This document shows, in pieces, positions 1 to 64,000 of a stretch of DNA of 64,000 nucleotides. Position numbers and translations under genes: made by a program. The stretch's first letter is position 1. Every line of letters begins with the position of its first letter. The notes beneath the pieces are model-generated. The model was not told the DNA's origin, made no database searches, and saw only the letters and a program-made list of their open reading frames with translations. This DNA is from Gordonia sp. ABSL11-1 (lineage in GTDB: Bacteria; Actinomycetota; Actinomycetes; Mycobacteriales; Mycobacteriaceae). The DNA is taken from assembly GCF_030315685.1 (NCBI RefSeq), contig NZ_JASXSI010000003.1:1-64000 (forward strand). The letters are read 5' to 3'.

Positions 1-106
1 TCACATCAACTCGAACCTGCTGAAACCAGCCTATCGAACACATGTACGAAGCGCAAGGAAATCTCAGAACTTCTTTCACGAAGGCCGGCCGGCGGTCAGA
101 CGCTCC

Positions 107-415
107 TCACGCGTAGGTCCCGAAATCCGCGGTGACACCGAGGCGCGCCAGGAACTCGGTGCGATCGAAGCCTGTGGCAGCGACGTCAGCAGCCACCACT
201 CTGCCTGCATTGCTGAGGGATTCGTGTGATTCCCAGGTCACGGCGGTCACCACGTTGTAGGCGCTGTCGCCGTCGACGAGGGTGATGACGTCGTTGCGGA
301 TGATGCCGGGCTGGCGCCCGAGGACCTCGTGGATGTGACGGATCCGGGAAAGGAACTCGTCCATCGCAGGTGTCGGAACGGAGAACTTGTCGATGCGGTG
401 CAGGGGTGTCGTCAT
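107..415 (-). CDS. Small antibiotic-biosynthesis-monooxygenase-like (ABM fold) protein
   Basis: Encodes about 102 residues. The pattern of a short beta strand, a helix containing RIRHIHEVL, then a QPG turn and the strand run ending in VTAVTWESHESL resembles the dimeric ferredoxin-like ABM domain found in small cofactor-free monooxygenases and heme-degrading proteins. The start is taken at the internal ATG before TTPLHRIDKF, because the upstream MTLKYDSMC segment looks non-conserved; a start 27 bases upstream is possible. It stands alone and is divergent from the next gene. The fold is a tentative recognition, the substrate is unknown, and no catalytic residue can be named. Confidence 0.55.
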   Translation of the reverse strand: MTTPLHRIDKFSVPTPAMDEFLSRIRHIHEVLGRQPGIIRNDVITLVDGDSAYNVVTAVTWESHESLSNAGRVVAADVAATGFDRTEFLARLGVTADFGTYA

Positions 416-580
416 GCACATACTGTCGTACTTCAAGGTCACTTGAGGTCAAGCCGACGCACGCGATGCCGAATCGCGGACCCGGTCGATCGGCCCTTCG
501 CGGCCTGCCTCCGCCGGCGCTCTTCTCGTCCTCAGGGGTCGAGAAACACGGGCCCATGCCATTCCCTGGCTGCATGGCAC

Positions 581-1051
581 ATGGTCATCATCGCGGCAGT
601 GGTCGTTCTGCTGATCAGCGGGATCATCAGTGTTTGGCGTGACCTGCGCCGACTACGGCCGGGGGTCTATCTCGGTGCCGCAGTCGTCCTTGTCGTACTG
701 CTCGTCATCGTCCTCGTGGTGGGGGTCGATGCGATCGACGTCGTGCTCGAGGACTCGTCCACCGACACCGAGGAGAACCTCACATACTCCGCGCGGCTTC
801 TGGCCGAGCGGGGGATCCGCGGTCCGGTCGCGGTCGTCACCAGCGACTACCAGGCCTTCCGTGCCGCAACACTCATGCGTAACGCGGGAATCGACGGATT
901 CAGCACCGGCGCCCACACAGCGTCCCACTTCTTCCCCAACGCGCAGAATCGCGAGTTCATCGCTATTCTGCGAGAACATCTCTGGCTCGATGTCGGCATC
1001 GTGGTCGTCCCCGTGGTGCCGTGGATCGCGGGATTGATCCAAGCCCTCTGA
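581..1051 (+). CDS. Truncated YdcF/SanA-family (DUF218) membrane protein remnant
   Basis: About 156 residues. Two hydrophobic N-terminal segments (residues about 1-16 and 28-50) are followed directly by a stretch (ENLTYSARLL, VVTSDYQAFRAA, then NREFIAI) that matches the C-terminal half of DUF218 proteins, which act at the envelope and are poorly characterised. The first half of the DUF218 fold, normally a VVLGAG-type nucleotide-like loop and the SGGQ motif, is missing. The reading frame runs straight through the junction, which suggests an in-frame internal deletion. The ATG at 581 opens the hydrophobic segment. A functional enzyme is unlikely. It reads towards the convergent alcohol dehydrogenase. 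Confidence 0.55.
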   Translation: MVIIAAVVVLLISGIISVWRDLRRLRPGVYLGAAVVLVVLLVIVLVVGVDAIDVVLEDSSTDTEENLTYSARLLAERGIRGPVAVVTSDYQAFRAATLMRNAGIDGFSTGAHTASHFFPNAQNREFIAILREHLWLDVGIVVVPVVPWIAGLIQAL

Positions 1052-1143
1052 GAGGTCGACGGACGTCGCACGACCGCAGTCGTGGACCGACCCGGACGCG
1101 GCAGGGGAGGCATCGCGTCCGGGCCGGGGCCTGGCCGCGGGGA

Positions 1144-2262
1144 TCAGCTGTCGTGGATGATCACACCGCGGATGTTCTTGCCGTCACGCAGATCCTGGTA
1201 TCCCTCGTTGACCTGGTCGAGGGTGTAGGTCTGGGTGATCAGCTCGTCGAGCTTCAGCTGACCGGCATCGTAGAGACGCAGCAGTTTGACGATGTCGTAC
1301 TGCGGGTTGGCGGAGCCGAACAGGCTGCCCTTGATGGTCTTCTGGTTCAGCGTCAGATCAGTACCGGACACCTGAACGGTGAGCTTGGTGGGATCGGCGA
1401 GGCCGGTGATGACCACGGTGCCGCCCTTGCCGATGACCGCCGTGGCGTTGGCGACGACCTCCGCGTCGACGGTGCCGACGAGGATGAGTGCCTGGTCGGC
1501 GCCCTGGCCCCAGGTCAGTTCGTTGACCTTCTCAGCCGCCGCCGCTGCGTCGGAGAACGCATGTGTCGCACCGAACTTGATCGCGGTGTCGCGTTTGAGC
1601 GCGACCGGGTCGACCACCACGACGTGCTTGGCGCCCGCGGACACGGCGCCCTGCACGGCGTTGATGCCGAGACCGCCGATGCCGTAGATGACGACGGTGT
1701 CGCCGGCCCGCACGCCGCCGGCATAGACGGAGGTGCCCCACCCCGACGGCACGCCGCAGCCCACCAGCACCGCTTTCTCCAGCGGGAGCCACTCGTCGAC
1801 CTTGACCACCGAGTGCTGGGAGATGGTCGCGCGCTCGGCGAAGGTGCCCAGCATGCACATCGCGCCGAAATCATCGCTGCCGGAATGGAAGCGGAACGAT
1901 CCGTCGGGCATCGACCCTTCCAGGATGGTCGCTCCCATGTCGCACAGGTTCTGTCGTCCGGTCGAGCAGTAGCGACACGTACCGCAGTTCGGGATGAAGC
2001 TGCACACGACGTGGTCGCCGGGCTTGACCTTGGTGACGCCGGGCCCGACCGCCTCGATGACTCCGGAACCCTCGTGTCCGCCGACGATGGGATAGCGCGG
2101 CGGCAGGTCGCCATCGGTGAGGTGCAGGTCCGAGTGACACAGGCCGGCAGCCGTGTACTTGATCAGGACCTCCCCGTCGCGGGGCTCGTCGAGGTCGAGT
2201 TCGACGAGTTCGAACGGCTTCCCGGGACCGGTGAGGACTGCGGCCTTGGTGGTGAGAGACAT
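1144..2262 (-). CDS. NDMA-dependent (mycofactocin-type) zinc alcohol dehydrogenase
   Basis: A 372-residue zinc-dependent MDR alcohol dehydrogenase. The catalytic zinc ligands are visible as Cys42 (AGLCHSD) and the His63-Glu64 pair (GGHEGSG). The structural zinc is bound by Cys93, 96, 99 and 107 (PNCGTCRYC...LC). The Rossmann motif GIGGLG lies near residues 194-199. The sequence resembles the actinobacterial family with tightly bound NAD that uses NDMA in vitro and mycofactocin in vivo to re-oxidise the cofactor, so it probably oxidises an alcohol to an aldehyde in the cytosol. It lies 34 bases downstream of an aldehyde dehydrogenase on the same strand, so the pair likely converts alcohol to acid. 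A mycofactocin locus lies about 28 kb away in this window. Confidence 0.9.
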   Translation of the reverse strand: MSLTTKAAVLTGPGKPFELVELDLDEPRDGEVLIKYTAAGLCHSDLHLTDGDLPPRYPIVGGHEGSGVIEAVGPGVTKVKPGDHVVCSFIPNCGTCRYCSTGRQNLCDMGATILEGSMPDGSFRFHSGSDDFGAMCMLGTFAERATISQHSVVKVDEWLPLEKAVLVGCGVPSGWGTSVYAGGVRAGDTVVIYGIGGLGINAVQGAVSAGAKHVVVVDPVALKRDTAIKFGATHAFSDAAAAAEKVNELTWGQGADQALILVGTVDAEVVANATAVIGKGGTVVITGLADPTKLTVQVSGTDLTLNQKTIKGSLFGSANPQYDIVKLLRLYDAGQLKLDELITQTYTLDQVNEGYQDLRDGKNIRGVIIHDS

Positions 2263-2296
2263 GAATTGTGCTCCTGGATCGAGTGAGGGGTGGGGA

Positions 2297-3793
2297 TCAG
2301 AGGGAGATGTTGACGGCCTTGGTCTGGGTGTAGAGGTCGATCGCCGACGACCCGAGCTCGCGGCCCCAGCCCGACTGCTTGTAGCCACCGAACGGCATCG
2401 CGGTGTCGAAGCCGTTGTACTGGTTGACCCACACGGAACCGGCCTTGATCTGTCGTGCGGTCTTGTGCGCCTTGGACAGGTCCTGGGTCCAGATGCCGGC
2501 GGCGAGTCCGTAGATGGAATCGTTGGCGGCCGCGGCGACCCCGGTGTCGGCGTCGAAGGGCAGCGCCGCGACCACCGGCCCGAAGATCTCCTCCTGGACG
2601 ATGGAGAAGCTCGGGTCGACGTCGACGAACACGGTCGGCTCGATGAAGAAACCCTCATCGCCCCAACGCTTTCCGCCGGTCAGCGCTCGCGCGCCGTCGG
2701 CCAGGCCTGCGGCGAGGTAGCCGGACACACGATCGAACTGCTCCTGGCTGACGAGTGGTCCCAGCTCGGTCGTCGGATCGAGACCGGGGCCGATCTTCGC
2801 CTGCGACGCAGCCTCGGCGACCGCAGCGGTGAAGTCGTCGAAGATGGGCCGCTCGACGAACAGACGCGTGCCGGCCACACAGCACTGGCCGTGATTGAAC
2901 ATCCACGCCGCCACCGATCCGGCGACCGCCTTCTCGAAGTCGGCGTCGGCGAAGACGATGTTCGGGCTCTTGCCGCCGAGTTCCAGCGACACCTTCTTCA
3001 GATTGCCCTTCGCCGCCTCCACGATCTTCTTGCCGACCTCGGTGGAACCCGTGAACGCGATCTTGTCGACGTCGTCATGGGCGGCCAAAGCGGCACCCGC
3101 CTCGCCGTATCCGGTGACGATGTTGACCACGCCGGGCGGGAACCCGGCTTCCTGGAAGATCTCGCCGAGCAGCAATGCCGTCAGTGGGGTCTGCTCGGCC
3201 GGCTTCAGGATCACCGTGTTCCCGGCCGCGAGGGCGGGGGCGAGCTTGAACGCAGCCATCAGGAGGGGGAAGTTCCACGGGACGATGAGCCCGCACACGC
3301 CGACCGGTTCGCGCAGCGTGTAGGCGTGGAACTCGCCGCCGGGCACGAAGGGCATCGACACGTCGACGGTCGAGCCGGTGATCTTCGTGGCCAGTCCGGC
3401 GTTGTAGCGGAAGATGTCCGCCGACCAGTTGGTGTCGACCGCGGCGGCGATGGTCGCCGCCTTGCCGTTGTCGAGAGCCTCGAGCTGACCGAACTCCGCC
3501 GCACGTTCGGTCAGCAGGTCGCCGACCTTCCACAGCAGACGCTCGCGTTCATTGGGCTTCATCCGCGACCACGGGCCGTCGTCGAAGGCCTGCCTCGCCG
3601 CACGGACCGCGCGATCGATGTCGGCGGCCTCTCCGTGGGCGACCGAGGTGATGGGCCGGGCGGTCGCGGGATCGATGGTCTCGAATGTGCGGCCCGACGC
3701 GGACCACACCCACTCCCCGCCGATGAGCATCGGGCGGTCGCCGGAAATGAAGTCGCGGACCTTCTCGTGCAGGTCAGTGGCGACGGCGGTCAT
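2297..3793 (-). CDS. NAD(P)-dependent aldehyde dehydrogenase
   Basis: A 498-residue aldehyde dehydrogenase of typical length. The glutamate motif (SLELGGKSPNIVF) and the catalytic cysteine motif (NHGQCCVAGTRL) are both intact, as is PWNFPLL of the cofactor-binding part. The C-terminal EEIFGPV and GWGRELG motifs are normal. The ATG at 3793 is preceded by a strong AGGAGG seven bases upstream, so the longer open frame is not used. It is the first gene of a two-gene operon with the alcohol dehydrogenase, and an AcoR-like activator lies upstream on the same strand. It probably oxidises the aldehyde made by its partner to the carboxylic acid. Confidence 0.93.
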   Translation of the reverse strand: MTAVATDLHEKVRDFISGDRPMLIGGEWVWSASGRTFETIDPATARPITSVAHGEAADIDRAVRAARQAFDDGPWSRMKPNERERLLWKVGDLLTERAAEFGQLEALDNGKAATIAAAVDTNWSADIFRYNAGLATKITGSTVDVSMPFVPGGEFHAYTLREPVGVCGLIVPWNFPLLMAAFKLAPALAAGNTVILKPAEQTPLTALLLGEIFQEAGFPPGVVNIVTGYGEAGAALAAHDDVDKIAFTGSTEVGKKIVEAAKGNLKKVSLELGGKSPNIVFADADFEKAVAGSVAAWMFNHGQCCVAGTRLFVERPIFDDFTAAVAEAASQAKIGPGLDPTTELGPLVSQEQFDRVSGYLAAGLADGARALTGGKRWGDEGFFIEPTVFVDVDPSFSIVQEEIFGPVVAALPFDADTGVAAAANDSIYGLAAGIWTQDLSKAHKTARQIKAGSVWVNQYNGFDTAMPFGGYKQSGWGRELGSSAIDLYTQTKAVNISL

Positions 3794-3882
3794 GAAAACC
3801 TCCTGGTCAGGTGAAGATCGGAAGTGATCTGGGTCATAGGTGTGACCTGCTTCATTTCTGCCACCCATCGACCGTGTCGCTC

Positions 3883-3899
3883 TGTCCAGAAACTGGACA
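3883..3899. promoter_or_regulatory. Perfect inverted repeat TGTCCAG-AAA-CTGGACA, putative activator site
   Basis: A 7-bp perfect inverted repeat with a 3-bp spacer lies about 90 bp upstream of the aldehyde dehydrogenase start. It is the only obvious palindrome in the gap and is placed like an upstream activating sequence for the adjacent AcoR-like regulator. The palindrome is seen directly; its use by that regulator is inference. Confidence 0.55.
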
Positions 3900-4021
3900 G
3901 TGCGCTGTACACCCGCGCCGCACCGCCGTGACCCGGGGAAGTACCGTCTCCTCACCCAGGCCTCTCGCCCGACCGATCGCGCCCCCCGGGTTGCGGGCCG
4001 CCAGACATGGCGCCGGTCCGC

Positions 4022-4188
4022 TGAACGCCTCCGACGCGATCTCGAGCGATCCGGTGACCGTCGGACCGGACGCCACCGTCACGGATCTCTGCCGAGTTGT
4101 TCGATCAGCACGGCTTCAGGTCGCCTGCCGGTGGTGACGCGAGACGGGCGCTACCTCGGATCGTGTCGACTGAACCGGATCCGCGGAT
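4022..4188 (+). pseudogene. CBS-domain relic with two frameshifts
   Basis: Read in one frame, 4030-4100 gives SSDPVTVGPDATVTDLC. In a second frame it continues LFDQHGFRS, and in a third LPVVTRDGRYLGS followed by NRI. Joined together these form one recognisable CBS domain (nucleotide-binding repeat), so the gene has at least two single-base frameshifts within about 150 bp and no start or further domains. It lies in the 404-bp gap between the aldehyde dehydrogenase and the AcoR-like gene. The rest of the gap holds only the palindrome at 3883. Confidence 0.6.
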
Positions 4189-4197
4189 CTCCGGCCG

Positions 4198-5847
4198 TCA
4201 GACCCCGAGCGCGCGCATCCGCGCGTACAGCGTGGTGCGGCTGATGCCGAGTTCGCGGGCGGCGTGCACCTTGTTGCCCTGGGCCCGGTCGAGGGCCTCG
4301 ACGATCGCCGTCCGTTCGGCCTGTTCGCGGCCCGACAGATGTGCGGCGCGACTCGTCGTGCGATACGCGGGCGGGAGGTCGGCGGGCTCGATGACACGCG
4401 CTGCCCGCATCCGGCAGGCGGCGGTGGCCTGCCGCAGGACGGACCCGAGTTCGGAGAAGTTGCCCGGCCAGTCCTGGCACAGCAACGCGTCGGTGGCCCC
4501 ACCGGACAGCGTCATCGTCGGGTCGATGTCGGTGAGTGCCCCGGCCGCAAGTGCGCCGAGCTCGGACACGCGGTGGCGCAGGGGCGGAAGGTCCACCCGC
4601 CTCGCACATCGGGCCAGCAGCGCGGCGACACCTGCGGCCGCCTGCTCACGTGGGCCGCTCACGACGATCAGCGGCGTGGCCGCCGAGCTGAGGGTCGCGA
4701 CCCGTCCGAGCAGGGCGATCGATCGGTCGTCGAGCAGGTCGGCGCCGTCGATGACCAGCGGGGCGCGGACCTCGCGGGCCCGGGCGACCGACCCGGGGAT
4801 GTCGGGTTCCCGCCCGGCGATCAAGTCGTCGGCGACGTCGACGACGACCGGAGCGTCTGCGCCGACGTCGGCGGCAAGTTCGAGTGCCCGGGTGGTGCGT
4901 CCCGTGCCGGGCTCGCCGGACACCGCCACACTGACCGCTGACGGCGCACCGACCGCGGTGGGGCGCGGGGGCGGGGCAACGACCGGACGGAAGCGGAACA
5001 GCGCCGCGCCACGCACGCCGGCGACAGGCTCGACGGCCACCTCGACCTCGGCCCCGGACACCAGGTTCAGTGGCAGCGCCGTCTCGCGCAGCCGGGGATC
5101 GGTCGCGACGATCCGCAGCGCGCCGATGTCGGTGGGGGAGAGCAACTCTGCGGCCAGTGCATTGGTCAGTTGCAGGTCGTCGCCGATCGCGGCGACCGCG
5201 AGATCGCGGCGTGGCGCGGCGCGTTGGAAGGCGTCGAGCACCCGCCGCTGATGCGCCCGGGAACGATCGAGGAGTCGGTCGGCGATGTCGGCGACGATGC
5301 CGTTCACGAACGGCACCGCCAACGGATTCACGCGATCGGCGATCTCGGACATGCAGATGATGCCGGCCAGCCTGCGGGTCGCGGGATGGATGATCGGCTG
5401 CCCGAAACAACTGATCGACTTGAACTGCTCGAGATAGTGCTCGCTGCTGTTCACGACGACACCGCCACGGATCTCCGCGGGCGTCCCGAGAGCGGTGGTG
5501 CCCACGACGTCCTCCGCGAATGGGGCACCCGGCGATGCGCCGACCTCGTCGAGGGTCCGCTCGACCGCGGAACCGAACGCCACCCGCGTCACCATGCGGC
5601 ACTCGTGGTCGACGAGGAGCAGGGACACGTCGGTGTCGGCGAGGCGGACGGCCGCATCGTCGAGGACCGGTCGCGCCGCGTCGAGCAGGGGATCGGCGGA
5701 GGCGATGTCGGCGAGCGCGGCGGGGGTCGCGTCGTCGGGACGGACGCCGGACAGCGCGGAGCGCCGCCAGGAGTGCTCGATGACCGAGCGTCTCGGTGTC
5801 TGGTCAGAGGTGAAGGCTACGGTGTCTATGCCACCAACGTGACACAC
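4198..5847 (-). CDS. AcoR/MimR-like transcriptional activator (GAF, degenerate AAA+, Fis HTH)
   Basis: About 549 residues if started at the GTG at 5847. The open frame runs further upstream, but that would overlap the divergent xth gene. The N-terminal half contains a GAF-like sensor (VVGTTALGTP, then ADRVNPLAVPFVNGIVADI), typical of AcoR regulators. The AAA+ part keeps a Walker A (GEPGTGRTT), but I can see no GAFTGA loop, which is needed to contact sigma-54. The last 40 residues form a Fis-type helix-turn-helix (RELGISRTTLYARMRALG). It probably activates the alcohol/aldehyde dehydrogenase operon just downstream. Because the sigma-54 contact loop is absent, it likely works with a sigma-70-type polymerase. 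Confidence 0.82.
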   Translation of the reverse strand: MCHVGGIDTVAFTSDQTPRRSVIEHSWRRSALSGVRPDDATPAALADIASADPLLDAARPVLDDAAVRLADTDVSLLLVDHECRMVTRVAFGSAVERTLDEVGASPGAPFAEDVVGTTALGTPAEIRGGVVVNSSEHYLEQFKSISCFGQPIIHPATRRLAGIICMSEIADRVNPLAVPFVNGIVADIADRLLDRSRAHQRRVLDAFQRAAPRRDLAVAAIGDDLQLTNALAAELLSPTDIGALRIVATDPRLRETALPLNLVSGAEVEVAVEPVAGVRGAALFRFRPVVAPPPRPTAVGAPSAVSVAVSGEPGTGRTTRALELAADVGADAPVVVDVADDLIAGREPDIPGSVARAREVRAPLVIDGADLLDDRSIALLGRVATLSSAATPLIVVSGPREQAAAGVAALLARCARRVDLPPLRHRVSELGALAAGALTDIDPTMTLSGGATDALLCQDWPGNFSELGSVLRQATAACRMRAARVIEPADLPPAYRTTSRAAHLSGREQAERTAIVEALDRAQGNKVHAARELGISRTTLYARMRALGV

Positions 5848-5925
5848 ATCACCGGCTGAGGGAAGTCTGCTCGCCGATGACGACGGTGCCGCGTGCGGTT
5901 TCCGCCGCCGACTACGGTTGACGGC

Positions 5926-6822
5926 ATGCGCGTCGCGACCTGGAACGTGAACTCGGTCAAGCAGCGGATCCCGCGATTGCTGCCGTGGCTCGACGATCGT
6001 GCACCCGACGTGGTCTGCCTGCAGGAGACCAAGCTGTCCGACGACGCCTTCCACGATGTGCTCGGCGCGGATCTCGCTGAGCGCGGCTACGAGATCGCCC
6101 ATGTGGGACAAGGGCAGTGGAACGGGGTCGCCCTGCTCTCGCGGGTCGGACTCGTCGACGTGCATCGCGGGTTCGACGACGCACCCGGCTTTCCCGAACC
6201 GGACTCGCCCGCCGAGGCGCGTGCGGTGTCCGCGGTCTGCGGCGGCGTGCGAATCCATTCCCTGTACGTGCCGAACGGGCGGGTGCCGGACTCGGATCAC
6301 TATGCGTACAAGCTGAATTGGCTGGCCCGATTGCGGGACACCGTCGCGGCCGGGACGGGCGACGACGCTGCGGACAACACGATGCTGTGCGGCGACATGA
6401 ACATCGCACCCGCCGACGCGGACGTCTTCGACCCCGCCGCCTATGAGGGACACACGCACGTGACGCCGCCGGAACGGGATGCGCTGACGGGACTGCAGTC
6501 CCTCGGGCTGCACGACGTCGTGCGGGACCGGTGGCCCGACGATCGCGTGTTCAGCTACTGGGACTATCGCGCCGGCATGTTCCACAGGGACCTCGGGATG
6601 CGGATCGACCTGGTGCTCGCGGGAGGCGCGGTCGCCGATCGGGTGACGGCCGCATGGATCGACCGTCAGGCGCGCAAGGGCAGCAAACCGAGCGACCATG
6701 CGCCGGTCGTCGTCGACCTCGACGCCGCTCCCGACGGCGACATCGGACCGGTCGTGCCGCCGCCGTCGAACCCGGCCAGGCGCGGGACGTCGAAGGTGAA
6801 GCTCCCGCAGTCGACCGAGTGA
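5926..6822 (+). CDS. xth: Exodeoxyribonuclease III (AP endonuclease)
   Basis: A 298-residue member of the exonuclease/endonuclease/phosphatase superfamily. The start MRVATWNVNSVKQR, the QETKLSD glutamate motif, YVPNGR, GDMNIAP and the C-terminal SDHAPVV histidine motif are all present, so the active site looks complete. The enzyme cuts DNA at abasic sites and trims 3' ends during base excision repair in the cytoplasm. The start was placed at ATG 5926, because the residues upstream of it in the open frame are not family-like. It is divergent from the AcoR-like regulator, with a gap of under 80 bp. Confidence 0.93.
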   Translation: MRVATWNVNSVKQRIPRLLPWLDDRAPDVVCLQETKLSDDAFHDVLGADLAERGYEIAHVGQGQWNGVALLSRVGLVDVHRGFDDAPGFPEPDSPAEARAVSAVCGGVRIHSLYVPNGRVPDSDHYAYKLNWLARLRDTVAAGTGDDAADNTMLCGDMNIAPADADVFDPAAYEGHTHVTPPERDALTGLQSLGLHDVVRDRWPDDRVFSYWDYRAGMFHRDLGMRIDLVLAGGAVADRVTAAWIDRQARKGSKPSDHAPVVVDLDAAPDGDIGPVVPPPSNPARRGTSKVKLPQSTE

Positions 6823-6917
6823 CCGGATAGGGGTCAGAACTCCCCACGGCACTCTCCACGGCACTCCCCACGGCGGCTGCACGAATCCGGGGTCGGCGTC
6901 GGCGTGCGGGTTCTTGA

Positions 6918-7819
6918 ATGGACGGTATGGGTCTGATCGGGCGCGTGCACGTCGGGATCATGCGTTTCGCCGAACGCACTGTCGTGGCGCGCCGTCGGGG
7001 TGATGTCGGCGACACCTATCGCAACCTCCGAATCGGCATGGTGATCCTGATCCTGATGCTCGCGTTCGCGGTGATCGTCGAATCGGCCCGGTCGAAGGAC
7101 ATCCTGCCGTCGATCCGCGACTATCACGACACCTCGGTGCGGGCGGTCTTCATCGCGACGGTGTGTGCGATGGGCGTCATGCTCATGGCCTACAAGGGTC
7201 GCTCCGAGATCGAGGACGTGCTGCTGAACCATGTCGGGCCTTCTCGCGTTCTTCGTGGCGTTCCTGCCCACCGAAACCCCTGAACGCCACGTGTATCCGC
7301 CGCGCGACTGGGTCATCCTCAACACGTGGACCGCCCGTGTTCGGCGGCGTGAGTGCCGTTCTCATCTGGTCGCTGATCAGCCGGATCGGCCGGTTCGCGA
7401 CATCACGACGGATGACCCTCGCCGGCTACGTCGCCCGTGGTCTCGGGCTCTGCGCGGTGATCGTCGTCGTCGCCGAGCAGCTCTGGTGGGAGGACGCATT
7501 CGGAATCACGCTGCACGTCGCCGCCGTCTCGACGTTCGGGTTCCTGACGTTGGTCGTCGGCGTCAACGGGTTCGCCGCGGTGGTCCGGGACGCCCCACGC
7601 CGATACGCGACGGCGTACTTCCTGATCGCCACCGGCATGTTCGTGACGGTCGTCGTCGCCGGCGTGGCATCCGTCTGTGGCTGGGGTGAGGGCGTGAACC
7701 TCGTGTTCTGGGTCGAATGGGTTCTGCTGGCGGCATTCCTCGCGTTCTGGCTCGTCCAGACCGCGCAACTGTGGGATGAGGAGGCCGAACTCAAGTCGGC
7801 GGTCGACGGTGGTCCCTGA
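6918..7819 (+). pseudogene. Multi-pass membrane protein gene split over three frames
   Basis: Three consecutive reading frames give one plausible protein. Frame one from ATG 6918 contains a first membrane segment (IGMVILILMLAFAVIV) and a second (VFIATVCAMGVMLMAY). After a shift near 7220 it continues GLLAFFVAFLPTETP and PPRDWVILNTWTA. After a second shift near 7335 it ends with four to five more membrane segments (SAVLIWSLIS, GLGLCAVIVVVAEQ, TFGFLTLVVGVNGF, VLLAAFLAFWL). No premature stop other than those from the shifts is seen, so a recent mutation or a sequence error are both possible. Family not recognised. Confidence 0.65.
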
Positions 7820-7934
7820 TTCAGATGTCTCGGATGACCGGGAACAATGCGGCCGATCCCGCGGTTGACCTACCCGGGTGATCACTGTGTGTTCACCCTC
7901 GCGACGGTTCCGGTAAATGTGGGCGAACCGTTTT

Positions 7935-7963
7935 TTGACCTGTGCAAACTCGATCGGTAGAGT
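7935..7963 (+). promoter_or_regulatory. str operon promoter: TTGACC-N17-TAGAGT
   Basis: The 433-bp gap before rpsL contains an excellent housekeeping-type promoter with -35 TTGACC at 7935-7940, a 17-bp spacer and -10 TAGAGT at 7958-7963. Transcription should start near 7970, which leaves a leader of about 280 nt before rpsL. I see no other clear gene or RNA in the gap. Confidence 0.75.
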
Positions 7964-8252
7964 GGATCGCCGGTGCCCGGCACATGCTGGGCCAGTCCGC
8001 ATGCCCGGCAACCGGTACCACGTGGACTGACAGGCGAGACCGTCGTCGAGTGTATGACACGCCCGACCTCGGGGTAGCGATAAATGTACTGACCAGCGCA
8101 AACGTGCTGGTGGGGCGAGTTGTGGAAGCAACGAGATCGGCGACGGTCCTCGGTGCTTGCCCGGAGCGCAAACCTCAACACGACAACTGCACCACCGCCG
8201 CCCGCGCCGCACGGCGCCCGGCGAACCCTGCCGACAAAGGAAGAACCACCTA

Positions 8253-8624
8253 GTGCCAACGATCAATCAGCTGGTCCGCAAGGGCCGTCACGACAAGGCT
8301 GCCAAGACCAAGACCGCGGCCCTCAAGGGGAGCCCGCAGCGTCGTGGCGTGTGCACCCGCGTCTACACCACCACCCCGAAGAAGCCGAACTCCGCGCTGC
8401 GCAAGGTCGCCCGTGTGCGCCTGACCAGCTCCGTCGAGGTCACCGCTTACATCCCGGGTGAGGGTCACAACCTGCAGGAGCACTCGATGGTGCTCGTCCG
8501 CGGTGGTCGTGTGAAGGACCTCCCCGGTGTGCGTTACAAGGTCATCCGCGGCTCGCTCGACACCCAGGGTGTCAAGGACCGCAAGCAGGCCCGCAGCCGT
8601 TACGGCGCGAAGAAGGGGAACTGA
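8253..8624 (+). CDS. rpsL: 30S ribosomal protein S12
   Basis: 123 residues, full length, starting at GTG 8253 behind an AAAGGAAG ribosome-binding site; residues before the GTG do not resemble S12. The conserved [11 protein letters not shown] start, [13 protein letters not shown] loop and [12 protein letters not shown] loop are intact. S12 sits at the decoding centre of the 30S subunit. The lysines of the PKKPN and GRVKDLP motifs, whose substitution gives streptomycin resistance in related bacteria, are wild type. It is the first gene of the str operon, with six bases to rpsG. Confidence 0.97.
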
Positions 8625-8630
8625 TAAGTC

Positions 8631-9101
8631 ATGCCACGTAAAGGACCCGCACCCAAGCGCCCCCTGATCAACGACCCGGTCTACGGTTCGCCGCTGGTCA
8701 CCCAGCTCGTGAACAAGATCCTGCTCGACGGCAAGAAGTCGACCGCCGAGCGCATCGTCTACGGCGCCCTCGAGCAGGCTCGCGACAAGACCGGCACCGA
8801 TCCGGTCGTCACCCTCAAGCGCGCCCTGGACAACGTGAAGCCGACCCTCGAGGTCAAGAGCCGCCGCGTCGGTGGCGCCACGTACCAGGTCCCGATCGAG
8901 GTCAAGCCGGGCCGCGCCAACACCTTGGCGCTGCGCTGGCTCGTCACGTTCAGCCGTCAGCGTCGCGAGAAGACCATGGTCGAGCGTCTGGCCAACGAGC
9001 TGCTCGACGCCTCCAACGGTCTCGGTGCTTCGGTCAAGCGTCGTGAGGACACCCACAAGATGGCCGAGGCCAACCGGGCGTTCGCGCACTACCGCTGGTA
9101 A
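8631..9101 (+). CDS. rpsG: 30S ribosomal protein S7
   Basis: 156 residues, full length, with the typical start [10 protein letters not shown], then [11 protein letters not shown] and the C-terminal [17 protein letters not shown]7 nucleates folding of the 3' domain of 16S rRNA and contacts the exit-site tRNA. It follows rpsL by six bases and is separated from fusA by a 94-bp gap containing two hairpins. In many bacteria S7 represses its own operon by binding the rpsL-rpsG spacer; the very short spacer here leaves little room for that. Confidence 0.97.
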
Positions 9102-9134
9102 CCCGAAGCTCGCTTCGGGTTGCGCCGAAGGCGC
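9100..9134 (+). other. Two tandem intercistronic hairpins between rpsG and fusA
   Basis: The first is a perfect 10-bp inverted repeat (AACCCGAAGC / GCTTCGGGTT, loop TC) that starts inside the rpsG stop codon. The second is GCGCC-GAA-GGCGC immediately after. No U-run follows, so it looks like a processing or attenuation element rather than a full terminator. CTTCGG also recurs just downstream (9137-9142), allowing alternative pairing. Confidence 0.6.
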
Positions 9135-9195
9135 TACTTCGGAGAGATCAGCCTTTAGTCAGTATCAATTCCCGTAGGGAATGAAGGGAAACCAA

Positions 9196-11301
9196 GTGGC
9201 ACAGGAAGTGCTCAGCGACCTGAAAAAGGTTCGCAACATCGGCATCATGGCCCACATCGATGCCGGTAAGACCACCGCTACCGAGCGAATCCTCTTCTAC
9301 ACCGGTGTGAACTACAAGATCGGTGAGACCCACGACGGTGCCTCGACCACCGACTGGATGGAGCAGGAGAAGGAGCGGGGTATCACCATCACCTCCGCCG
9401 CCGTCACCTGTTTCTGGAACAAGAACCAGATCAACATCATCGACACCCCGGGCCACGTCGACTTCACCGTCGAGGTGGAGCGCAGCCTGCGCGTGCTCGA
9501 CGGTGCGGTTGCGGTGTTCGACGGCAAGGAAGGCGTCGAGCCCCAGTCCGAGCAGGTGTGGCGTCAGGCCGAGAAGTACGACGTCCCGCGTATCTGCTTC
9601 GTCAACAAGATGGACAAGCTGGGTGCGGACTTCTTCTTCACCGTGAAGACCATCGAGGACCGCCTCGGCGCGAGGCCGTTGGTCCTGCAGCTCCCGATCG
9701 GTGCCGAGGACAACTTCGACGGCGTCGTCGACCTGATCGAGCAGAAGGCGATCACGTGGCGCGGCACCGTCGAGATCGGCGCCGAGCCGACGATCGAGGA
9801 GATCCCCGCCGATCTGGCCGATCAGGCCGCCGAGTACCGCGAGAAGCTGCTCGAGACGGTGGCCGAGACCGACGAGGCCCTGCTGGAGAAGTACTTCGGT
9901 GGCGAGGAACTCACCGTCGACGAGATCAAGGGTGCGGTCCGCAAGCTCACCATCGCTCGCGAGTACTACCCGGTGATCTGTGGTTCGGCCTTCAAGAACA
10001 AGGGTGTCCAGCCGATGCTGGACGCGATCATCGACTACCTCCCGTCGCCGCTCGACGTCCCCTCGGTCGAGGGCCACGCCGTCGGCAACGAGGAGGAGGT
10101 GCTGTCGCGCAAGCCGTCGGCCGACGAGCCGTTCTCAGCGCTCGCGTTCAAGATCGCCGCTCACCCGTTCTTCGGCAAGCTGACCTTCGTGCGCGTGTAC
10201 TCGGGTCACATCACTGCGGGTACGCAGGTGCTCAACGCGACCAAGGGCAAGAAGGAGCGCATCGGGAAGCTCTTCCAGATGCACGCCAACAAGGAGATGC
10301 CCGTCGAGGACGCGACCGCGGGTCACATCTACGCCATGATCGGTCTGAAGGACACCACCACGGGCGACACCCTGTGTGATTCAAGCTCGCCGATCGTGCT
10401 CGAGTCGATGAGCTTCCCGGACCCGGTCATCAACGTCTCGATCGAGCCGAAGACGAAGTCTGACCAGGAGAAGCTGGGGACCGCGATCCAGAAGCTCGCC
10501 GAAGAGGATCCGACCTTCTCGGTGCAGCTCGACGACGAGACCGGCCAGACCGTCATCGGCGGTATGGGCGAGCTCCACCTCGACATCCTGGTCGACCGCA
10601 TGAAGCGGGAGTTCAAGGTCGAGGCCAACGTCGGCAAGCCGCAGGTGGCCTACCGCGAGACGATCCGCAAGACCGTCGACAAGCACGAGTTCACCCACAA
10701 GAAGCAGACGGGTGGATCGGGGCAGTTCGCCAAGGTCATCATCAAGCTCGAACCGTTGGTCGACGCCGAGGACGGCGCCACCTACGAGTTCGACAACGCG
10801 GTCACCGGTGGTCGTGTCCCGCGCGAGTACATCCCGTCCGTGGATGCCGGCGCGCAGGATGCGATGCAGTACGGTGTCCTCGCCGGTTATCCGCTGGTCA
10901 ACTTGAAGGTCACTCTGCTCGACGGTCAGTACCATGACGTCGACTCGTCGGAGATGGCGTTCAAGATCGCCGGTTCGCAGGCCCTCAAGGAAGCTGCGAG
11001 GATGGCGAGCCCGGTGATCCTGGAACCGATCATGGCCGTCGAGGTCACGACGCCCGAGGATTACATGGGTGACGTGATCGGCGACCTGAACTCCCGCCGT
11101 GGCCAGATCCAGGCCATGGAGGAGCGCAGCGGTGCTCGTGTCGTCAAGGCGCAGGTTCCGCTGTCGGAGATGTTCGGCTACATCGGAGACCTTCGGTCGA
11201 AGACCCAGGGCCGAGCAAACTACTCCATGGTGTTCGACTCGTACGCCGAGGTTCCGGCGAACGTGTCGAAGGAGATCATCGCCAAGGCCACCGGCGAGTA
11301 A
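9196..11301 (+). CDS. fusA: Elongation factor G
   Basis: About 701 residues. The start is placed at GTG 9196 ([11 protein letters not shown]), which aligns with the mycobacterial MAQ-type start and has AAGGGA just upstream; the ATG at 9181 would destroy that signal. The G motifs [17 protein letters not shown] and NKMD are intact, as are the RGITITSA switch and the domain IV region. EF-G drives tRNA-mRNA translocation using GTP. It is the third gene of the str operon, with 124 bp to tuf. Confidence 0.97.
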
Positions 11302-11425
11302 TACTCGCCCACGGCACTGGCGTGCGCCCCTTTCTCGCAAGGATCGGGACCGCGACAACGTAAGTATTCGACAACCCTGCTGGGATCCACTCGGCAGAGC
11401 AACAACAGTCCAGGAGGACAATCAA

Positions 11426-12616
11426 GTGGCGAAGGCGAAGTTCGAGCGGACCAAGCCGCACGTGAACATCGGCACCATCGGTCACGTCGACCACGGCAAG
11501 ACCACGCTGACCGCGGCCATCACCAAGGTGCTGCACGACAAGTACCCGGATCTCAACCAGAGCTTTGCGTTCGATCAGATCGACAAGGCCCCGGAAGAGA
11601 AGGCTCGTGGCATCACGATCAACATCTCGCACGTGGAGTACGAGACCGACAAGCGCCACTACGCGCACGTCGACGCCCCGGGTCACGCTGACTACATCAA
11701 GAACATGATCACCGGTGCTGCTCAGATGGACGGTGCGATCCTCGTGGTCGCCGCCACCGACGGCCCGATGCCGCAGACCCGTGAGCACGTGCTGCTGGCC
11801 CGCCAGGTCGGTGTGCCCTACATCCTGGTCGCCCTGAACAAGGCCGACATGGTCGACGACGACGAGATCATCGAGCTCGTCGAGATGGAGGTCCGCGAAC
11901 TGCTGGCCGCCCAGGAGTTCGACGAGGAGGCCCCGGTCGTCAAGGTCTCGGCGCTCAAGGCTCTCGAGGGCGACCCCGAGTGGACCAAGTCCGTCGAGGA
12001 GCTCATGGCTGCTGTCGACGAGTCGATCCCGGACCCGGTCCGTGAGACCGACAAGCCGTTCCTCATGCCCGTCGAGGATGTCTTCACCATCACCGGCCGC
12101 GGCACCGTGGTCACCGGTCGTGTGGAGCGCGGCGAGGTCAACGTGAACGAGGAAGTCGAGATCGTCGGCATCCGCGAGAAGAGCAGCAAGACCACCGTCA
12201 CCGGTATCGAGATGTTCCACAAGCTGCTCGATTCGGCACAGGCGGGCGACAACGCCGGTCTGCTGCTGCGCGGCCTCAAGCGTGAGGACGTCGAGCGCGG
12301 TCAGGTCATCGTGAAGCCGGGCACCACGACTCCGCACACGGAGTTCGAGGGCCAGGCCTACATCCTGAGCAAGGACGAGGGTGGACGCCACACCCCGTTC
12401 TTCAACAACTACCGTCCGCAGTTCTACTTCCGTACCACGGACGTGACCGGCGTCGTGACCCTCCCCGAGGGCACCGAGATGGTCATGCCGGGCGACAACA
12501 CCGAGATGAGTGTCAAGCTCATCCAGCCGGTCGCCATGGACGAGGGCCTGCGTTTCGCCATCCGCGAGGGTGGCCGCACCGTCGGTGCGGGTCGAGTCAC
12601 CAAGATCAACAAGTGA
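11426..12616 (+). CDS. tuf: Elongation factor Tu
   Basis: 396 residues from GTG 11426, preceded by CAGGAGGA. The GTPase motifs [17 protein letters not shown] and NKAD are complete, as are the EEKARGIT switch and the C-terminal beta-barrel residues. EF-Tu delivers aminoacyl-tRNA to the ribosome. It is the last gene of the str operon, and a strong terminator follows 40 bp downstream. The 124-bp fusA-tuf gap could hold a second promoter, but I see no convincing one. Confidence 0.98.
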
Positions 12617-12656
12617 CATCCTCACCTGCTTGATCTGACTCACTGAGTCGACAAAG

Positions 12657-12693
12657 GCACCCGGTCACGAGAGTGGCCGGGTGCGTTTGTCTG
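12657..12693 (+). terminator. Rho-independent-type terminator of the str operon
   Basis: A 12-bp stem (GCACCCGGTCAC / GTGGCCGGGTGC, one G-T pair) with loop GAGA spans 12657-12684 and is followed by the T-rich GTTTGTCTG. It lies between the convergent tuf and the broken CdhC-like gene and may serve both. Confidence 0.8.
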
Positions 12694-13860
12694 TCGGTGC
12701 CTTTGTCTGTCGGGTGCTTGTCTGTTGGGAGTCACCCGCGTCGATCACGGCGATGGACTGGCTCGACATGGTCTTCTTGGCAGGCAGCGCCTTCTGGAGG
12801 GTCACGAACAGATTCGGCAGCGAGCCCGTGTAATTGACGACGCGGAACTGAGCGTGCGTCTTCGTCTTCTTGGGATCGTTGATGCGCAACCGGATGTTGG
12901 TGCTCGTCCAGTTCGTGAAGCTCGTCGCGGGATTTCTTGATCGCCTTCAGGTCGGCCACGGTGTCGGGATTCGCCTGCGCGAGGTGGATGTGGAGCTGGT
13001 CCTGGCCGCGCGCAGTCGCGGAGTTCACACCAAGGGCGATCGGCTTGGCAGGGTTCTTGGCAACTCGCTGGGTGGCCTGGAACCATGCGGCAGACCCACA
13101 GGTTCAGCTGAGATCCGTTCCACAGGTAGGAGCACTCGATGCCCATTGATGCGGTTGGTGCGCAGCAGGAGATCGTCGTTGACACCTTTGCTGTCACCGC
13201 CTTTGCGGACCGCGTAGAACTTGGGATGTGCCGGGCTGGGCTGATACTGCGGACCCGGTTTGATCACGTCGATGTTCGTTCCGACCTTGCCGGGGGCGGT
13301 GTCCGTCACCTGGCCCCACAGACAGTGGCAGTCCGGTGACCCCGTTCGAGGACGTGCGGGTGCCGTTGTTCAGTCGGGACAGATGGATGTGGAGTCGGTT
13401 CAGCTTGCGGGTCCGCTTCGAGTTGATCACGACGACAATGGTCTCCTCGGGAATCTTCAGGATGCTCGTGGCCGCGGGTCCACGAGTACTTCCACAGGTT
13501 CAGCATGTCCGGCTGCCAGATCGTCTGGCACTGCTCGATCCCCGAGATGCGACGGGTGGGCAGCAGGAGCTGATCGAACGGAGATTTCGGCTGATCGCCG
13601 CCGTGTCGGATCGCGTAGTACTGATCGAACTGGGACGTCGGCTGGGGTTGTGGCCTGACCACGTCGTCATTGGTGCCCAAGTTCGCCGGCTTGGCATCCT
13701 TGACGGCCTGCCAGAGGAAGTCCTGCGAGTTCACACTCCCGCAGCCCGGAGGTGGCGGCGGGGGAGTGCCGCTGCCCAGACCCGACGACCCACCTGCACA
13801 TCGAGTGTGCCACCGGGCGAGGCGATCGGCGCGCAGAACGCGACGGAGCGGAGGCGGCAG
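12665..13860 (-). pseudogene. Frameshifted tandem CDP-diacylglycerol pyrophosphatase-like gene
   Basis: On the minus strand at least five frame segments join into one protein with two similar domains. Domain one reads QYYAIRHGGDQ, FDQLLLPTRRISGIE, LNLWKYSW, then after a shift NRLHIHLSRLN. Domain two reads KFYAVRKGGDS, LLLRTNRING, then in new frames YLWNGSQLNLW, KNPAKPIALG and DQLHIHLAQANP, ending THAQFRVVNYTG. The order L-PT-RI-G then HIH matches E. coli Cdh and Rv2289-type CDP-diacylglycerol pyrophosphatases of the HIT superfamily. A proline-rich linker (PPPPPPGCGS) and a possible signal sequence lie at the start. Each segment is free of stops, so the damage is recent or an assembly artefact. 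Confidence 0.65.
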
Positions 13861-13891
13861 GCCGCCCGGTGCGCACTATCATCTGCAGGAC

Positions 13892-14776
13892 ATGACGATG
13901 TTCGGTGAGGCCGGTACGGGACCTCGCGTGCCGGGGACGGTCACCTCGTTCCTCAAGATCTTCGGGTTCGTGATGCTGTGCGGCATCGTCGGTCCGATCT
14001 TTCTGGTCGCCTACTTCCTCATCGATGAACCGGGCACCGGGTGGATGTTGTGGACCGGGTTGGGCGTCACCCTCCTCGACGTCGTCATCGCCCTGTTCAT
14101 TGCGCGACTGAGCATCGGCGGGCAACAGAGGACTGCGCGACTGCGCACGACGGGCCGGATGGCGATCGCCGAGATCCGAGGCGTCGAGCAGACGAATGTC
14201 CAGATCAACGATCAGCCCCTGATGAAGCTGGATCTCCACATCCACGGCGACGGCATATCGTCCTTCGAAACGCAGAAACGCACCGTCGTCCCGATCTTCC
14301 AGCAGCCGATGCTGCATCGCCGAGTTCTTGCCGTGCTGGTCGACCCGGCCACGAACGAGTTCGAGATCGATTGGCAGGCAACGGCTCTGCTGACGGGATC
14401 GGTGCCGGCGCGGTTCACGTCGAGCGAGGACGGCCGTACCTATGACATGACGGGTCGAACCGAACCGCTGATCCGGATACTCGAGATCCTGCGACAACAC
14501 GATGTGAGCACATCCGGTTCGATCGACCTCCGCAGCAACCCTCACGCTCGACAGGCGGTCATGGAGATCGTGCGAGCGTATGCCGGCCGGGACGGTAGGT
14601 GGATCGCGGAGTCATCGCCGGCGGGTGGATCGGTGGCCGCGACCGATCTGTTGTCGACGGACTCGCGACGCCCGGTCGGCGAACGGCTCGGAGATCTCGA
14701 GGGTCTGCGCAGCACGGGGCAGATCACCCACGCGGAGTATGCCGCCGCGCGACAGCGGATCCTGGATTCGATCTGA
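13892..14776 (+). CDS. Two-TM membrane protein with C-terminal SHOCT-like motif
   Basis: About 294 residues from ATG 13892 (an in-frame ATG follows at 13898). Two membrane segments lie at residues about 20-45 (IFGFVMLCGIVGPIFLVAYFLI) and 50-70. A soluble beta-rich region follows, with LDLHIHGDG and VPIFQQPML. The last 30 residues (LGDLEGLRSTGQITHAEYAAARQRILDSI) look like a SHOCT motif, a short helical oligomerisation element. The function is unknown. It is divergent from the broken CdhC-like gene, sharing a short promoter region. Confidence 0.75.
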   Translation: MTMFGEAGTGPRVPGTVTSFLKIFGFVMLCGIVGPIFLVAYFLIDEPGTGWMLWTGLGVTLLDVVIALFIARLSIGGQQRTARLRTTGRMAIAEIRGVEQTNVQINDQPLMKLDLHIHGDGISSFETQKRTVVPIFQQPMLHRRVLAVLVDPATNEFEIDWQATALLTGSVPARFTSSEDGRTYDMTGRTEPLIRILEILRQHDVSTSGSIDLRSNPHARQAVMEIVRAYAGRDGRWIAESSPAGGSVAATDLLSTDSRRPVGERLGDLEGLRSTGQITHAEYAAARQRILDSI

Positions 14777-14818
14777 GAGTATCGTCGTCGCCCCATGGGC
14801 CACACTGGTCACATCAGC

Positions 14819-14847
14819 CACTTTGGTAACGCAACGATTGCAAAGTG
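14819..14847. promoter_or_regulatory. Inverted repeat CACTTTG-N15-CAAAGTG
   Basis: A 7-bp perfect inverted repeat sits about 95 bp upstream of the secreted esterase start. It may be an operator; no binding protein can be named. Confidence 0.3.
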
Positions 14848-14940
14848 TCGCTGCTGTGGTCACAGCTGTGGCGCCGCGCCCACCAGGCGAAATATGTTGC
14901 TGCGGTGCCAGTTCTCACCACCCGCAGGCGGTTCGCCATC

Positions 14941-15873
14941 ATGCGGCGACGTCTCGTTGTCCTGCTGCTCGCGTTGTCGACGGCGCTGGGGGTGGGGGTG
15001 GTGACCGCCGGGACCGCGAACGCCGCGTCGTTCGGGCGCTTCTACGTCTCCGGATGCGGCATGCCGACGACGCCGGTGGACATGTGGACGCGCTGGGGGA
15101 ACTACAAGACGGTCATCGCACTGGACGGACTGCGCGCGACCGATGACATGAGTGGTTGGCGCCATGAGACGCGCATCCAGCGGATCGCGGACTCCGGCGT
15201 GAACGTCGTGGAACCCGTCGGCGGGCTCGCCAGCTTCTACACCGACTGGAACGCCGCCAGCCCGGGCAACAAGATCAAGTACCGGTATCGCTGGACGTGC
15301 CGGCTGAACACGATCATCAACGAACTCGACGCGCGTGGTCTGGCCGCCGGACCCCGCGAGAAGTACGCGCTGATGGGGATCTCCATGGGCGGCAACGCCG
15401 CGATGATCTACGGCGCCTATCACCGCAAGAGGATCTCGCACATCTTCTCGATGTCGGGCTTCCTGAACCCGTCCGCGCCGACGATGCGCGAAGCTGTCCG
15501 CCTGGCCCTCATCGACGCGGGCATGGCAGCCGGTGTCGGGCCGTTCAATGCCGACAGCATGTGGGGTCTGCCGTGGGACAGGCGGTGGGTGAACAACGAT
15601 GCGGTGGTCCAACTCCCGCGGATGCGGGGGATGCACATCCGTGTCGGCGCCGCCTCCGGGGTCTGGGGGCGGTACAACACCGATGCCGTCGGTTCGATCA
15701 AGGGCACACCGCTCGAGGTGTTCTCGCTGGCACAGACCCGCACCTTCGAGGTGGCCGCGGCGATCTCCGGAATCCGCATCACGACCGACTATCCGGCCGT
15801 CGGTACACACCAGTGGGGCTACTGGCAGGACATGGTCTTCGCCGCGAAGCGCGGCGGCTGGTTCCGCGACTGA
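14941..15873 (+). CDS. Secreted mycolyltransferase-like (antigen 85 family) esterase
   Basis: 310 residues from ATG 14941. The N-terminus MRRRLVVLLLALSTALGVGV and a TANA-A junction near residue 29 form a clear Sec signal peptide. The mature protein has the esterase pattern of the antigen 85 group: an early YVSGCGMP/TPVDMW region, LDGLRATDDMSGW, the nucleophile motif MGISMGGNAA near residue 170, and a C-terminal HQWGYWQ with the likely catalytic histidine. Such enzymes transfer mycolic acids to arabinogalactan or trehalose in the cell envelope. It differs enough from FbpA-C that the exact substrate is open. It appears to be a single-gene unit. Confidence 0.8.
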   Translation: MRRRLVVLLLALSTALGVGVVTAGTANAASFGRFYVSGCGMPTTPVDMWTRWGNYKTVIALDGLRATDDMSGWRHETRIQRIADSGVNVVEPVGGLASFYTDWNAASPGNKIKYRYRWTCRLNTIINELDARGLAAGPREKYALMGISMGGNAAMIYGAYHRKRISHIFSMSGFLNPSAPTMREAVRLALIDAGMAAGVGPFNADSMWGLPWDRRWVNNDAVVQLPRMRGMHIRVGAASGVWGRYNTDAVGSIKGTPLEVFSLAQTRTFEVAAAISGIRITTDYPAVGTHQWGYWQDMVFAAKRGGWFRD

Positions 15874-15975
15874 CCCGCCCCGCTGACAGCACCGTCGGTT
15901 GCGCTGACGGCAGCCTCGCCGTCAGCGACGGCACCCGGAACGCCGCCGACCACACCGCTCGTTACCCTCGACGGC

Positions 15976-16731
15976 ATGCGTGTGCTGCACCGACCGACGG
16001 CCGACGGGGACCTCGCCCTGGCCGTGCGGGTTTCCGGTGCCGATCGCGGCCGGCCGCCGGTACTCCTGGTCCACGGCATGGCCGGCGACCACAGCACCTG
16101 GCGGGCCTTCGCCGCAGCGCTGCGCCGTGACGATCGGACCGTTGTCGCCGTCGACCTCCGCGGCCACGGTCGCAGTGGGCACGCCGCCGACTATCGGCTC
16201 GACGACTTCCGCGACGACCTGCGCTTCGTGCTCGAGGACCTCGGCATCGACGTCGCCGATGTCGTCGCGCATTCGCTGGGCGCGCACGCGGTGTTGCGAA
16301 TGGCGATGGAGGTCCCGGACCGGATCGGTCGCCTCGTGCTGGAGGAGATACCGCCGATGCCCCGTGATCAACGCGATCTCGCCGAGGGCATCGTCGTCGC
16401 CGCATCCCTCGGCGAGCGTGTCCGCGGACTCGGTTGGGCCGTGCGCAATCCAGTGCCGCTGATCCGGTTCGACCGACGCGTCCCGGCCGACGTGTCACCT
16501 CAGTTCGAGGTCGCCGACCCGCACTGGTGGACGCGCCTGGGCGCGGTTGCCTCGCCGACGCTGGTCATCTCCGGCGGTCGACGGAGTTTCCTTCCGCCGC
16601 AGCACCTTCGCTCGCTGAGCGATGCACTGCCCGACGGCCGCTTCATCGAGATCCCGACCGGGCACAGTGTGCACCGCGACCGCGCCGCCGACTTCGGTGC
16701 GACGGTGACGGGATTCCTTGACGCGGGCTAG
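15976..16731 (+). CDS. Alpha/beta hydrolase
   Basis: 251 residues. It shows the fold's oxyanion motif (LLVHGMAGDHSTW), the nucleophile elbow AHSLGAH near residue 99, a late aspartate region (PTLVISGGRRSF) and the histidine in PTGHSVHRDR near residue 234. DLRGHGRSG is typical of esterase/haloperoxidase-like members. The substrate cannot be read from the sequence. The ATG at 15976 is the first in frame after the 100-bp gap. No signal peptide, so cytosolic. Confidence 0.85.
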   Translation: MRVLHRPTADGDLALAVRVSGADRGRPPVLLVHGMAGDHSTWRAFAAALRRDDRTVVAVDLRGHGRSGHAADYRLDDFRDDLRFVLEDLGIDVADVVAHSLGAHAVLRMAMEVPDRIGRLVLEEIPPMPRDQRDLAEGIVVAASLGERVRGLGWAVRNPVPLIRFDRRVPADVSPQFEVADPHWWTRLGAVASPTLVISGGRRSFLPPQHLRSLSDALPDGRFIEIPTGHSVHRDRAADFGATVTGFLDAG

Positions 16732-16902
16732 ACCGGCCGGTCCTCGGCCTCACGCCGGTTGGCACGGACGACGTGCCCGGGGTCGGCTCACACGAGTCGT
16801 CGACAGCCCGCGCAAGCGATGCGCACCTGGGGCGGCGGAGTCGGCCCGCGTCGAGCGAAATGTTCCCGCCCGATGGAACCGGTCCGCCCGGCCCTGCGTC
16901 CA

Positions 16903-17880
16903 ATGATCATGACACCCCGAGACATCGCACCACCCACCGTCCTGTCCGAGTGGCTCGCCGCCGGCGACCGCGCTGCCGAACTCCTCGCCGACACGGTCGG
17001 CGTCGACCGTCCCTGGTGGTCGGAACGCCTTGCCGACCACCGACTTCCCGGCGTCCTGTGCGGTGAGACCATCTGCAGAACCGACCTCTTCGGGCTGGCG
17101 GATGCCGCACTCACATCGCCCGACGACGCGATCAACCTGCTGTGGAACACCGTCGCCTTCTGCCACGGTCGTCGGCCGGGCGAGAACACGCGGCGCATGG
17201 TCGCCGTCGCCACCGACCGCACCCGCATCGGCGGTCTCCTCCAGGAGGCGGCGCAGGCGAGTCGGGAGGATCCGGCCACCGCTTTCGAGCTGCTCAAACC
17301 CGAGCGCGGCGGCAACACGATCGACCGTCTCGGTCCCACCGGCTTCACCTGGTTCCTGTACTTCGCGGGCGGAGGCGCGCCCGAGCATCCGAGCCAGGTG
17401 CTCGACAGCAAGATCGCGCGCACCATCCGGCGGGCCGGGTGGAAGCGATTCCCGGCGAGCGCGTGGACCGCCGACGACTATGCGGGGTTCGCCGAGCTCG
17501 TCGCCCGGTGGCGGACGGAGATCGGGGCCGACCGCAACGACGTCGTCGTGCGCGGTCTGTTCTCGGTGTCCCCGCCCGCCGACGCGGACTATCCCTGGCA
17601 GACGTGGCATCGCGAGACGTGGACGAACGACGATTGGGTCAACGGGCCGCTGTCGGCCGACGACCTACGGCAGATCTATCACTGGATGGCTCTGATCGCC
17701 GACGCCTACCCGATGTCGACCGCGTCGTCCGACTTCGCGCGGATCGGGAGGACGATCAAGAGTGTGCTCGGCGAAGACGTGGGCGCACCCCGACTTCGCG
17801 AGCCCGGCGCGGCGGTGCGCGACGACTCCTATGGCGGGTACTACGACCGCCCCGGCGGCCGGTACCGCAACGTGGGATGA
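16903..17880 (+). CDS. Uncharacterised protein, possibly OGG-like fold
   Basis: About 325 residues if the start is ATG 16903; ATG 16909 (MTPRDIAPP) is equally possible, and there is no clear ribosome-binding site. The middle contains TGFTWFLYFAGGG, then LDSKIARTIRRAGW, then ADDYAGFAELVARW, a pattern I associate with bacterial OGG-like proteins related to 8-oxoguanine glycosylase. I cannot confirm catalytic residues, so the link is weak. There are no membrane segments. It is followed by a convergent DUF2236 gene 22 bases on. Confidence 0.55.
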   Translation: MIMTPRDIAPPTVLSEWLAAGDRAAELLADTVGVDRPWWSERLADHRLPGVLCGETICRTDLFGLADAALTSPDDAINLLWNTVAFCHGRRPGENTRRMVAVATDRTRIGGLLQEAAQASREDPATAFELLKPERGGNTIDRLGPTGFTWFLYFAGGGAPEHPSQVLDSKIARTIRRAGWKRFPASAWTADDYAGFAELVARWRTEIGADRNDVVVRGLFSVSPPADADYPWQTWHRETWTNDDWVNGPLSADDLRQIYHWMALIADAYPMSTASSDFARIGRTIKSVLGEDVGAPRLREPGAAVRDDSYGGYYDRPGGRYRNVG

Positions 17881-17902
17881 CGCACGGCCGGATGATGTGC
17901 GG

Positions 17903-18835
17903 TCAGGCCGCGGGCTTGTTGTACAGCGGGCGGGGATCGACACCGATCTCGCGCCACGCCTGGTAGGCCCACGGTACATACAGCCACTTGAGCGGCAGCC
18001 TGTTGAACACCGGGTTGAGCGCCCGCATGATCGCGGCGAAACGCTGAAAACGCTTCTCCCGCTTGTCGTCCCATTCGAGTCCGCACACGTCGCGCATTTG
18101 CTGCGGTACGGTTCCGACGACGACGGTGCGGGTGAAGGCGTTCAGCGGAGCGGACAACACCTTCCACACCGGGGCGGGAATCTTCTTGGGCCGTGGGAGG
18201 CCCTGCCGGATGTAGCCGGTCGCGTACACCACGGTCTTGTGGGGGACGAAGCGGTCGAGCATGTCGTCCCAGTACTCGACGAACTCGTCGTAGGTCTGCG
18301 GCTGACTGCGCGCACTCACCCCGTACAGCTCGTACCAGATCTTGCTCTCCTCGAAGATCTGGACCTTCTCGGCGTGACTGAGGCGCCGGATGAAGGTGTC
18401 GGTGATGAACAGGACCTGATCGACGAATGTGGCGTGCGCCCAATAGAACAGCTCCGGGTTGAGCGCGTGATAGCGCGAGCCGTCGCCGATCGTGCCCTTG
18501 ATGTCGCGGTGGAAGTCACGGACCGTGCGCCCCCACCTCTGGGGCTCGGTGCTGTAGACGGTCTTCATCACCGGCGGGCCGGTGCGCCGGGCGCGGCCGA
18601 GAAAGTCATCGAAGATGACCGAGTGGTCGAGCACGGCCTGGCCCAGCTGCTCGATGCAGTTCTCGGTCCCGGCGAGCCGCTGGAACCCGAGGATGCCGCG
18701 ACTGTCCCCGTAGAACTTCCAGATGAGGGAATCGGCGCCGAGGCGGGGCGAGGGCAGCGCGGTGTCGGCGTCGTCGGCCACGATGAGCGGCTCGGCCTCA
18801 CGGATCGCATGCTCGTAGTCCTGGTTGACTGACAT
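17903..18835 (-). CDS. MpaB/DUF2236-type oxygenase-like protein
   Basis: 310 residues. SRGILGFQRLAGTENCIEQLGQAV near residue 50, FYWAHATFVDQVLF, and DEFVEYWDDML are features of DUF2236 proteins, the helical heme family that includes latex-clearing protein and MpaB. The histidine of YWAHATFVD is the expected heme-contact position. Members typically oxidise hydrophobic or fungal-type substrates; the role here is unknown. The start at 18835 is divergent from menC, with 49 bp between them. A repeat shared with the P450 promoter (18855-18882) lies in that gap, so the two oxygenases may be co-regulated. Confidence 0.8.
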   Translation of the reverse strand: MSVNQDYEHAIREAEPLIVADDADTALPSPRLGADSLIWKFYGDSRGILGFQRLAGTENCIEQLGQAVLDHSVIFDDFLGRARRTGPPVMKTVYSTEPQRWGRTVRDFHRDIKGTIGDGSRYHALNPELFYWAHATFVDQVLFITDTFIRRLSHAEKVQIFEESKIWYELYGVSARSQPQTYDEFVEYWDDMLDRFVPHKTVVYATGYIRQGLPRPKKIPAPVWKVLSAPLNAFTRTVVVGTVPQQMRDVCGLEWDDKREKRFQRFAAIMRALNPVFNRLPLKWLYVPWAYQAWREIGVDPRPLYNKPAA

Positions 18836-18854
18836 GTGAGGAGAGTAGCCCACG

Positions 18855-18882
18855 TTGGAACGAAGTGGAAGATTTGTTTCAA
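18855..18882. promoter_or_regulatory. Operator-like motif TTGGAAC-N13-TGTTTC(AA), copy 1
   Basis: A near-perfect inverted repeat (TTGGAAC / GTTTCAA) lies in the divergent promoter region of the DUF2236 gene and menC. The same TTGGAAC-N13-TGTTTC layout recurs on the other strand at 19910-19935 in front of the P450-TetR operon. The match is seen directly; binding by the TetR protein at 21356 is inference. Confidence 0.6.
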
Positions 18883-18884
18883 CG

Positions 18885-19910
18885 GTGATCGAGGGAGAGG
18901 TGGTCGAGGTGGCCGAAGGACTTCCGCCGGTGGCCGAGCTGCTCGAGTCGGCGGCGGTGGTGCGGCTCTCGATGCGCACGCGCTTTCGCGGGCTCGCGGT
19001 CCGGGAGACGATGATCTTCCGCGGGCCAGCCGGGTGGGCCGAGTTCGGGCCGTTCGTCGAATACGCGGACGACGAGGCCGCGACCTGGCTGGCAGCCGGC
19101 ATCGAGGCGGCCTACCTGGGTGCGCCGGCCGCGTTGAGGGGCGAGGTCCCGGTGAACGCGACCGTGCCGGCGGTGGGGGCGGAGGAGGTTGCCGGAATCC
19201 TTGCGCGGTACCCGGGCGCGACCACCGCGAAGGTGAAGGTCGCCGAACCCGGACAGACGCTCGACGACGACGTTGCGCGAGTCGCGGCCGCCCGGTCGAC
19301 GGTGCCGCGCGTCCGGATCGACGCGAACGGCGGGTGGACGGTGGCCGAGGCCATCCGGTCCATCCGTGCGATCGGCGACGTCGAGTACGCCGAACAGCCT
19401 TGTGCCACAGTCGAGGAACTCGCCGAGGTGCGTCGCGCCGTCGACGTGCCGATCGCTGCCGACGAGTCGATACGCAAGGCCGATGATCCCCACCGGGTCG
19501 TCGCCGCCGAGGCCGCAGACGTCGCGATCATCAAGGTCGCACCACTCGGCGGCATGCGCTCGACGCTCGAACTCGCGGACACGATCGGACTGCCGGTCGT
19601 GGTCTCGTCGGCGCTGGACTCCGCCGTCGGGATCGCCGCCGGTGTGGCCGCGGCGGCAGCGCTGCCCGTGCTCGGCCACGCGTGCGGTCTGGGTACCGGG
19701 GCGCTGTTCACCGCCGATGTGACCGACGGGTTCGTGCCGGTCGACGGGGTCGTCACCCCTCGATGGTTCGGACCGGCCGACATCGACGCCCGCCGAGTGC
19801 CCGTCGCGGAGCCGGACCGGGACCGATGGTGGCGAGAGCGCCTGCATCGATGCCACGCGGTTCTCGCCGCCCGCGGCTCAACGCCGGCGTGGGCCGGGCA
19901 CCCGGGCTAG
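18885..19910 (+). CDS. menC: o-Succinylbenzoate synthase
   Basis: About 341 residues from GTG 18885, which gives an N-terminus similar in length to M. tuberculosis MenC. A TTG at 18855, behind GAGGAGAG, is the alternative but would put the start inside an operator-like repeat. Enolase-superfamily residues are visible: the lysine of TAKVKVAEPG, DANGGW and EQPC acids, DESIRK, and a late lysine in IIKVAPLGG. The HACGLGTG motif near the end is typical of actinobacterial MenC. The enzyme dehydrates SHCHC to o-succinylbenzoate in menaquinone synthesis. No other men genes are in the window. Confidence 0.9.
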   Translation: MIEGEVVEVAEGLPPVAELLESAAVVRLSMRTRFRGLAVRETMIFRGPAGWAEFGPFVEYADDEAATWLAAGIEAAYLGAPAALRGEVPVNATVPAVGAEEVAGILARYPGATTAKVKVAEPGQTLDDDVARVAAARSTVPRVRIDANGGWTVAEAIRSIRAIGDVEYAEQPCATVEELAEVRRAVDVPIAADESIRKADDPHRVVAAEAADVAIIKVAPLGGMRSTLELADTIGLPVVVSSALDSAVGIAAGVAAAAALPVLGHACGLGTGALFTADVTDGFVPVDGVVTPRWFGPADIDARRVPVAEPDRDRWWRERLHRCHAVLAARGSTPAWAGHPG

Positions 19911-19935
19911 AAACATTTTCATGAATCTGTTCCAA
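19910..19935. promoter_or_regulatory. Operator-like motif TTGGAAC-N13-TGTTTC, copy 2 (minus strand)
   Basis: Read on the minus strand, 19935-19910 gives TTGGAAC, 13 bases, TGTTTC, the same arrangement as at 18855. It begins at the last base of the menC stop codon and lies about 90 bp upstream of the P450 gene. Confidence 0.6.
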
Positions 19936-20021
19936 TAGGGGTGCGACCCGCGTCACAGTGCTGGCGACGGCGTCCATGAGGTTCGAGTCCGGTCGATGGT
20001 GTTTCGGTGAGGAGAGTCCCC

Positions 20022-21359
20022 ATGACAACGGTGTTCGCGAAGGCCCCGGCCGAGAGTGGTCTGCTCGAGGTCCCGTGCGCCGAGCGCAACGGCATCCTCG
20101 AGATGATGGCGATGCGGCGCGACCCGTTCGCGTTCGGCGACGAGCGGCTCGCCCGGTTCGGCAAGGTGTCCGGTCTCAACGCTCTCGGCGTGCAGATGGT
20201 GATCGCGTCGGGACCGCGCGCCGCCGATGAGATCCTGATGAACCGCGACAAGGCATTCGCCAATGGTCCGGCGTGGAGCTACTTCATCGGGCCATTCTTC
20301 AACCGCGGCATCATGCTGCTCGACTTCGACGAACACCGGCATCACCGCCACATCCTGCAGCAGGCGTTCACGCCGTCGGCGCTCAAGGGCTACATGCAGG
20401 AGATGCAGCCGATGATCGCAGAGCGGGTCGCCGCTCTGCCGACCGGCAACGTGCGGATGTTCGAGGAGTTCAAGGCGTTGACCCTCGACGTCGCCCTCGA
20501 GGTCTTCCTGGGCGTGGAACTGCCGAAGACGGAGGCGGACCGGATCAACAAAGCCTTCATCGACACGGTGCGTGCGGGAGTCGCCTACGTGCGCAAGCCC
20601 GTTCCGGGTGGTCGTTGGTGGAAGGGGTTGCGGTCACGCAAGGTGCTCGAGGAGTTCTTCCACGAGAACATCCCGGCGAAACGTGCGCGTGAGACCCCGG
20701 ATCTCTTCTCGGTTCTGTGTCACGCCGAGAGCGACGAAGGTCATTCGTTCACCGACGAGGATGTCGTCAACCACATGATCTTCGTGCTCATGGCGGCCCA
20801 CGACACGTCGACGATCACCATGACGCAGATGGCCTACCGGATGGCGAGGGCGCCGGAGTGGCAGCAGCGTGCGTATGAGCAGTCGATGGAACTCAGTCCC
20901 GAACTCGGGTACGACGACCTCGGGAAGCTGACCGTCATCGACCAGGTGATGAAGGAGTCGTTGCGGATGTGCCCGCCCGTCCCGGCTCAACCGCGCATGG
21001 CCGTCAAGGACACCTCGGTGCAGGGCTACTTCGTGCCGAAGGGGAGCTTCGTGTCGGTGCCTCAGCTGACCAATCATCGCGACCCCGAGTTCTACACGAA
21101 CCCGGACATGTTCGATCCGGAACGGTTCTCGAAGGAGCGCGCCGAGGACAAAGGTCATCGCATGGCGTGGATGCCGTTCGGCGGCGGAGTGCACAAATGC
21201 ATCGGGCTGTATTTTGGCCAGATGGAGATCAAGACGATCCTGCACCACCTGGTGCGTGACTATGAATGGTCGGTGCCCGACAGCTACGAGATCCCGATGG
21301 ACTACAGCTCGCTGCCGGTCCCGAAGGACAGACTGCCTGTCCGACTGCACCGCCGATGA
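20022..21359 (+). CDS. Cytochrome P450
   Basis: 445 residues from ATG 20022, behind GAGGAGAG; an upstream in-frame start lacks such a site. The heme-binding loop PFGGGVHKCIGL carries the axial Cys near residue 393. The ExxR motif is present as ESLR, and the I-helix has the oxygen-activating AHDTST segment. There is no membrane anchor, so it is a soluble bacterial P450 needing a separate ferredoxin and reductase. An FAD ferredoxin-reductase-like gene lies 4.3 kb downstream. The gene overlaps the following TetR gene by four bases (ATGA). The substrate is unknown; the neighbouring SDR suggests an alcohol or sterol-like compound. Confidence 0.93.
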   Translation: MTTVFAKAPAESGLLEVPCAERNGILEMMAMRRDPFAFGDERLARFGKVSGLNALGVQMVIASGPRAADEILMNRDKAFANGPAWSYFIGPFFNRGIMLLDFDEHRHHRHILQQAFTPSALKGYMQEMQPMIAERVAALPTGNVRMFEEFKALTLDVALEVFLGVELPKTEADRINKAFIDTVRAGVAYVRKPVPGGRWWKGLRSRKVLEEFFHENIPAKRARETPDLFSVLCHAESDEGHSFTDEDVVNHMIFVLMAAHDTSTITMTQMAYRMARAPEWQQRAYEQSMELSPELGYDDLGKLTVIDQVMKESLRMCPPVPAQPRMAVKDTSVQGYFVPKGSFVSVPQLTNHRDPEFYTNPDMFDPERFSKERAEDKGHRMAWMPFGGGVHKCIGLYFGQMEIKTILHHLVRDYEWSVPDSYEIPMDYSSLPVPKDRLPVRLHRR

Positions 21360-21952
21360 CCTCCACCCGAGCGCCGCGCAAGACGCGCAACACGTCGAGC
21401 CCGGAAGACCAGGAGCAGGCCATCCTCGCCGCCGCCGGTGCGGAGTTCACCGAGGTCGGGGTACGGCGAGCCAACATGGACGAGGTCGCATCCGCGGCCG
21501 GCGTGAGCCGGAGCACGCTCTACCGGCGCTTCCCGAACAAGGAGGCGTTGCTGTTGGCGGTCGCCAACGACCTCTACGAACACGGCATGCACCGGCTTGA
21601 GCACGCCGTCGTCGGGCTCGGGCCGGCCGAGGCGGTCGTCGAGGCGTTCGCCGAGGGTGCGGTGATGATCTCCGAGGACCCGCTGATGCGCCGACTCGTG
21701 CTCACCGACTCCGAGATGCGCGGGATCACCTCGGCGGTGACCGCGCTCTTCATCGACATGGTCACCGACCGGGTGGCCGCCACCTTGCGCGACGCCGGTG
21801 CCACCATGCCCGACGAGGATCTCCACCAGGCCGTGGAACTCCATGTGCGACTCGTGATCTCCTATCTCGAGATTCCGACCACGGAGGAACGTCAGCAACC
21901 CGACGCGGTCCGAGCGCTGGCGGCCAAGTATCTGGCGCCGATGATCTGGTGA
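21356..21952 (+). CDS. TetR-family regulator, coupled to the P450
   Basis: 198 residues. The N-terminal helix-turn-helix is clear (NMDEVASAAGVSRSTLYRRFPNKEAL, residues about 40-65); the C-terminal domain is a typical ligand-binding helical bundle. Its ATG overlaps the P450 stop as ATGA, so the two are translationally coupled and it probably controls its own operon. The repeat TTGGAAC-N13-TGTTTC upstream of the P450 and again upstream of the DUF2236/menC pair is the best candidate operator. The ligand is unknown. An SDR gene follows 84 bp downstream. Confidence 0.9.
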   Translation: MTSTRAPRKTRNTSSPEDQEQAILAAAGAEFTEVGVRRANMDEVASAAGVSRSTLYRRFPNKEALLLAVANDLYEHGMHRLEHAVVGLGPAEAVVEAFAEGAVMISEDPLMRRLVLTDSEMRGITSAVTALFIDMVTDRVAATLRDAGATMPDEDLHQAVELHVRLVISYLEIPTTEERQQPDAVRALAAKYLAPMIW

Positions 21953-22036
21953 CCTGGTGACGGCAGACCGCCGCACTTCTGCCACTGCTCTCGCCGTCGC
22001 CCACGAGCCGTCCTGCCCGACCAATGAAGGAATCAC

Positions 22037-22900
22037 ATGTCACTAAGCAACCGTCTGCGCCGCACCCCCGACCGTTCCGGCCTCCGAGCGGCGTTGCGCG
22101 GCAAGGTCATCGCGATCACCGGCGGTGCCCGAGGGATCGGATTCGAGACGGCGACGCAGCTGTTCGATGCCGGGGCGGTCGTCGTGCTCGGCGACATCGA
22201 CGACGAGGCGGTGGGCAAGGCCGGCGCGGACCTCGGTATCGAGGGCTTCGGGGTCGACGTGACCGATCGGCAGTCGTTCGACGCGTTCCTCACAAAGGTG
22301 GAGGACACCCTCGGGCCGATCGACGTGCTGATCAACAACGCGGGAATCATGCCCGTCGGCGACTTCCTGTCCTACGACGACGCGCTGATCCGGCGCACCT
22401 ACGACATCGACGTGATCGGCGTGATCACCGGAACGCAGCTCGCGGCACGCCGGATGGTGCGGCGCGGTCACGGGCAGGTCGTCAACATCGCGTCGGTCGC
22501 CGGTCGTCTGCCCACACCCGGCCTCACCATCTACAACGGTGCGAAGGCCGCCGTGATCGAGTTCTCCGAGGCGCTCGACGCCGAACTCGAGCCCACCGGT
22601 GTACGGGTCAGCACCGTCCTGCCCACGTTCACCCGCACCGGACTCATCTCCGGTCTGCACACCAACAGCATGGTCCGGGCGATCGAACCCGAGGAGGTCG
22701 CCGCCCAGGTCGTCTCCATCATCGCGCGTCCGCGCGTCCGCGTGACCGCACCGCGATCCATGGCGTGGACCCACGCGAACGCGCTGTTCCCGCAGCGGAT
22801 GAAACGCGCATCACGACGGATGGCGAAGCTGGACAGCATGTTCCTCGACTACGACCACGACCAGCGCTCCGCCTACTCGCGGCGGATCGGTGCCGAGTGA
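22037..22900 (+). CDS. Short-chain dehydrogenase/reductase
   Basis: 287 residues. The classical SDR motifs are present: TGGARGIG for cofactor binding (about residue 30), NNAG (about residue 100), the serine in NIASVAG, and the YNGAK active-site pair (Tyr near 172, Lys near 176). The acidic residue at the end of the second strand (LGDIDD) favours NAD(H). A basic C-terminal tail (MKRASRRMAKLD) is unusual for soluble SDRs and could be a membrane-association or oligomerisation segment. It likely belongs to the P450-TetR unit and oxidises an alcohol or ketone; the substrate is unknown. Confidence 0.88.
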   Translation: MSLSNRLRRTPDRSGLRAALRGKVIAITGGARGIGFETATQLFDAGAVVVLGDIDDEAVGKAGADLGIEGFGVDVTDRQSFDAFLTKVEDTLGPIDVLINNAGIMPVGDFLSYDDALIRRTYDIDVIGVITGTQLAARRMVRRGHGQVVNIASVAGRLPTPGLTIYNGAKAAVIEFSEALDAELEPTGVRVSTVLPTFTRTGLISGLHTNSMVRAIEPEEVAAQVVSIIARPRVRVTAPRSMAWTHANALFPQRMKRASRRMAKLDSMFLDYDHDQRSAYSRRIGAE

Positions 22901-23036
22901 TCCCGCTGACCGAAACGGTGCCGGCGTCAGATCGGGTGATGGCGGTCGCCTGATTGCCGCGGACTGAATGCCACGGACCGATGGCCATCGGAGTGTGCCC
23001 TGCGATACCGTGCACCGGTCGAGAAGGAGGGGACCG

Positions 23037-23735
23037 ATGCCTGACCGTGCGGTGCTCGACGACGAGCGCACAGCGCGTCGAGATCTGCGTCGTGCCGCCG
23101 ACGATCTCCTGACCGCCGAGGTCGCGGCCGGTGTCCGACGCCGGTCGCGGGCGGTGTCGGTGCTGGTCGTCCTGGCGGTCGCGGCAGTGCTCGCGGCAAC
23201 GGTGTGTGTCGTCTACTGGTTCCGGGCGACCGGCGCGTACACCGACGACGACTACGAGCGTGCGGCCACGGCCAGGGTGTCGGTTCTGCTGAGCCCTGAT
23301 CATCGACGGCCCGATCAGGTCCGACGCATTCTCGACGGTGCGACGGGTGAGTTCCACGACCAGTTCGCCCAATCCGCGGACGGCTACACGAAGTTCGTGG
23401 ACACGCAGGGAACCGTCGGACAGGGCACTGTCGACGGTGTCGGGGTGTCCGCGCGGTCGGGAGACAAGGCGACGGTGCTCGTCGCCGCAACGGTGCTGTT
23501 CACATCCGAGAAGCCGGGCGCAGAGGGATCGGGCGCAGAGGGATCGGGCGCAGAGGGATCGGGCGCAGAGGGATCGGGCGCAGAGAGATCGGGCACAGAG
23601 AGATCGGGCACAGAGAGATCGGGCACAGAGGGATCGGGCGCAGAGGGGCAGAGCGCCAGGCAGTTTCGGCTCCGGGTCCTGCTGGAACCCGATGACGGAC
23701 AGCTGAAGATCGGGGCGGTGCAGTACCTGCCATGA
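23037..23735 (+). CDS. Mce-associated membrane protein with 15-bp repeat tract
   Basis: About 232 residues from ATG 23037, behind AAGGAGG. A cytosolic N-terminus rich in Arg precedes one membrane segment (VLVVLAVAAVLAATVCVVYW, about residues 42-62). After it comes an NTF2-like extracytoplasmic domain of the type found in Mce-associated proteins: a gap rich in Asp, GEFHDQF, then VLVAATVLF and FRLRVLLE. A nine-unit repeat (GAEGS/GTERS) of about 45 residues is inserted in this domain. It is the first of four such proteins, each overlapping the next. No mce genes lie in the window. Confidence 0.75.
   Translation: MPDRAVLDDERTARRDLRRAADDLLTAEVAAGVRRRSRAVSVLVVLAVAAVLAATVCVVYWFRATGAYTDDDYERAATARVSVLLSPDHRRPDQVRRILDGATGEFHDQFAQSADGYTKFVDTQGTVGQGTVDGVGVSARSGDKATVLVAATVLFTSEKPGAEGSGAEGSGAEGSGAEGSGAERSGTERSGTERSGTEGSGAEGQSARQFRLRVLLEPDDGQLKIGAVQYLP
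23516..23650 (+). repeat. Nine tandem 15-bp repeats within the Mce-associated gene
   Basis: Nine units of GGGCGCAGAGGGATC or one- to three-base variants run in frame and encode GAEGS-type pentapeptides. Units 5-8 have changes (AERS, TERS), so the tract is not freshly copied throughout. Variable copy number between strains is likely. Confidence 0.9.
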
Positions 23736-24382
23736 GCGCGTCCCGGAAGCAGACCTCGACATCCGGCCAGGATCGTCCCGACTCGGAACCCGCCGACTCT
23801 GACTCCACGCTGTCGTATTCTGCGCTGTCGGATCCTGCGCCGTCGGATCCTGCGCCGTCGGATCTCAGGCCGTCGGGCCGGATCATCTCGGTCCGTGCTG
23901 CTGCTGCGATCACCGTCGTCGCCACGGTTGTGGTCGTGGTGTCTGTGATCGGGGTCGTGTGTCAGTGGCGCACGGCGACAACCGATGCCGCCGTCGAGCG
24001 CACCCGTGACGAACTCCGTCGGGAGGCCGGAGCGATCGTGGCGCAGGTCTTCTCGGTGGACGCCGCGCGGTGGCGGGCCGACCGGGAGCGCGCCCGCGGT
24101 CTCGTGGGTGGAGAGCTCGCAGCACGGTATGCCACGGAACTGACCCGACCGCCGGCCGACGGTGCGCGCGCGGTCGTGTGGACGCCCGAGGCTGTCGGGA
24201 TCGTCGACGCCGCACCGGATCACGGAGACACTCTGATTCGGGCGAGGGTCGTCGTCACCCCCGTGTCGCCGGCGCCGGAATCCCCACCGTCGGCCGACGA
24301 CACCGAACATCGCACGGTCACCGCACGATTCGCCCGCGTCGACGACCGGTGGGTGCTGACCCGGGTGGAGGTGCTCACGTGA
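23732..24382 (+). CDS. Mce-associated membrane protein
   Basis: About 216 residues. It starts in the stop of the previous gene (ATGA). A long cytosolic N-terminus rich in Ser, Asp and Pro (about 50 residues, with SDPAPSDPAPSD) precedes one membrane segment near residues 58-78 (ITVVATVVVVVSVIGVV). The outer part contains RRELRREAG, the AAR..RARGL region and a C-terminal RFARVDDRWVLTRVEV that looks like the end of an NTF2-like domain. The role is presumed to be support of Mce-type lipid transporters, but that comes only from resemblance. Confidence 0.72.
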   Translation: MSASRKQTSTSGQDRPDSEPADSDSTLSYSALSDPAPSDPAPSDLRPSGRIISVRAAAAITVVATVVVVVSVIGVVCQWRTATTDAAVERTRDELRREAGAIVAQVFSVDAARWRADRERARGLVGGELAARYATELTRPPADGARAVVWTPEAVGIVDAAPDHGDTLIRARVVVTPVSPAPESPPSADDTEHRTVTARFARVDDRWVLTRVEVLT

Positions 24383-25011
24383 ACACGAGAGGTGGCGTGA
24401 GCGATGCCGTCACCGACGAGGCGTTGCAGTCGGCACGCCGGCGGCACGACGAGGCGACGAGGCGGGCCCGCTCGGCACGGATCGCCGCCGCGGAACCGTT
24501 GCGGGCTCGGGCTCGGCAGCGGAGCCGCCGGTTCCGACTGGCCGGAATCGGGATGATCGCCGTCGTGATCGCACTGATCGGCCTGATGACAGCGCTCGCC
24601 GTCCACAATCGATCGGCGGCTCAGCGCTCGGATGCCGCCACGGCAGCACTCGACGCGTCGCGGAGCGCGATCACCACATTGCTGACCGCGGATCCCGTCG
24701 ACGGTCGCGGCTACGTCGAGCGGGCACTCGCGGTCAGCACGGGTCCGCAGCGCGACAGGCTCACGGCCGCACGGGATGCCCTCGCTGCGGAGGTCGCGGC
24801 GCAGGACCGCCCGAGCAGCGGGGAGGTGCTGTCGGCCGGACTCATCACCGATCCGGAGTCCGACGACGTCGGGGCGCAGGCGCGGGTGCTCGTGGTCGCC
24901 GAGGCGACCGATCCACAACTGGTCGATGGTGACACCGGGAGGGTGACCGTCGAGGTGACGATGACCCGCGAAACCAACGGATGGCTGATCAGTTCGGCGG
25001 GTCCGGCGTGA
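24379..25011 (+). CDS. Mce-associated membrane protein
   Basis: About 210 residues from GTG 24379, which overlaps the previous stop (GTGA); a GTG at 24397 is an alternative. A strongly basic cytosolic segment (ARRRHDEATRRAR, RARARQRSRRFR) precedes one membrane segment at about residues 57-75 (MIAVVIALIGLMTALAV). The outer domain has the Mce-associated pattern with RSAITTLLTADP, a middle VLVVAEAT and a final ETNGWLISSAGPA. It is the third member of the coupled set. No signal peptide; a type II topology is likely. Confidence 0.72.
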   Translation: MNTRGGVSDAVTDEALQSARRRHDEATRRARSARIAAAEPLRARARQRSRRFRLAGIGMIAVVIALIGLMTALAVHNRSAAQRSDAATAALDASRSAITTLLTADPVDGRGYVERALAVSTGPQRDRLTAARDALAAEVAAQDRPSSGEVLSAGLITDPESDDVGAQARVLVVAEATDPQLVDGDTGRVTVEVTMTRETNGWLISSAGPA

Positions 25012-25574
25012 GCGCGACCCCGCGGTCGCCGGCGCGACTCACCACCCGCGGCCGTCGACGGGTCACGATCGCCGTGGGTGTCATCGTCGTCGCGCTCGTC
25101 GTCTCAATGATCGGGATCGTCGCCGTGTTCCGATCCCGATCGGTGCCGGACGACGGGCAGCGCGCCGCCGTCCTGTCGGCGACCACGTCGGCGGTGACGG
25201 CACTGATGACCTTCGGCCCTGACCTCGACCGCGCCGGCCGCGACGAGGTGCAGGCCCGCCTCACCGGTCCGTTGCTCGCCGATTACCGCAGCAGGGGACC
25301 GGATGTGGTGCTGCCGGGCGCGGTGGCCGCCGGCGCGACGATGTCGGTACGTGTCGTCGGTGCAGCGGTCAATGCGTACGCCGACGACCAGTCCCAGGTC
25401 CTGGTGTTCGCCGATCAGGCGATCCGTCTTCCGGGCGCCGTTGCGACCGCGGGAGCGGGCGATCCCGACGGCAACGGTGAACGTGCCCCTACCGCACGGT
25501 GGGCCACTATGCGTAATGTCGAGGGGAATTGGCGCCTCGCCGACCTGCAACCGGTCGGCGACGTCACTCGATGA
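25008..25574 (+). CDS. Mce-associated membrane protein
   Basis: About 188 residues from GTG 25008, overlapping the previous stop; an upstream in-frame ATG at 24981 would lie inside the neighbour. The layout is as in the three genes before it: a basic N-terminus (TTRGRRR), one membrane segment (VTIAVGVIVVALVVSMIGIV, about residues 20-40), then an outer domain with TSAVTALMTFGPDL, VLVFADQAI and a C-terminal EGNWRLADLQPV. It ends the four-gene set, about 100 bp before the reductase. Function unknown beyond family resemblance. Confidence 0.72.
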   Translation: MSATPRSPARLTTRGRRRVTIAVGVIVVALVVSMIGIVAVFRSRSVPDDGQRAAVLSATTSAVTALMTFGPDLDRAGRDEVQARLTGPLLADYRSRGPDVVLPGAVAAGATMSVRVVGAAVNAYADDQSQVLVFADQAIRLPGAVATAGAGDPDGNGERAPTARWATMRNVEGNWRLADLQPVGDVTR

Positions 25575-25673
25575 GCAGGCGCACGTCGCACCGCTCGCAC
25601 CGGTCACCAGGCCGGGAACCGCGCGCAGTGGGAGGTCCGGCGCGACGGACGGATGTCGTCACGGAGGAACACG

Positions 25674-26930
25674 ATGAGTGGATCAGACGCGGGTGTGGTG
25701 ATCGTGGGAGCAGGACTCGGTGGTATCCGGGTCGCGGAGAGTCTGCGGGCCAACAACTACGACGGCCAGATCACCCTGATCGGCGCGGAATCCCACCCAC
25801 CATACGACCGTCCGCCGCTGTCGAAGTCGGTGTTGCTGGGTAAGGACGACCGTGTCGACCTCAAGCCCGCGGAGTTCTTCGACGAGTCGTCGATCGGGCT
25901 GCGGGTCGGCGAGCGGGTGAGTGCCATCTCGCCGGACGATCACACCGTCACGGTCGAGAAACTCGACGATCCGGCGTCCAGCGAGACCGTCGGCTACGAC
26001 ACACTGATCCTCGCCACGGGACTGAGCCCGCGGACCCTGCCGGGCGCCGACGGTGTGTCGGGAATCCACGTCCTGCGCTCGATCGACGACGCGCTGGCCT
26101 TGCGCGGTGAGATCGACGACGCGTCGACCGCGGTCATTGTCGGCGCGGGGTTCATCGGTTGTGAGGTGGCGGCCAGTCTCAATCAGCGCGGGGTCACGGT
26201 CACTCTCGTCGAACCCGCGCCCACACCGCTCGCCGCCGCGCTCGGCACCGAGGTCGGCGCCCTTGTGACCCGACTGCATCAGGCCAACGGTGTCGACGTG
26301 CGCACCGGCGTCGGCGTGGAGGAGATCCTGACCGACGTGTCGCAGGAACCGGCATCGCCGGCTGATACGGGAACGCAGGCGACGAAGGTACGCGGCGTAC
26401 GGCTTGCCGACGGATCCGAGGTGACCGCCGACATCGTGGTCGTCGGGATCGGCTCCATCCCGGTGGTCGACTATCTCGACGGCTCCGGAATCGAGCTCGC
26501 CCCACGCGAATCCGGCGGCGGTATCGCCTGCGACGAGAACGGCGCGACGTCGGCGCCGGACATCTATGCGCTCGGCGATGTGGCGAACTGGCGGCTCGAA
26601 TCGGGAAAGACACGGCGCGTCGAGCACTGGACCCACACGGTCGAGCAGGCGACCGTCGTCGCTCATCGCATCGCGAAGACCGACGCGATGATCCCCGCCA
26701 CGCCCGCCTACTTCTGGAGTGATCAGTACAACCTGAAGATCCAGGTGCTGGGCCGGCCGGAATCCACCGACCAGTTGCACCTCGTCGACGACGACGGCAC
26801 CAAGTTCCTCGGCTACTACAGCCGGGACGGCATCCTGACCGGCGTCGTCGGTGCCGGGAAGGTGGGCGCGGTGATGAGGACCCGACCCAAGTTGCTGACC
26901 CCGACGCCGATCGCGGACGTCCTCGGCTGA
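25674..26930 (+). CDS. FAD-dependent ferredoxin reductase-type oxidoreductase
   Basis: 418 residues from ATG 25674, behind GGAGG. The FAD-binding GAGLGGIRVAESLR motif opens the protein, PPYDRPPLSK follows, and the NAD(H)-binding GAGFIGCEVAASL lies near residue 160. The ALGDVANW motif near residue 305 contacts FAD. This is the pattern of rhodocoxin/putidaredoxin reductases, which pass electrons from NADH to a ferredoxin serving P450s or Rieske oxygenases. The Thr-rich ILATGLSPR segment is typical. It may serve the P450 at 20 kb, but no ferredoxin gene is nearby. Confidence 0.88.
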   Translation: MSGSDAGVVIVGAGLGGIRVAESLRANNYDGQITLIGAESHPPYDRPPLSKSVLLGKDDRVDLKPAEFFDESSIGLRVGERVSAISPDDHTVTVEKLDDPASSETVGYDTLILATGLSPRTLPGADGVSGIHVLRSIDDALALRGEIDDASTAVIVGAGFIGCEVAASLNQRGVTVTLVEPAPTPLAAALGTEVGALVTRLHQANGVDVRTGVGVEEILTDVSQEPASPADTGTQATKVRGVRLADGSEVTADIVVVGIGSIPVVDYLDGSGIELAPRESGGGIACDENGATSAPDIYALGDVANWRLESGKTRRVEHWTHTVEQATVVAHRIAKTDAMIPATPAYFWSDQYNLKIQVLGRPESTDQLHLVDDDGTKFLGYYSRDGILTGVVGAGKVGAVMRTRPKLLTPTPIADVLG

Positions 26931-26939
26931 CCCGCGACG

Positions 26940-27656
26940 ATGTCGCTGGCGGACCAGATCGTCGCGGAGACAGCGCAACTCGCCGATCCAGAGCGCGCGG
27001 CCGGCTCGGCGCGGTTCTTCAAGACCGGCCCAGGGCAATACGGCGAGGGCGACTCCTTCATCGGCGTGACGGTGCCGCAGCTGCGGAAGGTCGCCAAGCG
27101 CTTCCGTGATGTCGACCCGGCCACCATCGACACCCTCCTGGCGTCACCGATCCACGAACACCGGCTGATCGCTCTGTTTCTGCTGCGTGCCGAGTTCGAC
27201 CGCGCGTCGGGCGACGCGGCCGCCGGGTGGGTCGACCGCTACCGTGACGCGATCGACCGGGGATGCGTCGACAACTGGGATCTGGTCGATGCATCGGCCG
27301 ATTCCGTCCTGGGACGTTGGCTGGTCGACCAGGGCGACCATAGACCGCTGGTCGAACTCGCCGCGGACCAACGACTCTGGCATCGCCGGGTCGGGATCGT
27401 CGGGACCTTCGCGTTCCTCAAGAAAGGGGACCCGGATGCGACACTGGACGTCGTCCCGGTGGTGATCGCGGATCGCCGTGATCTCATCCAGAAGGCGACG
27501 GGATGGATGCTCCGAGAACTCGGCAAACGCGTGGACCGCGACCTGCTGACCGGATTCCTGGCCGTCAACGCGGCCCAGATGGGCCGTACCGCACTGAGTT
27601 ACGCGATCGAGCACCTCGACGCCGACGAGCGTGCGCACTACCGATCACTGCGCTGA
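26940..27656 (+). CDS. DNA alkylation repair protein, AlkD-like
   Basis: 238 residues made almost wholly of HEAT-like helical pairs. GVTVPQLRKVAKRF near residue 42, HEHRLIALFLL, CVDNWDLVDASAD and LIQKATGWMLRELGK are hallmarks of AlkD-type glycosylases. The tryptophan and aspartate of the DNWDLVD segment match the base-contacting residues of AlkD. AlkD removes bulky or charged alkylpurines without flipping the base. The gene starts nine bases after the reductase stop and may be in the same transcript. A small hairpin follows it. Confidence 0.9.
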   Translation: MSLADQIVAETAQLADPERAAGSARFFKTGPGQYGEGDSFIGVTVPQLRKVAKRFRDVDPATIDTLLASPIHEHRLIALFLLRAEFDRASGDAAAGWVDRYRDAIDRGCVDNWDLVDASADSVLGRWLVDQGDHRPLVELAADQRLWHRRVGIVGTFAFLKKGDPDATLDVVPVVIADRRDLIQKATGWMLRELGKRVDRDLLTGFLAVNAAQMGRTALSYAIEHLDADERAHYRSLR

Positions 27657-27686
27657 ACCCTGTGTGCTGAACCCTGTGCCCTGAAC

Positions 27687-27699
27687 CCCCGAGCCGGGG
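27687..27699. terminator. Possible hairpin between convergent genes
   Basis: CCCCG-AGC-CGGGG lies between the convergent AlkD-like and DoxX genes; three near-copies of CTGAACCC precede it. No T-run follows, so its strength is doubtful. Confidence 0.35.
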
Positions 27700-27728
27700 C
27701 GTGCGCCCAGAGCCGGCGTGCCCGACCT

Positions 27729-28103
27729 CTACTTGGCCGGGGTCCCGCGGAACACCTTGACCGCTGCCCAGATCATGGGAAACTGCAGCGGCAGTCGGCC
27801 GATGGCGACGGCACGCAGGGCGGGCGGCTTGTCCTTCCAGAGCCGGACCATGTTGATGTTGGCGGGGTAGACCGCGATGAAGAGCGCGGCGGCCAGCGCT
27901 GCGGCGGGCTTGCGCGTCCGTGGGGACAGCAGGCCTGCGCCGATGGCGACCTCGGCGACACCCGATGCGTAGGTGAGGGTACGAGGATCGGCGGGGATCT
28001 CCTCGGGAATGATCTCGTCGAACGGCTTGGGTGCCACGAAATGCAGTGTGCCGATGGTCAACAGCATGCCCGCGAGGGAACGTGCCAGTCGGTCGGGGGT
28101 CAT
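27729..28103 (-). CDS. DoxX-family small membrane protein
   Basis: 124 residues with four hydrophobic stretches (about residues 8-25, 47-62, 67-82 and 97-115), the layout of the DoxX family. LHFVAPKPFDEIIPEEIPADPR in the first loop, YASGVAEVAIGAGLL and YPANINM are conserved in actinobacterial members. Some members associate with redox enzymes in the membrane; the activity here is unknown. It lies 37 bases downstream of kshB on the same strand, so it is probably co-transcribed and under the same KstR-type operator. Confidence 0.85.
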   Translation of the reverse strand: MTPDRLARSLAGMLLTIGTLHFVAPKPFDEIIPEEIPADPRTLTYASGVAEVAIGAGLLSPRTRKPAAALAAALFIAVYPANINMVRLWKDKPPALRAVAIGRLPLQFPMIWAAVKVFRGTPAK

Positions 28104-28140
28104 GGGGTGCCCTTCGTCGTGTGAACCGGCTCGTAATGTG

Positions 28141-29196
28141 TCAGAACTCGACCCGGAGTGAATCCGATGTGGGATGCGCCTGACAGCCGAGGATGTAGCC
28201 GTCGGCGATGTCCTCGGGATCGAGCGCCCCCGTGTTCTCCATCTCGACCGTACCCTCTGTCAGGGTGCAGGCACAGGAACCACATTCGCCTTCTTGGCAC
28301 GAGTACGGGGCATCGAGACCGGCCGCGAGCATGATGTCGATCAGTGAACGCTTCCGCGGCCATTTGAGGCTGTGGGTCTCGCCGTCGAGATCGACCTCCA
28401 CCGTCGCGGACTCGGCGTCCTCATCCTCGGTGACCTCGTCGAGTTCGACGTCGGCGAAGGGATCGCCGGACAGCGAGTTGTAGACCTCGGTGTGGACGTT
28501 GTGGTGCGGAAAGCCCGCTCCGGCAAGGCCTTTGTGGACGGCATCCATGAACGGCCCGGGTCCGCAGAGGTACGCGGTGTGGTCGGCGACGGCGCGGAAC
28601 GTGGTCGCGAGCACCTGGTCGTTCGGCAGACCCTGCAGTGATTCCAGCCAGTGGATCACGGTCAGCCGATCAGCATGGGCCTGCTGGAGCTCGCGCAGTT
28701 CGTCGGCGAAGATCACGTCGTCGACGCCGCGGTTGGCGTAGAAGAACGTGATCGGCTCGGACCCGGAGTGCAGCGCCGCCTTGAGGATCGACATCACCGG
28801 TGTGACGCCGCTGCCCGCGGCGATCAGCAGCAGCTTGGTGTCGAGCTCCTTCGGGGTGAACACGCCCGAGGGGGGCAGCACCTCGATCTGTGTGCCCTTG
28901 GTGAGGTTGTCGCAGACCCAGTTGGAGCCGTAGCCGTCGGCGGTGCGTTTGACGGTCACCTTCGGCCGGGAGTCGGTGCGGGGTGAGGACGCCAGCGAGT
29001 AGCATCGCGCGACCGAGCCGGTCTGCTCGCTCGGTATCCGCAGCGTCAGGAACTGCCCGGGCTTGTAGTCGGTGAAGGATTCCCGGTGGACTTCGGGGAC
29101 CTCGAACACGACCGACCGGGCATCCGCGGTCTCGTCGATGACCTCGGCCACCGTCAGGATCACGCTGCGCGAGCCATGCGGGGTCAGCTCGGTCAT
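28141..29196 (-). CDS. kshB: 3-Ketosteroid-9-alpha-monooxygenase, ferredoxin reductase component
   Basis: 351 residues. From the N-terminus: an FAD-binding barrel (RCYSLASSP near residue 75), an NAD-binding domain (GSGVTPVMSIL, YLCGPGPFMDAV) and a C-terminal plant-type 2Fe-2S domain with Cys ligands in CQEGECGSCACTL and a later Cys in LGCQAHP. This arrangement and the sequence match KshB, which passes electrons from NADH to KshA to hydroxylate ring B of steroids. ATG 29196 is favoured because the upstream residues are not KshB-like. A perfect KstR box lies 68 bp upstream. kshA is not in the window. Confidence 0.9.
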   Translation of the reverse strand: MTELTPHGSRSVILTVAEVIDETADARSVVFEVPEVHRESFTDYKPGQFLTLRIPSEQTGSVARCYSLASSPRTDSRPKVTVKRTADGYGSNWVCDNLTKGTQIEVLPPSGVFTPKELDTKLLLIAAGSGVTPVMSILKAALHSGSEPITFFYANRGVDDVIFADELRELQQAHADRLTVIHWLESLQGLPNDQVLATTFRAVADHTAYLCGPGPFMDAVHKGLAGAGFPHHNVHTEVYNSLSGDPFADVELDEVTEDEDAESATVEVDLDGETHSLKWPRKRSLIDIMLAAGLDAPYSCQEGECGSCACTLTEGTVEMENTGALDPEDIADGYILGCQAHPTSDSLRVEF

Positions 29197-29263
29197 CTCG
29201 CCACCTCTCGATGATCGTCGTCGCACCCGATGCCTTCGCGTTGTGGCTGCTCAGAGCGACAAT

Positions 29264-29277
29264 TAGAACACGTTCTA
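29264..29277. promoter_or_regulatory. KstR-type operator (TAGAACACGTTCTA)
   Basis: It matches the published KstR consensus TnnAACnnGTTnnA at every fixed position. It lies in the gap between kshB (reading away) and mftR (convergent), so it should control kshB. KstR is the TetR-type repressor of cholesterol catabolism in Mycobacterium and relatives. The match is seen; occupancy is inference. Confidence 0.8.
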
Positions 29278-29303
29278 CCTAGTCTACTCACAAGGTGCGC
29301 CGA

Positions 29304-29924
29304 TCATGACAGCGCGTCCACTCCCTGCGCAAGAGTACGGCTGCCGGCGACGATCAGGGCCTGGAGGTCGGTGCCCGGATGGGTCAGCCACTGGTCGTAG
29401 GCGGCGAGGGCGGTGCCCAGGCACAACCAGGCGACCGTCTGGGGGAGGTGGCCGTTCTCGGTGAGGCCGAGTCGGTGGGCGCAGAACTCGGCGATGACCT
29501 GCCGCCACTCGGCATACATGAGCATCGAATGCGCTTGGAGCGCAGGCACGCCCAGGAGGAGTGACATCCGACGGCGATGTCCGGGGAGCTCGCTCTCCGG
29601 CACCTCGTTGAAGGAGATCAGCGCCTGCTGAAGGGCGTCGGCCATCGGCAGATCCGCCGGGATGTCGGCCAGCAGGGTGCGCATCTCGGCCAGGTGGGAG
29701 TCGAAATCACCCCAGGCGATGGCGTTCTTGGACGGGTAGTAGCGGAACAGGGTCCGGCGGGCGATCCCGACGGCGTCCGCGACGTCGTCGACGCTGGTCT
29801 CCTCGAATCCCCGGGAGGTGAACAGATCGATCGCCACTGCGCTGATCTCGGCGCGCGAGGTGACCGGCCGTCGTCCCGGTTGGGCCGAGCGTGGGGGGGC
29901 GGGTCTCGCGCCGGGTGTGCTCAT
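29304..29924 (-). CDS. mftR: TetR-family regulator of the mycofactocin locus
   Basis: About 206 residues from ATG 29924; a GTG six bases upstream is possible. The helix-turn-helix (TSVDDVADAVGIARRTLFRYYPSKNAI) lies at about residues 43-70. The sequence and its place divergent from mftA identify it as MftR, the acyl-CoA-responsive TetR regulator of mycofactocin synthesis. The 111-bp gap to mftA holds a -10 box and a small inverted repeat that could be its operator. The C-terminal domain contains MSLLLGVPALQAH and WLCLGTALAAYD. Confidence 0.9.
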   Translation of the reverse strand: MSTPGARPAPPRSAQPGRRPVTSRAEISAVAIDLFTSRGFEETSVDDVADAVGIARRTLFRYYPSKNAIAWGDFDSHLAEMRTLLADIPADLPMADALQQALISFNEVPESELPGHRRRMSLLLGVPALQAHSMLMYAEWRQVIAEFCAHRLGLTENGHLPQTVAWLCLGTALAAYDQWLTHPGTDLQALIVAGSRTLAQGVDALS

Positions 29925-29984
29925 CGTCACCTGTCCATTTGATCAGTTTTCCGCCAGGGGTGGTTTTGATGCACCGAGTGCCAT

Positions 29985-30009
29985 TATAGTGTCAGGTGAT
30001 CCGCATCAC
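29985..30009 (+). promoter_or_regulatory. mftA promoter -10 (TATAGT) and inverted repeat GTGAT-N4-ATCAC
   Basis: TATAGT at 29985-29990 is a good -10 with only a weak -35 (GGTTTT). The inverted repeat at 29996-30009 covers the expected transcription start. A repressor bound there would block mftA, so it is a candidate MftR site. Both elements are seen; the function is inferred. Confidence 0.45.
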
Positions 30010-30035
30010 TACCGTCAGAAAATGGAGGTTGGATC

Positions 30036-30131
30036 ATGGCAGATCAGTCAGCCACGTCGCAGGACACCGAACTCGTGGGCGAGTCGCTCGTCGAAGAGGT
30101 GTCGATCGACGGGATGTGCGGGGTCTACTGA
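30036..30131 (+). CDS. mftA: Mycofactocin precursor peptide
   Basis: A 31-residue gene. The C-terminus ends IDGMCGVY, the conserved core of MftA, in which the terminal Val-Tyr dipeptide becomes the redox cofactor after processing by MftC, MftE and MftD. The N-terminal part ([14 protein letters not shown]) is the leader recognised by MftB. GGAGGTTGGATC precedes the ATG. The stop overlaps the mftB start (TGATG), so the two are translationally coupled. Confidence 0.95.
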
Positions 30132-30484
30132 TGTCGACCCCGGCATCGACTCCGGTCTCCGGCGGTCGCTCTGCGGCCGCCGGGGCCCGGCCCTCGCCCA
30201 GTGACCTCAACCGTTTCTCGCTCGACGATGCCTGGACGCTCAACCCGAAGGTGGCGTTGCGTCCGGAGCCGTTCGGCGCGCTCCTGTATCACTTCGGTAC
30301 GCGCAAGTTGTCGTTCCTCAAGAACCTGACCGTCGTCGGGATCGTGCGCTCGCTGGCCGATCACGCGACCGCCGAGGACGCGCTGATCGACGCCGGGATC
30401 GGCGAGGCCGACCGCCCGCTGTACGTGCAGGCCCTCGGTGCGCTCGCCGACTCGGGCATGATCGTCCGCCGCCGCGCCGCCTGA
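30131..30484 (+). CDS. mftB: Mycofactocin precursor-binding chaperone
   Basis: 117 residues, a PqqD-like RiPP recognition element. FSLDDAWTLNPKVALRPEPFGALLYHFGTRKLSFLKN is the typical MftB core, followed by a helical part ending DSGMIVRRRAA. MftB binds the MftA leader and delivers it to the radical SAM enzyme MftC. An N-terminal extension of about 30 Ser/Ala/Pro-rich residues is longer than the core requires. It begins at the last base of the mftA stop codon. The next gene, mftC, follows after 49 bp. Confidence 0.93.
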   Translation: MSTPASTPVSGGRSAAAGARPSPSDLNRFSLDDAWTLNPKVALRPEPFGALLYHFGTRKLSFLKNLTVVGIVRSLADHATAEDALIDAGIGEADRPLYVQALGALADSGMIVRRRAA

Positions 30485-30533
30485 CCGCTTCTCGACGCCC
30501 CTTTTCGACTCGACGCCCAGAGGATTCTTCTCG

Positions 30534-31826
30534 ATGACCACACTCGAAATGCCGCCTACCACAACCGCTCTCGTCGGATCGGAACCGCCCGGTGTGCCGC
30601 CCGCTGCTGCGCAGACCCCGAAGGTCGGTCGCCTCGTCGATCAGTTCGAGAAGGGACTGGACGCGCCGATCTGCCTGACCTGGGAGCTGACGTATGCCTG
30701 CAATCTGGCGTGTGTGCACTGCCTGTCGTCGTCGGGTAAGCGTGATCCCCGCGAGTTGTCGACCGAGCAGTGCAAGGCGATCATCGATGAGCTGCAGCGG
30801 ATGCAGGTCTTCTACGTCAACATCGGCGGCGGCGAACCGACGGTCCGCTCCGATTTCTGGGAGCTGGTCGACTACGCGACCAGCCATCAGGTGGGGGTGA
30901 AATTCTCCACCAACGGGTTGCGTATCGACAAGGAGGTCGCCGCCCGACTGGCCGCCTCGGACTATGTGGACGTGCAGATCTCGCTCGACGGTGCCACCGC
31001 CGAGGTCAATGACGCCGTGCGCGGGCCGGGATCCTTCGACATGGCGGTGCGAGCGTTGGAGAACCTGCACGAGGCGGGTTTCGCCGACGCCAAGATCAGT
31101 GTCGTGATGACCCGGCAGAACGTGGATCAGCTCGACGAGTTCAAGGCACTGGCCGATCGCTACAACGCGACGCTGCGCATCACGCGGCTGCGTCCGTCGG
31201 GTCGTGGCGCCGATGTCTGGGATGACCTGCACCCGCTTCCCGAACAGCAGCGATCGTTGTACGAATGGCTTGTCGCACACGGGGACAACGTGTTGACCGG
31301 CGACTCGTTCTTCCATCTGTCGGCGTTCGGCGGCACGGGTGGGTCGGGTGCGCTGCCGGGTCTGAACCTGTGTGGCGCCGGACGTGTCGTCTGTCTGATC
31401 GATCCGGTCGGCGACGTCTATGCCTGCCCGTTCGCGATCCATGAGAACTTCCTCGCCGGCAACATCACCACCGACGGAGGTTTCCAGGAGATCTGGCAGC
31501 GTTCGGAGCTGTTCACCGAGTTGCGTGAGCCGCAGAACGCCGGCGCCTGCACCAAGTGCGCGCATTTCGATGCCTGCCGCGGTGGCTGCATGGCCGCCAA
31601 GTTCTTCACCGGCCTGCCGCTGGCCGGTCCGGACCCGGAGTGTGTGCAGGGTTACGGCGAGCAGCTTCTTGCCGGTGAGCGTTCCAAACCGACGGCGAAC
31701 AAGGATCATTCGCGTGGCACCCCGTTGACCCTGATGACACGGCGGCCGGATGGGGACCTGTTGCCCGTCGGCGCGCCGCCGTCGAAGAGCTGTGACGAGA
31801 ACCCGCTCGCCGGGTTCACCCCCTAG
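30534..31826 (+). CDS. mftC: Mycofactocin radical SAM maturase
   Basis: 430 residues. The radical SAM cluster CxxxCxxC is seen as Cys56, Cys60 and Cys63 (YACNLACVHC). The GGGEP motif for SAM binding lies near residue 98. The SPASM part near residues 280-365 has the extra iron-sulphur Cys ligands (LNLCGAGR, VYACPFAIH, CTKCAHFDACRGGCM). MftC decarboxylates the terminal tyrosine of MftA and forms a carbon-carbon link to the preceding valine. It lies in the mftABC unit, and a 16-bp tandem repeat follows it. Confidence 0.97.
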   Translation: MTTLEMPPTTTALVGSEPPGVPPAAAQTPKVGRLVDQFEKGLDAPICLTWELTYACNLACVHCLSSSGKRDPRELSTEQCKAIIDELQRMQVFYVNIGGGEPTVRSDFWELVDYATSHQVGVKFSTNGLRIDKEVAARLAASDYVDVQISLDGATAEVNDAVRGPGSFDMAVRALENLHEAGFADAKISVVMTRQNVDQLDEFKALADRYNATLRITRLRPSGRGADVWDDLHPLPEQQRSLYEWLVAHGDNVLTGDSFFHLSAFGGTGGSGALPGLNLCGAGRVVCLIDPVGDVYACPFAIHENFLAGNITTDGGFQEIWQRSELFTELREPQNAGACTKCAHFDACRGGCMAAKFFTGLPLAGPDPECVQGYGEQLLAGERSKPTANKDHSRGTPLTLMTRRPDGDLLPVGAPPSKSCDENPLAGFTP

Positions 31827-31888
31827 CCGCGACGAACCATCGCCGCGACCAACCACCGCCGCGACGAACCACCGCCACGACGAACACC
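31826..31888 (+). repeat. Four tandem 16-bp repeats between mftC and mftD
   Basis: The unit GCCGCGACGAACCACC is repeated four times with few changes, beginning at the last base of the mftC stop codon. It fills much of the 148-bp gap before mftD. No strong hairpin is formed by one unit. Confidence 0.85.
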
Positions 31889-31974
31889 AGAACTGTATCG
31901 GCGACACGGACGCCCGGCATGCGGTCGGGCGATGCCGTGCTGCCACCGGAAGAAGAAAACAGGTAGGAAACACA

Positions 31975-33189
31975 ATGGCCAAGAAACCGTGGGTACAGAA
32001 TCCGTGGGCTCGCAATCCCTGGTTCGAGACCGTCCACGAGGCGCAGCGTCGCGCCAAGAAGCGGCTGCCCAGATCCGTGTACTCGTCGCTGGTCGCCGGC
32101 ACCCAGGCCGGGGTCACGCTCCGCGACAACACCGAGGCGTTCTCCGAGCTCGGCTTCGCCCCGCACGTGGTCGGCGCACAGCCCGACCGCGAGTTGTCGA
32201 CGTCGGTGATGGGTCAGGAGATCTCGTTCCCGGTGATGATCTCGCCGACCGGTGTGCAGGCCGTCGACCCCGACGGCGAGGTCGCCGTAGCCCGGGCAGC
32301 GGCGGCCCGCGGTACCGCGATGGGCTTGTCCAGCTTCGCCTCTCATCCGATCGAAGAGGTCACGGCGGTCAACGACAAGATCTTCTTCCAGCTCTACTGG
32401 CTCGGCACCCGCGACGACATCCTGGCCCGCGTGCAGCGCGCCAAGGAGGCCGGAGCGAAGGGACTCATCGTCACCACCGACTGGGTGTTCAACATCGGTC
32501 GCGACTGGGGCAGCCCGGAGATCCCGGAGAAGGTGGATATCCCGGCGCTGCTGAAGCTCGCTCCGGAGATCGCGGTCAAGCCGCGGTATGCGCTCGACTG
32601 GATTCGCGACGGCAAGGTCGAGATCCCGGACCTCACCGCACCGAACCTGACCCCCAAGGGCGAACAGGGGCCGACGTTCTTCGGCGCCTACGGGCAGTGG
32701 ATGAACACACCCCCGCCCACCTGGGAGGACCTGCAGTGGCTGCGTGAGCAGTGGGACGGGCCGTTCATGGTCAAGGGCATCACCCGCCTCGACGACGCCA
32801 AACGGGCCGTCGACATCGGAGCCTCGGCGATCTCGGTCTCCAATCACGGCGGTAACAACCTCGACGGCACGCCGGCGACGATCCGTCTGCTCGGGCCGAT
32901 CGCCGACCAGGTCGGTGGACAGGTGGACGTGCTCCTCGACGGCGGCATCCGCCGCGGCGGCGACGTCGCCAAGGCGCTGGCCCTCGGTGCACGTGCCGTG
33001 ATGGTCGGCCGCGCCTATCTGTGGGGTCTCGGTGCCAACGGGCAGGCCGGCGTCGAGAATGTTCTCGACCTCCTGCGCATGGGTCTCGACGGGGTCGTGA
33101 TGGGCTTGGGGCACAAGAGTGTTCACGAATTGTCGCGGGACGATCTGATCATCCCCGACGACTTCGAGCGGTCCTTCGGCCAGGCCTGA
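31975..33189 (+). CDS. mftD: Mycofactocin biosynthesis FMN-dependent oxidase
   Basis: 404 residues of the FMN-dependent alpha-hydroxy-acid dehydrogenase family. The active-site features are present: VMISPTGVQ near residue 80, FFQLYW for FMN binding, the lysine in FMVKGITRLDDA, and the SNHGGNNLDGTPA motif with the catalytic histidine. LLDGGIRRGGDVAKALALGARAVMVGR binds FMN phosphate. MftD oxidatively deaminates the AHDP intermediate released by MftE. ATG 31975 gives the usual AKKPWVQNPW start, behind AGGTAGGAA. It is followed by the SDR gene at 33278, not by mftE as in the compact loci. Confidence 0.95.
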   Translation: MAKKPWVQNPWARNPWFETVHEAQRRAKKRLPRSVYSSLVAGTQAGVTLRDNTEAFSELGFAPHVVGAQPDRELSTSVMGQEISFPVMISPTGVQAVDPDGEVAVARAAAARGTAMGLSSFASHPIEEVTAVNDKIFFQLYWLGTRDDILARVQRAKEAGAKGLIVTTDWVFNIGRDWGSPEIPEKVDIPALLKLAPEIAVKPRYALDWIRDGKVEIPDLTAPNLTPKGEQGPTFFGAYGQWMNTPPPTWEDLQWLREQWDGPFMVKGITRLDDAKRAVDIGASAISVSNHGGNNLDGTPATIRLLGPIADQVGGQVDVLLDGGIRRGGDVAKALALGARAVMVGRAYLWGLGANGQAGVENVLDLLRMGLDGVVMGLGHKSVHELSRDDLIIPDDFERSFGQA

Positions 33190-33223
33190 TCTGCGCGGGG
33201 CGCCCAGTCCGCCCGAGCCAAAG

Positions 33224-33237
33224 TAGAACGTGTTACA
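33224..33237. promoter_or_regulatory. KstR-type operator (TAGAACGTGTTACA) inside the mft locus
   Basis: It again fits TnnAACnnGTTnnA at all fixed positions. It lies 41 bp upstream of the mycofactocin-type SDR and just after mftD. This suggests the SDR has its own promoter repressed by KstR and released by steroid intermediates. The match is direct; regulation is inference. Confidence 0.75.
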
Positions 33238-33277
33238 GTTTTTCGAAACGGAACACGGAAGATGAGGACTCGGGCGG

Positions 33278-34090
33278 ATGGGGCAGTTCGACGGCAAGGT
33301 CGTCTACATCACGGGCATCGCCCGCGGGCAGGGGCGCAATCACGCGGTGCGGTTCGCCCGCGAGGGTGCGGCCGTCATCGGTATGGACATCGCCGGTGAG
33401 GTCGCCGACCACACCACCTATCCGGCCGCCACGCCCGACGACCTCCGGGAAACCGTCCGCCTCGTCGAAGAGGCCGGCGGCAAGATCCTTGCCCGGCAAG
33501 GCGATACGCGCGATCTGGCGTTCCAAGAGGAGCTCGTGGCCGCCGGCGTCGAGCAGTTCGGACGTCTCGACGTCGTGGTCGCCAATGCGGGTCTGCTCAC
33601 CTGGGGCAAGGTGTGGGAGCTGACGGAGGAACAGTTCACCGACGTCGTCGACATCAATCTCGTCGGGACCTGGAAGACGCTACGCGCCTCGATCCCGGCA
33701 ATGTTGGAGGCGGACAACGGCGGATCGATCGTGGTCATCAGCTCGTCCGCCGGACTGAAGGCGATGCCGCTGCAGGCGTCCTACTCCGCGTCGAAGTTCG
33801 GGTTGCGCGGCCTGACCCAGTCCGCGGCCAAGGAACTCGGCCACCACCGCATCCGGGTCAACAGCGTGCACCCCTACGCGGTCGACACGCCGATGGGCGT
33901 CGCCGACACCGAAGCTCACCGCATCTTCGGGATTCCCTGGGTCGGACCGCATCTCACGTCGATGATGAACCACCACCCGGTCGCCTCCCTCGACGAGATC
34001 TCCGACGCCGTGCTCTACCTCGCGTCGGACGGCGCGAAAGCCGTCACCGGCGCGGAATTCTCGATCGACATGGGCGCGACCAAGGTCTGA
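33278..34090 (+). CDS. Mycofactocin-coupled SDR-family oxidoreductase
   Basis: 270 residues. The cofactor motif TGIARGQGRNHAVRFA with GQGR in place of the usual GIG is characteristic of the mycofactocin-coupled SDR subfamily, which binds NAD(H) non-exchangeably. NAG follows near residue 108, the catalytic Ser in ISSSAGLKA and the YSASK pair near residue 168. It probably oxidises a secondary alcohol, with mycofactocin taking the electrons. It lies within the mft locus behind a KstR-type box, which points to a steroid or related substrate. The gene is convergent with the Mcr-type gene. Confidence 0.9.
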   Translation: MGQFDGKVVYITGIARGQGRNHAVRFAREGAAVIGMDIAGEVADHTTYPAATPDDLRETVRLVEEAGGKILARQGDTRDLAFQEELVAAGVEQFGRLDVVVANAGLLTWGKVWELTEEQFTDVVDINLVGTWKTLRASIPAMLEADNGGSIVVISSSAGLKAMPLQASYSASKFGLRGLTQSAAKELGHHRIRVNSVHPYAVDTPMGVADTEAHRIFGIPWVGPHLTSMMNHHPVASLDEISDAVLYLASDGAKAVTGAEFSIDMGATKV

Positions 34091-34233
34091 GGACGGTCCC
34101 CGCCAGAATCGCGTCGATCGGCGAGATCCTGGGCACGATCGGCAAGGGCGAACCCGGCCTTCGTCGCATGACGGAACGGATGCGAGGTTGGCGCGGGGTG
34201 TCGGGGGAGCCGGAGGCGCCCCCGACACGTCGG

Positions 34234-35346
34234 TCAGTCCTGCCAGAGGGTGGCCGGGTCGGTGGCCTCGCGGGCGGGTGCGGTGGGCGTCTCCGGCGAG
34301 GTGCGGGAAAAGCGCGGGGCGACCTGGGCCTGCGTGACGCCGTCGATCTCGACGAGGTTCGCGCGGGCAGCCATGTGCGGATCGGCCGAGGCCTCACCGA
34401 AGTCGAGAACCGGTGACGTGCAGGCGTCCGTGCCGTCGAAGATCTTCGTCCACTCGTCGCGGGTGCGCGACTTGAAGGTGTCGGTGAAGATCTGTTCGAG
34501 CTTCGGCCAGTTCGCGAAGTCGTTCTGTGCGGGCAGATCGGCGTCGGCCAGTCCGAGTCCGGTGAGCAACTCGGCATAGAACTGCGGCTCGATCGCGCCC
34601 ACCGCCATGTACTTGCCGTCGGAGGTCTCGTACACCTCGTAGTACGGCGCGCCGGTGTCGAGCATGTTCACGCCGCGCGCGTCGCTCCACAGCCCGGTGC
34701 CCCGGAAGGCCCACATCATCTGACCGAGCACCGACGCCCCGTCGACCATCGCGGCGTCGACGACCTGACCCGTCCCCGACGACTGGCGCTCCAAGAGTGC
34801 GGCGAGGACGCCGACGACGAGGAACATCGAACCGCCGCCGAAGTCACCCGCCAGATTGAGCGGGGGGACCGGCCGGTCCTCCTTACGGCCGATCGCATGC
34901 AGCATCCCGGTCAGCGAGATGTAGTTGATGTCGTGGCCGGCACGGTCGGCGCGCGGACCCTCCTGACCCCAGCCGGTCATCCGTCCGTAGATCAGACCCG
35001 GATTCACCGCCGCGAGATCGTCGGGGCCGAAACCCAGCCGCTCCATGACCCCGGGACGGAAACCCTCGATGACGACATCGGCCTTGGCGACCAGACCGAG
35101 GATCGTCTCCCGATCGCCCGGATCCTTCAGATTCGCCTCGACGACCGGCCGACCACGGAGCAGCGCGTCCGCCTTGCGGTCTGCCGCGGGGAGCGATCCG
35201 GGGCGCTGAACGCGTACGACATCCGCACCGAGGTCCGCCAGCAGCATCGCCGCATGCGGTCCGGGGCCGATGCCCGCGAACTCGATCACCCGGATTGCGC
35301 TGAGGGGCCCGCTCTTTCCGCTGCTGTGCGGCGCAGTTGACGTCAT
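34234..35346 (-). CDS. Mcr-type CoA-transferase/alpha-methylacyl-CoA racemase
   Basis: 370 residues of the CaiB/BaiF family [34 protein letters not shown] at the N-terminus, [32 protein letters not shown], and [12 protein letters not shown] with the catalytic Asp/His set match alpha-methylacyl-CoA racemases. In actinobacteria such enzymes epimerise the C25 methyl of the cholesterol side chain so beta-oxidation can proceed. A strong GGGAGGAC precedes ATG 35346. It is divergent from mftE and breaks the mft gene order. Confidence 0.88.
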
Positions 35347-35495
35347 GATGTCCTCCCGGTCCGATACCCGACGCCATGTGTCGGGTCTCACGTTCGTAGG
35401 TCCAGCATGGCATAACCGATCGATCGCTCGGACATACGGTCTCTTCTGACGGGACAGGGATACCGGAATCGAATGGAGTAAATGCGTCGACTCGG

Positions 35496-35524
35496 TTTTC
35501 AGGCACCGGTGCCGTCGCTAGAGT
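35496..35524 (+). promoter_or_regulatory. mftE promoter TTTTCA-N17-TAGAGT, leaderless layout
   Basis: The -10 TAGAGT ends seven bases before the mftE ATG at 35532, with a -35-like TTTTCA 17 bp upstream. Transcription would start at or within one base of the ATG, giving a leaderless mRNA. There is no ribosome-binding site before the ATG, which fits. Confidence 0.6.
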
Positions 35525-35531
35525 TGAACGA

Positions 35532-36293
35532 ATGGAGCGACGGTCGGGCCTCGGGCAGATGTGCTGGCCCGAACTGTCGGACCGCACCGTCACCCTGCTC
35601 GTGCCGACCGGTGCAACCGAGCAGCACGGGCCGCACCTCCCGCTCGACACCGACACCCGGATCGCCGGGCTGGTCGCCTCGCGTGCGGCGGCCCGCCTCG
35701 CCGGCGACGACCCCACCGACGACAACCGCACCGACGACGACCCCACCGACGACGGCCGGCTGATCGTCACCGCGCCCGCCCTGTCCTACGGCGCGAGCGG
35801 CGAGCACGAGGGTTTCCCGGGCACGATCTCCGTCGGACACGAGGCCCTGCACCTGCTGCTCATCGAGTACGGGCGCAGCGCCTGCCGGTGGGCCGACCGG
35901 CTGGTCTTCGTCAACGGTCACGGTGGCAACGGTGCCACCCTGGTCGCGGCCGTCGAACGGCTGCGATACGAGGGCCGGGACGTCGCGTGGTTCCCGTGCG
36001 CCGTCCCCGGCGGCGATGCGCACGCAGGTGTCACGGAAACATCTGTGCTCCTTCACTTCTCACCCGAGTCCGTGTCCATGTCGGTGGCCGAGACGGGCAA
36101 CGTCGCGCCCATCGCCACGTTGCTGCCCACCCTGCGCGACGGCGGTGTGGCCGCGGTGAGCCGTAACGGTGTGCTGGGCGACCCGGCCGGTGCGACGCAG
36201 GAGCACGGCGCGGACATCACCGAGACGATGATCGCCGGCCTGGTGTCGGCGGTGCGCGACTGGAACGTCGGGGACAGGGGACGCCTACGATGA
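35532..36293 (+). CDS. mftE: Mycofactocin precursor peptide peptidase
   Basis: 253 residues of the creatininase family. The metal ligands are seen in TGATEQHGPHLPLDTD (Glu, His and Asp near residues 31-42), VNGHGGNG (His near residue 130) and a later Glu in GVTETSVLLH. MftE cuts the modified MftA to release AHDP. An acidic insert of about 18 residues (DDPTDDNRTDD) made of 15-bp repeats interrupts the region near residues 58-77. It overlaps mftF by four bases (ATGA) and seems to start a separate mftEFG unit. Confidence 0.93.
   Translation: MERRSGLGQMCWPELSDRTVTLLVPTGATEQHGPHLPLDTDTRIAGLVASRAAARLAGDDPTDDNRTDDDPTDDGRLIVTAPALSYGASGEHEGFPGTISVGHEALHLLLIEYGRSACRWADRLVFVNGHGGNGATLVAAVERLRYEGRDVAWFPCAVPGGDAHAGVTETSVLLHFSPESVSMSVAETGNVAPIATLLPTLRDGGVAAVSRNGVLGDPAGATQEHGADITETMIAGLVSAVRDWNVGDRGRLR
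35703..35759 (+). repeat. 15-bp tandem repeat inside mftE
   Basis: GACGACCCCACC-type 15-bp units occur about 3.8 times in frame, coding for DDPTD/DDNRT/DDDPT blocks. It lies in a surface loop of the peptidase between the first metal ligands and the body of the fold. Confidence 0.75.
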
Positions 36294-37726
36294 CCGCGGT
36301 GGACAAGGAGCCGCAGGCCACCGCCACGGTCGACAACACGTTGCCCGACGGCTTCCAGGTGCAGATCGACATGCGATGCGCGCGGCATCGCGACCTTCGC
36401 TACCTCGTGGGCGGTTCGCCGACCCGGATGCTCCGACTGACCGACGCGGCCCTCGGCATGACCTCCGCCGACGGCCGCATCGAGGTGTGCGACCCCGCGA
36501 CCCGGAGCCTCGCCCGCCGGCTCCTCGACAGCGGAATCGCCAACCCGCGCCCCATGTTCGGGCCTCGGCCCGACGATGTGACCGTCGTCGTACCGGTGCG
36601 CGGAAATCAGTCGGGGGTGGATCGGCTCCTTCGTGCGGTCGCCGGTACGAAGGTCATCGTCGTCGACGACGGCTCGCCGCAGCCGATCGTCGCCACCGGT
36701 GCCGACGTCACCGTGATCCGGCTCGACGAGAACCGGGGACCGTCAGCCGCGCGGAACGTGGGCGCCGCCGCCGCGACGACCGACTTCGTCGCCTTCCTCG
36801 ATTCGGATGTCGTCCCTCCCGCGGACTGGTTGACGATGCTCCTCGGGCACTTCTCCGATCCGGCGGTCGCCATCGTGGCGCCCCGGATCGTCGGACTCAG
36901 CCGCGCGGACCGTGGCGCGTCGATCGCGGAGCGCTACGAGAACGGCTACTCCTCGCTCGACATGGGACCCGAGGAATGTGCCGTCGTCCCCGGAAGTCGC
37001 GTCCCCTACGTCCCGAGCGCAGCGATGGTGGTGCGGCGCGGCATGTTTGACGGATTCGACGAAACGCTTCGGGTGGCCGAGGACGTGGATCTGTGCTGGC
37101 GGACGCACAAGGCGGGGTGGCGGGTGCGCTACGACCCGGTGGCCCGGGTCTCCCATGATCACCGCACCGATGTCCGGTCGGTGCTCGATCGGCGGCGCTA
37201 TTACGGCACCGGCGCGTCCTACCTCGCGGACCGACACGGCGGATTCGCCGCGCCGGTCGTGATGTCGATCCCCATGGCCATCGCCGTCGTCGCCCTGATG
37301 ACCCGGACCCGGGTCGGCCTCGCGATCGCCGTCATCATTCTCGGGCAGCTCGGGATGCGACTCCGACAGCGACTGGGCGAGCTGCCGGGCGCACCCCTCG
37401 TCGCGACCCAGATGACCGGCCGGGCGGTCGGATTCGGTCTGTTGCAGGCAGGTGGTGCGGTCTGCCGACACTACTGGCCGGTCGCGCTGATCCTCGCGGT
37501 GATCTCGGCCCGCTTCCGGCGGCTGGCGGTCGAGATCGCCGTCGCCGAGGGGGTCGTATCGTGGGTGCGTCACGCCGTCGCCGAACCCGCGACGGGCCCG
37601 GCGATGGGGCCGCTGACCTATACGCTGTTCCGCCGGCTCGACGACCTCGCCTACGGTGCCGGCCTCTGGCAGGGGGCCCTCACGCACCGCGATCTCGGCG
37701 CACTCCGACCGGTCCTGACGACATAG
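36290..37726 (+). CDS. mftF: Mycofactocin glycosyltransferase
   Basis: 478 residues. A GT2 domain occupies about residues 95-320: VTVVVPVRGN, VIVVDDGSPQ, ENRGPSAARNVG, FLDSDVVPPADW (metal site) and RVAEDVDLCWRTHKAG. Hydrophobic segments around 325-345 and 395-410 anchor it to the membrane. The N-terminal 90 residues are the MftF-specific extension (LPDGFQVQIDMRC). MftF adds beta-1,4-glucose units to mycofactocin. It overlaps mftE by four bases and precedes mftG by two. Confidence 0.95.
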   Translation: MTAVDKEPQATATVDNTLPDGFQVQIDMRCARHRDLRYLVGGSPTRMLRLTDAALGMTSADGRIEVCDPATRSLARRLLDSGIANPRPMFGPRPDDVTVVVPVRGNQSGVDRLLRAVAGTKVIVVDDGSPQPIVATGADVTVIRLDENRGPSAARNVGAAAATTDFVAFLDSDVVPPADWLTMLLGHFSDPAVAIVAPRIVGLSRADRGASIAERYENGYSSLDMGPEECAVVPGSRVPYVPSAAMVVRRGMFDGFDETLRVAEDVDLCWRTHKAGWRVRYDPVARVSHDHRTDVRSVLDRRRYYGTGASYLADRHGGFAAPVVMSIPMAIAVVALMTRTRVGLAIAVIILGQLGMRLRQRLGELPGAPLVATQMTGRAVGFGLLQAGGAVCRHYWPVALILAVISARFRRLAVEIAVAEGVVSWVRHAVAEPATGPAMGPLTYTLFRRLDDLAYGAGLWQGALTHRDLGALRPVLTT

Positions 37727-37728
37727 CC

Positions 37729-39063
37729 ATGTCGCGTGACGATCTGCCGTCGCGCGTCGACGTGATCGTCGTGGGCGCAGGGAGTGCCGGATGTGTCATC
37801 GCAGAACGGCTGTCGCGCAATCCCGATCGCTCGGTCCTGCTGCTCGACCGTGGGCCGCACGAATGGCCGACCACGCAGATCCGTGACCTGGGAGTACTGC
37901 CCATCTCCGCCGGCTCGCCCTACGCCCAGGCCTACGACGAGGCATCCGGGCTCGGTGTCATCCGCGGCCGCGGACTCGGCGGGTCGTCGTCGGTCAATGG
38001 CGGCTACTTCCTCCGATGGCATCCGGGTGATTTCGACGACTGGCCCACCGGCTGGACGGCCGACGACGTCGCGGCCGCTTACGCAGAGCTCGATGCGCCG
38101 GGCGGAACCATGGGCGTGTCGGCCTTCGCCGACGACGAACTCGCCGACGTGGTACCGAGATTCGAGGCGTACTGGGCGCGGTCGATGCCGATCCGCCGCG
38201 CCGACGACCCGTGGCCGATCGTCGGAGTGAACCGGGTGCGGTCGAATCGCGAGGGCGACGGGCGTCGCACGGCTGCCGAGGCCTACCTGCGGGCGGCACT
38301 CGGCCGGCAGAACCTGGTCGTCGCGACCGTGGCGGAGGTGACCGCGGTGACGTCGGTCGGTCGCACCGTGACAGGCGTCGACGTCGGTGGCATCACCATC
38401 GACTGCGGTGAGGTGGTCCTGAGCGCCGGCACCCTGGGCACCGCGGCGATCCTGCTGCGGTCGGGACTCGACATGCTCGGCGACGCCGATGAGTTGCCGG
38501 TCCACGAGCATCGCGAGGTGCTCGTGCACTACCGGGCCCGGTGGGGATCCGGGCGGGCGGCGACACGGCCACTCCTGCAGTCGGTGGTGCACACCGCTGA
38601 TGACATCGAGATCCGTTGCTACAGCGACGATATGGCGAACTACATCAAAGGTCTCCCGCCGGCGGGGCCCGCGATGGGTGTCGCGGTGATGCGGCCGGGG
38701 ACACCCGGGTCGGTGCGGCTGAACCGGACCGGGTTGACCATCGATCTCGGGACGGTCGACGACGTGGCGGCCACCCGCTTCGAGCACGGTGTGGGTGCCG
38801 TCGCCGAGATGCTGCGGTCGGATCTGTTCGCGGGCGACGTGAATCCGGACTCGGTCGCCGCCGACCCGGTGGTGCGCACCTCGCAGCACGCGTGGGGCAG
38901 CATGCCGATGGGTGAGCGGACCGACTGGCTCGGCGGGGTGATCGGAGTACACGGACTGCGGGTTGTCGACGGGTCGATCCTGCCCACGGCCGGCCGCAGC
39001 GGTCCGCACGCCACGATCATGATGACCGCATGCCGTATCGGGGACCGCCTCCTGGAGCGCTGA
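37729..39063 (+). CDS. mftG: Mycofactocin dehydrogenase, GMC family
   Basis: 444 residues from ATG 37729, two bases after mftF. The FAD-binding GAGSAGCVIAERLS opens the protein, and the GMC signature GRGLGGSSSVNGGYFLR follows near residue 84. The active-site region near the C-terminus has SQHAWGSMPMG and TAGRSGPHATIMMTA. It is somewhat shorter than typical GMC oxidases of 500 or more residues, as is usual for MftG. MftG passes electrons from mycofactocinol to the respiratory chain. It closes the mft locus. Confidence 0.93.
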   Translation: MSRDDLPSRVDVIVVGAGSAGCVIAERLSRNPDRSVLLLDRGPHEWPTTQIRDLGVLPISAGSPYAQAYDEASGLGVIRGRGLGGSSSVNGGYFLRWHPGDFDDWPTGWTADDVAAAYAELDAPGGTMGVSAFADDELADVVPRFEAYWARSMPIRRADDPWPIVGVNRVRSNREGDGRRTAAEAYLRAALGRQNLVVATVAEVTAVTSVGRTVTGVDVGGITIDCGEVVLSAGTLGTAAILLRSGLDMLGDADELPVHEHREVLVHYRARWGSGRAATRPLLQSVVHTADDIEIRCYSDDMANYIKGLPPAGPAMGVAVMRPGTPGSVRLNRTGLTIDLGTVDDVAATRFEHGVGAVAEMLRSDLFAGDVNPDSVAADPVVRTSQHAWGSMPMGERTDWLGGVIGVHGLRVVDGSILPTAGRSGPHATIMMTACRIGDRLLER

Positions 39064-39096
39064 CGGGGCGCCGGGATGAGCCGTAGGGTGGGGGAC

Positions 39097-39525
39097 ATGG
39101 CTGCTTCCCTGGACGATCCGGAGATCCGAGACTTCCTCTCGAGCGGGACCAAGACGGGCCACCTCGGCTATCTGGCCAAGGATGGCCGACCGCTAGGTGC
39201 GCCCGTCTGGTTCGTTCTCGACGGCGAGCGGATCGCCTTCAACACCGGTGCGATGACCGCGAAAGGTCGTGCCATCAACCGTGATCCGCGCGTGGTGCTG
39301 ACGGTCGACCTGCCGGAGCCGCCGTATGCGTTCGTCCAGATCCAGGGGCGGGCGGAGGTGACCGACGACCTCGACGAGGTGCGTCGCATCGCAACTCTGG
39401 CCGGCGAACGGTACATGGGTGCCGACCGTGCCGAGGAGTTCGGCGCACGGAACGGGGTGGAGGGTGAGCTGGCGGTCTGGATCGAGCCGACGACCGTCAT
39501 CGGCGCACTCGACGTGTTGGGCTGA
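39097..39525 (+). CDS. PPOX-class F420-dependent-type flavin/deazaflavin oxidoreductase
   Basis: 142 residues forming a split beta-barrel. GTKTGHLGYLAKDGRPLGAPVWFVLDGERIAFNTG and KGRAINRDPRVVLTVDL match the PPOX/FDOR fold that binds F420 or FMN. ATG 39097 is chosen because GGGTGGGGG lies just before it; ATG 39076 is an alternative. The protein may reduce an enoyl or quinone-like substrate, but no substrate can be assigned. It follows mftG by 33 bp on the same strand, so a role near mycofactocin redox chemistry is possible but unproven. Confidence 0.82.
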   Translation: MAASLDDPEIRDFLSSGTKTGHLGYLAKDGRPLGAPVWFVLDGERIAFNTGAMTAKGRAINRDPRVVLTVDLPEPPYAFVQIQGRAEVTDDLDEVRRIATLAGERYMGADRAEEFGARNGVEGELAVWIEPTTVIGALDVLG

Positions 39526-39595
39526 CAGGCTCCAGCCAACGCCTTGTTGAAAACAGTCATCACTGGCGCGTGACCCTTCCCCGCCATGCGCGCCC

Positions 39596-40728
39596 TTGCC
39601 CGTCACCGTGCTGTCCGGATTTCTCGGCGCGGGCAAGACGACCCTGCTCATCCACATCCTCGCCAACCGTGCCGGCAACCGGGTCGCGGTGATCGTGAAC
39701 GACATGGGCGAGGTCAACGTCGATGCCTCGCTGATCGGTCTCGGTGGGTTCGAACTCTTGTGCATGAGCGGCTCGTCGAACTCACCAACGGGTGCATCTG
39801 TTGCACCCTCCGCGACGATCTCGTCGAGTCCGTCGGTGAACTCGCCCGTGCCGGGAGGTTCGAGTAGCTGGTGGTCGAGTCGACCGGCATTTCCGAGCCG
39901 ATGCCGGTGGCGGCCAGCATCGACCGGGTCTTCGACGACGGTTCGTCGCCCGGCGATGTCGCGCGATTGGACACGATGATGACAGTGGTGGATTGTGCGA
40001 CGTTCCCGGAGCTCGTCGCGGGTGACCGCCACGACGAGCGGGCGATGGAAGCCGAAGGGGGCGAACATCGTTCGATCTCCGATCTGCTCATCGACCAGGT
40101 CGAGTCCGCCGACGTCGTCGTCCTCGGCAAGGCGGACCTGGTCACCGATCAGGTACGCGGTGCCGTCGAGGCGATGGTGCGGCGGCTGAATCCACGAGCG
40201 GACGTCGTCGTCGGCGATCGGGGTGCGGTGCCTCTTGAACGTGTCGTCGGGACAGGGCTCTTCGATCACGAGGCCGCGTCGTCGGTCGCAGGTTGGGACG
40301 ATGCACTGCTCGGTGGTCACGTGCCCGAGCCCGAGGAGTACGAGATCTCCTCGACCGTGTTCCGCTCCGATCGGCCCTTTCACCCCGCGCGGCTGGCGCA
40401 GGTGCTCGCCGACCTGCGAGGAGTGCTGCGCAGCAAGGGATTCTGCTGGATCGCAAGCCGCCCCGAGGTCCTGGCGGTCTGGTCCCAGGCCGGTCCGAAT
40501 CTGGTCATCGAGCCTGCACAGTACTGGGAAGCCGACGACGGCGCGACCGCTCTCGGCCCGTCGCAAGGGGTGGTGCTGATCGGTGTCCGACTCGACGCCC
40601 CCGCAGTACACGGCCTCCTCGGGTCGGCTCTGTTGACCGATGGCGAACTCTCGCAAGGGCCCGACGCCTGGCGCGGATCTCCGGACCCGTTGCCGACATG
40701 GGAGATGCCGTCCGTGCACTCGCACTGA
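39596..40728 (+). pseudogene. CobW/COG0523 GTPase, frameshifted and with a nonsense codon
   Basis: From TTG 39596 it reads [17 protein letters not shown], with a proper P-loop, and [13 protein letters not shown] shift near 39762 puts the next part ([21 protein letters not shown], the CxCC metal motif) in another frame. An in-frame TAG at 39867-39869 then interrupts before [11 protein letters not shown]. The rest (VVLGKADLVTD, then the CobW C-terminal domain) is open to the end. COG0523 proteins are metal chaperone GTPases, often zinc-regulated. Two independent lesions make it non-functional unless the reads are wrong. Confidence 0.85.
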
Positions 40729-40788
40729 CGGCCGACCAGGTGCGCCCGGCGGACATGGCCGTCAAACATGGGATGTTAGGGTGTCTTG

Positions 40789-41466
40789 ATGCCCGACCTG
40801 ATCACGCCACCGCCCCGCACCAGCGAACTCGTCGTCGGCCGTATGCAGGACATGATCCGCAGCGGCCGGTGGCCCGTCGGCGAGCGCATACCAGCCGAGC
40901 CGGAACTCGTCGCGCACTTCGGCGTGGGCCGCAACACCATCCGCGAAGCGGTTCGGGCGCTGGAGTACTCCGGGATGCTCGTGCCACGGCGCGGCGACGG
41001 CACCTACGTGCGCAGCCGGAACGTCCTCGCTGCGGCCATCGAACGATGCCTGCCCGGACCGGCGCATCTCGATCTGCTCGAGGCCCGGCGAGCTGTCGAG
41101 ACGGAGGCGGCGGCGTCGGCAGCCGAGCGGGCGACCCCGCCACAGGTCGTCGCTTTGCAGGAGTGCCTCGCAGGAGCCGAGGCGGCGCTGTCGGCGGGTG
41201 ATATCGAGGCATATGCGCAGGCGGACATCGTCTTTCACACGAGAGTGGTCGACGCGTCGGGAAACGGTCTGCTGATCGAGCTGTATGGCGGGATCGTCGA
41301 GGTCATGCAGCGGATGCACGCGGTGATCGTCGACGCGACCGTGACCGACAGACAGCATCCACAGGGGCATCGGGAACTCGTCGAGGCGATCGAGGCGGGT
41401 GACGCCGATGCGGCACGTGCAGCGGTGCACTCCTATCTCGAAGAGGCGAGACGGGGGCTGGCGTGA
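40789..41466 (+). CDS. GntR-family (FadR/FCD) regulator
   Basis: 225 residues from ATG 40789, with TTG three bases earlier as an alternative. The winged helix-turn-helix is clear (EPELVAHFGVGRNTIREAVRALEYSGMLVPRRGDGTYV, about residues 35-75), and the C-terminal FCD domain is helical with ligand-type residues (RRAVETEAA, HTRVVDASGN, HRELVEAIEAGD). A TAGGGT -10-like box ends six bases before the ATG, so the mRNA may be leaderless. It overlaps the MFS gene and probably controls it. Confidence 0.88.
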   Translation: MPDLITPPPRTSELVVGRMQDMIRSGRWPVGERIPAEPELVAHFGVGRNTIREAVRALEYSGMLVPRRGDGTYVRSRNVLAAAIERCLPGPAHLDLLEARRAVETEAAASAAERATPPQVVALQECLAGAEAALSAGDIEAYAQADIVFHTRVVDASGNGLLIELYGGIVEVMQRMHAVIVDATVTDRQHPQGHRELVEAIEAGDADAARAAVHSYLEEARRGLA

Positions 41467-42695
41467 TGTCGGGGAAGACGTCGACCCGAGCGACGACCGA
41501 CGGGACCGCGGACACCGACGGGCCCGACCGGAACGCGCCGCGCGGTGTCGCCGCGGTCATCGCCGCCGTCGGGATCATGCTCGTCGCGGCCAATCTCCGT
41601 CCGCCGGTGGTGTCGGTGGCTCCGCTGATCGACGACATCATGGGCGACCTCGTAGTCACGAGTGCGATCGCAGGACTGCTGACGACATTGCCGGTCCTGT
41701 TCTTCGGCCTGAGCGCACCTTTCGCTCCACGGATCGCGGCCCGATTCGGTATCGAGCGAACCGTTTTCGTCTCGCTGATCGTCCTGATCCTCGGCATGGC
41801 ACTGCGCTTCGTGCCTCACCCGATCAGTCTGTTCGCGGGATCCGCGGTCATCGGTGCCGCGATCGGAATCTGCAATGTGGTGCTTCCGGCGTTGATCAAA
41901 CGGGATTTCGCGCACCGATCAGGTCTGATGACGGGCCTCTACTCGATGACGCTGTCGGGCGGCGCCGCCGTCGCGGCAGCGCTGACGGTCCCGATCGACG
42001 AGCGGCTCGACGGCAACTGGCGGCTGACCCTGACGACGTGGGCCGTGCTCGCCGTCGTTGCGATGGTGGTCTGGGTGCCGCAGTTGACGCGTGTTCACCG
42101 GATCGCGGTGTCGTCGGGAACGGTTTCCTTGCGGGGCAACAGGATCGCGTGGGCGATCACCGTGTTCATGGGCACCCAGTCGCTGGTGTTCTACACGTTC
42201 GGTGCGTGGTTGCCGCAGTATCTTCTCGACCACGGTCGGAGCGACGCGCAGGCGGGCACGATACTCGCCATCGGTCAGGTGGTGGCACTGCTGGCGTCGT
42301 TGGTGATCCCCATCGTCGCCGGCCGATTCGCCGACCAGCGGGTCATCACGCTGATCGTCGTCGCGGTCTGTGCGATCGGGTTCATCGGCCTGGTGAGCAC
42401 CGATCAGGTGGTCACTCTGTGGGTCATGCTCATCATGTTCGGTCCGGGCGCATCGATCAGCCTCGCCTTGCTGTTCATGGTGTTGCGCAGTCCCTCCACA
42501 CGAGTGACCGGCCAGGTGTCGGGGATGGCGCAGTCGATCGGCTACGTCGTCGCGGCGATCGGGCCGATCGTGATCGGCGCGCTGCACGACGCGACCGGTT
42601 CGTGGACGCTGGCCATGGGCGTCCTCGGCCTGGTCCTGATCCCGCAGGCGGGTTCCGCTCTGGTGGCGGCCAGAAACGTCAAGATGCGTGTCTGA
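41466..42695 (+). CDS. MFS transporter, CynX/NimT-like
   Basis: About 409 residues with 12 predicted membrane helices. LVAANLRPPVVSVAPLIDDI in the first helix is the signature of the cyanate/nitroimidazole transporter group. It starts within the stop of the GntR gene, at ATG 41466 or the GTG three bases earlier, so the pair is coupled. The cytosolic N-terminus is about 25 residues and polar. The substrate is not evident; the neighbouring amidase and racemase genes suggest a small nitrogenous compound. It faces the racemase gene convergently. Confidence 0.88.
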   Translation: MSGKTSTRATTDGTADTDGPDRNAPRGVAAVIAAVGIMLVAANLRPPVVSVAPLIDDIMGDLVVTSAIAGLLTTLPVLFFGLSAPFAPRIAARFGIERTVFVSLIVLILGMALRFVPHPISLFAGSAVIGAAIGICNVVLPALIKRDFAHRSGLMTGLYSMTLSGGAAVAAALTVPIDERLDGNWRLTLTTWAVLAVVAMVVWVPQLTRVHRIAVSSGTVSLRGNRIAWAITVFMGTQSLVFYTFGAWLPQYLLDHGRSDAQAGTILAIGQVVALLASLVIPIVAGRFADQRVITLIVVAVCAIGFIGLVSTDQVVTLWVMLIMFGPGASISLALLFMVLRSPSTRVTGQVSGMAQSIGYVVAAIGPIVIGALHDATGSWTLAMGVLGLVLIPQAGSALVAARNVKMRV

Positions 42696-42831
42696 CCTCT
42701 CGATCAGGCAGGCGGCTCGAATCCCGCCGACCGGGTCCAGATTGTCGCTGACCGGGCCCAGCTTCTCGGTGATCGGGCCGACCGACCGACGTGGACGACG
42801 CGGCGGGAGCGACCGGAGCGCGCGACGTCAT

Positions 42832-42930
42832 CTGGACACGGTCGGCGAAATCCTGGACACGGTCGGCAAGATCCTGGATACGGTCGGCAAGATCCTGGAC
42901 ACGGTCAGCGAGGGTCTGGGCACGGTCAGG
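42832..42930. repeat. 21-bp tandem repeat, 4.7 copies, between convergent genes
   Basis: The unit begins CTGGACACGGTCGGC plus six more bases and recurs at 42832, 42853, 42874, 42895 and, partly, 42916. In one plus-strand frame it codes for a seven-residue repeat (ILDTVGK), but no start or gene-like context supports translation. The 248-bp gap between the MFS and racemase genes holds nothing else recognisable. Confidence 0.85.
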
Positions 42931-42943
42931 GGACGAAAAGTGC

Positions 42944-43672
42944 TCAGCCCCGGCCGAAGTCGCGCAACTGGCCCGAGTAGGGCTTCGGGAGTGGGGGAGC
43001 GAACTCGCCGGACGCGGTGCCGGTGCGCAGTCCCATCGCCGCCATGGCAGTCAGCATGCCGACGCCGGCGGCGATGCCGTCGATCACGGGCGCCCCGATC
43101 GCGTCGCTGATGCGCCGCGGAAGGTCCGCCATCCCTGCGCAACCCAGGATGATCGCGTCCGAACCGTCGGACAACAATGCCTCTCGACACGCCTTCTCGA
43201 GGATGTCGGCGGTGGCCGGGTTGGTCTCCAGTTCGAGGACCGGGATGTCGCAGGCGTGAACGCCCAGACACTGTCGGGAGAATCCGTGATGTGCAACGAG
43301 ATCGGTGGCCCGACCGATGGTCCGGTGCAGCGTCGTGACGACCGAGAATCCACGCCCCAGCGGCGCCGCGAGATGCATTGCGGCCTCGGCGATGCCGAGT
43401 ACGGGCGCGTCGGCCATCTCACGCGCGGCATCGATCCCGGGGTCTCCGAAACAGGCGATCAGGTAGCCGTCGCAATCGGGGTGCTCCGCGATCGCGCGGA
43501 GCACGCCCGGCACCGCCAACGCCTCATCGTAGTGACTCTCGATCGACGCCGGGCCCATCGACGACGTCACCGGGATGATCTCGGCGTCGGGGCGGGCGAC
43601 CGCGGACGCCGCGACGGCGATGATGTCGGTCATCGCCGTCGCGGTGTTGGGGTTGATGACGCAGATGCGCAT
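42944..43672 (-). CDS. Asp/Glu/hydantoin racemase family protein
   Basis: 242 residues. The family's two catalytic cysteines are seen in LIACFGDPG near residue 74 and ILGCAGMADL near residue 182, and the N-terminus MRICVINPNT is typical. Members racemise hydantoins, allantoin or aspartate without cofactor. It lies 14 bases downstream of an NCS1 transporter for nucleobase or hydantoin-like compounds, so hydantoin or allantoin racemase is the best guess. The ATG at 43672 is the only sensible start. Confidence 0.87.
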   Translation of the reverse strand: MRICVINPNTATAMTDIIAVAASAVARPDAEIIPVTSSMGPASIESHYDEALAVPGVLRAIAEHPDCDGYLIACFGDPGIDAAREMADAPVLGIAEAAMHLAAPLGRGFSVVTTLHRTIGRATDLVAHHGFSRQCLGVHACDIPVLELETNPATADILEKACREALLSDGSDAIILGCAGMADLPRRISDAIGAPVIDGIAAGVGMLTAMAAMGLRTGTASGEFAPPLPKPYSGQLRDFGRG

Positions 43673-43686
43673 CGTGGTCCGCGGAC

Positions 43687-45255
43687 TCAGAGCGCGGACG
43701 GCTCGAGTGTGCCGTCCTTCGCCGTGGGGAGGACCTCCGGCTCCACACCGGTGTCATAGATGAAGCTCTTGGGTGCGAACGTCATCCCGATCCAGTAGAC
43801 GACCGCGCCGGCGGCTGCGCCCATGAACCACGTGAAGCTGGCCTGGTAGGCGGTACCCCAGATCACGAAGCTGATCGGGAGGACCGAGGCGATGATCACC
43901 GAGATGATCGCGACCGGATTCCATCCGTTGCGGTAGGAGTAGGACTTGCCCGGGTCCATGCTGAACAGATCGTCGACCTCGATTCGCTGTTTCTTGATGA
44001 CGTAGAAGTCGACGATGAGGATGCCGAACAGCGGTCCGATCACCGCGCCGAGGGTGTCCATCGTGTAGTGGATCGCGGTGGGGTTGTTGAAGAGGTTCCA
44101 CGGGGTGATCAGCACCGAGCCGACGGCGGCGATCATCCCGCCGGTCCGCCAGGAGATCTTGGTGGGCGCGACGTTCGAGAAGTCGAAGGCGGGCGACACG
44201 AAGTTGGCGACGATGTTGATGCCGATGGTGGCGATCGCGAAGGTGAGCACACCGAGCACGGCCGCGGTGGTGTTGTCGATCTTGTCGACGATGTGCACCG
44301 GATCGGTGATGATGTTGCCGTCCTCGTCCCTGCCGATCACGGTGGCACCGGCGGACACCGTGCACACGACCAGGATCGAGAAGAACAGGAAGTTGACCGG
44401 CAGGCCCCAGAAGTTGCCCTTCTTCACCTCCGCGAACGTCCGTCCGTAGCGGGAGAAGTCACCGAAGTTCAGCATGGGGCCGGAGAAGTAGGAGACGACC
44501 AGGGCGAATGCGCTGATCATCTGCGTGATCGACGACCATCCCGACAATCCGGGCCCAGTGGACAGATCCAAGCTGACATTGCTCCACCCGGCCTTGACGA
44601 TCAGGTAGGCGGCGAGCGCGACCATGACCACATAGACTGCGGGACCGCAGAAGTCGATGAACTTGCGGATGGTGTCCATGCCGTTCCAGAACACGAACGC
44701 CTGCAGCACCCACATGAGGATGAAGCCGGCCCATCCGAGGATGCTGAGGCCGAGGAAACCGTGCTGCTCCACGTCGCCCCACGGCTCGAGACCCGGCCAG
44801 AATTTGAGGGCCAGCAGGCCGAAAGCGACTGACGCAAGGTAGGTCTGGATGCCGTACCAGACAACGGCGATCAGGCCGCGGATGATGGCCGGGATGTTCG
44901 CACCCTTGACTCCGAACGCGACCCGGGTGGTCACCGGGTAGGGCACGCCGGCGAGCTGCGAGGGCTTGGCGACGAGATTGCAGAGCAGGTTGACGGCGAT
45001 GATACCGACGAGCAGCGCGACGAGCACCTGCCACGCGGCGATGCCGAGGGCGAACAGGCTGCCGGCGAAAACGTAGCCGCCGACGCTGTGCACATCCGAC
45101 ATCCAGAACGCGAAGATGTTGTACCAGGTCCACTTCTGTTCTTTGAGTGGTGCGAGGTCGGAGTTGGTCAGGTTCTGGTGATAGCCGAGCTTGATGACGC
45201 TCTCGCCCGCCGCGCTCTCATGCGTGGTCGTGGCGTCGGCAGATGGTGCTGACAT
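43687..45255 (-). CDS. NCS1-family nucleobase/hydantoin:cation symporter
   Basis: 522 residues with about 12 membrane helices. Mhp1-like features include WTWYNIFAFWMSDVHSVGGYVFAGSL in helix 1, GVPYPVTTRVAFGVKGANIPAIIRG, WYGIQTY, and FSRYGRT. NCS1 proteins bring in purines, pyrimidines, allantoin or hydantoins with sodium or protons. The C-terminal tail (DTGVEPEVLPTAKDG) is cytosolic. It is upstream of the racemase gene in the same direction with 14 bases between, so uptake and racemisation look coupled. Confidence 0.92.
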   Translation of the reverse strand: MSAPSADATTTHESAAGESVIKLGYHQNLTNSDLAPLKEQKWTWYNIFAFWMSDVHSVGGYVFAGSLFALGIAAWQVLVALLVGIIAVNLLCNLVAKPSQLAGVPYPVTTRVAFGVKGANIPAIIRGLIAVVWYGIQTYLASVAFGLLALKFWPGLEPWGDVEQHGFLGLSILGWAGFILMWVLQAFVFWNGMDTIRKFIDFCGPAVYVVMVALAAYLIVKAGWSNVSLDLSTGPGLSGWSSITQMISAFALVVSYFSGPMLNFGDFSRYGRTFAEVKKGNFWGLPVNFLFFSILVVCTVSAGATVIGRDEDGNIITDPVHIVDKIDNTTAAVLGVLTFAIATIGINIVANFVSPAFDFSNVAPTKISWRTGGMIAAVGSVLITPWNLFNNPTAIHYTMDTLGAVIGPLFGILIVDFYVIKKQRIEVDDLFSMDPGKSYSYRNGWNPVAIISVIIASVLPISFVIWGTAYQASFTWFMGAAAGAVVYWIGMTFAPKSFIYDTGVEPEVLPTAKDGTLEPSAL

Positions 45256-45410
45256 GTGTGTTCTCCCGGTCTTTCAGCGCCGACGGTCGGGGTGCGCTGA
45301 TGAGAAAAAGGTAAGAACGGTTTGTTACCCACGGATGAACAGACAGATATATTCCGCCGATGTCCGAATTCGCCCGTCTCGGTGATCTCGACGAGGGCCG
45401 GGAGCTTGCT

Positions 45411-46166
45411 TCAGGACCGTCGCTGTCGTGCCGCGGCCGGGCCGTCACCGGGAACCGTGGACGCCATGGACGAGGACCGGACGGTCGACCCGCTGTCATG
45501 GACAGCGCCGATCACCGTGACCCCCGCGATCAGGATGGCAGCGATCAGGAGTGCGGCTGCCATGTGGAGGTGCATCACACCGGCGCCGACACCGGCGCCG
45601 ACGATGATGGCCACCACTGCTGCGATCCGGCGGCCGGTGCCCGTACCGCGCCCGGAGCCGAGGGCCGAGTCGGCCGCCAGCCCGGTGATCGTCGACGTCA
45701 CCACAACCGTGGTCACATCCTTGACCGCCACCACCCGAGCCGCCGCCGCCTGAAGTCCCATCGCGCTTGCCGCAATCGTCGTGATGGTGACCATCAGGGG
45801 TCCGGCCGGATGCTGCCCGGCGAGGAACAAGCTTGTCGCCAGGGCGGCCATGATGGTCGCCACCGTCGCGAAGAGGATGGTCGTGCCCGGGGTCCATCGT
45901 CGCCCGCTCCGGCGCAGGACGCGACCGCCGATCGCGGCCCCGGCCATGAAACCGGCGAGAGCCAGAGCTGGGCCGAGCACCGGCAGCTCCGATCCGCCGG
46001 CGACTGCCATGCCGAGGACGACGACGTTCCCGGTCATGTTGCCGGTGAAGACCTTGTCCAGCCCGAGATAGCCGACAGCGTCGTTGATGCCGGTGGTGAA
46101 GGTCAGGACGAGCATGAGCGTGAGGTGCATTCGTTCTTCGGGAATGGCGCGCAATCGGTTGAGCAC
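45411..46166 (-). CDS. YoaK/DUF1275 membrane protein
   Basis: 251 residues with five to seven membrane segments. TFTTGINDAVGYLGLDKVFTGNMTGNVVVLG near residue 22 is the signature of the YoaK family, membrane proteins of unknown function. AVKDVTTVVVTSTITGLAADS in the middle is also typical. The last 25 residues are polar. It lies between the NCS1 and amidase genes in the same direction, separated by 155 bp and 46 bp, so it is probably read with the amidase cluster. Confidence 0.88.
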   Translation of the reverse strand: MLNRLRAIPEERMHLTLMLVLTFTTGINDAVGYLGLDKVFTGNMTGNVVVLGMAVAGGSELPVLGPALALAGFMAGAAIGGRVLRRSGRRWTPGTTILFATVATIMAALATSLFLAGQHPAGPLMVTITTIAASAMGLQAAAARVVAVKDVTTVVVTSTITGLAADSALGSGRGTGTGRRIAAVVAIIVGAGVGAGVMHLHMAAALLIAAILIAGVTVIGAVHDSGSTVRSSSMASTVPGDGPAAARQRRS

Positions 46167-46212
46167 GAGCGTCGCTCCTGGGTCGGCTGGTCACGTGGGT
46201 CGGTTGCTGTGG

Positions 46213-47637
46213 TCACCGGTGACGGGTGAGATCTGCGGCACGGCGGATCAGGGCCAGGTCGCTGCCCGGCGGGCCCATGAAACCGCGTCCCTGCGGCGCC
46301 GACCCCTCGAGGCCGAACGGTGCCGACACAGCGGGACGCCCCGTGACCGCCGCAATGCAGGTGAGTTGCAGTGTTGCTGTGCGGATCTGATCGATCTGAC
46401 GGTCGGAGGCCCACCGCATCGGTGCGGATGACGGGGTGCTCGGCAGGGTCAGGACGGCGTCGCCCAGCCGAGCGTCGAACAGTTGCGCCCAGTGGTCGAG
46501 TCGTTCTCTCGCGCGTGCGTTGTCGTCCTCGGTGATCGCAGCGGCCGCCGCGAACCGATCGGCGGATGCACCACGAAGTGCCTTCGGATGCATGGTGATC
46601 CAGTGGCCGTGCTGACGCCATGCCTGAAAAGCCTGGTGAACACGGAAGGCCTCGGCGATCGCGCGAAGTCCACCACCGCCGGTGTCGATGACCTCGCCGA
46701 GGTCGACGGTTGTGGCCCCGAGTGTGCCGGCACCCGCGGCTCCCACCAATGTCCTGGTCGCGGCGAGGAGCAGCTCTGGATCGCGGGTCAACAGGCCGAC
46801 CGCATCGAATGTCGGTGCCAGCGGCAGCATTCCGTCGACCGGAACTGCTCCGTGTGTGGTGCGAATCCCCCACAGGCCCTGATAGGAGGCCGGCACCCGT
46901 ACAGAGCCCGCCGTGTCGGTGGCGAGGCCTATCGACGCCGCGCCCAGGGCGACCGCGCTTGCCGGCCCGCTCGAGGAACCGCCCGGCAGTCCGCCGGGCA
47001 CGGCGGCATTGGGCGGCGTGCCGGAGTGGGGATTGTCACCGGCCATCGAGTAGGCGAACTGATCGGTGCGGGCGATCCCGCGGATACATGCTCCGGCCGC
47101 GATCAACCGCTCGACCACACACGCATGCCGGGATTCCGGCTCAGCATCCGTCTCGGCCTCGGGTACCCCTGCACCGATTCGCTGTCCCGCGACGGCGAAC
47201 ACATCCTTGACCGCCACGTCCTCGCCGTCCAGTGGGCCTCGAGCCGTCGCGGGGATCAGGGGGTCACCGACGACTCGCCACACCGAGCGGTCGAACGTGA
47301 CCGGCGGTCCTCCGAGGTGGACGGCGGTCAGTTGCCAGCCCCGGGGGCCTCGTCGCCATTGCTGGCCCTGCACCGCGCGCCCGCCGCCCTCGCATTGCTC
47401 GACGAGGAGAACCGAGGCCGCGGTGGACGTGATCATGTCGATCCGGAGATCGACGGGGCGGCCCGAGCTCCGAAACAGCTCTCCCGAGGCGATGACGGTC
47501 TCGACTCCGCTGACAACGCCGCTCGGGACGGCACATTCCACCATCGGGGACAGGAACTGCGCAGTGGCGGTGCGATCGTCGTCGCGGATCGCCGACCAAT
47601 AGTCCCGGATGACCGCGGCGACCTCAGAAGAGCTCAT
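46213..47637 (-). CDS. Amidase with N-terminal AtzH-like domain
   Basis: 474 residues. Residues about 1-110 form a SnoaL/DUF3225 (AtzH/HpxZ-like) domain (VIRDYWSAIRDDD, then WRRGPRGWQLTAVHL). Residues about 115-474 are an amidase signature domain with the catalytic Lys in DVAVKDVFAV, the cis-Ser in PGGSSSGPASAVALG and the nucleophile in DTAGSVRVPAS. Such enzymes hydrolyse amides or ureido compounds. A free-standing homologue of the small domain is coded at 51332. It overlaps the formamidase-like gene by four bases, so the two act together. Confidence 0.85.
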   Translation of the reverse strand: MSSSEVAAVIRDYWSAIRDDDRTATAQFLSPMVECAVPSGVVSGVETVIASGELFRSSGRPVDLRIDMITSTAASVLLVEQCEGGGRAVQGQQWRRGPRGWQLTAVHLGGPPVTFDRSVWRVVGDPLIPATARGPLDGEDVAVKDVFAVAGQRIGAGVPEAETDAEPESRHACVVERLIAAGACIRGIARTDQFAYSMAGDNPHSGTPPNAAVPGGLPGGSSSGPASAVALGAASIGLATDTAGSVRVPASYQGLWGIRTTHGAVPVDGMLPLAPTFDAVGLLTRDPELLLAATRTLVGAAGAGTLGATTVDLGEVIDTGGGGLRAIAEAFRVHQAFQAWRQHGHWITMHPKALRGASADRFAAAAAITEDDNARARERLDHWAQLFDARLGDAVLTLPSTPSSAPMRWASDRQIDQIRTATLQLTCIAAVTGRPAVSAPFGLEGSAPQGRGFMGPPGSDLALIRRAADLTRHR

Positions 47638-48734
47638 GCCGTGAAATCCGACCGCCGGATCCGGGCGTGCACGCCCTTCACGACATCCACCACCTGCGAG
47701 ATGTTGAAGTCGGTTGCCGCACTGAGGTAGGCGAGCGCCTGCGCGCGGTCCATCCCGTATCGAGCGGTGAGCACCGAGACCGCGGCACGCACACAGTTCT
47801 GCACGGCCACGTCGAGATCTGTGTCGAGGCCGGTGGGCACCAAGAACTCCCGGGTCTCCGCGATGGGGCCCACGAGGTCGCCGAACCGCGCGGCCACGTC
47901 TACGGCGGGAACGATGTCGAATCGGATGGTGGCGCGCAGCGACGCCTCGAGCGCGGTGAGTGCGACCTCGCCGTCGCCCTGGGCGAAATGGGGATCGCCG
48001 ACATACGCCAGGGCGCCGGGCACCTGGACGGGCAGATAGAGGGTGCTCCCGGCCGTCAGAACGTTGATGTCGATGTTGCCGCCGTGCGGCCCCGGAGGGA
48101 TGGAATGAGCTCGGACGTCCCCCGCCACCGCGACCCCCATGATGCCCAGGAACGGCGACAGCGGAAAGCGAGCTACCGGGCCGTCGGCGTCCTGCGTCAA
48201 CGGCAGCACCCCGTGATCCCCGTCAGCCCCCTCCAGAACCGGCACGAATGCGCTGTACGTCACTCCGTCGGAGGGGAACTCGCCGGGAAGCGAACCGCGG
48301 CCATGTCGATTGGACACCACGCCGTACGGCACTCGCCGCAGCGTCTCCACGACCGTCATGGACACCAGATCGCCCGGCATCGCGCCTACCACCTCGATCG
48401 GACCGGTCGTGACGTGTGGTCCGTCGATGCCCTGTCGGTGAGTGCGATCCGAGGCGGCCAACGCAATACCCTCGCCGAGAACACGGTCGGCGTCGACACC
48501 GTGCGCGCCGAAGTATGCTCGGGGATCGCGACCTTGGTCGGCGAGGATCCCCTCGTGGCTCAGGGTGTCGATGGTGAGGGTCGATCCCGGCGCAACGCTG
48601 ATGACCGGCCGGTCGGTGGCGCAGGGGAGATCGCCCCAGAAGACCTGCTCCGGTCGGCACGGGAGATAGTCCTCGCCGCGGATCGGTCCCTGTCCGCGGG
48701 CGAGGATCGTGACGTCATTGATCGACGTGGTCAT
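47634..48734 (-). CDS. Acetamidase/formamidase-family hydrolase
   Basis: 366 residues from ATG 48734, behind GAGGCGG. GSTLTIDTLSHEG, IEVVGAMPGDLVSMTV, PPGPHGGNIDINVLTAGSTLYLPV and DPHFAQGDGEVALTALE follow the FmdA family pattern, with the Asp/His set in the HxGNID and GDPHxxQGDGE motifs. The family releases ammonia from formamide or small amides. It overlaps the amidase gene on one side and the GntR gene on the other by four bases, so all three are translationally coupled. Confidence 0.9.
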   Translation of the reverse strand: MTTSINDVTILARGQGPIRGEDYLPCRPEQVFWGDLPCATDRPVISVAPGSTLTIDTLSHEGILADQGRDPRAYFGAHGVDADRVLGEGIALAASDRTHRQGIDGPHVTTGPIEVVGAMPGDLVSMTVVETLRRVPYGVVSNRHGRGSLPGEFPSDGVTYSAFVPVLEGADGDHGVLPLTQDADGPVARFPLSPFLGIMGVAVAGDVRAHSIPPGPHGGNIDINVLTAGSTLYLPVQVPGALAYVGDPHFAQGDGEVALTALEASLRATIRFDIVPAVDVAARFGDLVGPIAETREFLVPTGLDTDLDVAVQNCVRAAVSVLTARYGMDRAQALAYLSAATDFNISQVVDVVKGVHARIRRSDFTA

Positions 48735-49423
48735 GGTGTCCGCCTCTCGACAAGGCGTGCCACATCGGCGAGGTGGTCGGTCATCGCGGTGACCGCCGCA
48801 TCGTGGTCGTTCACACGCACTGCCTGATAGATCTGAGTGTGTCCGTCGAAGGACAGCCGTCGCCCCTCGCGCGTCGCATGTGAGCGCGCCCGTACGTTCT
48901 GTACCCACCCGCTACTCAGCTGGCAGAGCGAGATCAGCAGCGGATTCCTTGCGGCGCGGGCGAGTTGGAGATGGAAGGCGACGTCCTGCTGAAGCGATTC
49001 CGCTGGATTGAGCCCGGTGTGGGTCGACGCGAGAATCTCCTCGAGTGACACGAGATCGGACTCGATGGCCCGCTCCGCGGCCAGGCCGGCCACCTGCGGT
49101 TCGATCAGCATGCGCAGTTCCGCCACGTGACCCTGCTCGGCATCGTCGGCCATGGTCTCGAGGATCGCGGTGGCGTTCGCAGACCGGGGGAGCACGATGG
49201 TGCCGCGCCCGGGCGCCCGGGTCAGCAGACGTCGCTGTTCGAGCTCGTTCAGCGCCTCACGGATCGTTGTCCGCGAGACCTCGAGATTCTCGGCGAGTAC
49301 GCGCTCCGGTGGCAGTTTGTCGCCGGGCTTGAGTTCCCTGGTGATCATGTTCTCCAGATAGGCCGCCGTACTCGCACTGAGTGTGTGTCCCCGTCGTATC
49401 ATCGCGTCTCCGTTGCGAACCAT
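48731..49423 (-). CDS. GntR-family (FadR/FCD) regulator of the amidase operon
   Basis: About 230 residues from ATG 49423; ATG 49402 is also possible. The longest start, 49453, would place the operator inside the gene. The helix-turn-helix (LPPERVLAENLEVSRTTIREALNELEQRRLL) is at about residues 37-70, and the FCD domain follows. It overlaps the formamidase-like gene by four bases (ATGA). A perfect TGGT-ATG-ACCA site lies directly upstream, between it and the divergent amidohydrolase, so it likely represses both directions. Confidence 0.9.
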   Translation of the reverse strand: MVRNGDAMIRRGHTLSASTAAYLENMITRELKPGDKLPPERVLAENLEVSRTTIREALNELEQRRLLTRAPGRGTIVLPRSANATAILETMADDAEQGHVAELRMLIEPQVAGLAAERAIESDLVSLEEILASTHTGLNPAESLQQDVAFHLQLARAARNPLLISLCQLSSGWVQNVRARSHATREGRRLSFDGHTQIYQAVRVNDHDAAVTAMTDHLADVARLVERRTP

Positions 49424-49428
49424 GGTCT

Positions 49429-49443
49429 CTTGGTATGACCAAG
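49429..49443. promoter_or_regulatory. GntR/FCD operator CTTGGT-ATG-ACCAAG
   Basis: A perfect 6-bp inverted repeat with 3-bp spacer that contains TGGTnnnACCA, the classic FadR-subfamily operator. It is in the divergent promoter region of the GntR gene and the amidohydrolase. Confidence 0.75.
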
Positions 49444-49531
49444 TGTAACCCATGCGTTACTCCTCGCGCTCACTGAGGAAACACCGGACGGTAAGAGTGG
49501 CTGGGGTGAGTGAGCCACGAGGAGAACAGAA

Positions 49532-50788
49532 ATGGACCTGATCCTGCGCGCCGCGCGGCTGGCCGACGACAGTCCACTCGTCGACATCGCGATCTCTGGA
49601 CAGTGCATCACCGAGGTCTCAGGCCACTGTCGGACCCATGGTCGGGAGGAGATCGACTGCGCCGGGCGTGTGGTCATCCCGGGCCTGATCGAGTCCCACC
49701 TGCACCTGGACAAGGCGCTGCTGGACAAGGAGAAACCGAACCGCGACGGCACGTTGGCCGGGGCGATCGACGTCACCGGTGAGTTGAAGCGCAACTTCAC
49801 TGCCGACAACGTCCGACGACGGGCGAGTCAGGTGATCGAGCAGGCGATCGGCAATGGGACCACGACGATCCGCGCCCACCCCGACGTCGATCCGATCATC
49901 GGGCTGCTCGGCGTGGATGTCTTGATCGGTCTGCGCGACGACTACCGGGGCCTGGTCGACCTGCAGATCGTGGCCTTCCCGCAGGAGGGAATCCTGAAAG
50001 CACCCGGTACGGCCGATCTCCTCCGCGAGGCGCTGCACCGCGGAGCGGACGTGATCGGCGGCTGCACGTACAACGAGGTCGATCTCGACAGCTGCCATCG
50101 GCACGTCGAGATGGTCTTCGACCTTGCCGAAGAGTTCGGCGTCGGAGTCGACATGCACGCCGACTTCGCCGACGACATCGCCGATCCACGCTTCGCACTC
50201 GCCGAGTTCATCGCCGACGTCACGACGCACCGGAGCATGTCAGGCCGGGTTGCTCTGGGACACATGACATCTCTCGCGGGGCGCGAGCGTGAGGATCGGT
50301 GCGCGGTGCTCGCGCGGCTCGCCGCCGCGGGGGTGGCGGTGGTACCGCTCCCGTCCACCGACATGCATCTCGGAGGTCGGTCGGACAGCGTGAACACCCG
50401 ACGGGGGGTGGTGCCGGTCAGAGACCTGTGGGACGCCGGCGTCACCTGCGCGTACTCGTCGAACAACGTTCGAAACGCGTTCACCCCGTACGGCAACGCC
50501 GACATGCTCGACATCGGGTTGCTCCTCGCGCAGATCGGTCACCTGTCGGGACCGGCCGATCTGGCCAGGGTGCTGGACATGGCGACCCATCAGGCGGCGG
50601 ATGTGGTCGGCATCGGCGACCACTACGGAATCGCGCCGGGCTGTATCGCCGACCTCGTTGTCCTGTCGTCGCGCAGTGTGGCCGACGTCCTGCTGGACCG
50701 TCCCGATCGTTCCTATGTCATCAAGGGTGGTCGCGTCGTGGCGCGGACCACCCGAACCACTCGCATCTCGGAGGTTCTCTGTGCGTGA
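49532..50788 (+). CDS. Cytosine deaminase-like amidohydrolase
   Basis: 418 residues of the metal-dependent amidohydrolase superfamily. The metal ligands and substrate residues are seen: ESHLHLDKAL near residue 55, MHADFADD near residue 208, ALGHMTSL near residue 240 and VPLPSTDMHLGGR near residue 272. This set resembles CodA and N-isopropylammelide-type deaminases. It would hydrolyse a cyclic amidine or amide ring substrate. It starts divergently from the GntR gene and overlaps the next gene by eight bases. Confidence 0.87.
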   Translation: MDLILRAARLADDSPLVDIAISGQCITEVSGHCRTHGREEIDCAGRVVIPGLIESHLHLDKALLDKEKPNRDGTLAGAIDVTGELKRNFTADNVRRRASQVIEQAIGNGTTTIRAHPDVDPIIGLLGVDVLIGLRDDYRGLVDLQIVAFPQEGILKAPGTADLLREALHRGADVIGGCTYNEVDLDSCHRHVEMVFDLAEEFGVGVDMHADFADDIADPRFALAEFIADVTTHRSMSGRVALGHMTSLAGREREDRCAVLARLAAAGVAVVPLPSTDMHLGGRSDSVNTRRGVVPVRDLWDAGVTCAYSSNNVRNAFTPYGNADMLDIGLLLAQIGHLSGPADLARVLDMATHQAADVVGIGDHYGIAPGCIADLVVLSSRSVADVLLDRPDRSYVIKGGRVVARTTRTTRISEVLCA

Positions 50789-51335
50789 CCGTATCCCTCA
50801 CGAATTCGTTGCGTCGTTTCTCGCCGCGCTGACTGCCTTCATCGGCGGCACCGCACTCCACCTGCCGCCATGGGCTATCTTCATCAGTTGGGCGGGCATA
50901 TTCCTGCTGGGCGGACCCTCCTTGACCAATGCTCGACGACTCTGGGTCACGATGCCGGTCGGCTCCGCCTTCGCACTGATCATCGTCCTGATCGATCAAC
51001 AGATCGGAACCATCGCGGGCAGTGGGCAACTCGCGAAGGACGCGGTGCTCGCGGCCATCATCTTCGTCGTCAACTCGGCGCTGATGTTCACCGGCAGGCT
51101 GACCACCTTCTCGCTGATTCCGGGGATGTTCCTCGGTTTCGCGTCGTTCTTCGCCACCTTCTTCGGTGGATTCGGTTTCGCCCCCGGAGATCCCTGGGCC
51201 GCATGGGTGTCCGTCGTCGCGATGAATTTCCTCGGCCCGGTGTTCGCCTACCTGTCGCGCCGCCTCGCGTTTCCTCGGCAGGCCCCCGACCAGGCGCCGT
51301 TGCGTGTACGCAACGGTCTGGCCCTCGACTCATGA
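50781..51335 (+). CDS. DUF1097-family membrane protein
   Basis: 184 residues from GTG 50781, with GGAGG ten bases upstream. About five membrane helices are seen, beginning FVASFLAALTAFIGGTALHLPPWAIFISWAGIFLL; FLGFASFFATFFGG is another. DUF1097 proteins are small, of unknown function, and sometimes linked to nucleobase catabolism. The position between amidohydrolase and AtzH-like genes suggests a transporter or pore for the substrate or product. It overlaps both neighbours. Confidence 0.75.
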   Translation: MRDRIPHEFVASFLAALTAFIGGTALHLPPWAIFISWAGIFLLGGPSLTNARRLWVTMPVGSAFALIIVLIDQQIGTIAGSGQLAKDAVLAAIIFVVNSALMFTGRLTTFSLIPGMFLGFASFFATFFGGFGFAPGDPWAAWVSVVAMNFLGPVFAYLSRRLAFPRQAPDQAPLRVRNGLALDS

Positions 51336-51709
51336 CGACACATCCCGACACGGCCCGCGACGACGTGACGACCGCCTTCTTGCGCTACGAGTCCGCGCTG
51401 GTGAGCAATGACGTCCCGGTCCTGGACGAACTGTTCTGGGCTGATCGGCGAACGGTACGGTTCGGTGCGGCCGAGGAACTGTTCGGGCATCGAGAGATCG
51501 CGCAGTTCCGCTCGACACGCCCGTCAGCGGGACTCGACCGTACGCTGGAGCGGGTCGAGATCACGCCGTTCGGTTCCGATCACGCGGTGGCCAACGCCAC
51601 CTTCCGGCGCGACGGCATCGCGGCGGTGGGCCGGCAGACCCAGGTGTGGGTACGGATCTCGGGGGAGTGGCGAGTGGTGTCGGCGCACGTGTCGTCCCGC
51701 CCGGACTGA
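51332..51709 (+). CDS. AtzH/HpxZ-like (DUF3225, SnoaL fold) protein
   Basis: 125 residues. FLRYESALVSNDVPVLDELFWADRRTVRFGAAEELFGHREIAQFR and the end QVWVRISGEWRVVSAHVSSRP match the AtzH/HpxZ family, cone-like NTF2-fold proteins linked to oxalurate and cyanuric acid degradation. The same type of domain is fused to the amidase at 46213. The ATG overlaps the previous stop (ATGA). The exact reaction is unknown; a role beside an amidase is likely. Confidence 0.82.
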   Translation: MTTHPDTARDDVTTAFLRYESALVSNDVPVLDELFWADRRTVRFGAAEELFGHREIAQFRSTRPSAGLDRTLERVEITPFGSDHAVANATFRRDGIAAVGRQTQVWVRISGEWRVVSAHVSSRPD

Positions 51710-51746
51710 ACGGCGGATCGCACCACGCCCTCGATGCGATGGGTGG

Positions 51747-52442
51747 TCAGTCGTCGTGCCGCACGACGAGGTCGGCGGCGGTCTCGATGATGGCGCTCTC
51801 GAGGCGCTGATGATGCACCTGCCCGACCTCGAGCACGGCCGCGATGTCGCGGGCGGCGAACGCGTCGAGCAAGGCGGCGTGATCGGCGTTGAGTGCACCC
51901 TGTGTCTGCGATCCGACCGATCGCATCACCTGGAACGGCTCGGTGAGATTCCATGTGTTCTCGAACATGTTGAGCAGACGAGGCATCGCACACGGAGTGG
52001 TGAGCTCGCGGTGGAACTCACGGGAGATGTCGTGAAAGGCCTTGCTGTCGTTGTACTTCGCGGCGGTGACAAGTTCGTCGTGACGTCCGCGGGCGCGGTC
52101 GAGGCCGGCGTCGTCGATCTGGTCGACGGCCCGGGCGAGCGCGGCCTGCTCCAGGACACCACGGACGAAATAGATCTCGCGCAGCTCGTCGACCGACATC
52201 TGACTCACCCGGTACCCGGCGTTGCGTTGATGGACGACGAGACCCTCACCGACGAGCGTCTTGAGGGCCTCGCGCACCGGGATCGGACTCACCTGGAAGG
52301 CGTCGGCCACCTCTCCGGGCGGGATCTGGGCGCCGGGCGGCGCTCCGCCGGAGAGGATCAGCCGACGCAACTCCTCGAGCACGTTGGCCCGGGTGTTGTC
52401 GGAGCGGGTCTCGACGAGTTGAGCGATGAGCCGCTCGGTCAT
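51747..52442 (-). CDS. GntR-family (FCD) regulator
   Basis: 231 residues. The winged helix-turn-helix (IPPGEVADAFQVSPIPVREALKTLVGEGLVVHQRNAGYRV) is at about residues 40-80, followed by a helical FCD domain with DISREFHRELTTPC and DHAALLDAFAARD. The start at 52442 is the only sensible ATG; the open frame beyond it is a shadow of the peptidase gene. It lies eight bases downstream of the S9 peptidase gene, so it may report on the operon it ends. Confidence 0.88.
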   Translation of the reverse strand: MTERLIAQLVETRSDNTRANVLEELRRLILSGGAPPGAQIPPGEVADAFQVSPIPVREALKTLVGEGLVVHQRNAGYRVSQMSVDELREIYFVRGVLEQAALARAVDQIDDAGLDRARGRHDELVTAAKYNDSKAFHDISREFHRELTTPCAMPRLLNMFENTWNLTEPFQVMRSVGSQTQGALNADHAALLDAFAARDIAAVLEVGQVHHQRLESAIIETAADLVVRHDD

Positions 52443-52450
52443 CCGGGGGT

Positions 52451-54406
52451 TCACGCGGTCCACTCCCGGGGCGGATGGTCCAGGATCCAGCCGGCGACGG
52501 CCGCGGTGAGTCGCTGCTGGTTGTCCCGTTTGACGATCTCGTGACCCTCGTCGCCGAACAACAACAGCTCCGCGGTCGCGCCGCGTGCCCGGAGCTCGTC
52601 GACCATCTGCTGGGATTCGCTCACCGGCACATTGGTGTCGTGGGCTCCGTGGATCACCAGCAGCGGTGCGCGCAGATCCGAGATCCGGTGGATGGGGGAC
52701 AGATCGGCCAGCAGTTCGCGGTCGGACTCGGGATGTCCGTACTTGGTGTAAGCGGCGACGGCGATCCACGGTTCGGTGTTGCGGAAGAACGACTCGAGGT
52801 CGCTCATACCGCAGATCGCGATCCCCGCGGCGAAGAGGTCGGCGTGAAAGGTCAAGCAGGCCAACGTCAGATAACCGCCGTAGGAGCGGCCCGAGCAGTA
52901 GAGTGCACCCGGCTGTGCGATCCCGCGTGCGACGAGGACCTCGGCGCAATCGGCGGCGTCGTCGATCCCGGCGTAGCGGCCGTAGCGGTCGTCGGCGTGT
53001 GAGAACAACCGGCCGAAGCCCGACGACCCACGGACATTGGGCGCGAACACGGTGATGCCGGCGTCGACCAGCGGCCCGAACAAGAAGTTGTAGTCCGGCC
53101 GGGTCTGGGCCTCCGGGCCGCCGTGGAAGTAGATCAGCGTGGGCCCGCCGACGGTACGCGCACGGAAGAGCCAGCCGGACAACGGCATACCGTCGCGTGC
53201 CGAGAACTCGATCAATTCCGGTGCCAGTGCGCTCGACGGTCCCTCGCCGGTGACGACGTCGTCGCGGACCGCCGTGACCTCGCCGGTGCCGGGAGTGACG
53301 AGATGGACGAGCGGGGAGTGCTGCGGACTCGACACGGTCACGGTGGCGAGGGCGCCGGCCGCACTGATCGACAGTTCCGATGCGACGTCTCCGGGTAACG
53401 GGATCGGGTCGTGCAGAGTCTGATCGGGCAGGGTCATGATCTGTAATTCGCTGCGGCCGGCAACATTCCACAGCATCGCGACCGTCGACTGATCGTTGCT
53501 GACCGCGAACTCGTCGACGCCGGCGTCCGGGCGCTGGGCGAGCACCCGGAACCGGACCCCGTAGCGGCTGACCTCGACGCCGAGCAGGCGCGGGAACTTG
53601 GCATCGAAGTCGCTGATGACCAGCGCCTGCACGCTGTCGAGGTCGCGTTGGGCATCGTGCGGGCCGCCGACGAAGACGACTGATGAATGGTCGAAACCCT
53701 GATCCAGGATGTAGCCGTGGTCGGTCACGGCGCCGGGATCGTTGGGCAGGAGGGGGGTCATGGTGACCTCCTCCGACGGGGAGTCGACACGCCGACGCAG
53801 CAGCAGCATGTCGCGATAGCCGCGCGGACCCACGCGGACGAGGGTGGCCCCCTTCCACGAGTCGACCAGGGCGCCTCCGACCCGGACGTCGAGGGTCATG
53901 GTGGTCGCCGTGCCGGGGTGCACGCGAAGCCCGTGCGCGGTCCCGTCGGGTTCGGTCGCCGTGATGAGTACCCAGTCGGTGTCCCAGCCGACGAGTGACA
54001 CGGTGCCGAATGACCGTCCGTCGGGGCGGGTGGCACCGATCCGGTGTGCGGTGTCGTCGTCGGGGTCGGTGGTGACCACCCACACCTGGTGGTGTTCACC
54101 GCCGCTGGGCGCGATCTCGACGGCCAGCCATCGGCTGTCGGTGGAGTGGACCACCTTGCGGACGGGCCCGGTCGCGCGCAGCCGCACCCACCGGAGCTCA
54201 CCGACCCCGTCCACCGACAGAGATCGTTGTGCGGCACGGGGATAACCGGTTCCGTCATCGATGATGTAGGCGAACGCCGAGCCGTCGGGCGACACCGACG
54301 CGCCGTAGGTGTGCCACCCGGTCTCGTCGAAACGGACCGCGGGGATCGACGTCGATGCCGGGTTCGGGCCGGCCCCGGCGTCCGGGGTGCTGCGGACGAC
54401 ATTCAT
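52451..54406 (-). CDS. Prolyl oligopeptidase-family (S9) peptidase
   Basis: 651 residues. An N-terminal beta-propeller (about 1-380) precedes an alpha/beta hydrolase domain. The nucleophile motif GRSYGGYLTL lies near residue 505, the Asp in VIHGAHDTNVPVSESQ near 590 and the His in DEGHEIVKRDN near 630, so the triad is complete. FHGGPEAQ gives the oxyanion hole. There is no signal peptide. It overlaps the amidotransferase gene by four bases, so it likely processes or recycles a peptide made by that operon. Confidence 0.9.
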   Translation of the reverse strand: MNVVRSTPDAGAGPNPASTSIPAVRFDETGWHTYGASVSPDGSAFAYIIDDGTGYPRAAQRSLSVDGVGELRWVRLRATGPVRKVVHSTDSRWLAVEIAPSGGEHHQVWVVTTDPDDDTAHRIGATRPDGRSFGTVSLVGWDTDWVLITATEPDGTAHGLRVHPGTATTMTLDVRVGGALVDSWKGATLVRVGPRGYRDMLLLRRRVDSPSEEVTMTPLLPNDPGAVTDHGYILDQGFDHSSVVFVGGPHDAQRDLDSVQALVISDFDAKFPRLLGVEVSRYGVRFRVLAQRPDAGVDEFAVSNDQSTVAMLWNVAGRSELQIMTLPDQTLHDPIPLPGDVASELSISAAGALATVTVSSPQHSPLVHLVTPGTGEVTAVRDDVVTGEGPSSALAPELIEFSARDGMPLSGWLFRARTVGGPTLIYFHGGPEAQTRPDYNFLFGPLVDAGITVFAPNVRGSSGFGRLFSHADDRYGRYAGIDDAADCAEVLVARGIAQPGALYCSGRSYGGYLTLACLTFHADLFAAGIAICGMSDLESFFRNTEPWIAVAAYTKYGHPESDRELLADLSPIHRISDLRAPLLVIHGAHDTNVPVSESQQMVDELRARGATAELLLFGDEGHEIVKRDNQQRLTAAVAGWILDHPPREWTA

Positions 54407-56202
54407 CGTGCGGTGATCGCCTCCATGCTCTGCAGCCACATCTCCAGCAGGGCGACCTGCCAGAGTTCGTTGGCCCCGAGGGTGGTGCGGATGCCGTTGG
54501 GATCGGCGAACAGTCGGTCGAGCGCCTCCGGCCGATAGAGTCCGCGGTCGACGGCGGATCTCGAACGCAGTGCGTCGGTCACCATGTCGAGCACCCCGCC
54601 CTCGAGATGGCGGATGCCGGGCACCGGGAAGTATCCCTTGGTCCGGTCGATGACCGCCGACGGCAACAGCGACCGGCTGGCCTCCTTGAGGACACCCTTG
54701 CCGCCGCCGGCGAGTTTGAGATCCGGGGGGCACGTGGCGGCGAGTTCGACGAACTCATGATCGAGGAACGGCACCCGCGCCTCGAGTCCCCAGGCCATCG
54801 TCATCGTGTCGACACGTTTGACCGGGTCGTCGACGAGCATGATCGTGGTGTCGAGACGCAGCGCTGCGTCGACGGCGGTCCGGGCGCCCGGCGCCGACTG
54901 GTGGGCGTGGACGAACTCCCAACTGGGGTCGTAGTCGCCGTCGACGTGATACCGCTCGTCGAGCAACGCCCCGATCGCGGCGTGATCGCGATCGAAGAAC
55001 ACGGTGGAGTACGCCTTGGTGGTGTCCTCGCGGGGTGTGTGCTGCAGGGGCGGATACCAGTCGTATCCGCCGAGGATCTCGTCGGCGCCCTGCCCGGACT
55101 GGACCACCTTGATGGACTTGCTGACCTCCTGCGACAACAGGTAGAAGGCGACGCAGTCGTGACTGACCATGGGCTCGCCCATCGCCGCGATGGCGTCCGG
55201 TACGGCGGGCAGCAGGCGGTCGGTGCCGATGTGGATCTTGTGATGGTCGGTCCCGAAGGTGTCCGCGATCAGGTCGGAGTAGGCGTACTCGTCGCCGGAT
55301 TCCCCACCCGCGGAATCGAATCCGATACTGAAAGTGGCGAGGTCGCGCTGACCCTGCTCGGCCAGCAACGCGACGACCAGCGACGAGTCGACCCCACCGG
55401 ACAGCAACACCCCCACGGGGACGTCGGCCACCATCCGACGACGGACCGATGTGCGCAGCGAGTCGAGCAGTTCGTGCTGCCACCGACGTTCGTCCCAATC
55501 GCCCCGATCCGGGTGGGGGGCGAAGTCCGTGGTCCAATAGCGTCTCTCGGTGCTCCTGCCATCCGGGGTGATGGTCCGCACGGTCGCCGGTGGCAGCTTA
55601 CGGATGCCGTTGTAGATGGTGTGTGGGGCGGGGACGACCGCGTGGAAGCTGAAGTAGTGATGCAGCGCGACCCGGTCGAGGCTGGTGTCGACGTCGCCCG
55701 CACCGAGCAATGCCTGCAGGGACGAGGCGAACCGCAGTCGGCCGGGGGTCTCCGCCAGATAGAGCGGCTTGATGCCGAGGCGGTCTCGGGCCAGGGTCAA
55801 CGTCCCGGAGTCGGTGTCGGTCACCGCGAACGCGAACATCCCGATGAGGTGGTCGACGCAGTCGGGCCCCCAGGCATGGAACGCCTTGAGGATGACCTCG
55901 CTGTCGGCGTGGGAGAAGAAGCGGTATCCCTTGCCCTCGAGTTCGGCCCGCACATCGCGGTGATTGTAGATGCACCCGTTGAACACCAGTGCCAGCCCGA
56001 GTTCGGGATCCACCATGGGCTGGGCGCCGCGTTCGGACAGATCGATGATCTTGAGTCGACGATGACCGAGCGCCACCGATCCCTTGGCGAACACCCCCGA
56101 CCCGTCCGGTCCGCGCCGGGTCATCGACCGGGTCATCGCGTCGACCGCACCGATGTCCGGAGATGTTGCATCGAAACGGATCTCACCACAGATTCCGCAC
56201 AT
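54403..56202 (-). CDS. Glutamine-dependent amidotransferase, N-acetylglutaminylglutamine type (AsnB-like)
   Basis: 599 residues. The N-terminal glutaminase keeps the nucleophile Cys2 (MCGICGEI), with RGPDGSG and FNGCIYNH. The C-terminal domain has the PP-loop SGGVDSSLV near residue 270. The sequence, including ALHHYFSFHAVVPAPHTIYNGIRKLPPATVR, resembles the amidotransferase of the NAGGN osmolyte system more than classical AsnB. It would form an amide on a dipeptide or glutamate-type acid. It lies 16 bases downstream of the double ligase and overlaps the peptidase gene. Confidence 0.87.
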   Translation of the reverse strand: MCGICGEIRFDATSPDIGAVDAMTRSMTRRGPDGSGVFAKGSVALGHRRLKIIDLSERGAQPMVDPELGLALVFNGCIYNHRDVRAELEGKGYRFFSHADSEVILKAFHAWGPDCVDHLIGMFAFAVTDTDSGTLTLARDRLGIKPLYLAETPGRLRFASSLQALLGAGDVDTSLDRVALHHYFSFHAVVPAPHTIYNGIRKLPPATVRTITPDGRSTERRYWTTDFAPHPDRGDWDERRWQHELLDSLRTSVRRRMVADVPVGVLLSGGVDSSLVVALLAEQGQRDLATFSIGFDSAGGESGDEYAYSDLIADTFGTDHHKIHIGTDRLLPAVPDAIAAMGEPMVSHDCVAFYLLSQEVSKSIKVVQSGQGADEILGGYDWYPPLQHTPREDTTKAYSTVFFDRDHAAIGALLDERYHVDGDYDPSWEFVHAHQSAPGARTAVDAALRLDTTIMLVDDPVKRVDTMTMAWGLEARVPFLDHEFVELAATCPPDLKLAGGGKGVLKEASRSLLPSAVIDRTKGYFPVPGIRHLEGGVLDMVTDALRSRSAVDRGLYRPEALDRLFADPNGIRTTLGANELWQVALLEMWLQSMEAITAR

Positions 56203-56218
56203 TCTCCTCGTCCTCTCC

Positions 56219-58921
56219 CTATCCCGGAGCCGATGATCCCGCGGCTCCGGGCCCCTCCGGGACTCCCTGAATCCAGGTGTCCTTGCCCCCGCCGCCGCGC
56301 GACGAGTTGACGATCAGGCTGCCCGCCGGCGCGACCCGCGTGAGTGCCGCGGGTGCGACGTGGGCGGTCACGTGCTCGCCCGAGTCTCTCAGATGGACGA
56401 AGGCCCGCAGGTCGACATGGTGGGCATAGAAGCCGTTGCCGTCGAACGTCGGGTGGGTCGACAGTGCGACCACCTCCTGCGCGATGTAGCGCTCCGGATG
56501 GGTCAGGAGGTCCACTCGTCGGCGGGCGAGTTCCTCCTCGTCGCACTCGGGGCCGATGGTGATGTCCGAACCGCCCAGTCCGTCGATCGGTTTGACGACG
56601 AGGTGTTCGAGATTGGCCAGGACGTGATCGCGCTGATGGCGTTCGGCGCACAGCCAGGTCGGCACCTGGTCGAGCAGCGGCTCCTCGCCGAGGTAGTAGC
56701 GGATCATGTTCGGCACGTAGTAGTAGATGGCCTTGTCGTCCCCGACGCCGTTGCCCAGGGCGTTCGCGATCGCGAATCGGCCGCGCGCGAGTCCGTCGAG
56801 GATGCCCGGCCGCAGCGGGGCACGGTCGAAACCCTTGGACGACAGCAACATGTCCTCGTCCATCCGTACATACGCCGTGTTGACCGGGACGCGCGCGGTG
56901 CCGTGATGGAAGTGGACACGGCCGGCGTCCGGGCCGTCGCCGACGGTGACCGAGATGTTCTCGGGGGTTGCCACGGCCAACCCGGCGCCGCGGGCAAGCA
57001 GTGTGTGCTCGAACCAGGCGGAGTCCTGCCATCCGGAGCTGAGCATGATGTCGATGCCGTCGGGGTGGGGATCCGGCGGGCCGGCCGCGGCGATGGTCTC
57101 GCCGAGCATGCGGGGAACATCGTTGAGCGGCAGCGTGTCCGATGGCATCGGGATCTCGGGGACGAACTGGGAGAGCAGTTCCCGGTTCGACATCGCGTAC
57201 GCGATGCCCGACGGCACGCGCAGGTTGTCCTCGAGGACCATGAACCGTCCGGGCGCTGCGGAGACGAGGTCGGTGCCGCAGATGTGGGTGCGGACGCGTT
57301 GCCACGCGGGCACGCGTCCGGTCTGCCGGAATCCCGGTGCGCGGTCGAGGGCCTCGGGCGGGATGATGCCGTCGTGTACGGCCTCCTGCTCGCCGTACAC
57401 GTCGATGATGAAGGCATTGAGCGCGAGCGCACGTTGACGTAGGCCCGCGCCCACCCGCACCCAGTCGTCGGCTCCGATGTAGCGGGGGACGATGTCGAGG
57501 GGGAACAGTTGGGCGCGGGACTGACCGGTGACCCGGAACGTCACGCCGTCGATGCTCTGCTCACGCTCGATCTGATACTGGCGTTTGCGGAGCTCTGCAG
57601 CACCGAGACCTGCTGCGACGGAGAGGATTTCCGCGTATCCCGGTCGCGCGGTGACGTCGTCGGCGACTGCCTCGTCATAGGAGAGCCGGTCCGGGGCGTC
57701 GACGACCGGCACGTCATCGGTGGTCTCGATCCGGTGATAGCCGTGCAGCATCCGGCCCTCGGGGTCGGCCGGCACGGTCACCGTCGGCAGTGTGCCCGCC
57801 GTCTCGGCGATCAGGTGGTCGACGACTGCGGTCAGCCGCCCGCGACGTCGAAGGATGCGCCGCTGGCGCGATGACGAACTGCCCGACGACAACGCCTGCC
57901 GGGTGAGCTCGGACACGGCCGCCCAGTCCCCGTTCGCCTCGAGTTCGGGGCGGACCATCTCGGTCAGCGCGGTGATGACGCTCGACGCCGGTCGCGGCGT
58001 CGCGTGCTCGACGTCGATCAGATCGCCCTCGAGCCCGGCGCGGGCGGCCTGCCAGAGGGCGGCTCGGTAGAGGGGCGGGGATGTCGGCGCGGCCGGCTCG
58101 TCGAGTCGGCGCGCCTCGCGGACGACCAGCGCACGGAAGAGTCCCGCGATCACCGTGATCGTGTCGACCGACGGGCAACTGTCGCAGACACGCAGTTCGA
58201 GAGTGCGCAATCGGGCCGACGGCCGGACGTCGAAGTAGAGCATGCCGGGATCGGAGATGACGCCGCTGCTGATGAGGCGGTCGATCTCGGCGTCGTAGTC
58301 GGCTGCGGAGTGCAGGTCCGGAAACGGGCCGCTGGTCGGCCACCGCTGCCAGATCAGGGTGCGTGAGCTCGCATATCCGGTGTCGGTGCCGTCGGCCCAG
58401 AACGGTGAGCTCGCCGACAGCGCGAGCAGGGCGGGTACGTAGGGCGTGAGGCGGGCGGCGACGGCCACCGCCTCGTCGCGATCGGTGACGTCGACGTGGA
58501 CCTGTGTGCCGCAGATGAGCTGTTCGCGGGCCAGTAGCTGGTAGTCGGCGAGCATGCGTCGATAGCGCGGTGTCTCGGTGACCCGCATCTCGGTCGGCAC
58601 CGACAGCGGCACCGAACCGGCCGCGACGACACCGATCCCCAGGGAACGTGCGGCTTCGACCAGGACCGAACGCTGGGATCGCAGGTTGTCGCGGAGATCA
58701 GAGAGGCGTTGGTGCACACCGCTGTTGGACTCGATGACGCAGCGCTGCAACTCTTCGACGAACGGGCCGTCGGCGGGTAGGAGTTCGAGGAGTTCCGGCG
58801 CCCGGGTGGTCAGTCGTGACGTTCGCAGGTCGACGAGGTGGAATTCCTCCTCGACGCCCACCCGCCGATGGGCGCCCTCGGAGAGGGCGCCGTTCGCGGC
58901 GCGCTCCTCAACCGGCCTCAT
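56219..58921 (-). CDS. Carboxylate-amine ligase fused to circularly permuted ATP-grasp ligase
   Basis: 900 residues, about twice the size of either family alone. Residues about 15-370 are a GCS2/YbdK glutamate-cysteine-ligase-type domain (RVGVEEEFHLVD, ICGTQVHVDV, ARLRTLELRVCDSCP). Residues about 400-890 are a type 2 circularly permuted ATP-grasp domain (VYGEQEAVHDGIIP, FMVLEDNLRVPSG, NALGNGVGDDKAIY, SSRGGGGKDTW). Each half should join an amine to a carboxyl group with ATP, so the protein could make two peptide-like bonds in turn. ATG 58921 is the only family-like start. Confidence 0.9.
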   Translation of the reverse strand: MRPVEERAANGALSEGAHRRVGVEEEFHLVDLRTSRLTTRAPELLELLPADGPFVEELQRCVIESNSGVHQRLSDLRDNLRSQRSVLVEAARSLGIGVVAAGSVPLSVPTEMRVTETPRYRRMLADYQLLAREQLICGTQVHVDVTDRDEAVAVAARLTPYVPALLALSASSPFWADGTDTGYASSRTLIWQRWPTSGPFPDLHSAADYDAEIDRLISSGVISDPGMLYFDVRPSARLRTLELRVCDSCPSVDTITVIAGLFRALVVREARRLDEPAAPTSPPLYRAALWQAARAGLEGDLIDVEHATPRPASSVITALTEMVRPELEANGDWAAVSELTRQALSSGSSSSRQRRILRRRGRLTAVVDHLIAETAGTLPTVTVPADPEGRMLHGYHRIETTDDVPVVDAPDRLSYDEAVADDVTARPGYAEILSVAAGLGAAELRKRQYQIEREQSIDGVTFRVTGQSRAQLFPLDIVPRYIGADDWVRVGAGLRQRALALNAFIIDVYGEQEAVHDGIIPPEALDRAPGFRQTGRVPAWQRVRTHICGTDLVSAAPGRFMVLEDNLRVPSGIAYAMSNRELLSQFVPEIPMPSDTLPLNDVPRMLGETIAAAGPPDPHPDGIDIMLSSGWQDSAWFEHTLLARGAGLAVATPENISVTVGDGPDAGRVHFHHGTARVPVNTAYVRMDEDMLLSSKGFDRAPLRPGILDGLARGRFAIANALGNGVGDDKAIYYYVPNMIRYYLGEEPLLDQVPTWLCAERHQRDHVLANLEHLVVKPIDGLGGSDITIGPECDEEELARRRVDLLTHPERYIAQEVVALSTHPTFDGNGFYAHHVDLRAFVHLRDSGEHVTAHVAPAALTRVAPAGSLIVNSSRGGGGKDTWIQGVPEGPGAAGSSAPG

Positions 58922-59055
58922 CGTCTAAGCCTAGGAGCAATCGACCGTGGCGGCATGACGAGTGACGCGGCTGCCGGCCCGGTGCGCTGTCACGTGACGC
59001 GGCGGCCGGCCGTCCCGGGGACGCGGCTGCAGACCCGTGTGTCAGGGCCGTAGGG

Positions 59056-59544
59056 TCAGGACCGGACTGTCACCCAGGTGGTGATGTCGCAATGCACGAC
59101 CTCGGTTCCGGCCTTGTCCAGGATGCGCACGCGGACGACGACGTCGGCGCCGTCGGCGATGGCGGCGAAGTCCACCGCCTCGTCGAGTTCCGCCTCCGCG
59201 GTCAGGCGTGTGGTCGCCTTGGTCAGGTACTGCGTGGTCATCGCCTTGGGAATCCACCGGTGCGTCGACGGTGTGGTCGCCTCCATCAGCATGCCCATCG
59301 CGGCCTCGGCGAGATTGCAGGCGGCGATCGCGTGGAAGGTGCCGAGGTGATTGTGCACCCCGAACCAGTTGGGCCCGGTGACGCGACAGAATCCCGGCCG
59401 CATCTCGTCCACCATCGGCAGCACCGTGCCGAAATAGGGGACGCGGGCGACCATGCCCAGGGAGAACAGGGCGTGCCCGAGGACGTTGTCGGGCAACTTG
59501 CGACGCAGCGCATAGGTCGGACTCGTCGACGATGTGTCAGTCAT
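59056..59544 (-). CDS. Hotdog-fold thioesterase-like protein (DUF4442)
   Basis: 162 residues. VRPGFC-like strand, GVHNHLGTFHAIAACNLAEAAMGMLM (the hotdog helix with the His/Asn pair near residue 65) and the late RVRILDKAGTEVVHCDITTWV strands match DUF4442 proteins, relatives of acyl-CoA thioesterases. The substrate is unknown. The gene overlaps the end of the glycosyltransferase gene by eight bases, so the two are coupled. Confidence 0.82.
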   Translation of the reverse strand: MTDTSSTSPTYALRRKLPDNVLGHALFSLGMVARVPYFGTVLPMVDEMRPGFCRVTGPNWFGVHNHLGTFHAIAACNLAEAAMGMLMEATTPSTHRWIPKAMTTQYLTKATTRLTAEAELDEAVDFAAIADGADVVVRVRILDKAGTEVVHCDITTWVTVRS

Positions 59545-60472
59545 GCCCCGGTACCTTACTCCCCGGTAAGTTTCCGTTCCCGGCGACGTGCGGCGTCGCG
59601 CGTCGTCGCTGGCGGCGGGTGGTCGCCAGCGGGTGTCGTCGGCGTAGCGGGATCAGCAGACGGTACGGCCGCCAGTTGCCCGCGGCCTCATCCCAGGGCC
59701 TGAAGTACAGCCACATCACCGTGAACGCGATGACTCGGAACGGCAGGTCCAGGTACATCTGTCTGGTCCGGGTCTCGTCGCCGCGCCCCCTCATCGTGCG
59801 GATGCCGCCGACGATGTACTGACGGTTGCCGACAGGGGAGTGGCGCAGCTGCCGGCAGGATGTGTCCACGGTCATCGTCGGCTGGAAGTACATGCGGTGT
59901 CCCGCGTCCAGGAACGCGATGCTCAGGTCGAGGTCTTCCCAGATGCCCTGCCGGGTCTGGACGCTGGCGGCGACCGCATCCCACGCCGACCTGCGGACGG
60001 CGAAGTTGGGCCCGAACAGGCTCTTCACCTCGGAACCCTGGGCGAGGCGGCCCATAGACCTCATGGCCATCCGCCGGGTGAAGTCGTACGAGGGGCCGTC
60101 GTGGATGAACACCGGTCCGGTCACCGCCGAGTAGTCCCGGCCGTCGTCGCCGTCGAGGAAGTCCTCGATCTCCCGCGCCCATTCCGGGCCCACCCGGCTG
60201 TCGGCGTCGGTCCTCGCGACGAGGTCGGAGGTGGCCGACTCGATGCCGCGGCGGAGGGCGACGGCCACGCCCGGGTTCCGCTCGACGACGCGGTGCACTG
60301 TCGGATGGTCGATCGCGTACTTGTCGACGATGTCGCCGGTGCGGTCGGTGCTGCCATTGTCGACGACGATGATCTCGTCGAACGGCCTGGACTGCGCGAG
60401 CAGGTCGTCGAGGCAGTTCGCGATGGCGAGTTCCTCGTCGTACGCGGGCACGACGACGGACAGTGTGCTCAT
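59537..60472 (-). CDS. Family 2 glycosyltransferase
   Basis: 311 residues from ATG 60472; the open frame extends upstream but starts in non-family sequence. The GT-A domain is clear: LSVVVPAYDEELAIANCLDDLL, EIIVVDNGSTDRTGDI, ARTDADSRVGPEW (metal site near residue 95) and QGIWEDLDLSIAF. Near residue 255 the segment FRVIAFTVMWLYF may attach to the membrane. The C-terminus is very basic (RRRHPLATTRRQRRR). Donor and acceptor are unknown. It is divergent from the S10 operon. Confidence 0.85.
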   Translation of the reverse strand: MSTLSVVVPAYDEELAIANCLDDLLAQSRPFDEIIVVDNGSTDRTGDIVDKYAIDHPTVHRVVERNPGVAVALRRGIESATSDLVARTDADSRVGPEWAREIEDFLDGDDGRDYSAVTGPVFIHDGPSYDFTRRMAMRSMGRLAQGSEVKSLFGPNFAVRRSAWDAVAASVQTRQGIWEDLDLSIAFLDAGHRMYFQPTMTVDTSCRQLRHSPVGNRQYIVGGIRTMRGRGDETRTRQMYLDLPFRVIAFTVMWLYFRPWDEAAGNWRPYRLLIPLRRRHPLATTRRQRRRATPHVAGNGNLPGSKVPGHD

Positions 60473-60627
60473 GATCCCGATCTCCCTGGAATGGTCGAAC
60501 CCCCCGATGAGGTGCGTGCGCGTGACGAGGGTACAAAAAGGGATCCGGCTCGGTGGCCGAATCCGGGGCGTGATCACCTGATCCGACGAACGTCCGTCGA
60601 GTCGGCTCGGGTGTCACCAGCCCGGAT

Positions 60628-60657
60628 TTGAATAGTGACCCCGACCTGGTGCATACT
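60628..60657 (+). promoter_or_regulatory. S10 operon promoter TTGAAT-N18-CATACT
   Basis: A -35 TTGAAT at 60628-60633 and -10 CATACT at 60652-60657 lie in the 524-bp gap between the glycosyltransferase and rpsJ. A start near 60664 would give a leader of about 330 nt. The rest of the gap holds no gene I can recognise. Confidence 0.6.
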
Positions 60658-60996
60658 TGTCGGGTTGCCTTGACCGGGGAACGCACGCTCCTGCATGTGT
60701 GGGTGCACCGTGACCTCGTTCAGGTGAATGACTCCCAGGCCCCGGATTCCGGGCCAGGGCGTGTAACGCGTGCGCCGAACCAGGGGCACGGACACGACAC
60801 GCCCGACCGCGGGTGCCGGAGCAACCAGGCTCGTTCGAGAGACGAGCCAACGTACAACGATAGATGAACAGCGTCGATCCCCGAATCTCACACGGGTGGT
60901 CATGTGCCCGCCGACGTCGCGTCGGCCCCCGTTCGCGGGGTGCAACGGTCACGCGGTGTTCGTCTGTCGAGAACAACTGACGGAAGAGGACACAGC

Positions 60997-61302
60997 GTGG
61001 CGGGACAGAAGATCCGCATCAGGCTCAAGGCCTATGACCACGAGGCGATCGACGCTTCGGCGCGCAAGATCGTGGAGACCGTGACCCGTACCGGGGCACG
61101 CGTGGTCGGCCCGGTGCCGTTGCCCACCGAGAAGAACGTCTACTGCGTCATCCGTTCGCCGCACAAGTACAAGGACAGCCGCGAACACTTCGAGATGCGC
61201 ACTCACAAACGACTCATCGACATCCTCGACCCGACGCCGAAGACGGTCGATGCGCTCATGCGCATCGACCTGCCGGCCAGCGTCGACGTCAACATCCAGT
61301 AG
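60997..61302 (+). CDS. rpsJ: 30S ribosomal protein S10
   Basis: 101 residues from GTG 60997 ([19 protein letters not shown]), behind GGAAGAGGA. The [14 protein letters not shown] loop and [10 protein letters not shown] are intact. S10 is in the 30S head and also joins the NusB antitermination complex. It is the first gene of the S10 ribosomal operon; rplC follows after 17 bases. The upstream in-frame ATG is not used, because the residues are not S10-like. Confidence 0.97.
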
Positions 61303-61319
61303 GCGGGGGGCGAGAACAA

Positions 61320-61997
61320 ATGAGCAACGAGAGTTCCACGAAGAATCAAAGTGCCACACGGGGCATCCTGGGCACCAAGCTCGGCATGACCCAGGTGTTC
61401 GACGAGAACAACCGTGTCGTCCCGGTGACGGTCATCCAGGCCGGGCCGAACGTCATCACGCAGCTCCGTACCGCGGACCGCGACGGCTACACCGCCGTCC
61501 AGGTCGCCTACGGCGCGATCGACCCGCGCAAGGTCACCAAGCCGGTCGCCGGGCAGTACGCCAAGGCCGGGGTCACCCCGCGTCGCCACCTCGCCGAGAT
61601 CCGCGTCGCGGACGTCTCGGAGCTCGAGGTCGGCCAGGAGCTGACTGCGGAGATCTTCGCGGACGGCACCAAGGTCGACGTCACCGGGACCTCCAAGGGC
61701 AAGGGATTCGCCGGCGTGATGAAGCGCCATGGCTTCTCCGGTCTGGGTGCCAGCCACGGCGCGCACCGCGTGCACCGTGCACCCGGCTCGATCGGTGGCT
61801 GCGCCACCCCGGGTCGTGTGTTCAAGGGCATGCGGATGGCCGGGCGGATGGGCAATGACACCGTGACCACGCAGAACCTGACCGTGCACAAGGTCGATGC
61901 CGAGGCCGGTCTGCTGTTGATCAAGGGCGCGATCCCCGGCCGCAAGGGCGGCATCGTGGTGATCCGCGACGCAGTGAAGGGTGGTGCGACCAAGTGA
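61320..61997 (+). CDS. rplC: 50S ribosomal protein L3
   Basis: 225 residues, full length. [19 protein letters not shown] near the N-terminus, [32 protein letters not shown] and [15 protein letters not shown] are the L3 signatures; the latter reaches the peptidyl transferase centre. L3 starts folding of 23S rRNA. A short 13-residue N-terminal tail rich in Ser/Asn/Lys precedes the family start. The stop overlaps rplD (GTGA). Confidence 0.97.
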
Positions 61998-62686
61998 GCA
62001 CCGAAACGACAACCAAATTGACGCTGGACGTGAAGACGGCCGACGGCAAGACCGACGGCACCGTCGACCTTCCCGCCGAGCTGTTCGACGCACCGGCCAA
62101 CATCGCGCTGATGCACCAGGTGGTCGTGGCCCAGCAGGCCGCGGGTCGCCAGGGCACCCACGCGACGAAGACCCGCGGACAGGTCAGCGGTGGCGGCGCC
62201 AAGCCGTATCGGCAGAAGGGCACCGGTCGCGCCCGTCAGGGTTCGACCCGCGCACCGCAGTTCGCCGGCGGTGGCACCGTCCACGGCCCGCAGCCCCGCG
62301 ACTACAGCCAGCGCACCCCCAAGAAGATGAAGGCTGCCGCCCTGCGCGGTGCCCTCTCCGACCGGGCGCGCAACGAGCGGATTCACGTGATCACCGAACT
62401 GGTTGCGGGACAGACCCCGTCGACAAAGTCGGCTCGCCTGTTCCTCGAGGCGCTGAGCGACCGCCGCAAGTTCCTGGTGGTCCTCGGCCGTGAGGACGAG
62501 ACCGCATGGAAGAGCGTCGCGAACCTGCAGAACGTCCTGCCGATCGCGCCGGATCAGCTCAACACCTACGACGTCCTGGATTCGGACGAGGTGGTGTTCA
62601 GCGTCGAGACGCTCAACGCGTTCATCGAGCAGAACGCAGCGACCGAGACGAAGTCTCCCGTCGCCAATGACCGAGAGGAGGCCTGA
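61994..62686 (+). CDS. rplD: 50S ribosomal protein L4
   Basis: 230 residues from GTG 61994, overlapping the rplC stop by four bases. [53 protein letters not shown] is the extended loop that lines the exit tunnel. L4 binds 23S rRNA early in assembly, and in E. coli also represses the S10 operon. The C-terminus has an extra acidic tail ([15 protein letters not shown]). rplW starts two bases after its stop. Confidence 0.97.
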
Positions 62687-62688
62687 GC

Positions 62689-62994
62689 ATGGCTACGCAG
62701 GCTGACCCGCGCGACATCATCCTGGCACCGGTGATCTCCGAGAAGTCCTACGGACTGATCGAGGAGAACGTGTACACCTTCCTGGTGCACCCGGAGTCGA
62801 ACAAGACCCAGATCAAGATCGCGGTCGAGCAGATCTTCGACGTCACGGTGACGAGCGTCAACACCGCCAATCGGCAGGGCAAGCGCAAGCGGACCCGCTT
62901 CGGCTACGGCAAGCGCAAGGACACCAAGCGCGCGATCGTGACGCTGGCCGACGGCAGCAAGCCCATCGAGATCTTCGGAGGACCGGTCGGCTGA
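62689..62994 (+). CDS. rplW: 50S ribosomal protein L23
   Basis: 101 residues. [42 protein letters not shown] and the [26 protein letters not shown] part match L23. It sits by the tunnel exit and docks trigger factor and SRP. ATG 62689 lies two bases after rplD, with GAGAGGAGG upstream. It is co-transcribed with rplD and rplB. Confidence 0.97.
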
Positions 62995-63024
62995 CCGGGA
63001 CTCGAGAACTGAGGGACTAGAGAC

Positions 63025-63861
63025 ATGGCTATTCGTAAGTACAAGCCGACGACCCCGGGTCGTCGCGGTGCCAGCGGCGCGGATTTCGCCGAGGTCACCC
63101 GCGACCATCCGGAGAAGTCGCTGGTTCGCCCGCTGCACGGTCGTGGTGGACGTAACGCACACGGACGCATCACCACCCGGCACAAGGGTGGCGGTCACAA
63201 GCGTGCCTACCGCGTCATCGACTTCCGTCGCAACGACAAGGACGGCATCGACGCGAAAGTCGCCCACATCGAGTACGACCCGAACCGCACTGCGCGGATC
63301 GCGTTGCTGCACTACGTCGATGGCGAGAAGCGCTACATCATCGCCCCCCGTGGTCTGAACCAGGGTGACGTGGTGGAGAGCGGCTCGGGTGCCGACATCA
63401 AGCCGGGCAACAACCTGCCGCTGCGCAACATCCCCACCGGTACCCAGGTGCACGCCGTCGAGCTGCGTCCGGGCGGCGGGGCCAAGATGGCCCGCAGCGC
63501 CGGTGCCTCGATCCAGCTGCTGGGCAAGGAGGGCACCTACGCCACCCTGCGTATGCCCTCCGGCGAGATCCGTCGCGTCGACGTGCGCTGTCGCGCCACC
63601 GTCGGCGAGGTCGGCAACGCCGAGCAGTCGAACATCAACTGGGGCAAGGCCGGCCGCATGCGCTGGAAGGGCAAGCGCCCGACCGTCCGTGGTGTCGTGA
63701 TGAACCCGGTCGATCACCCGCACGGTGGTGGCGAGGGCAAGACCTCGGGTGGTCGACACCCGGTCAGCCCGTGGGGTCAGCCGGAAGGCCGCACCCGCAA
63801 GAACAAGGCGAGCGACAAGCTCATCGTCCGCCGCCGTCGTACCGGCAAGAACAAGCGATAA
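63025..63861 (+). CDS. rplB: 50S ribosomal protein L2
   Basis: 278 residues, full length. [20 protein letters not shown] starts the protein; [25 protein letters not shown] and the C-terminal [25 protein letters not shown] are the L2 signatures, with the conserved His of the HPHGGGEG loop near the peptidyl transferase centre. L2 is needed for subunit joining and peptidyl transfer. It is followed after 18 bases by rpsS. Confidence 0.98.
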
Positions 63862-63879
63862 GCAGGAGGGAGTAAGAGA

Positions 63880-64000
63880 ATGCCACGCAGCCTCAAGAAG
63901 GGCCCGTTCGTCGACGACCACCTCCTTGCGAAGGTGGACACCCAGAACGAGAAGGGCACCAAGCAGGTCATCAAGACCTGGTCGCGCCGTTCGACCATCA
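63880..64000 (+). CDS. rpsS: 30S ribosomal protein S19 (partial, cut by the window end)
   Basis: Forty residues are visible, beginning [19 protein letters not shown] and ending TWSRRSTI, which matches the start of S19. AGCAGGAGGGAG precedes ATG 63880. S19 is in the 30S head next to S13. The gene continues past the window, and rplV is expected next by operon order. Confidence 0.96.

Follow-up and report, generated by a model that had tools for sequence, protein, structure and literature searches.

The 64 kb stretch of Gordonia DNA analysed here (the window) contains a mycofactocin (MFT) locus next to a gene resembling kshB, and two KstR-type boxes had been predicted to bracket the mft start genes. 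This raises the question of whether steroid sensing is transcriptionally linked to mycofactocin function. MftR, MftB, MftC, MftD, MftE, MftF, MftG and the MFT-coupled SDR all passed their NCBIfam cutoffs (Table 1), and the best solved relative of the SDR was 3pgx (E 6e-86). The product of the first gene in Table 1, which we take to be KshB from resemblance and context, matched no NCBIfam model at cutoff and had no specific relative among solved structures.

Table 1. Features of the mycofactocin locus and its surroundings in the window.
Feature	Position	Strand	Remarks
kshB-like reductase	28141..29196	-	FAD/NAD domain and C-terminal 2Fe-2S ferredoxin domain; PaaE-type architecture, below every curated cutoff
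KstR box, kshB operator	29264..29277		TAGAACACGTTCTA; reads TAGAACGTGTTCTA on the kshB strand
mftR, TetR regulator of mft genes	29304..29930	-	TIGR03968, 278.9 bits (cutoff 224.9)
MftR-operator-like palindrome upstream of mftA	29970..29988		TGCACCGAGTGCCATTATA; not a KstR site
mftA, precursor peptide	30036..30131	+	ends IDGMCGVY; read from the sequence
mftB	30131..30484	+	TIGR03967, 102.9 bits (cutoff 33)
mftC, radical SAM maturase	30534..31826	+	TIGR03962, 645.8 bits (cutoff 265)
mftD	31975..33189	+	TIGR03966, 708.1 bits (cutoff 470.85)
KstR box, SDR operator	33224..33237	+	TAGAACGTGTTACA
Candidate -10 element	33234..33239	+	TACAGT; overlaps 3' half of SDR box
Mycofactocin-coupled SDR, carveol-dehydrogenase type	33278..34090	+	TIGR03971, 327.9 bits (cutoff 300)
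alpha-Methylacyl-CoA racemase (MCR family)	34234..35346	-	between SDR and mftE; 1x74 and related MCR chains, E 6e-147
mftE	35532..36293	+	TIGR03964, 332.3 bits (cutoff 172)
mftF	36290..37726	+	TIGR03965, 468.7 bits (cutoff 280)
mftG, GMC oxidoreductase	37729..39063	+	TIGR04542, 614.5 bits (cutoff 400)

Both boxes are exact, and they are the only TNNAACNNGTTNNA matches in the window. A TnnAACnnGTTnnA palindrome is present in both promoter regions, 40 nt ahead of the SDR ATG and 67 nt ahead of the kshB ATG, and the assignment of the boxes to these two genes holds, though the name kshB lacks NCBIfam support. The boxes flank mftR-mftABCD as predicted, but neither is located at a promoter for MFT biosynthesis. 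Dinucleotide shuffles of the window gave a mean of 0.11 matches, with two matches in 1 of 100 shuffles. Genome-wide, 43 TNNAACNNGTTNNA sites were found, 26 of them with a TAGAAC half-site, as compared with 12 for a reversed-pattern control and ~13 chance matches per genome when the count from 3 Mb of Markov-simulated sequence is scaled up. As judged by a KstR matrix derived from 21 of the 24 TAGAAC sites outside the window, all of which already fitted TNNAACNNGTTNNA, the two boxes reach 26.7 and 21.5, against 10.0 for the next best window site, and no site in the 3-Mb simulation reached 21.4.

The genome encodes KstR (NF033703, 337.7 bits, cutoff 280), as do all 59 Gordonia genomes. The DNA-binding region of this KstR aligns closely with that of the solved KstR 5ua2, presumably the M. 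tuberculosis (Mtb) protein, and the stretch ADVAVGTLYRYFPSKVHLLV is identical. Sites with the box motif also lie at kstR and at kstD, each of which passes its NCBIfam cutoff, as well as at further genes resembling sterol genes by eye. The GTTACA half is common to the boxes of the SDR, kstD and a KshA-like gene (L021:10642-11862), which was named by eye and had no NCBIfam match at 1e-30. An HsaD-like gene (L026:2761-3618) and an aldehyde dehydrogenase gene (L016:4804-6306) were below their NCBIfam cutoffs. KstR control of two further TIGR03971 SDRs located ~2-3 kb from kstR was considered and rejected, as no box was present in the stretches scanned, and a third one elsewhere in the genome likewise had no box in its scanned stretch.

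The SDR box was then compared across Gordonia, with orthologues assigned by best match and identity (70-100% for Gordonia SDRs, at most 50% for paralogues) and upstream stretches of 200, 250 or 300 bp examined depending on the scan. It is perfect in all 58 orthologues (57 fetched loci and the window), which share descent and do not represent 58 independent events, and 55 of them carry exactly TAGAACGTGTTACA. By column, identity is 96-100% within the box versus 32-63% at positions -35 to -4 before it. In the 57 fetched loci (481,355 bases), 94 exact motifs were found, comprising 57 at the SDR, 36 at kshB and one elsewhere. The box also stays with the SDR where gene order differs, namely in nine of the 57 loci where an inverted mftD lies downstream, and in six with no MftB, MftC, MftD, MftR or KshB match in the stretch; in these six, mftC lies on another contig (G023 and G058) or ~3-9 kb away (four loci). 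Of the 59 genomes, 58 have matches to the SDR and to MftC, and G010 has neither, a co-occurrence that applies within Gordonia only. Chance matches to a loose motif, of which about 12-13 exact ones are expected per genome, are already refuted as an explanation by this conservation against weakly conserved flanks, and the SDR box scores above every site in the 3-Mb simulation; this reading is practically untenable.

The six bases TACAGT are invariant in all 58 sequences and may constitute a -10 element overlapping the SDR box. The ATG lies 8-10 nt past the box in 33 of 58 sequences, as in leaderless transcripts, and 40 nt past it in the window. Of the 41 Gordonia loci that include the kshB start, the window among them, 37 have a perfect kshB box and the other four a box with one mismatch; the centre of this box is more variable than that of the SDR box. 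A near letter-invariant, asymmetric SDR box would also be expected if a different TetR-type regulator with a near-identical operator acted at this promoter. This is very improbable, since the boxes of kstD and the KshA-like gene have the same GTTACA half, the overlap with a -10 element can account for the invariance, the MftR operator differs, and probes with the identical 14-mer are bound by Mtb KstR (PMC1995591).

In that work, 29-bp probes containing TAGAACGTGTTACA from Rv3503c/Rv3504 and Rv3515c/Rv3516 were bound in EMSA (Table 3), as was a 29-bp kstR operator probe containing TAGAACGTGTTCTA, the same 14-mer as the window kshB box on the kshB strand. Regulon context, conservation and this published binding of identical 14-mers strongly support assigning both the SDR and kshB to the KstR regulon. 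The regulon that this work (Kendall 2007, PMC1995591) describes for M. tuberculosis and M. smegmatis has the same motif, a regulator of the same family and the same sterol genes. Table 3 of the paper further lists the motif GTTAGAACACGTTACAGTTT at Rv0687, an MFT-coupled SDR, with EMSA marked 'ND', and its text mentions a motif at MSMEG_1410, inside an operon; Rv0223c has a listed motif, but KstR binding was negative. The link between KstR and the SDR thus has a precedent at Rv0687. Mycofactocin was described in 2011 (PMC3023750), after the 2007 KstR table, and no mention of the link was found in the accessible parts of the mycofactocin literature; the words KstR and cholesterol do not occur in PMC3023750 or PMC5264612. 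What is new is the depth of SDR box conservation, together with KstR boxes on a second MFT-linked family, TIGR03989; genus-wide conservation, the TIGR03989 ADH and alternation between genera were not found in the available portions of PMC1995591, Table 4 aside.

The idea that KstR governs the entire mft operon was rejected, as no KstR-like box (best score 3.9) was present in the mftR-mftB region of 43 Gordonia loci. An MftR-type palindrome was searched for between mftR and mftB only. The window copy has two mismatches to T-N2-GGCA-N5-TGCC-N2-A, the operator reported in PMC8728441; among the 43 loci, a copy with two mismatches occurs in 34 and only copies with 3-5 mismatches in nine, as compared with two-mismatch copies in 3 of 43 shuffled controls. 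Like the MftR-Omft system (PMC8728441), the Gordonia locus has mftR with an MftR-type palindrome ahead of mftA, but the operator of that system differs from the KstR box and governs biosynthesis rather than the Gordonia SDR promoter. MftR was not released by cholesterol (PMC8728441). The predicted link between steroid sensing and mycofactocin function is consistent with the data on the client enzymes but not with those on mftA-F.

The NDMA-dependent ADH (TIGR03989) has perfect boxes, within 300 bp upstream, in 28 of 30 Gordonia loci (the best 30 of 59 genomes); in one of the 30 (L304) the sequence stops 76 bp upstream of the gene. Of the seven other genera covered, six also have perfect ADH boxes, making seven of eight with Gordonia included; the loci examined were the best 30 of 54 genomes for g29 and 12 each for g27 and g9. 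In g29, which appears Mycobacterium-like from gene order, the SDR box is perfect in 29 of 30 loci (the best 30 of 57 genomes with a match; SDR identity 50-59%, versus 55-68% in other genera). A ferredoxin reductase gene directly follows the SDR in 16 of these 30 loci, and the SDRs of 13 boxed loci without this neighbour may be paralogues. Upstream scans found no SDR box in g9 (0/13), g4 (0/21) or g26 (0/1), one in 11 loci in g23 and three in six in Williamsia, despite KstR being present in all five. Lack of KstR as the cause in g4 was accordingly rejected. Across genera the two kinds of box show a partial alternation, the boxed enzyme being the SDR in the Mycobacterium-like genus, the ADH in the Rhodococcus types g9 and g23, and both in Gordonia, g10 and g27. 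At least one boxed MFT-linked dehydrogenase is present in eight of ten genera examined, with none in g4 and g26 represented by a single SDR.

These data probably reflect an arrangement in which the MFT-coupled SDR has its own KstR-repressed promoter within the mft locus. A KstR dimer on TAGAACGTGTTACA, over the probable -10 element, would block RNA polymerase, and as sterol-derived KstR ligands build up, the SDR would be derepressed along with kshB, kstD and other sterol genes, while mftA-F would remain under MftR. The SDR would oxidise an alcohol arising in sterol breakdown, with hydride passing from trapped NAD to mycofactocin, which MftG would recycle to respiration; the NDMA-dependent ADH would be a second MFT-linked enzyme with the same wiring. 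We infer KstR occupancy of the operator in this strain, its ligand and the SDR substrate. The SDR and ADH score above the curated cutoffs of the nicotinoprotein families TIGR03971 and TIGR03989 (PMC3023750, PMC5264612), and non-exchangeable NAD has been reported for relatives of the SDR (PMC5264612).

The proposed role of the SDR as a steroid-pathway client, oxidising a steroid, is plausible. KstR might instead control an SDR whose substrates are other terpenoid or cyclic, carveol-like alcohols found beside sterols in the habitat, making the co-regulation ecological. Carveol dehydrogenase is the name given to most of the closest solved relatives, and MSMEG_1410 has been tied to carveol use (PMC8728441). 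The one published mutant, an MSMEG_1410 deletion in M. smegmatis, grew like the wild type both on ethanol and on cholesterol dissolved in it (PMC6529628), which also counts against the client role. However, this leaves unexplained both the box on the unrelated TIGR03989 family in seven of eight genera and the neighbourhood of kshB and the methylacyl-CoA racemase gene, and is on balance unlikely.

Mycofactocin-dependent alcohol oxidation in mycolic-acid actinobacteria could be a regular arm of sterol catabolism, its KstR-controlled enzyme alternating between SDR and ADH, a generalisation for which we see the chances as evenly balanced. The mft genes were predicted to be necessary for M. tuberculosis on cholesterol, a need later traced to the ethanol solvent (PMC6529628); if the generalisation is true, that need would be partly real and not a solvent effect alone. 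The conserved KstR operator suggests that evolution keeps linking MFT-linked dehydrogenases to sterol use, and it turns the old puzzle of cholesterol and mft into the direct question of which sterol alcohol is oxidised. Gordonia is a convenient genus for this question because its SDR and ADH are both boxed. In the MSMEG_1410 growth test, with cholesterol supplied in ethanol, ethanol is itself a carbon source. A methylacyl-CoA racemase gene occurs in the SDR neighbourhood in g10, g12 (Jongsikchunia) and Williamsia as well as in the window.

The original prediction placed two perfect KstR-type boxes in the window, and both are present exactly there, as its only two matches to the motif. Across the genome, which encodes a KstR above the NCBIfam cutoff, the motif is also enriched over background, with 43 exact sites compared with 12 for the reversed pattern and ~13 expected at genome scale from a Markov simulation. 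The TAGAAC half is present in 26 of the 43 sites; most of the 17 sites without it are intragenic, and these look like background. With a matrix built from 21 TAGAAC-type sites of the same genome outside the window, the two window boxes score 26.7 and 21.5. The genes adjoining the exact sites look like a KstR regulon, including KstR, 3-oxosteroid 1-dehydrogenase, a FadD8-type ligase and two SDR-family proteins (all above NCBIfam cutoffs). Further neighbours, assigned by eye only, are acyl-CoA dehydrogenase genes, one of which diverges from kstR, and genes resembling those for KshA, CYP125, thiolase and ferredoxin reductase.

One box lies 67 nt 5' of a kshB-like reductase gene on the minus strand, and the other 40 nt ahead of the ATG of the SDR gene, whose product passes the mycofactocin-coupled cutoff (TIGR03971). 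MftR and MftB to MftG are all above their cutoffs, and mftA was identified by reading the window sequence. No KstR site was found between mftR and mftB, the top KstR score among the 43 Gordonia loci scanned being 3.9. In 34 of the 43 loci this region instead holds an MftR-type palindrome with two mismatches (three to five mismatches in the other 9), compared with only 3 of 43 shuffled controls with two. Given these scores and the palindrome, the mft biosynthesis genes would, by this evidence, not be direct KstR targets. The proposed link between steroid sensing and the mft locus is supported at the SDR box but apparently does not extend to the biosynthesis genes.

Features in the window and in other loci discussed in the text
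Feature	Position	Strand	Remark
Ferredoxin-reductase-like gene	25653-26930	+	~6 kb from SDR
kshB box	29264-29277		14 nt
SDR box	33224-33237		14 nt
TACAGT, candidate -10 element	33234-33239		Within conserved stretch at SDR box
SDR gene (TIGR03971)	33278-34090	+	
alpha-Methylacyl-CoA racemase gene (MCR family)	34234-35346	-	Between SDR and mftE, inside mft locus
Further perfect box, one Gordonia genome	L101:3395		TAGAACGCGTTCTA, ~1.3 kb from SDR box
KstR box	L016:4745		45 nt ahead of aldehyde dehydrogenase-like gene
Aldehyde dehydrogenase-like gene	L016:4804-6306	+	Below all curated cutoffs
Two adjacent SDR genes (L309, L311)	G000:C68:135656-137354		~2-3 kb from kstR

SDR orthologs were found in 58 of 59 Gordonia genomes. 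When the 200 bp upstream of the SDR gene was scanned in the window and 57 fetched Gordonia loci, all contained a perfect box, reading TAGAACGTGTTACA in all but three of the 58 (two TAGAACATGTTACA, one TACAACGTGTTACA). In a box-anchored alignment, identity is 96-100% in columns 0 to 16 versus 32-63% in columns -35 to -4; as Gordonia genomes share descent, the argument lies in this contrast between box and flank and not in 58 independent events. Across the 57 loci (481,355 bases) there are 94 exact matches to the motif: 57 at the SDR gene, 36 at kshB and one elsewhere. At kshB, 37 of 41 Gordonia loci carry a perfect box and the remaining four a box with a single mismatch. The SDR box is kept in all nine of the 57 loci where mftD lies downstream of the SDR gene on the opposite strand, and in all six fetched stretches without a match to MftB, MftC, MftD, MftR or KshB; in those six genomes, mftC is on another contig (two) or ~3-9 kb from the SDR gene (four). 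A further perfect box was seen in one Gordonia genome.

The conserved TACAGT block looks like a -10 element, and in 33 of the 58 sequences the ATG lies 8-10 nt downstream of the box, a spacing that would suit leaderless transcripts. In Kendall 2007 (PMC1995591) the operator of kstR itself was proposed to overlap the -10 element, and the same may hold at the SDR promoter.

Among the first set of 79 non-Gordonia SDR orthologs, the perfect SDR box was found in genera g10 (9/9), g27 (14/17), Williamsia (3/6) and the Rhodococcus type g23 (1/11). It was absent from Jongsikchunia (0/1, one mismatch), the Rhodococcus type g9 (0/13), g4 (0/21) and g26 (0/1). KstR was found in these genera, including those without the SDR box, and some g27 sites fit the pattern with a low KstR score (12.9). 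In g29, Mycobacterium-like as inferred from gene order, where 57 genomes have an SDR match, a perfect box is present in 29 of the 30 top-scoring loci, and mftR lies near the SDR gene in one. A ferredoxin reductase gene directly follows the SDR gene in 16 of the 30, as in the Rv0687-Rv0688 gene order. The gene in that position is a homolog (48-53% identity) of the ferredoxin-reductase-like gene in the window.

A KstR box also precedes a gene for an NDMA-dependent alcohol dehydrogenase (ADH; TIGR03989, score 584 bits, cutoff 440) in the Gordonia sp. ABSL11-1 genome. In Haft 2011, TIGR03989 and TIGR03971 are both defined as families restricted to mycofactocin species (PMC3023750). Among the best 30 Gordonia loci of 59 genomes, the ADH box is perfect in 28, has one mismatch in one and is cut by the contig end in one. 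It is perfect in Williamsia (6/6), g10 (9/9), Jongsikchunia (1/1), g27 (11/12), g9 (12/12) and g23 (24/26), and in none of 30 g29 loci, five of which have a one-mismatch site scoring 15-20; a similar GAGAAC site at Rv0223c is EMSA-negative in Kendall 2007 (PMC1995591). The boxed enzyme thus differs among genera, being the SDR in the Mycobacterium-like genus, the ADH in the Rhodococcus types and both in Gordonia, g10 and g27. Two points call for caution. The only one of 59 Gordonia genomes without an mftC match, also the only one without an SDR match (G010; 3.0 Mb, assembly 90% complete), retains KstR and the ADH. In g4, whose SDR gene has no box, the two genomes listed without a match likewise have no ADH at the threshold used. 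Three loci (L290, L291 and L292) carry tandem KstR-type sites 5' of the ADH gene, TGAAACACGTTACA then TGGAACACGTTACA. In locus L016, a KstR box precedes an aldehyde dehydrogenase-like gene, which together with the boxed ADH would give an alcohol-aldehyde-acid route.

In Table 3 of Kendall 2007, KstR bound probes with 14-mers identical to both window boxes; the table also lists a KstR motif at M. tuberculosis Rv0687, with the EMSA given as not determined, and MSMEG_1410 is named in the text as a further motif-bearing gene (PMC1995591). Rv0687 is a TIGR03971 SDR, and MSMEG_1410 is paired with it in print (PMC8281650). No KstR-mycofactocin link was found in the open-access literature seen on mycofactocin with KstR, cholesterol, steroid or kshB, on MSMEG_1410, on Rv0687 with cholesterol, or on KstR with NDMA-dependent enzymes. 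KstR very probably regulates the SDR gene.

The original prediction further made the SDR a client of the steroid pathway. Among solved structures, the SDR is nearest to 3pgx, which is named carveol dehydrogenase. Methylacyl-CoA racemases of the kind encoded beside the SDR serve sterol side-chain breakdown, and the window motif scan found no KstR box of the racemase's own. Relatives of the SDR hold bound NAD that does not exchange (PMC5264612). Against a sterol role, an MSMEG_1410 mutant is reported to grow like the wild type on cholesterol in ethanol (PMC6529628); ethanol itself feeds the cells there, however, and other mycofactocin enzymes may be redundant with the MSMEG_1410 product. A sterol is, on balance, the somewhat favoured substrate, and KstR regulation together with a sterol-linked function is a probable explanation as a whole. 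Two adjacent TIGR03971 SDR genes above the cutoff lie near kstR in the Gordonia sp. ABSL11-1 genome, with no KstR box in the stretches scanned. A racemase homolog is placed as in the window in g10, Jongsikchunia and most Williamsia loci.
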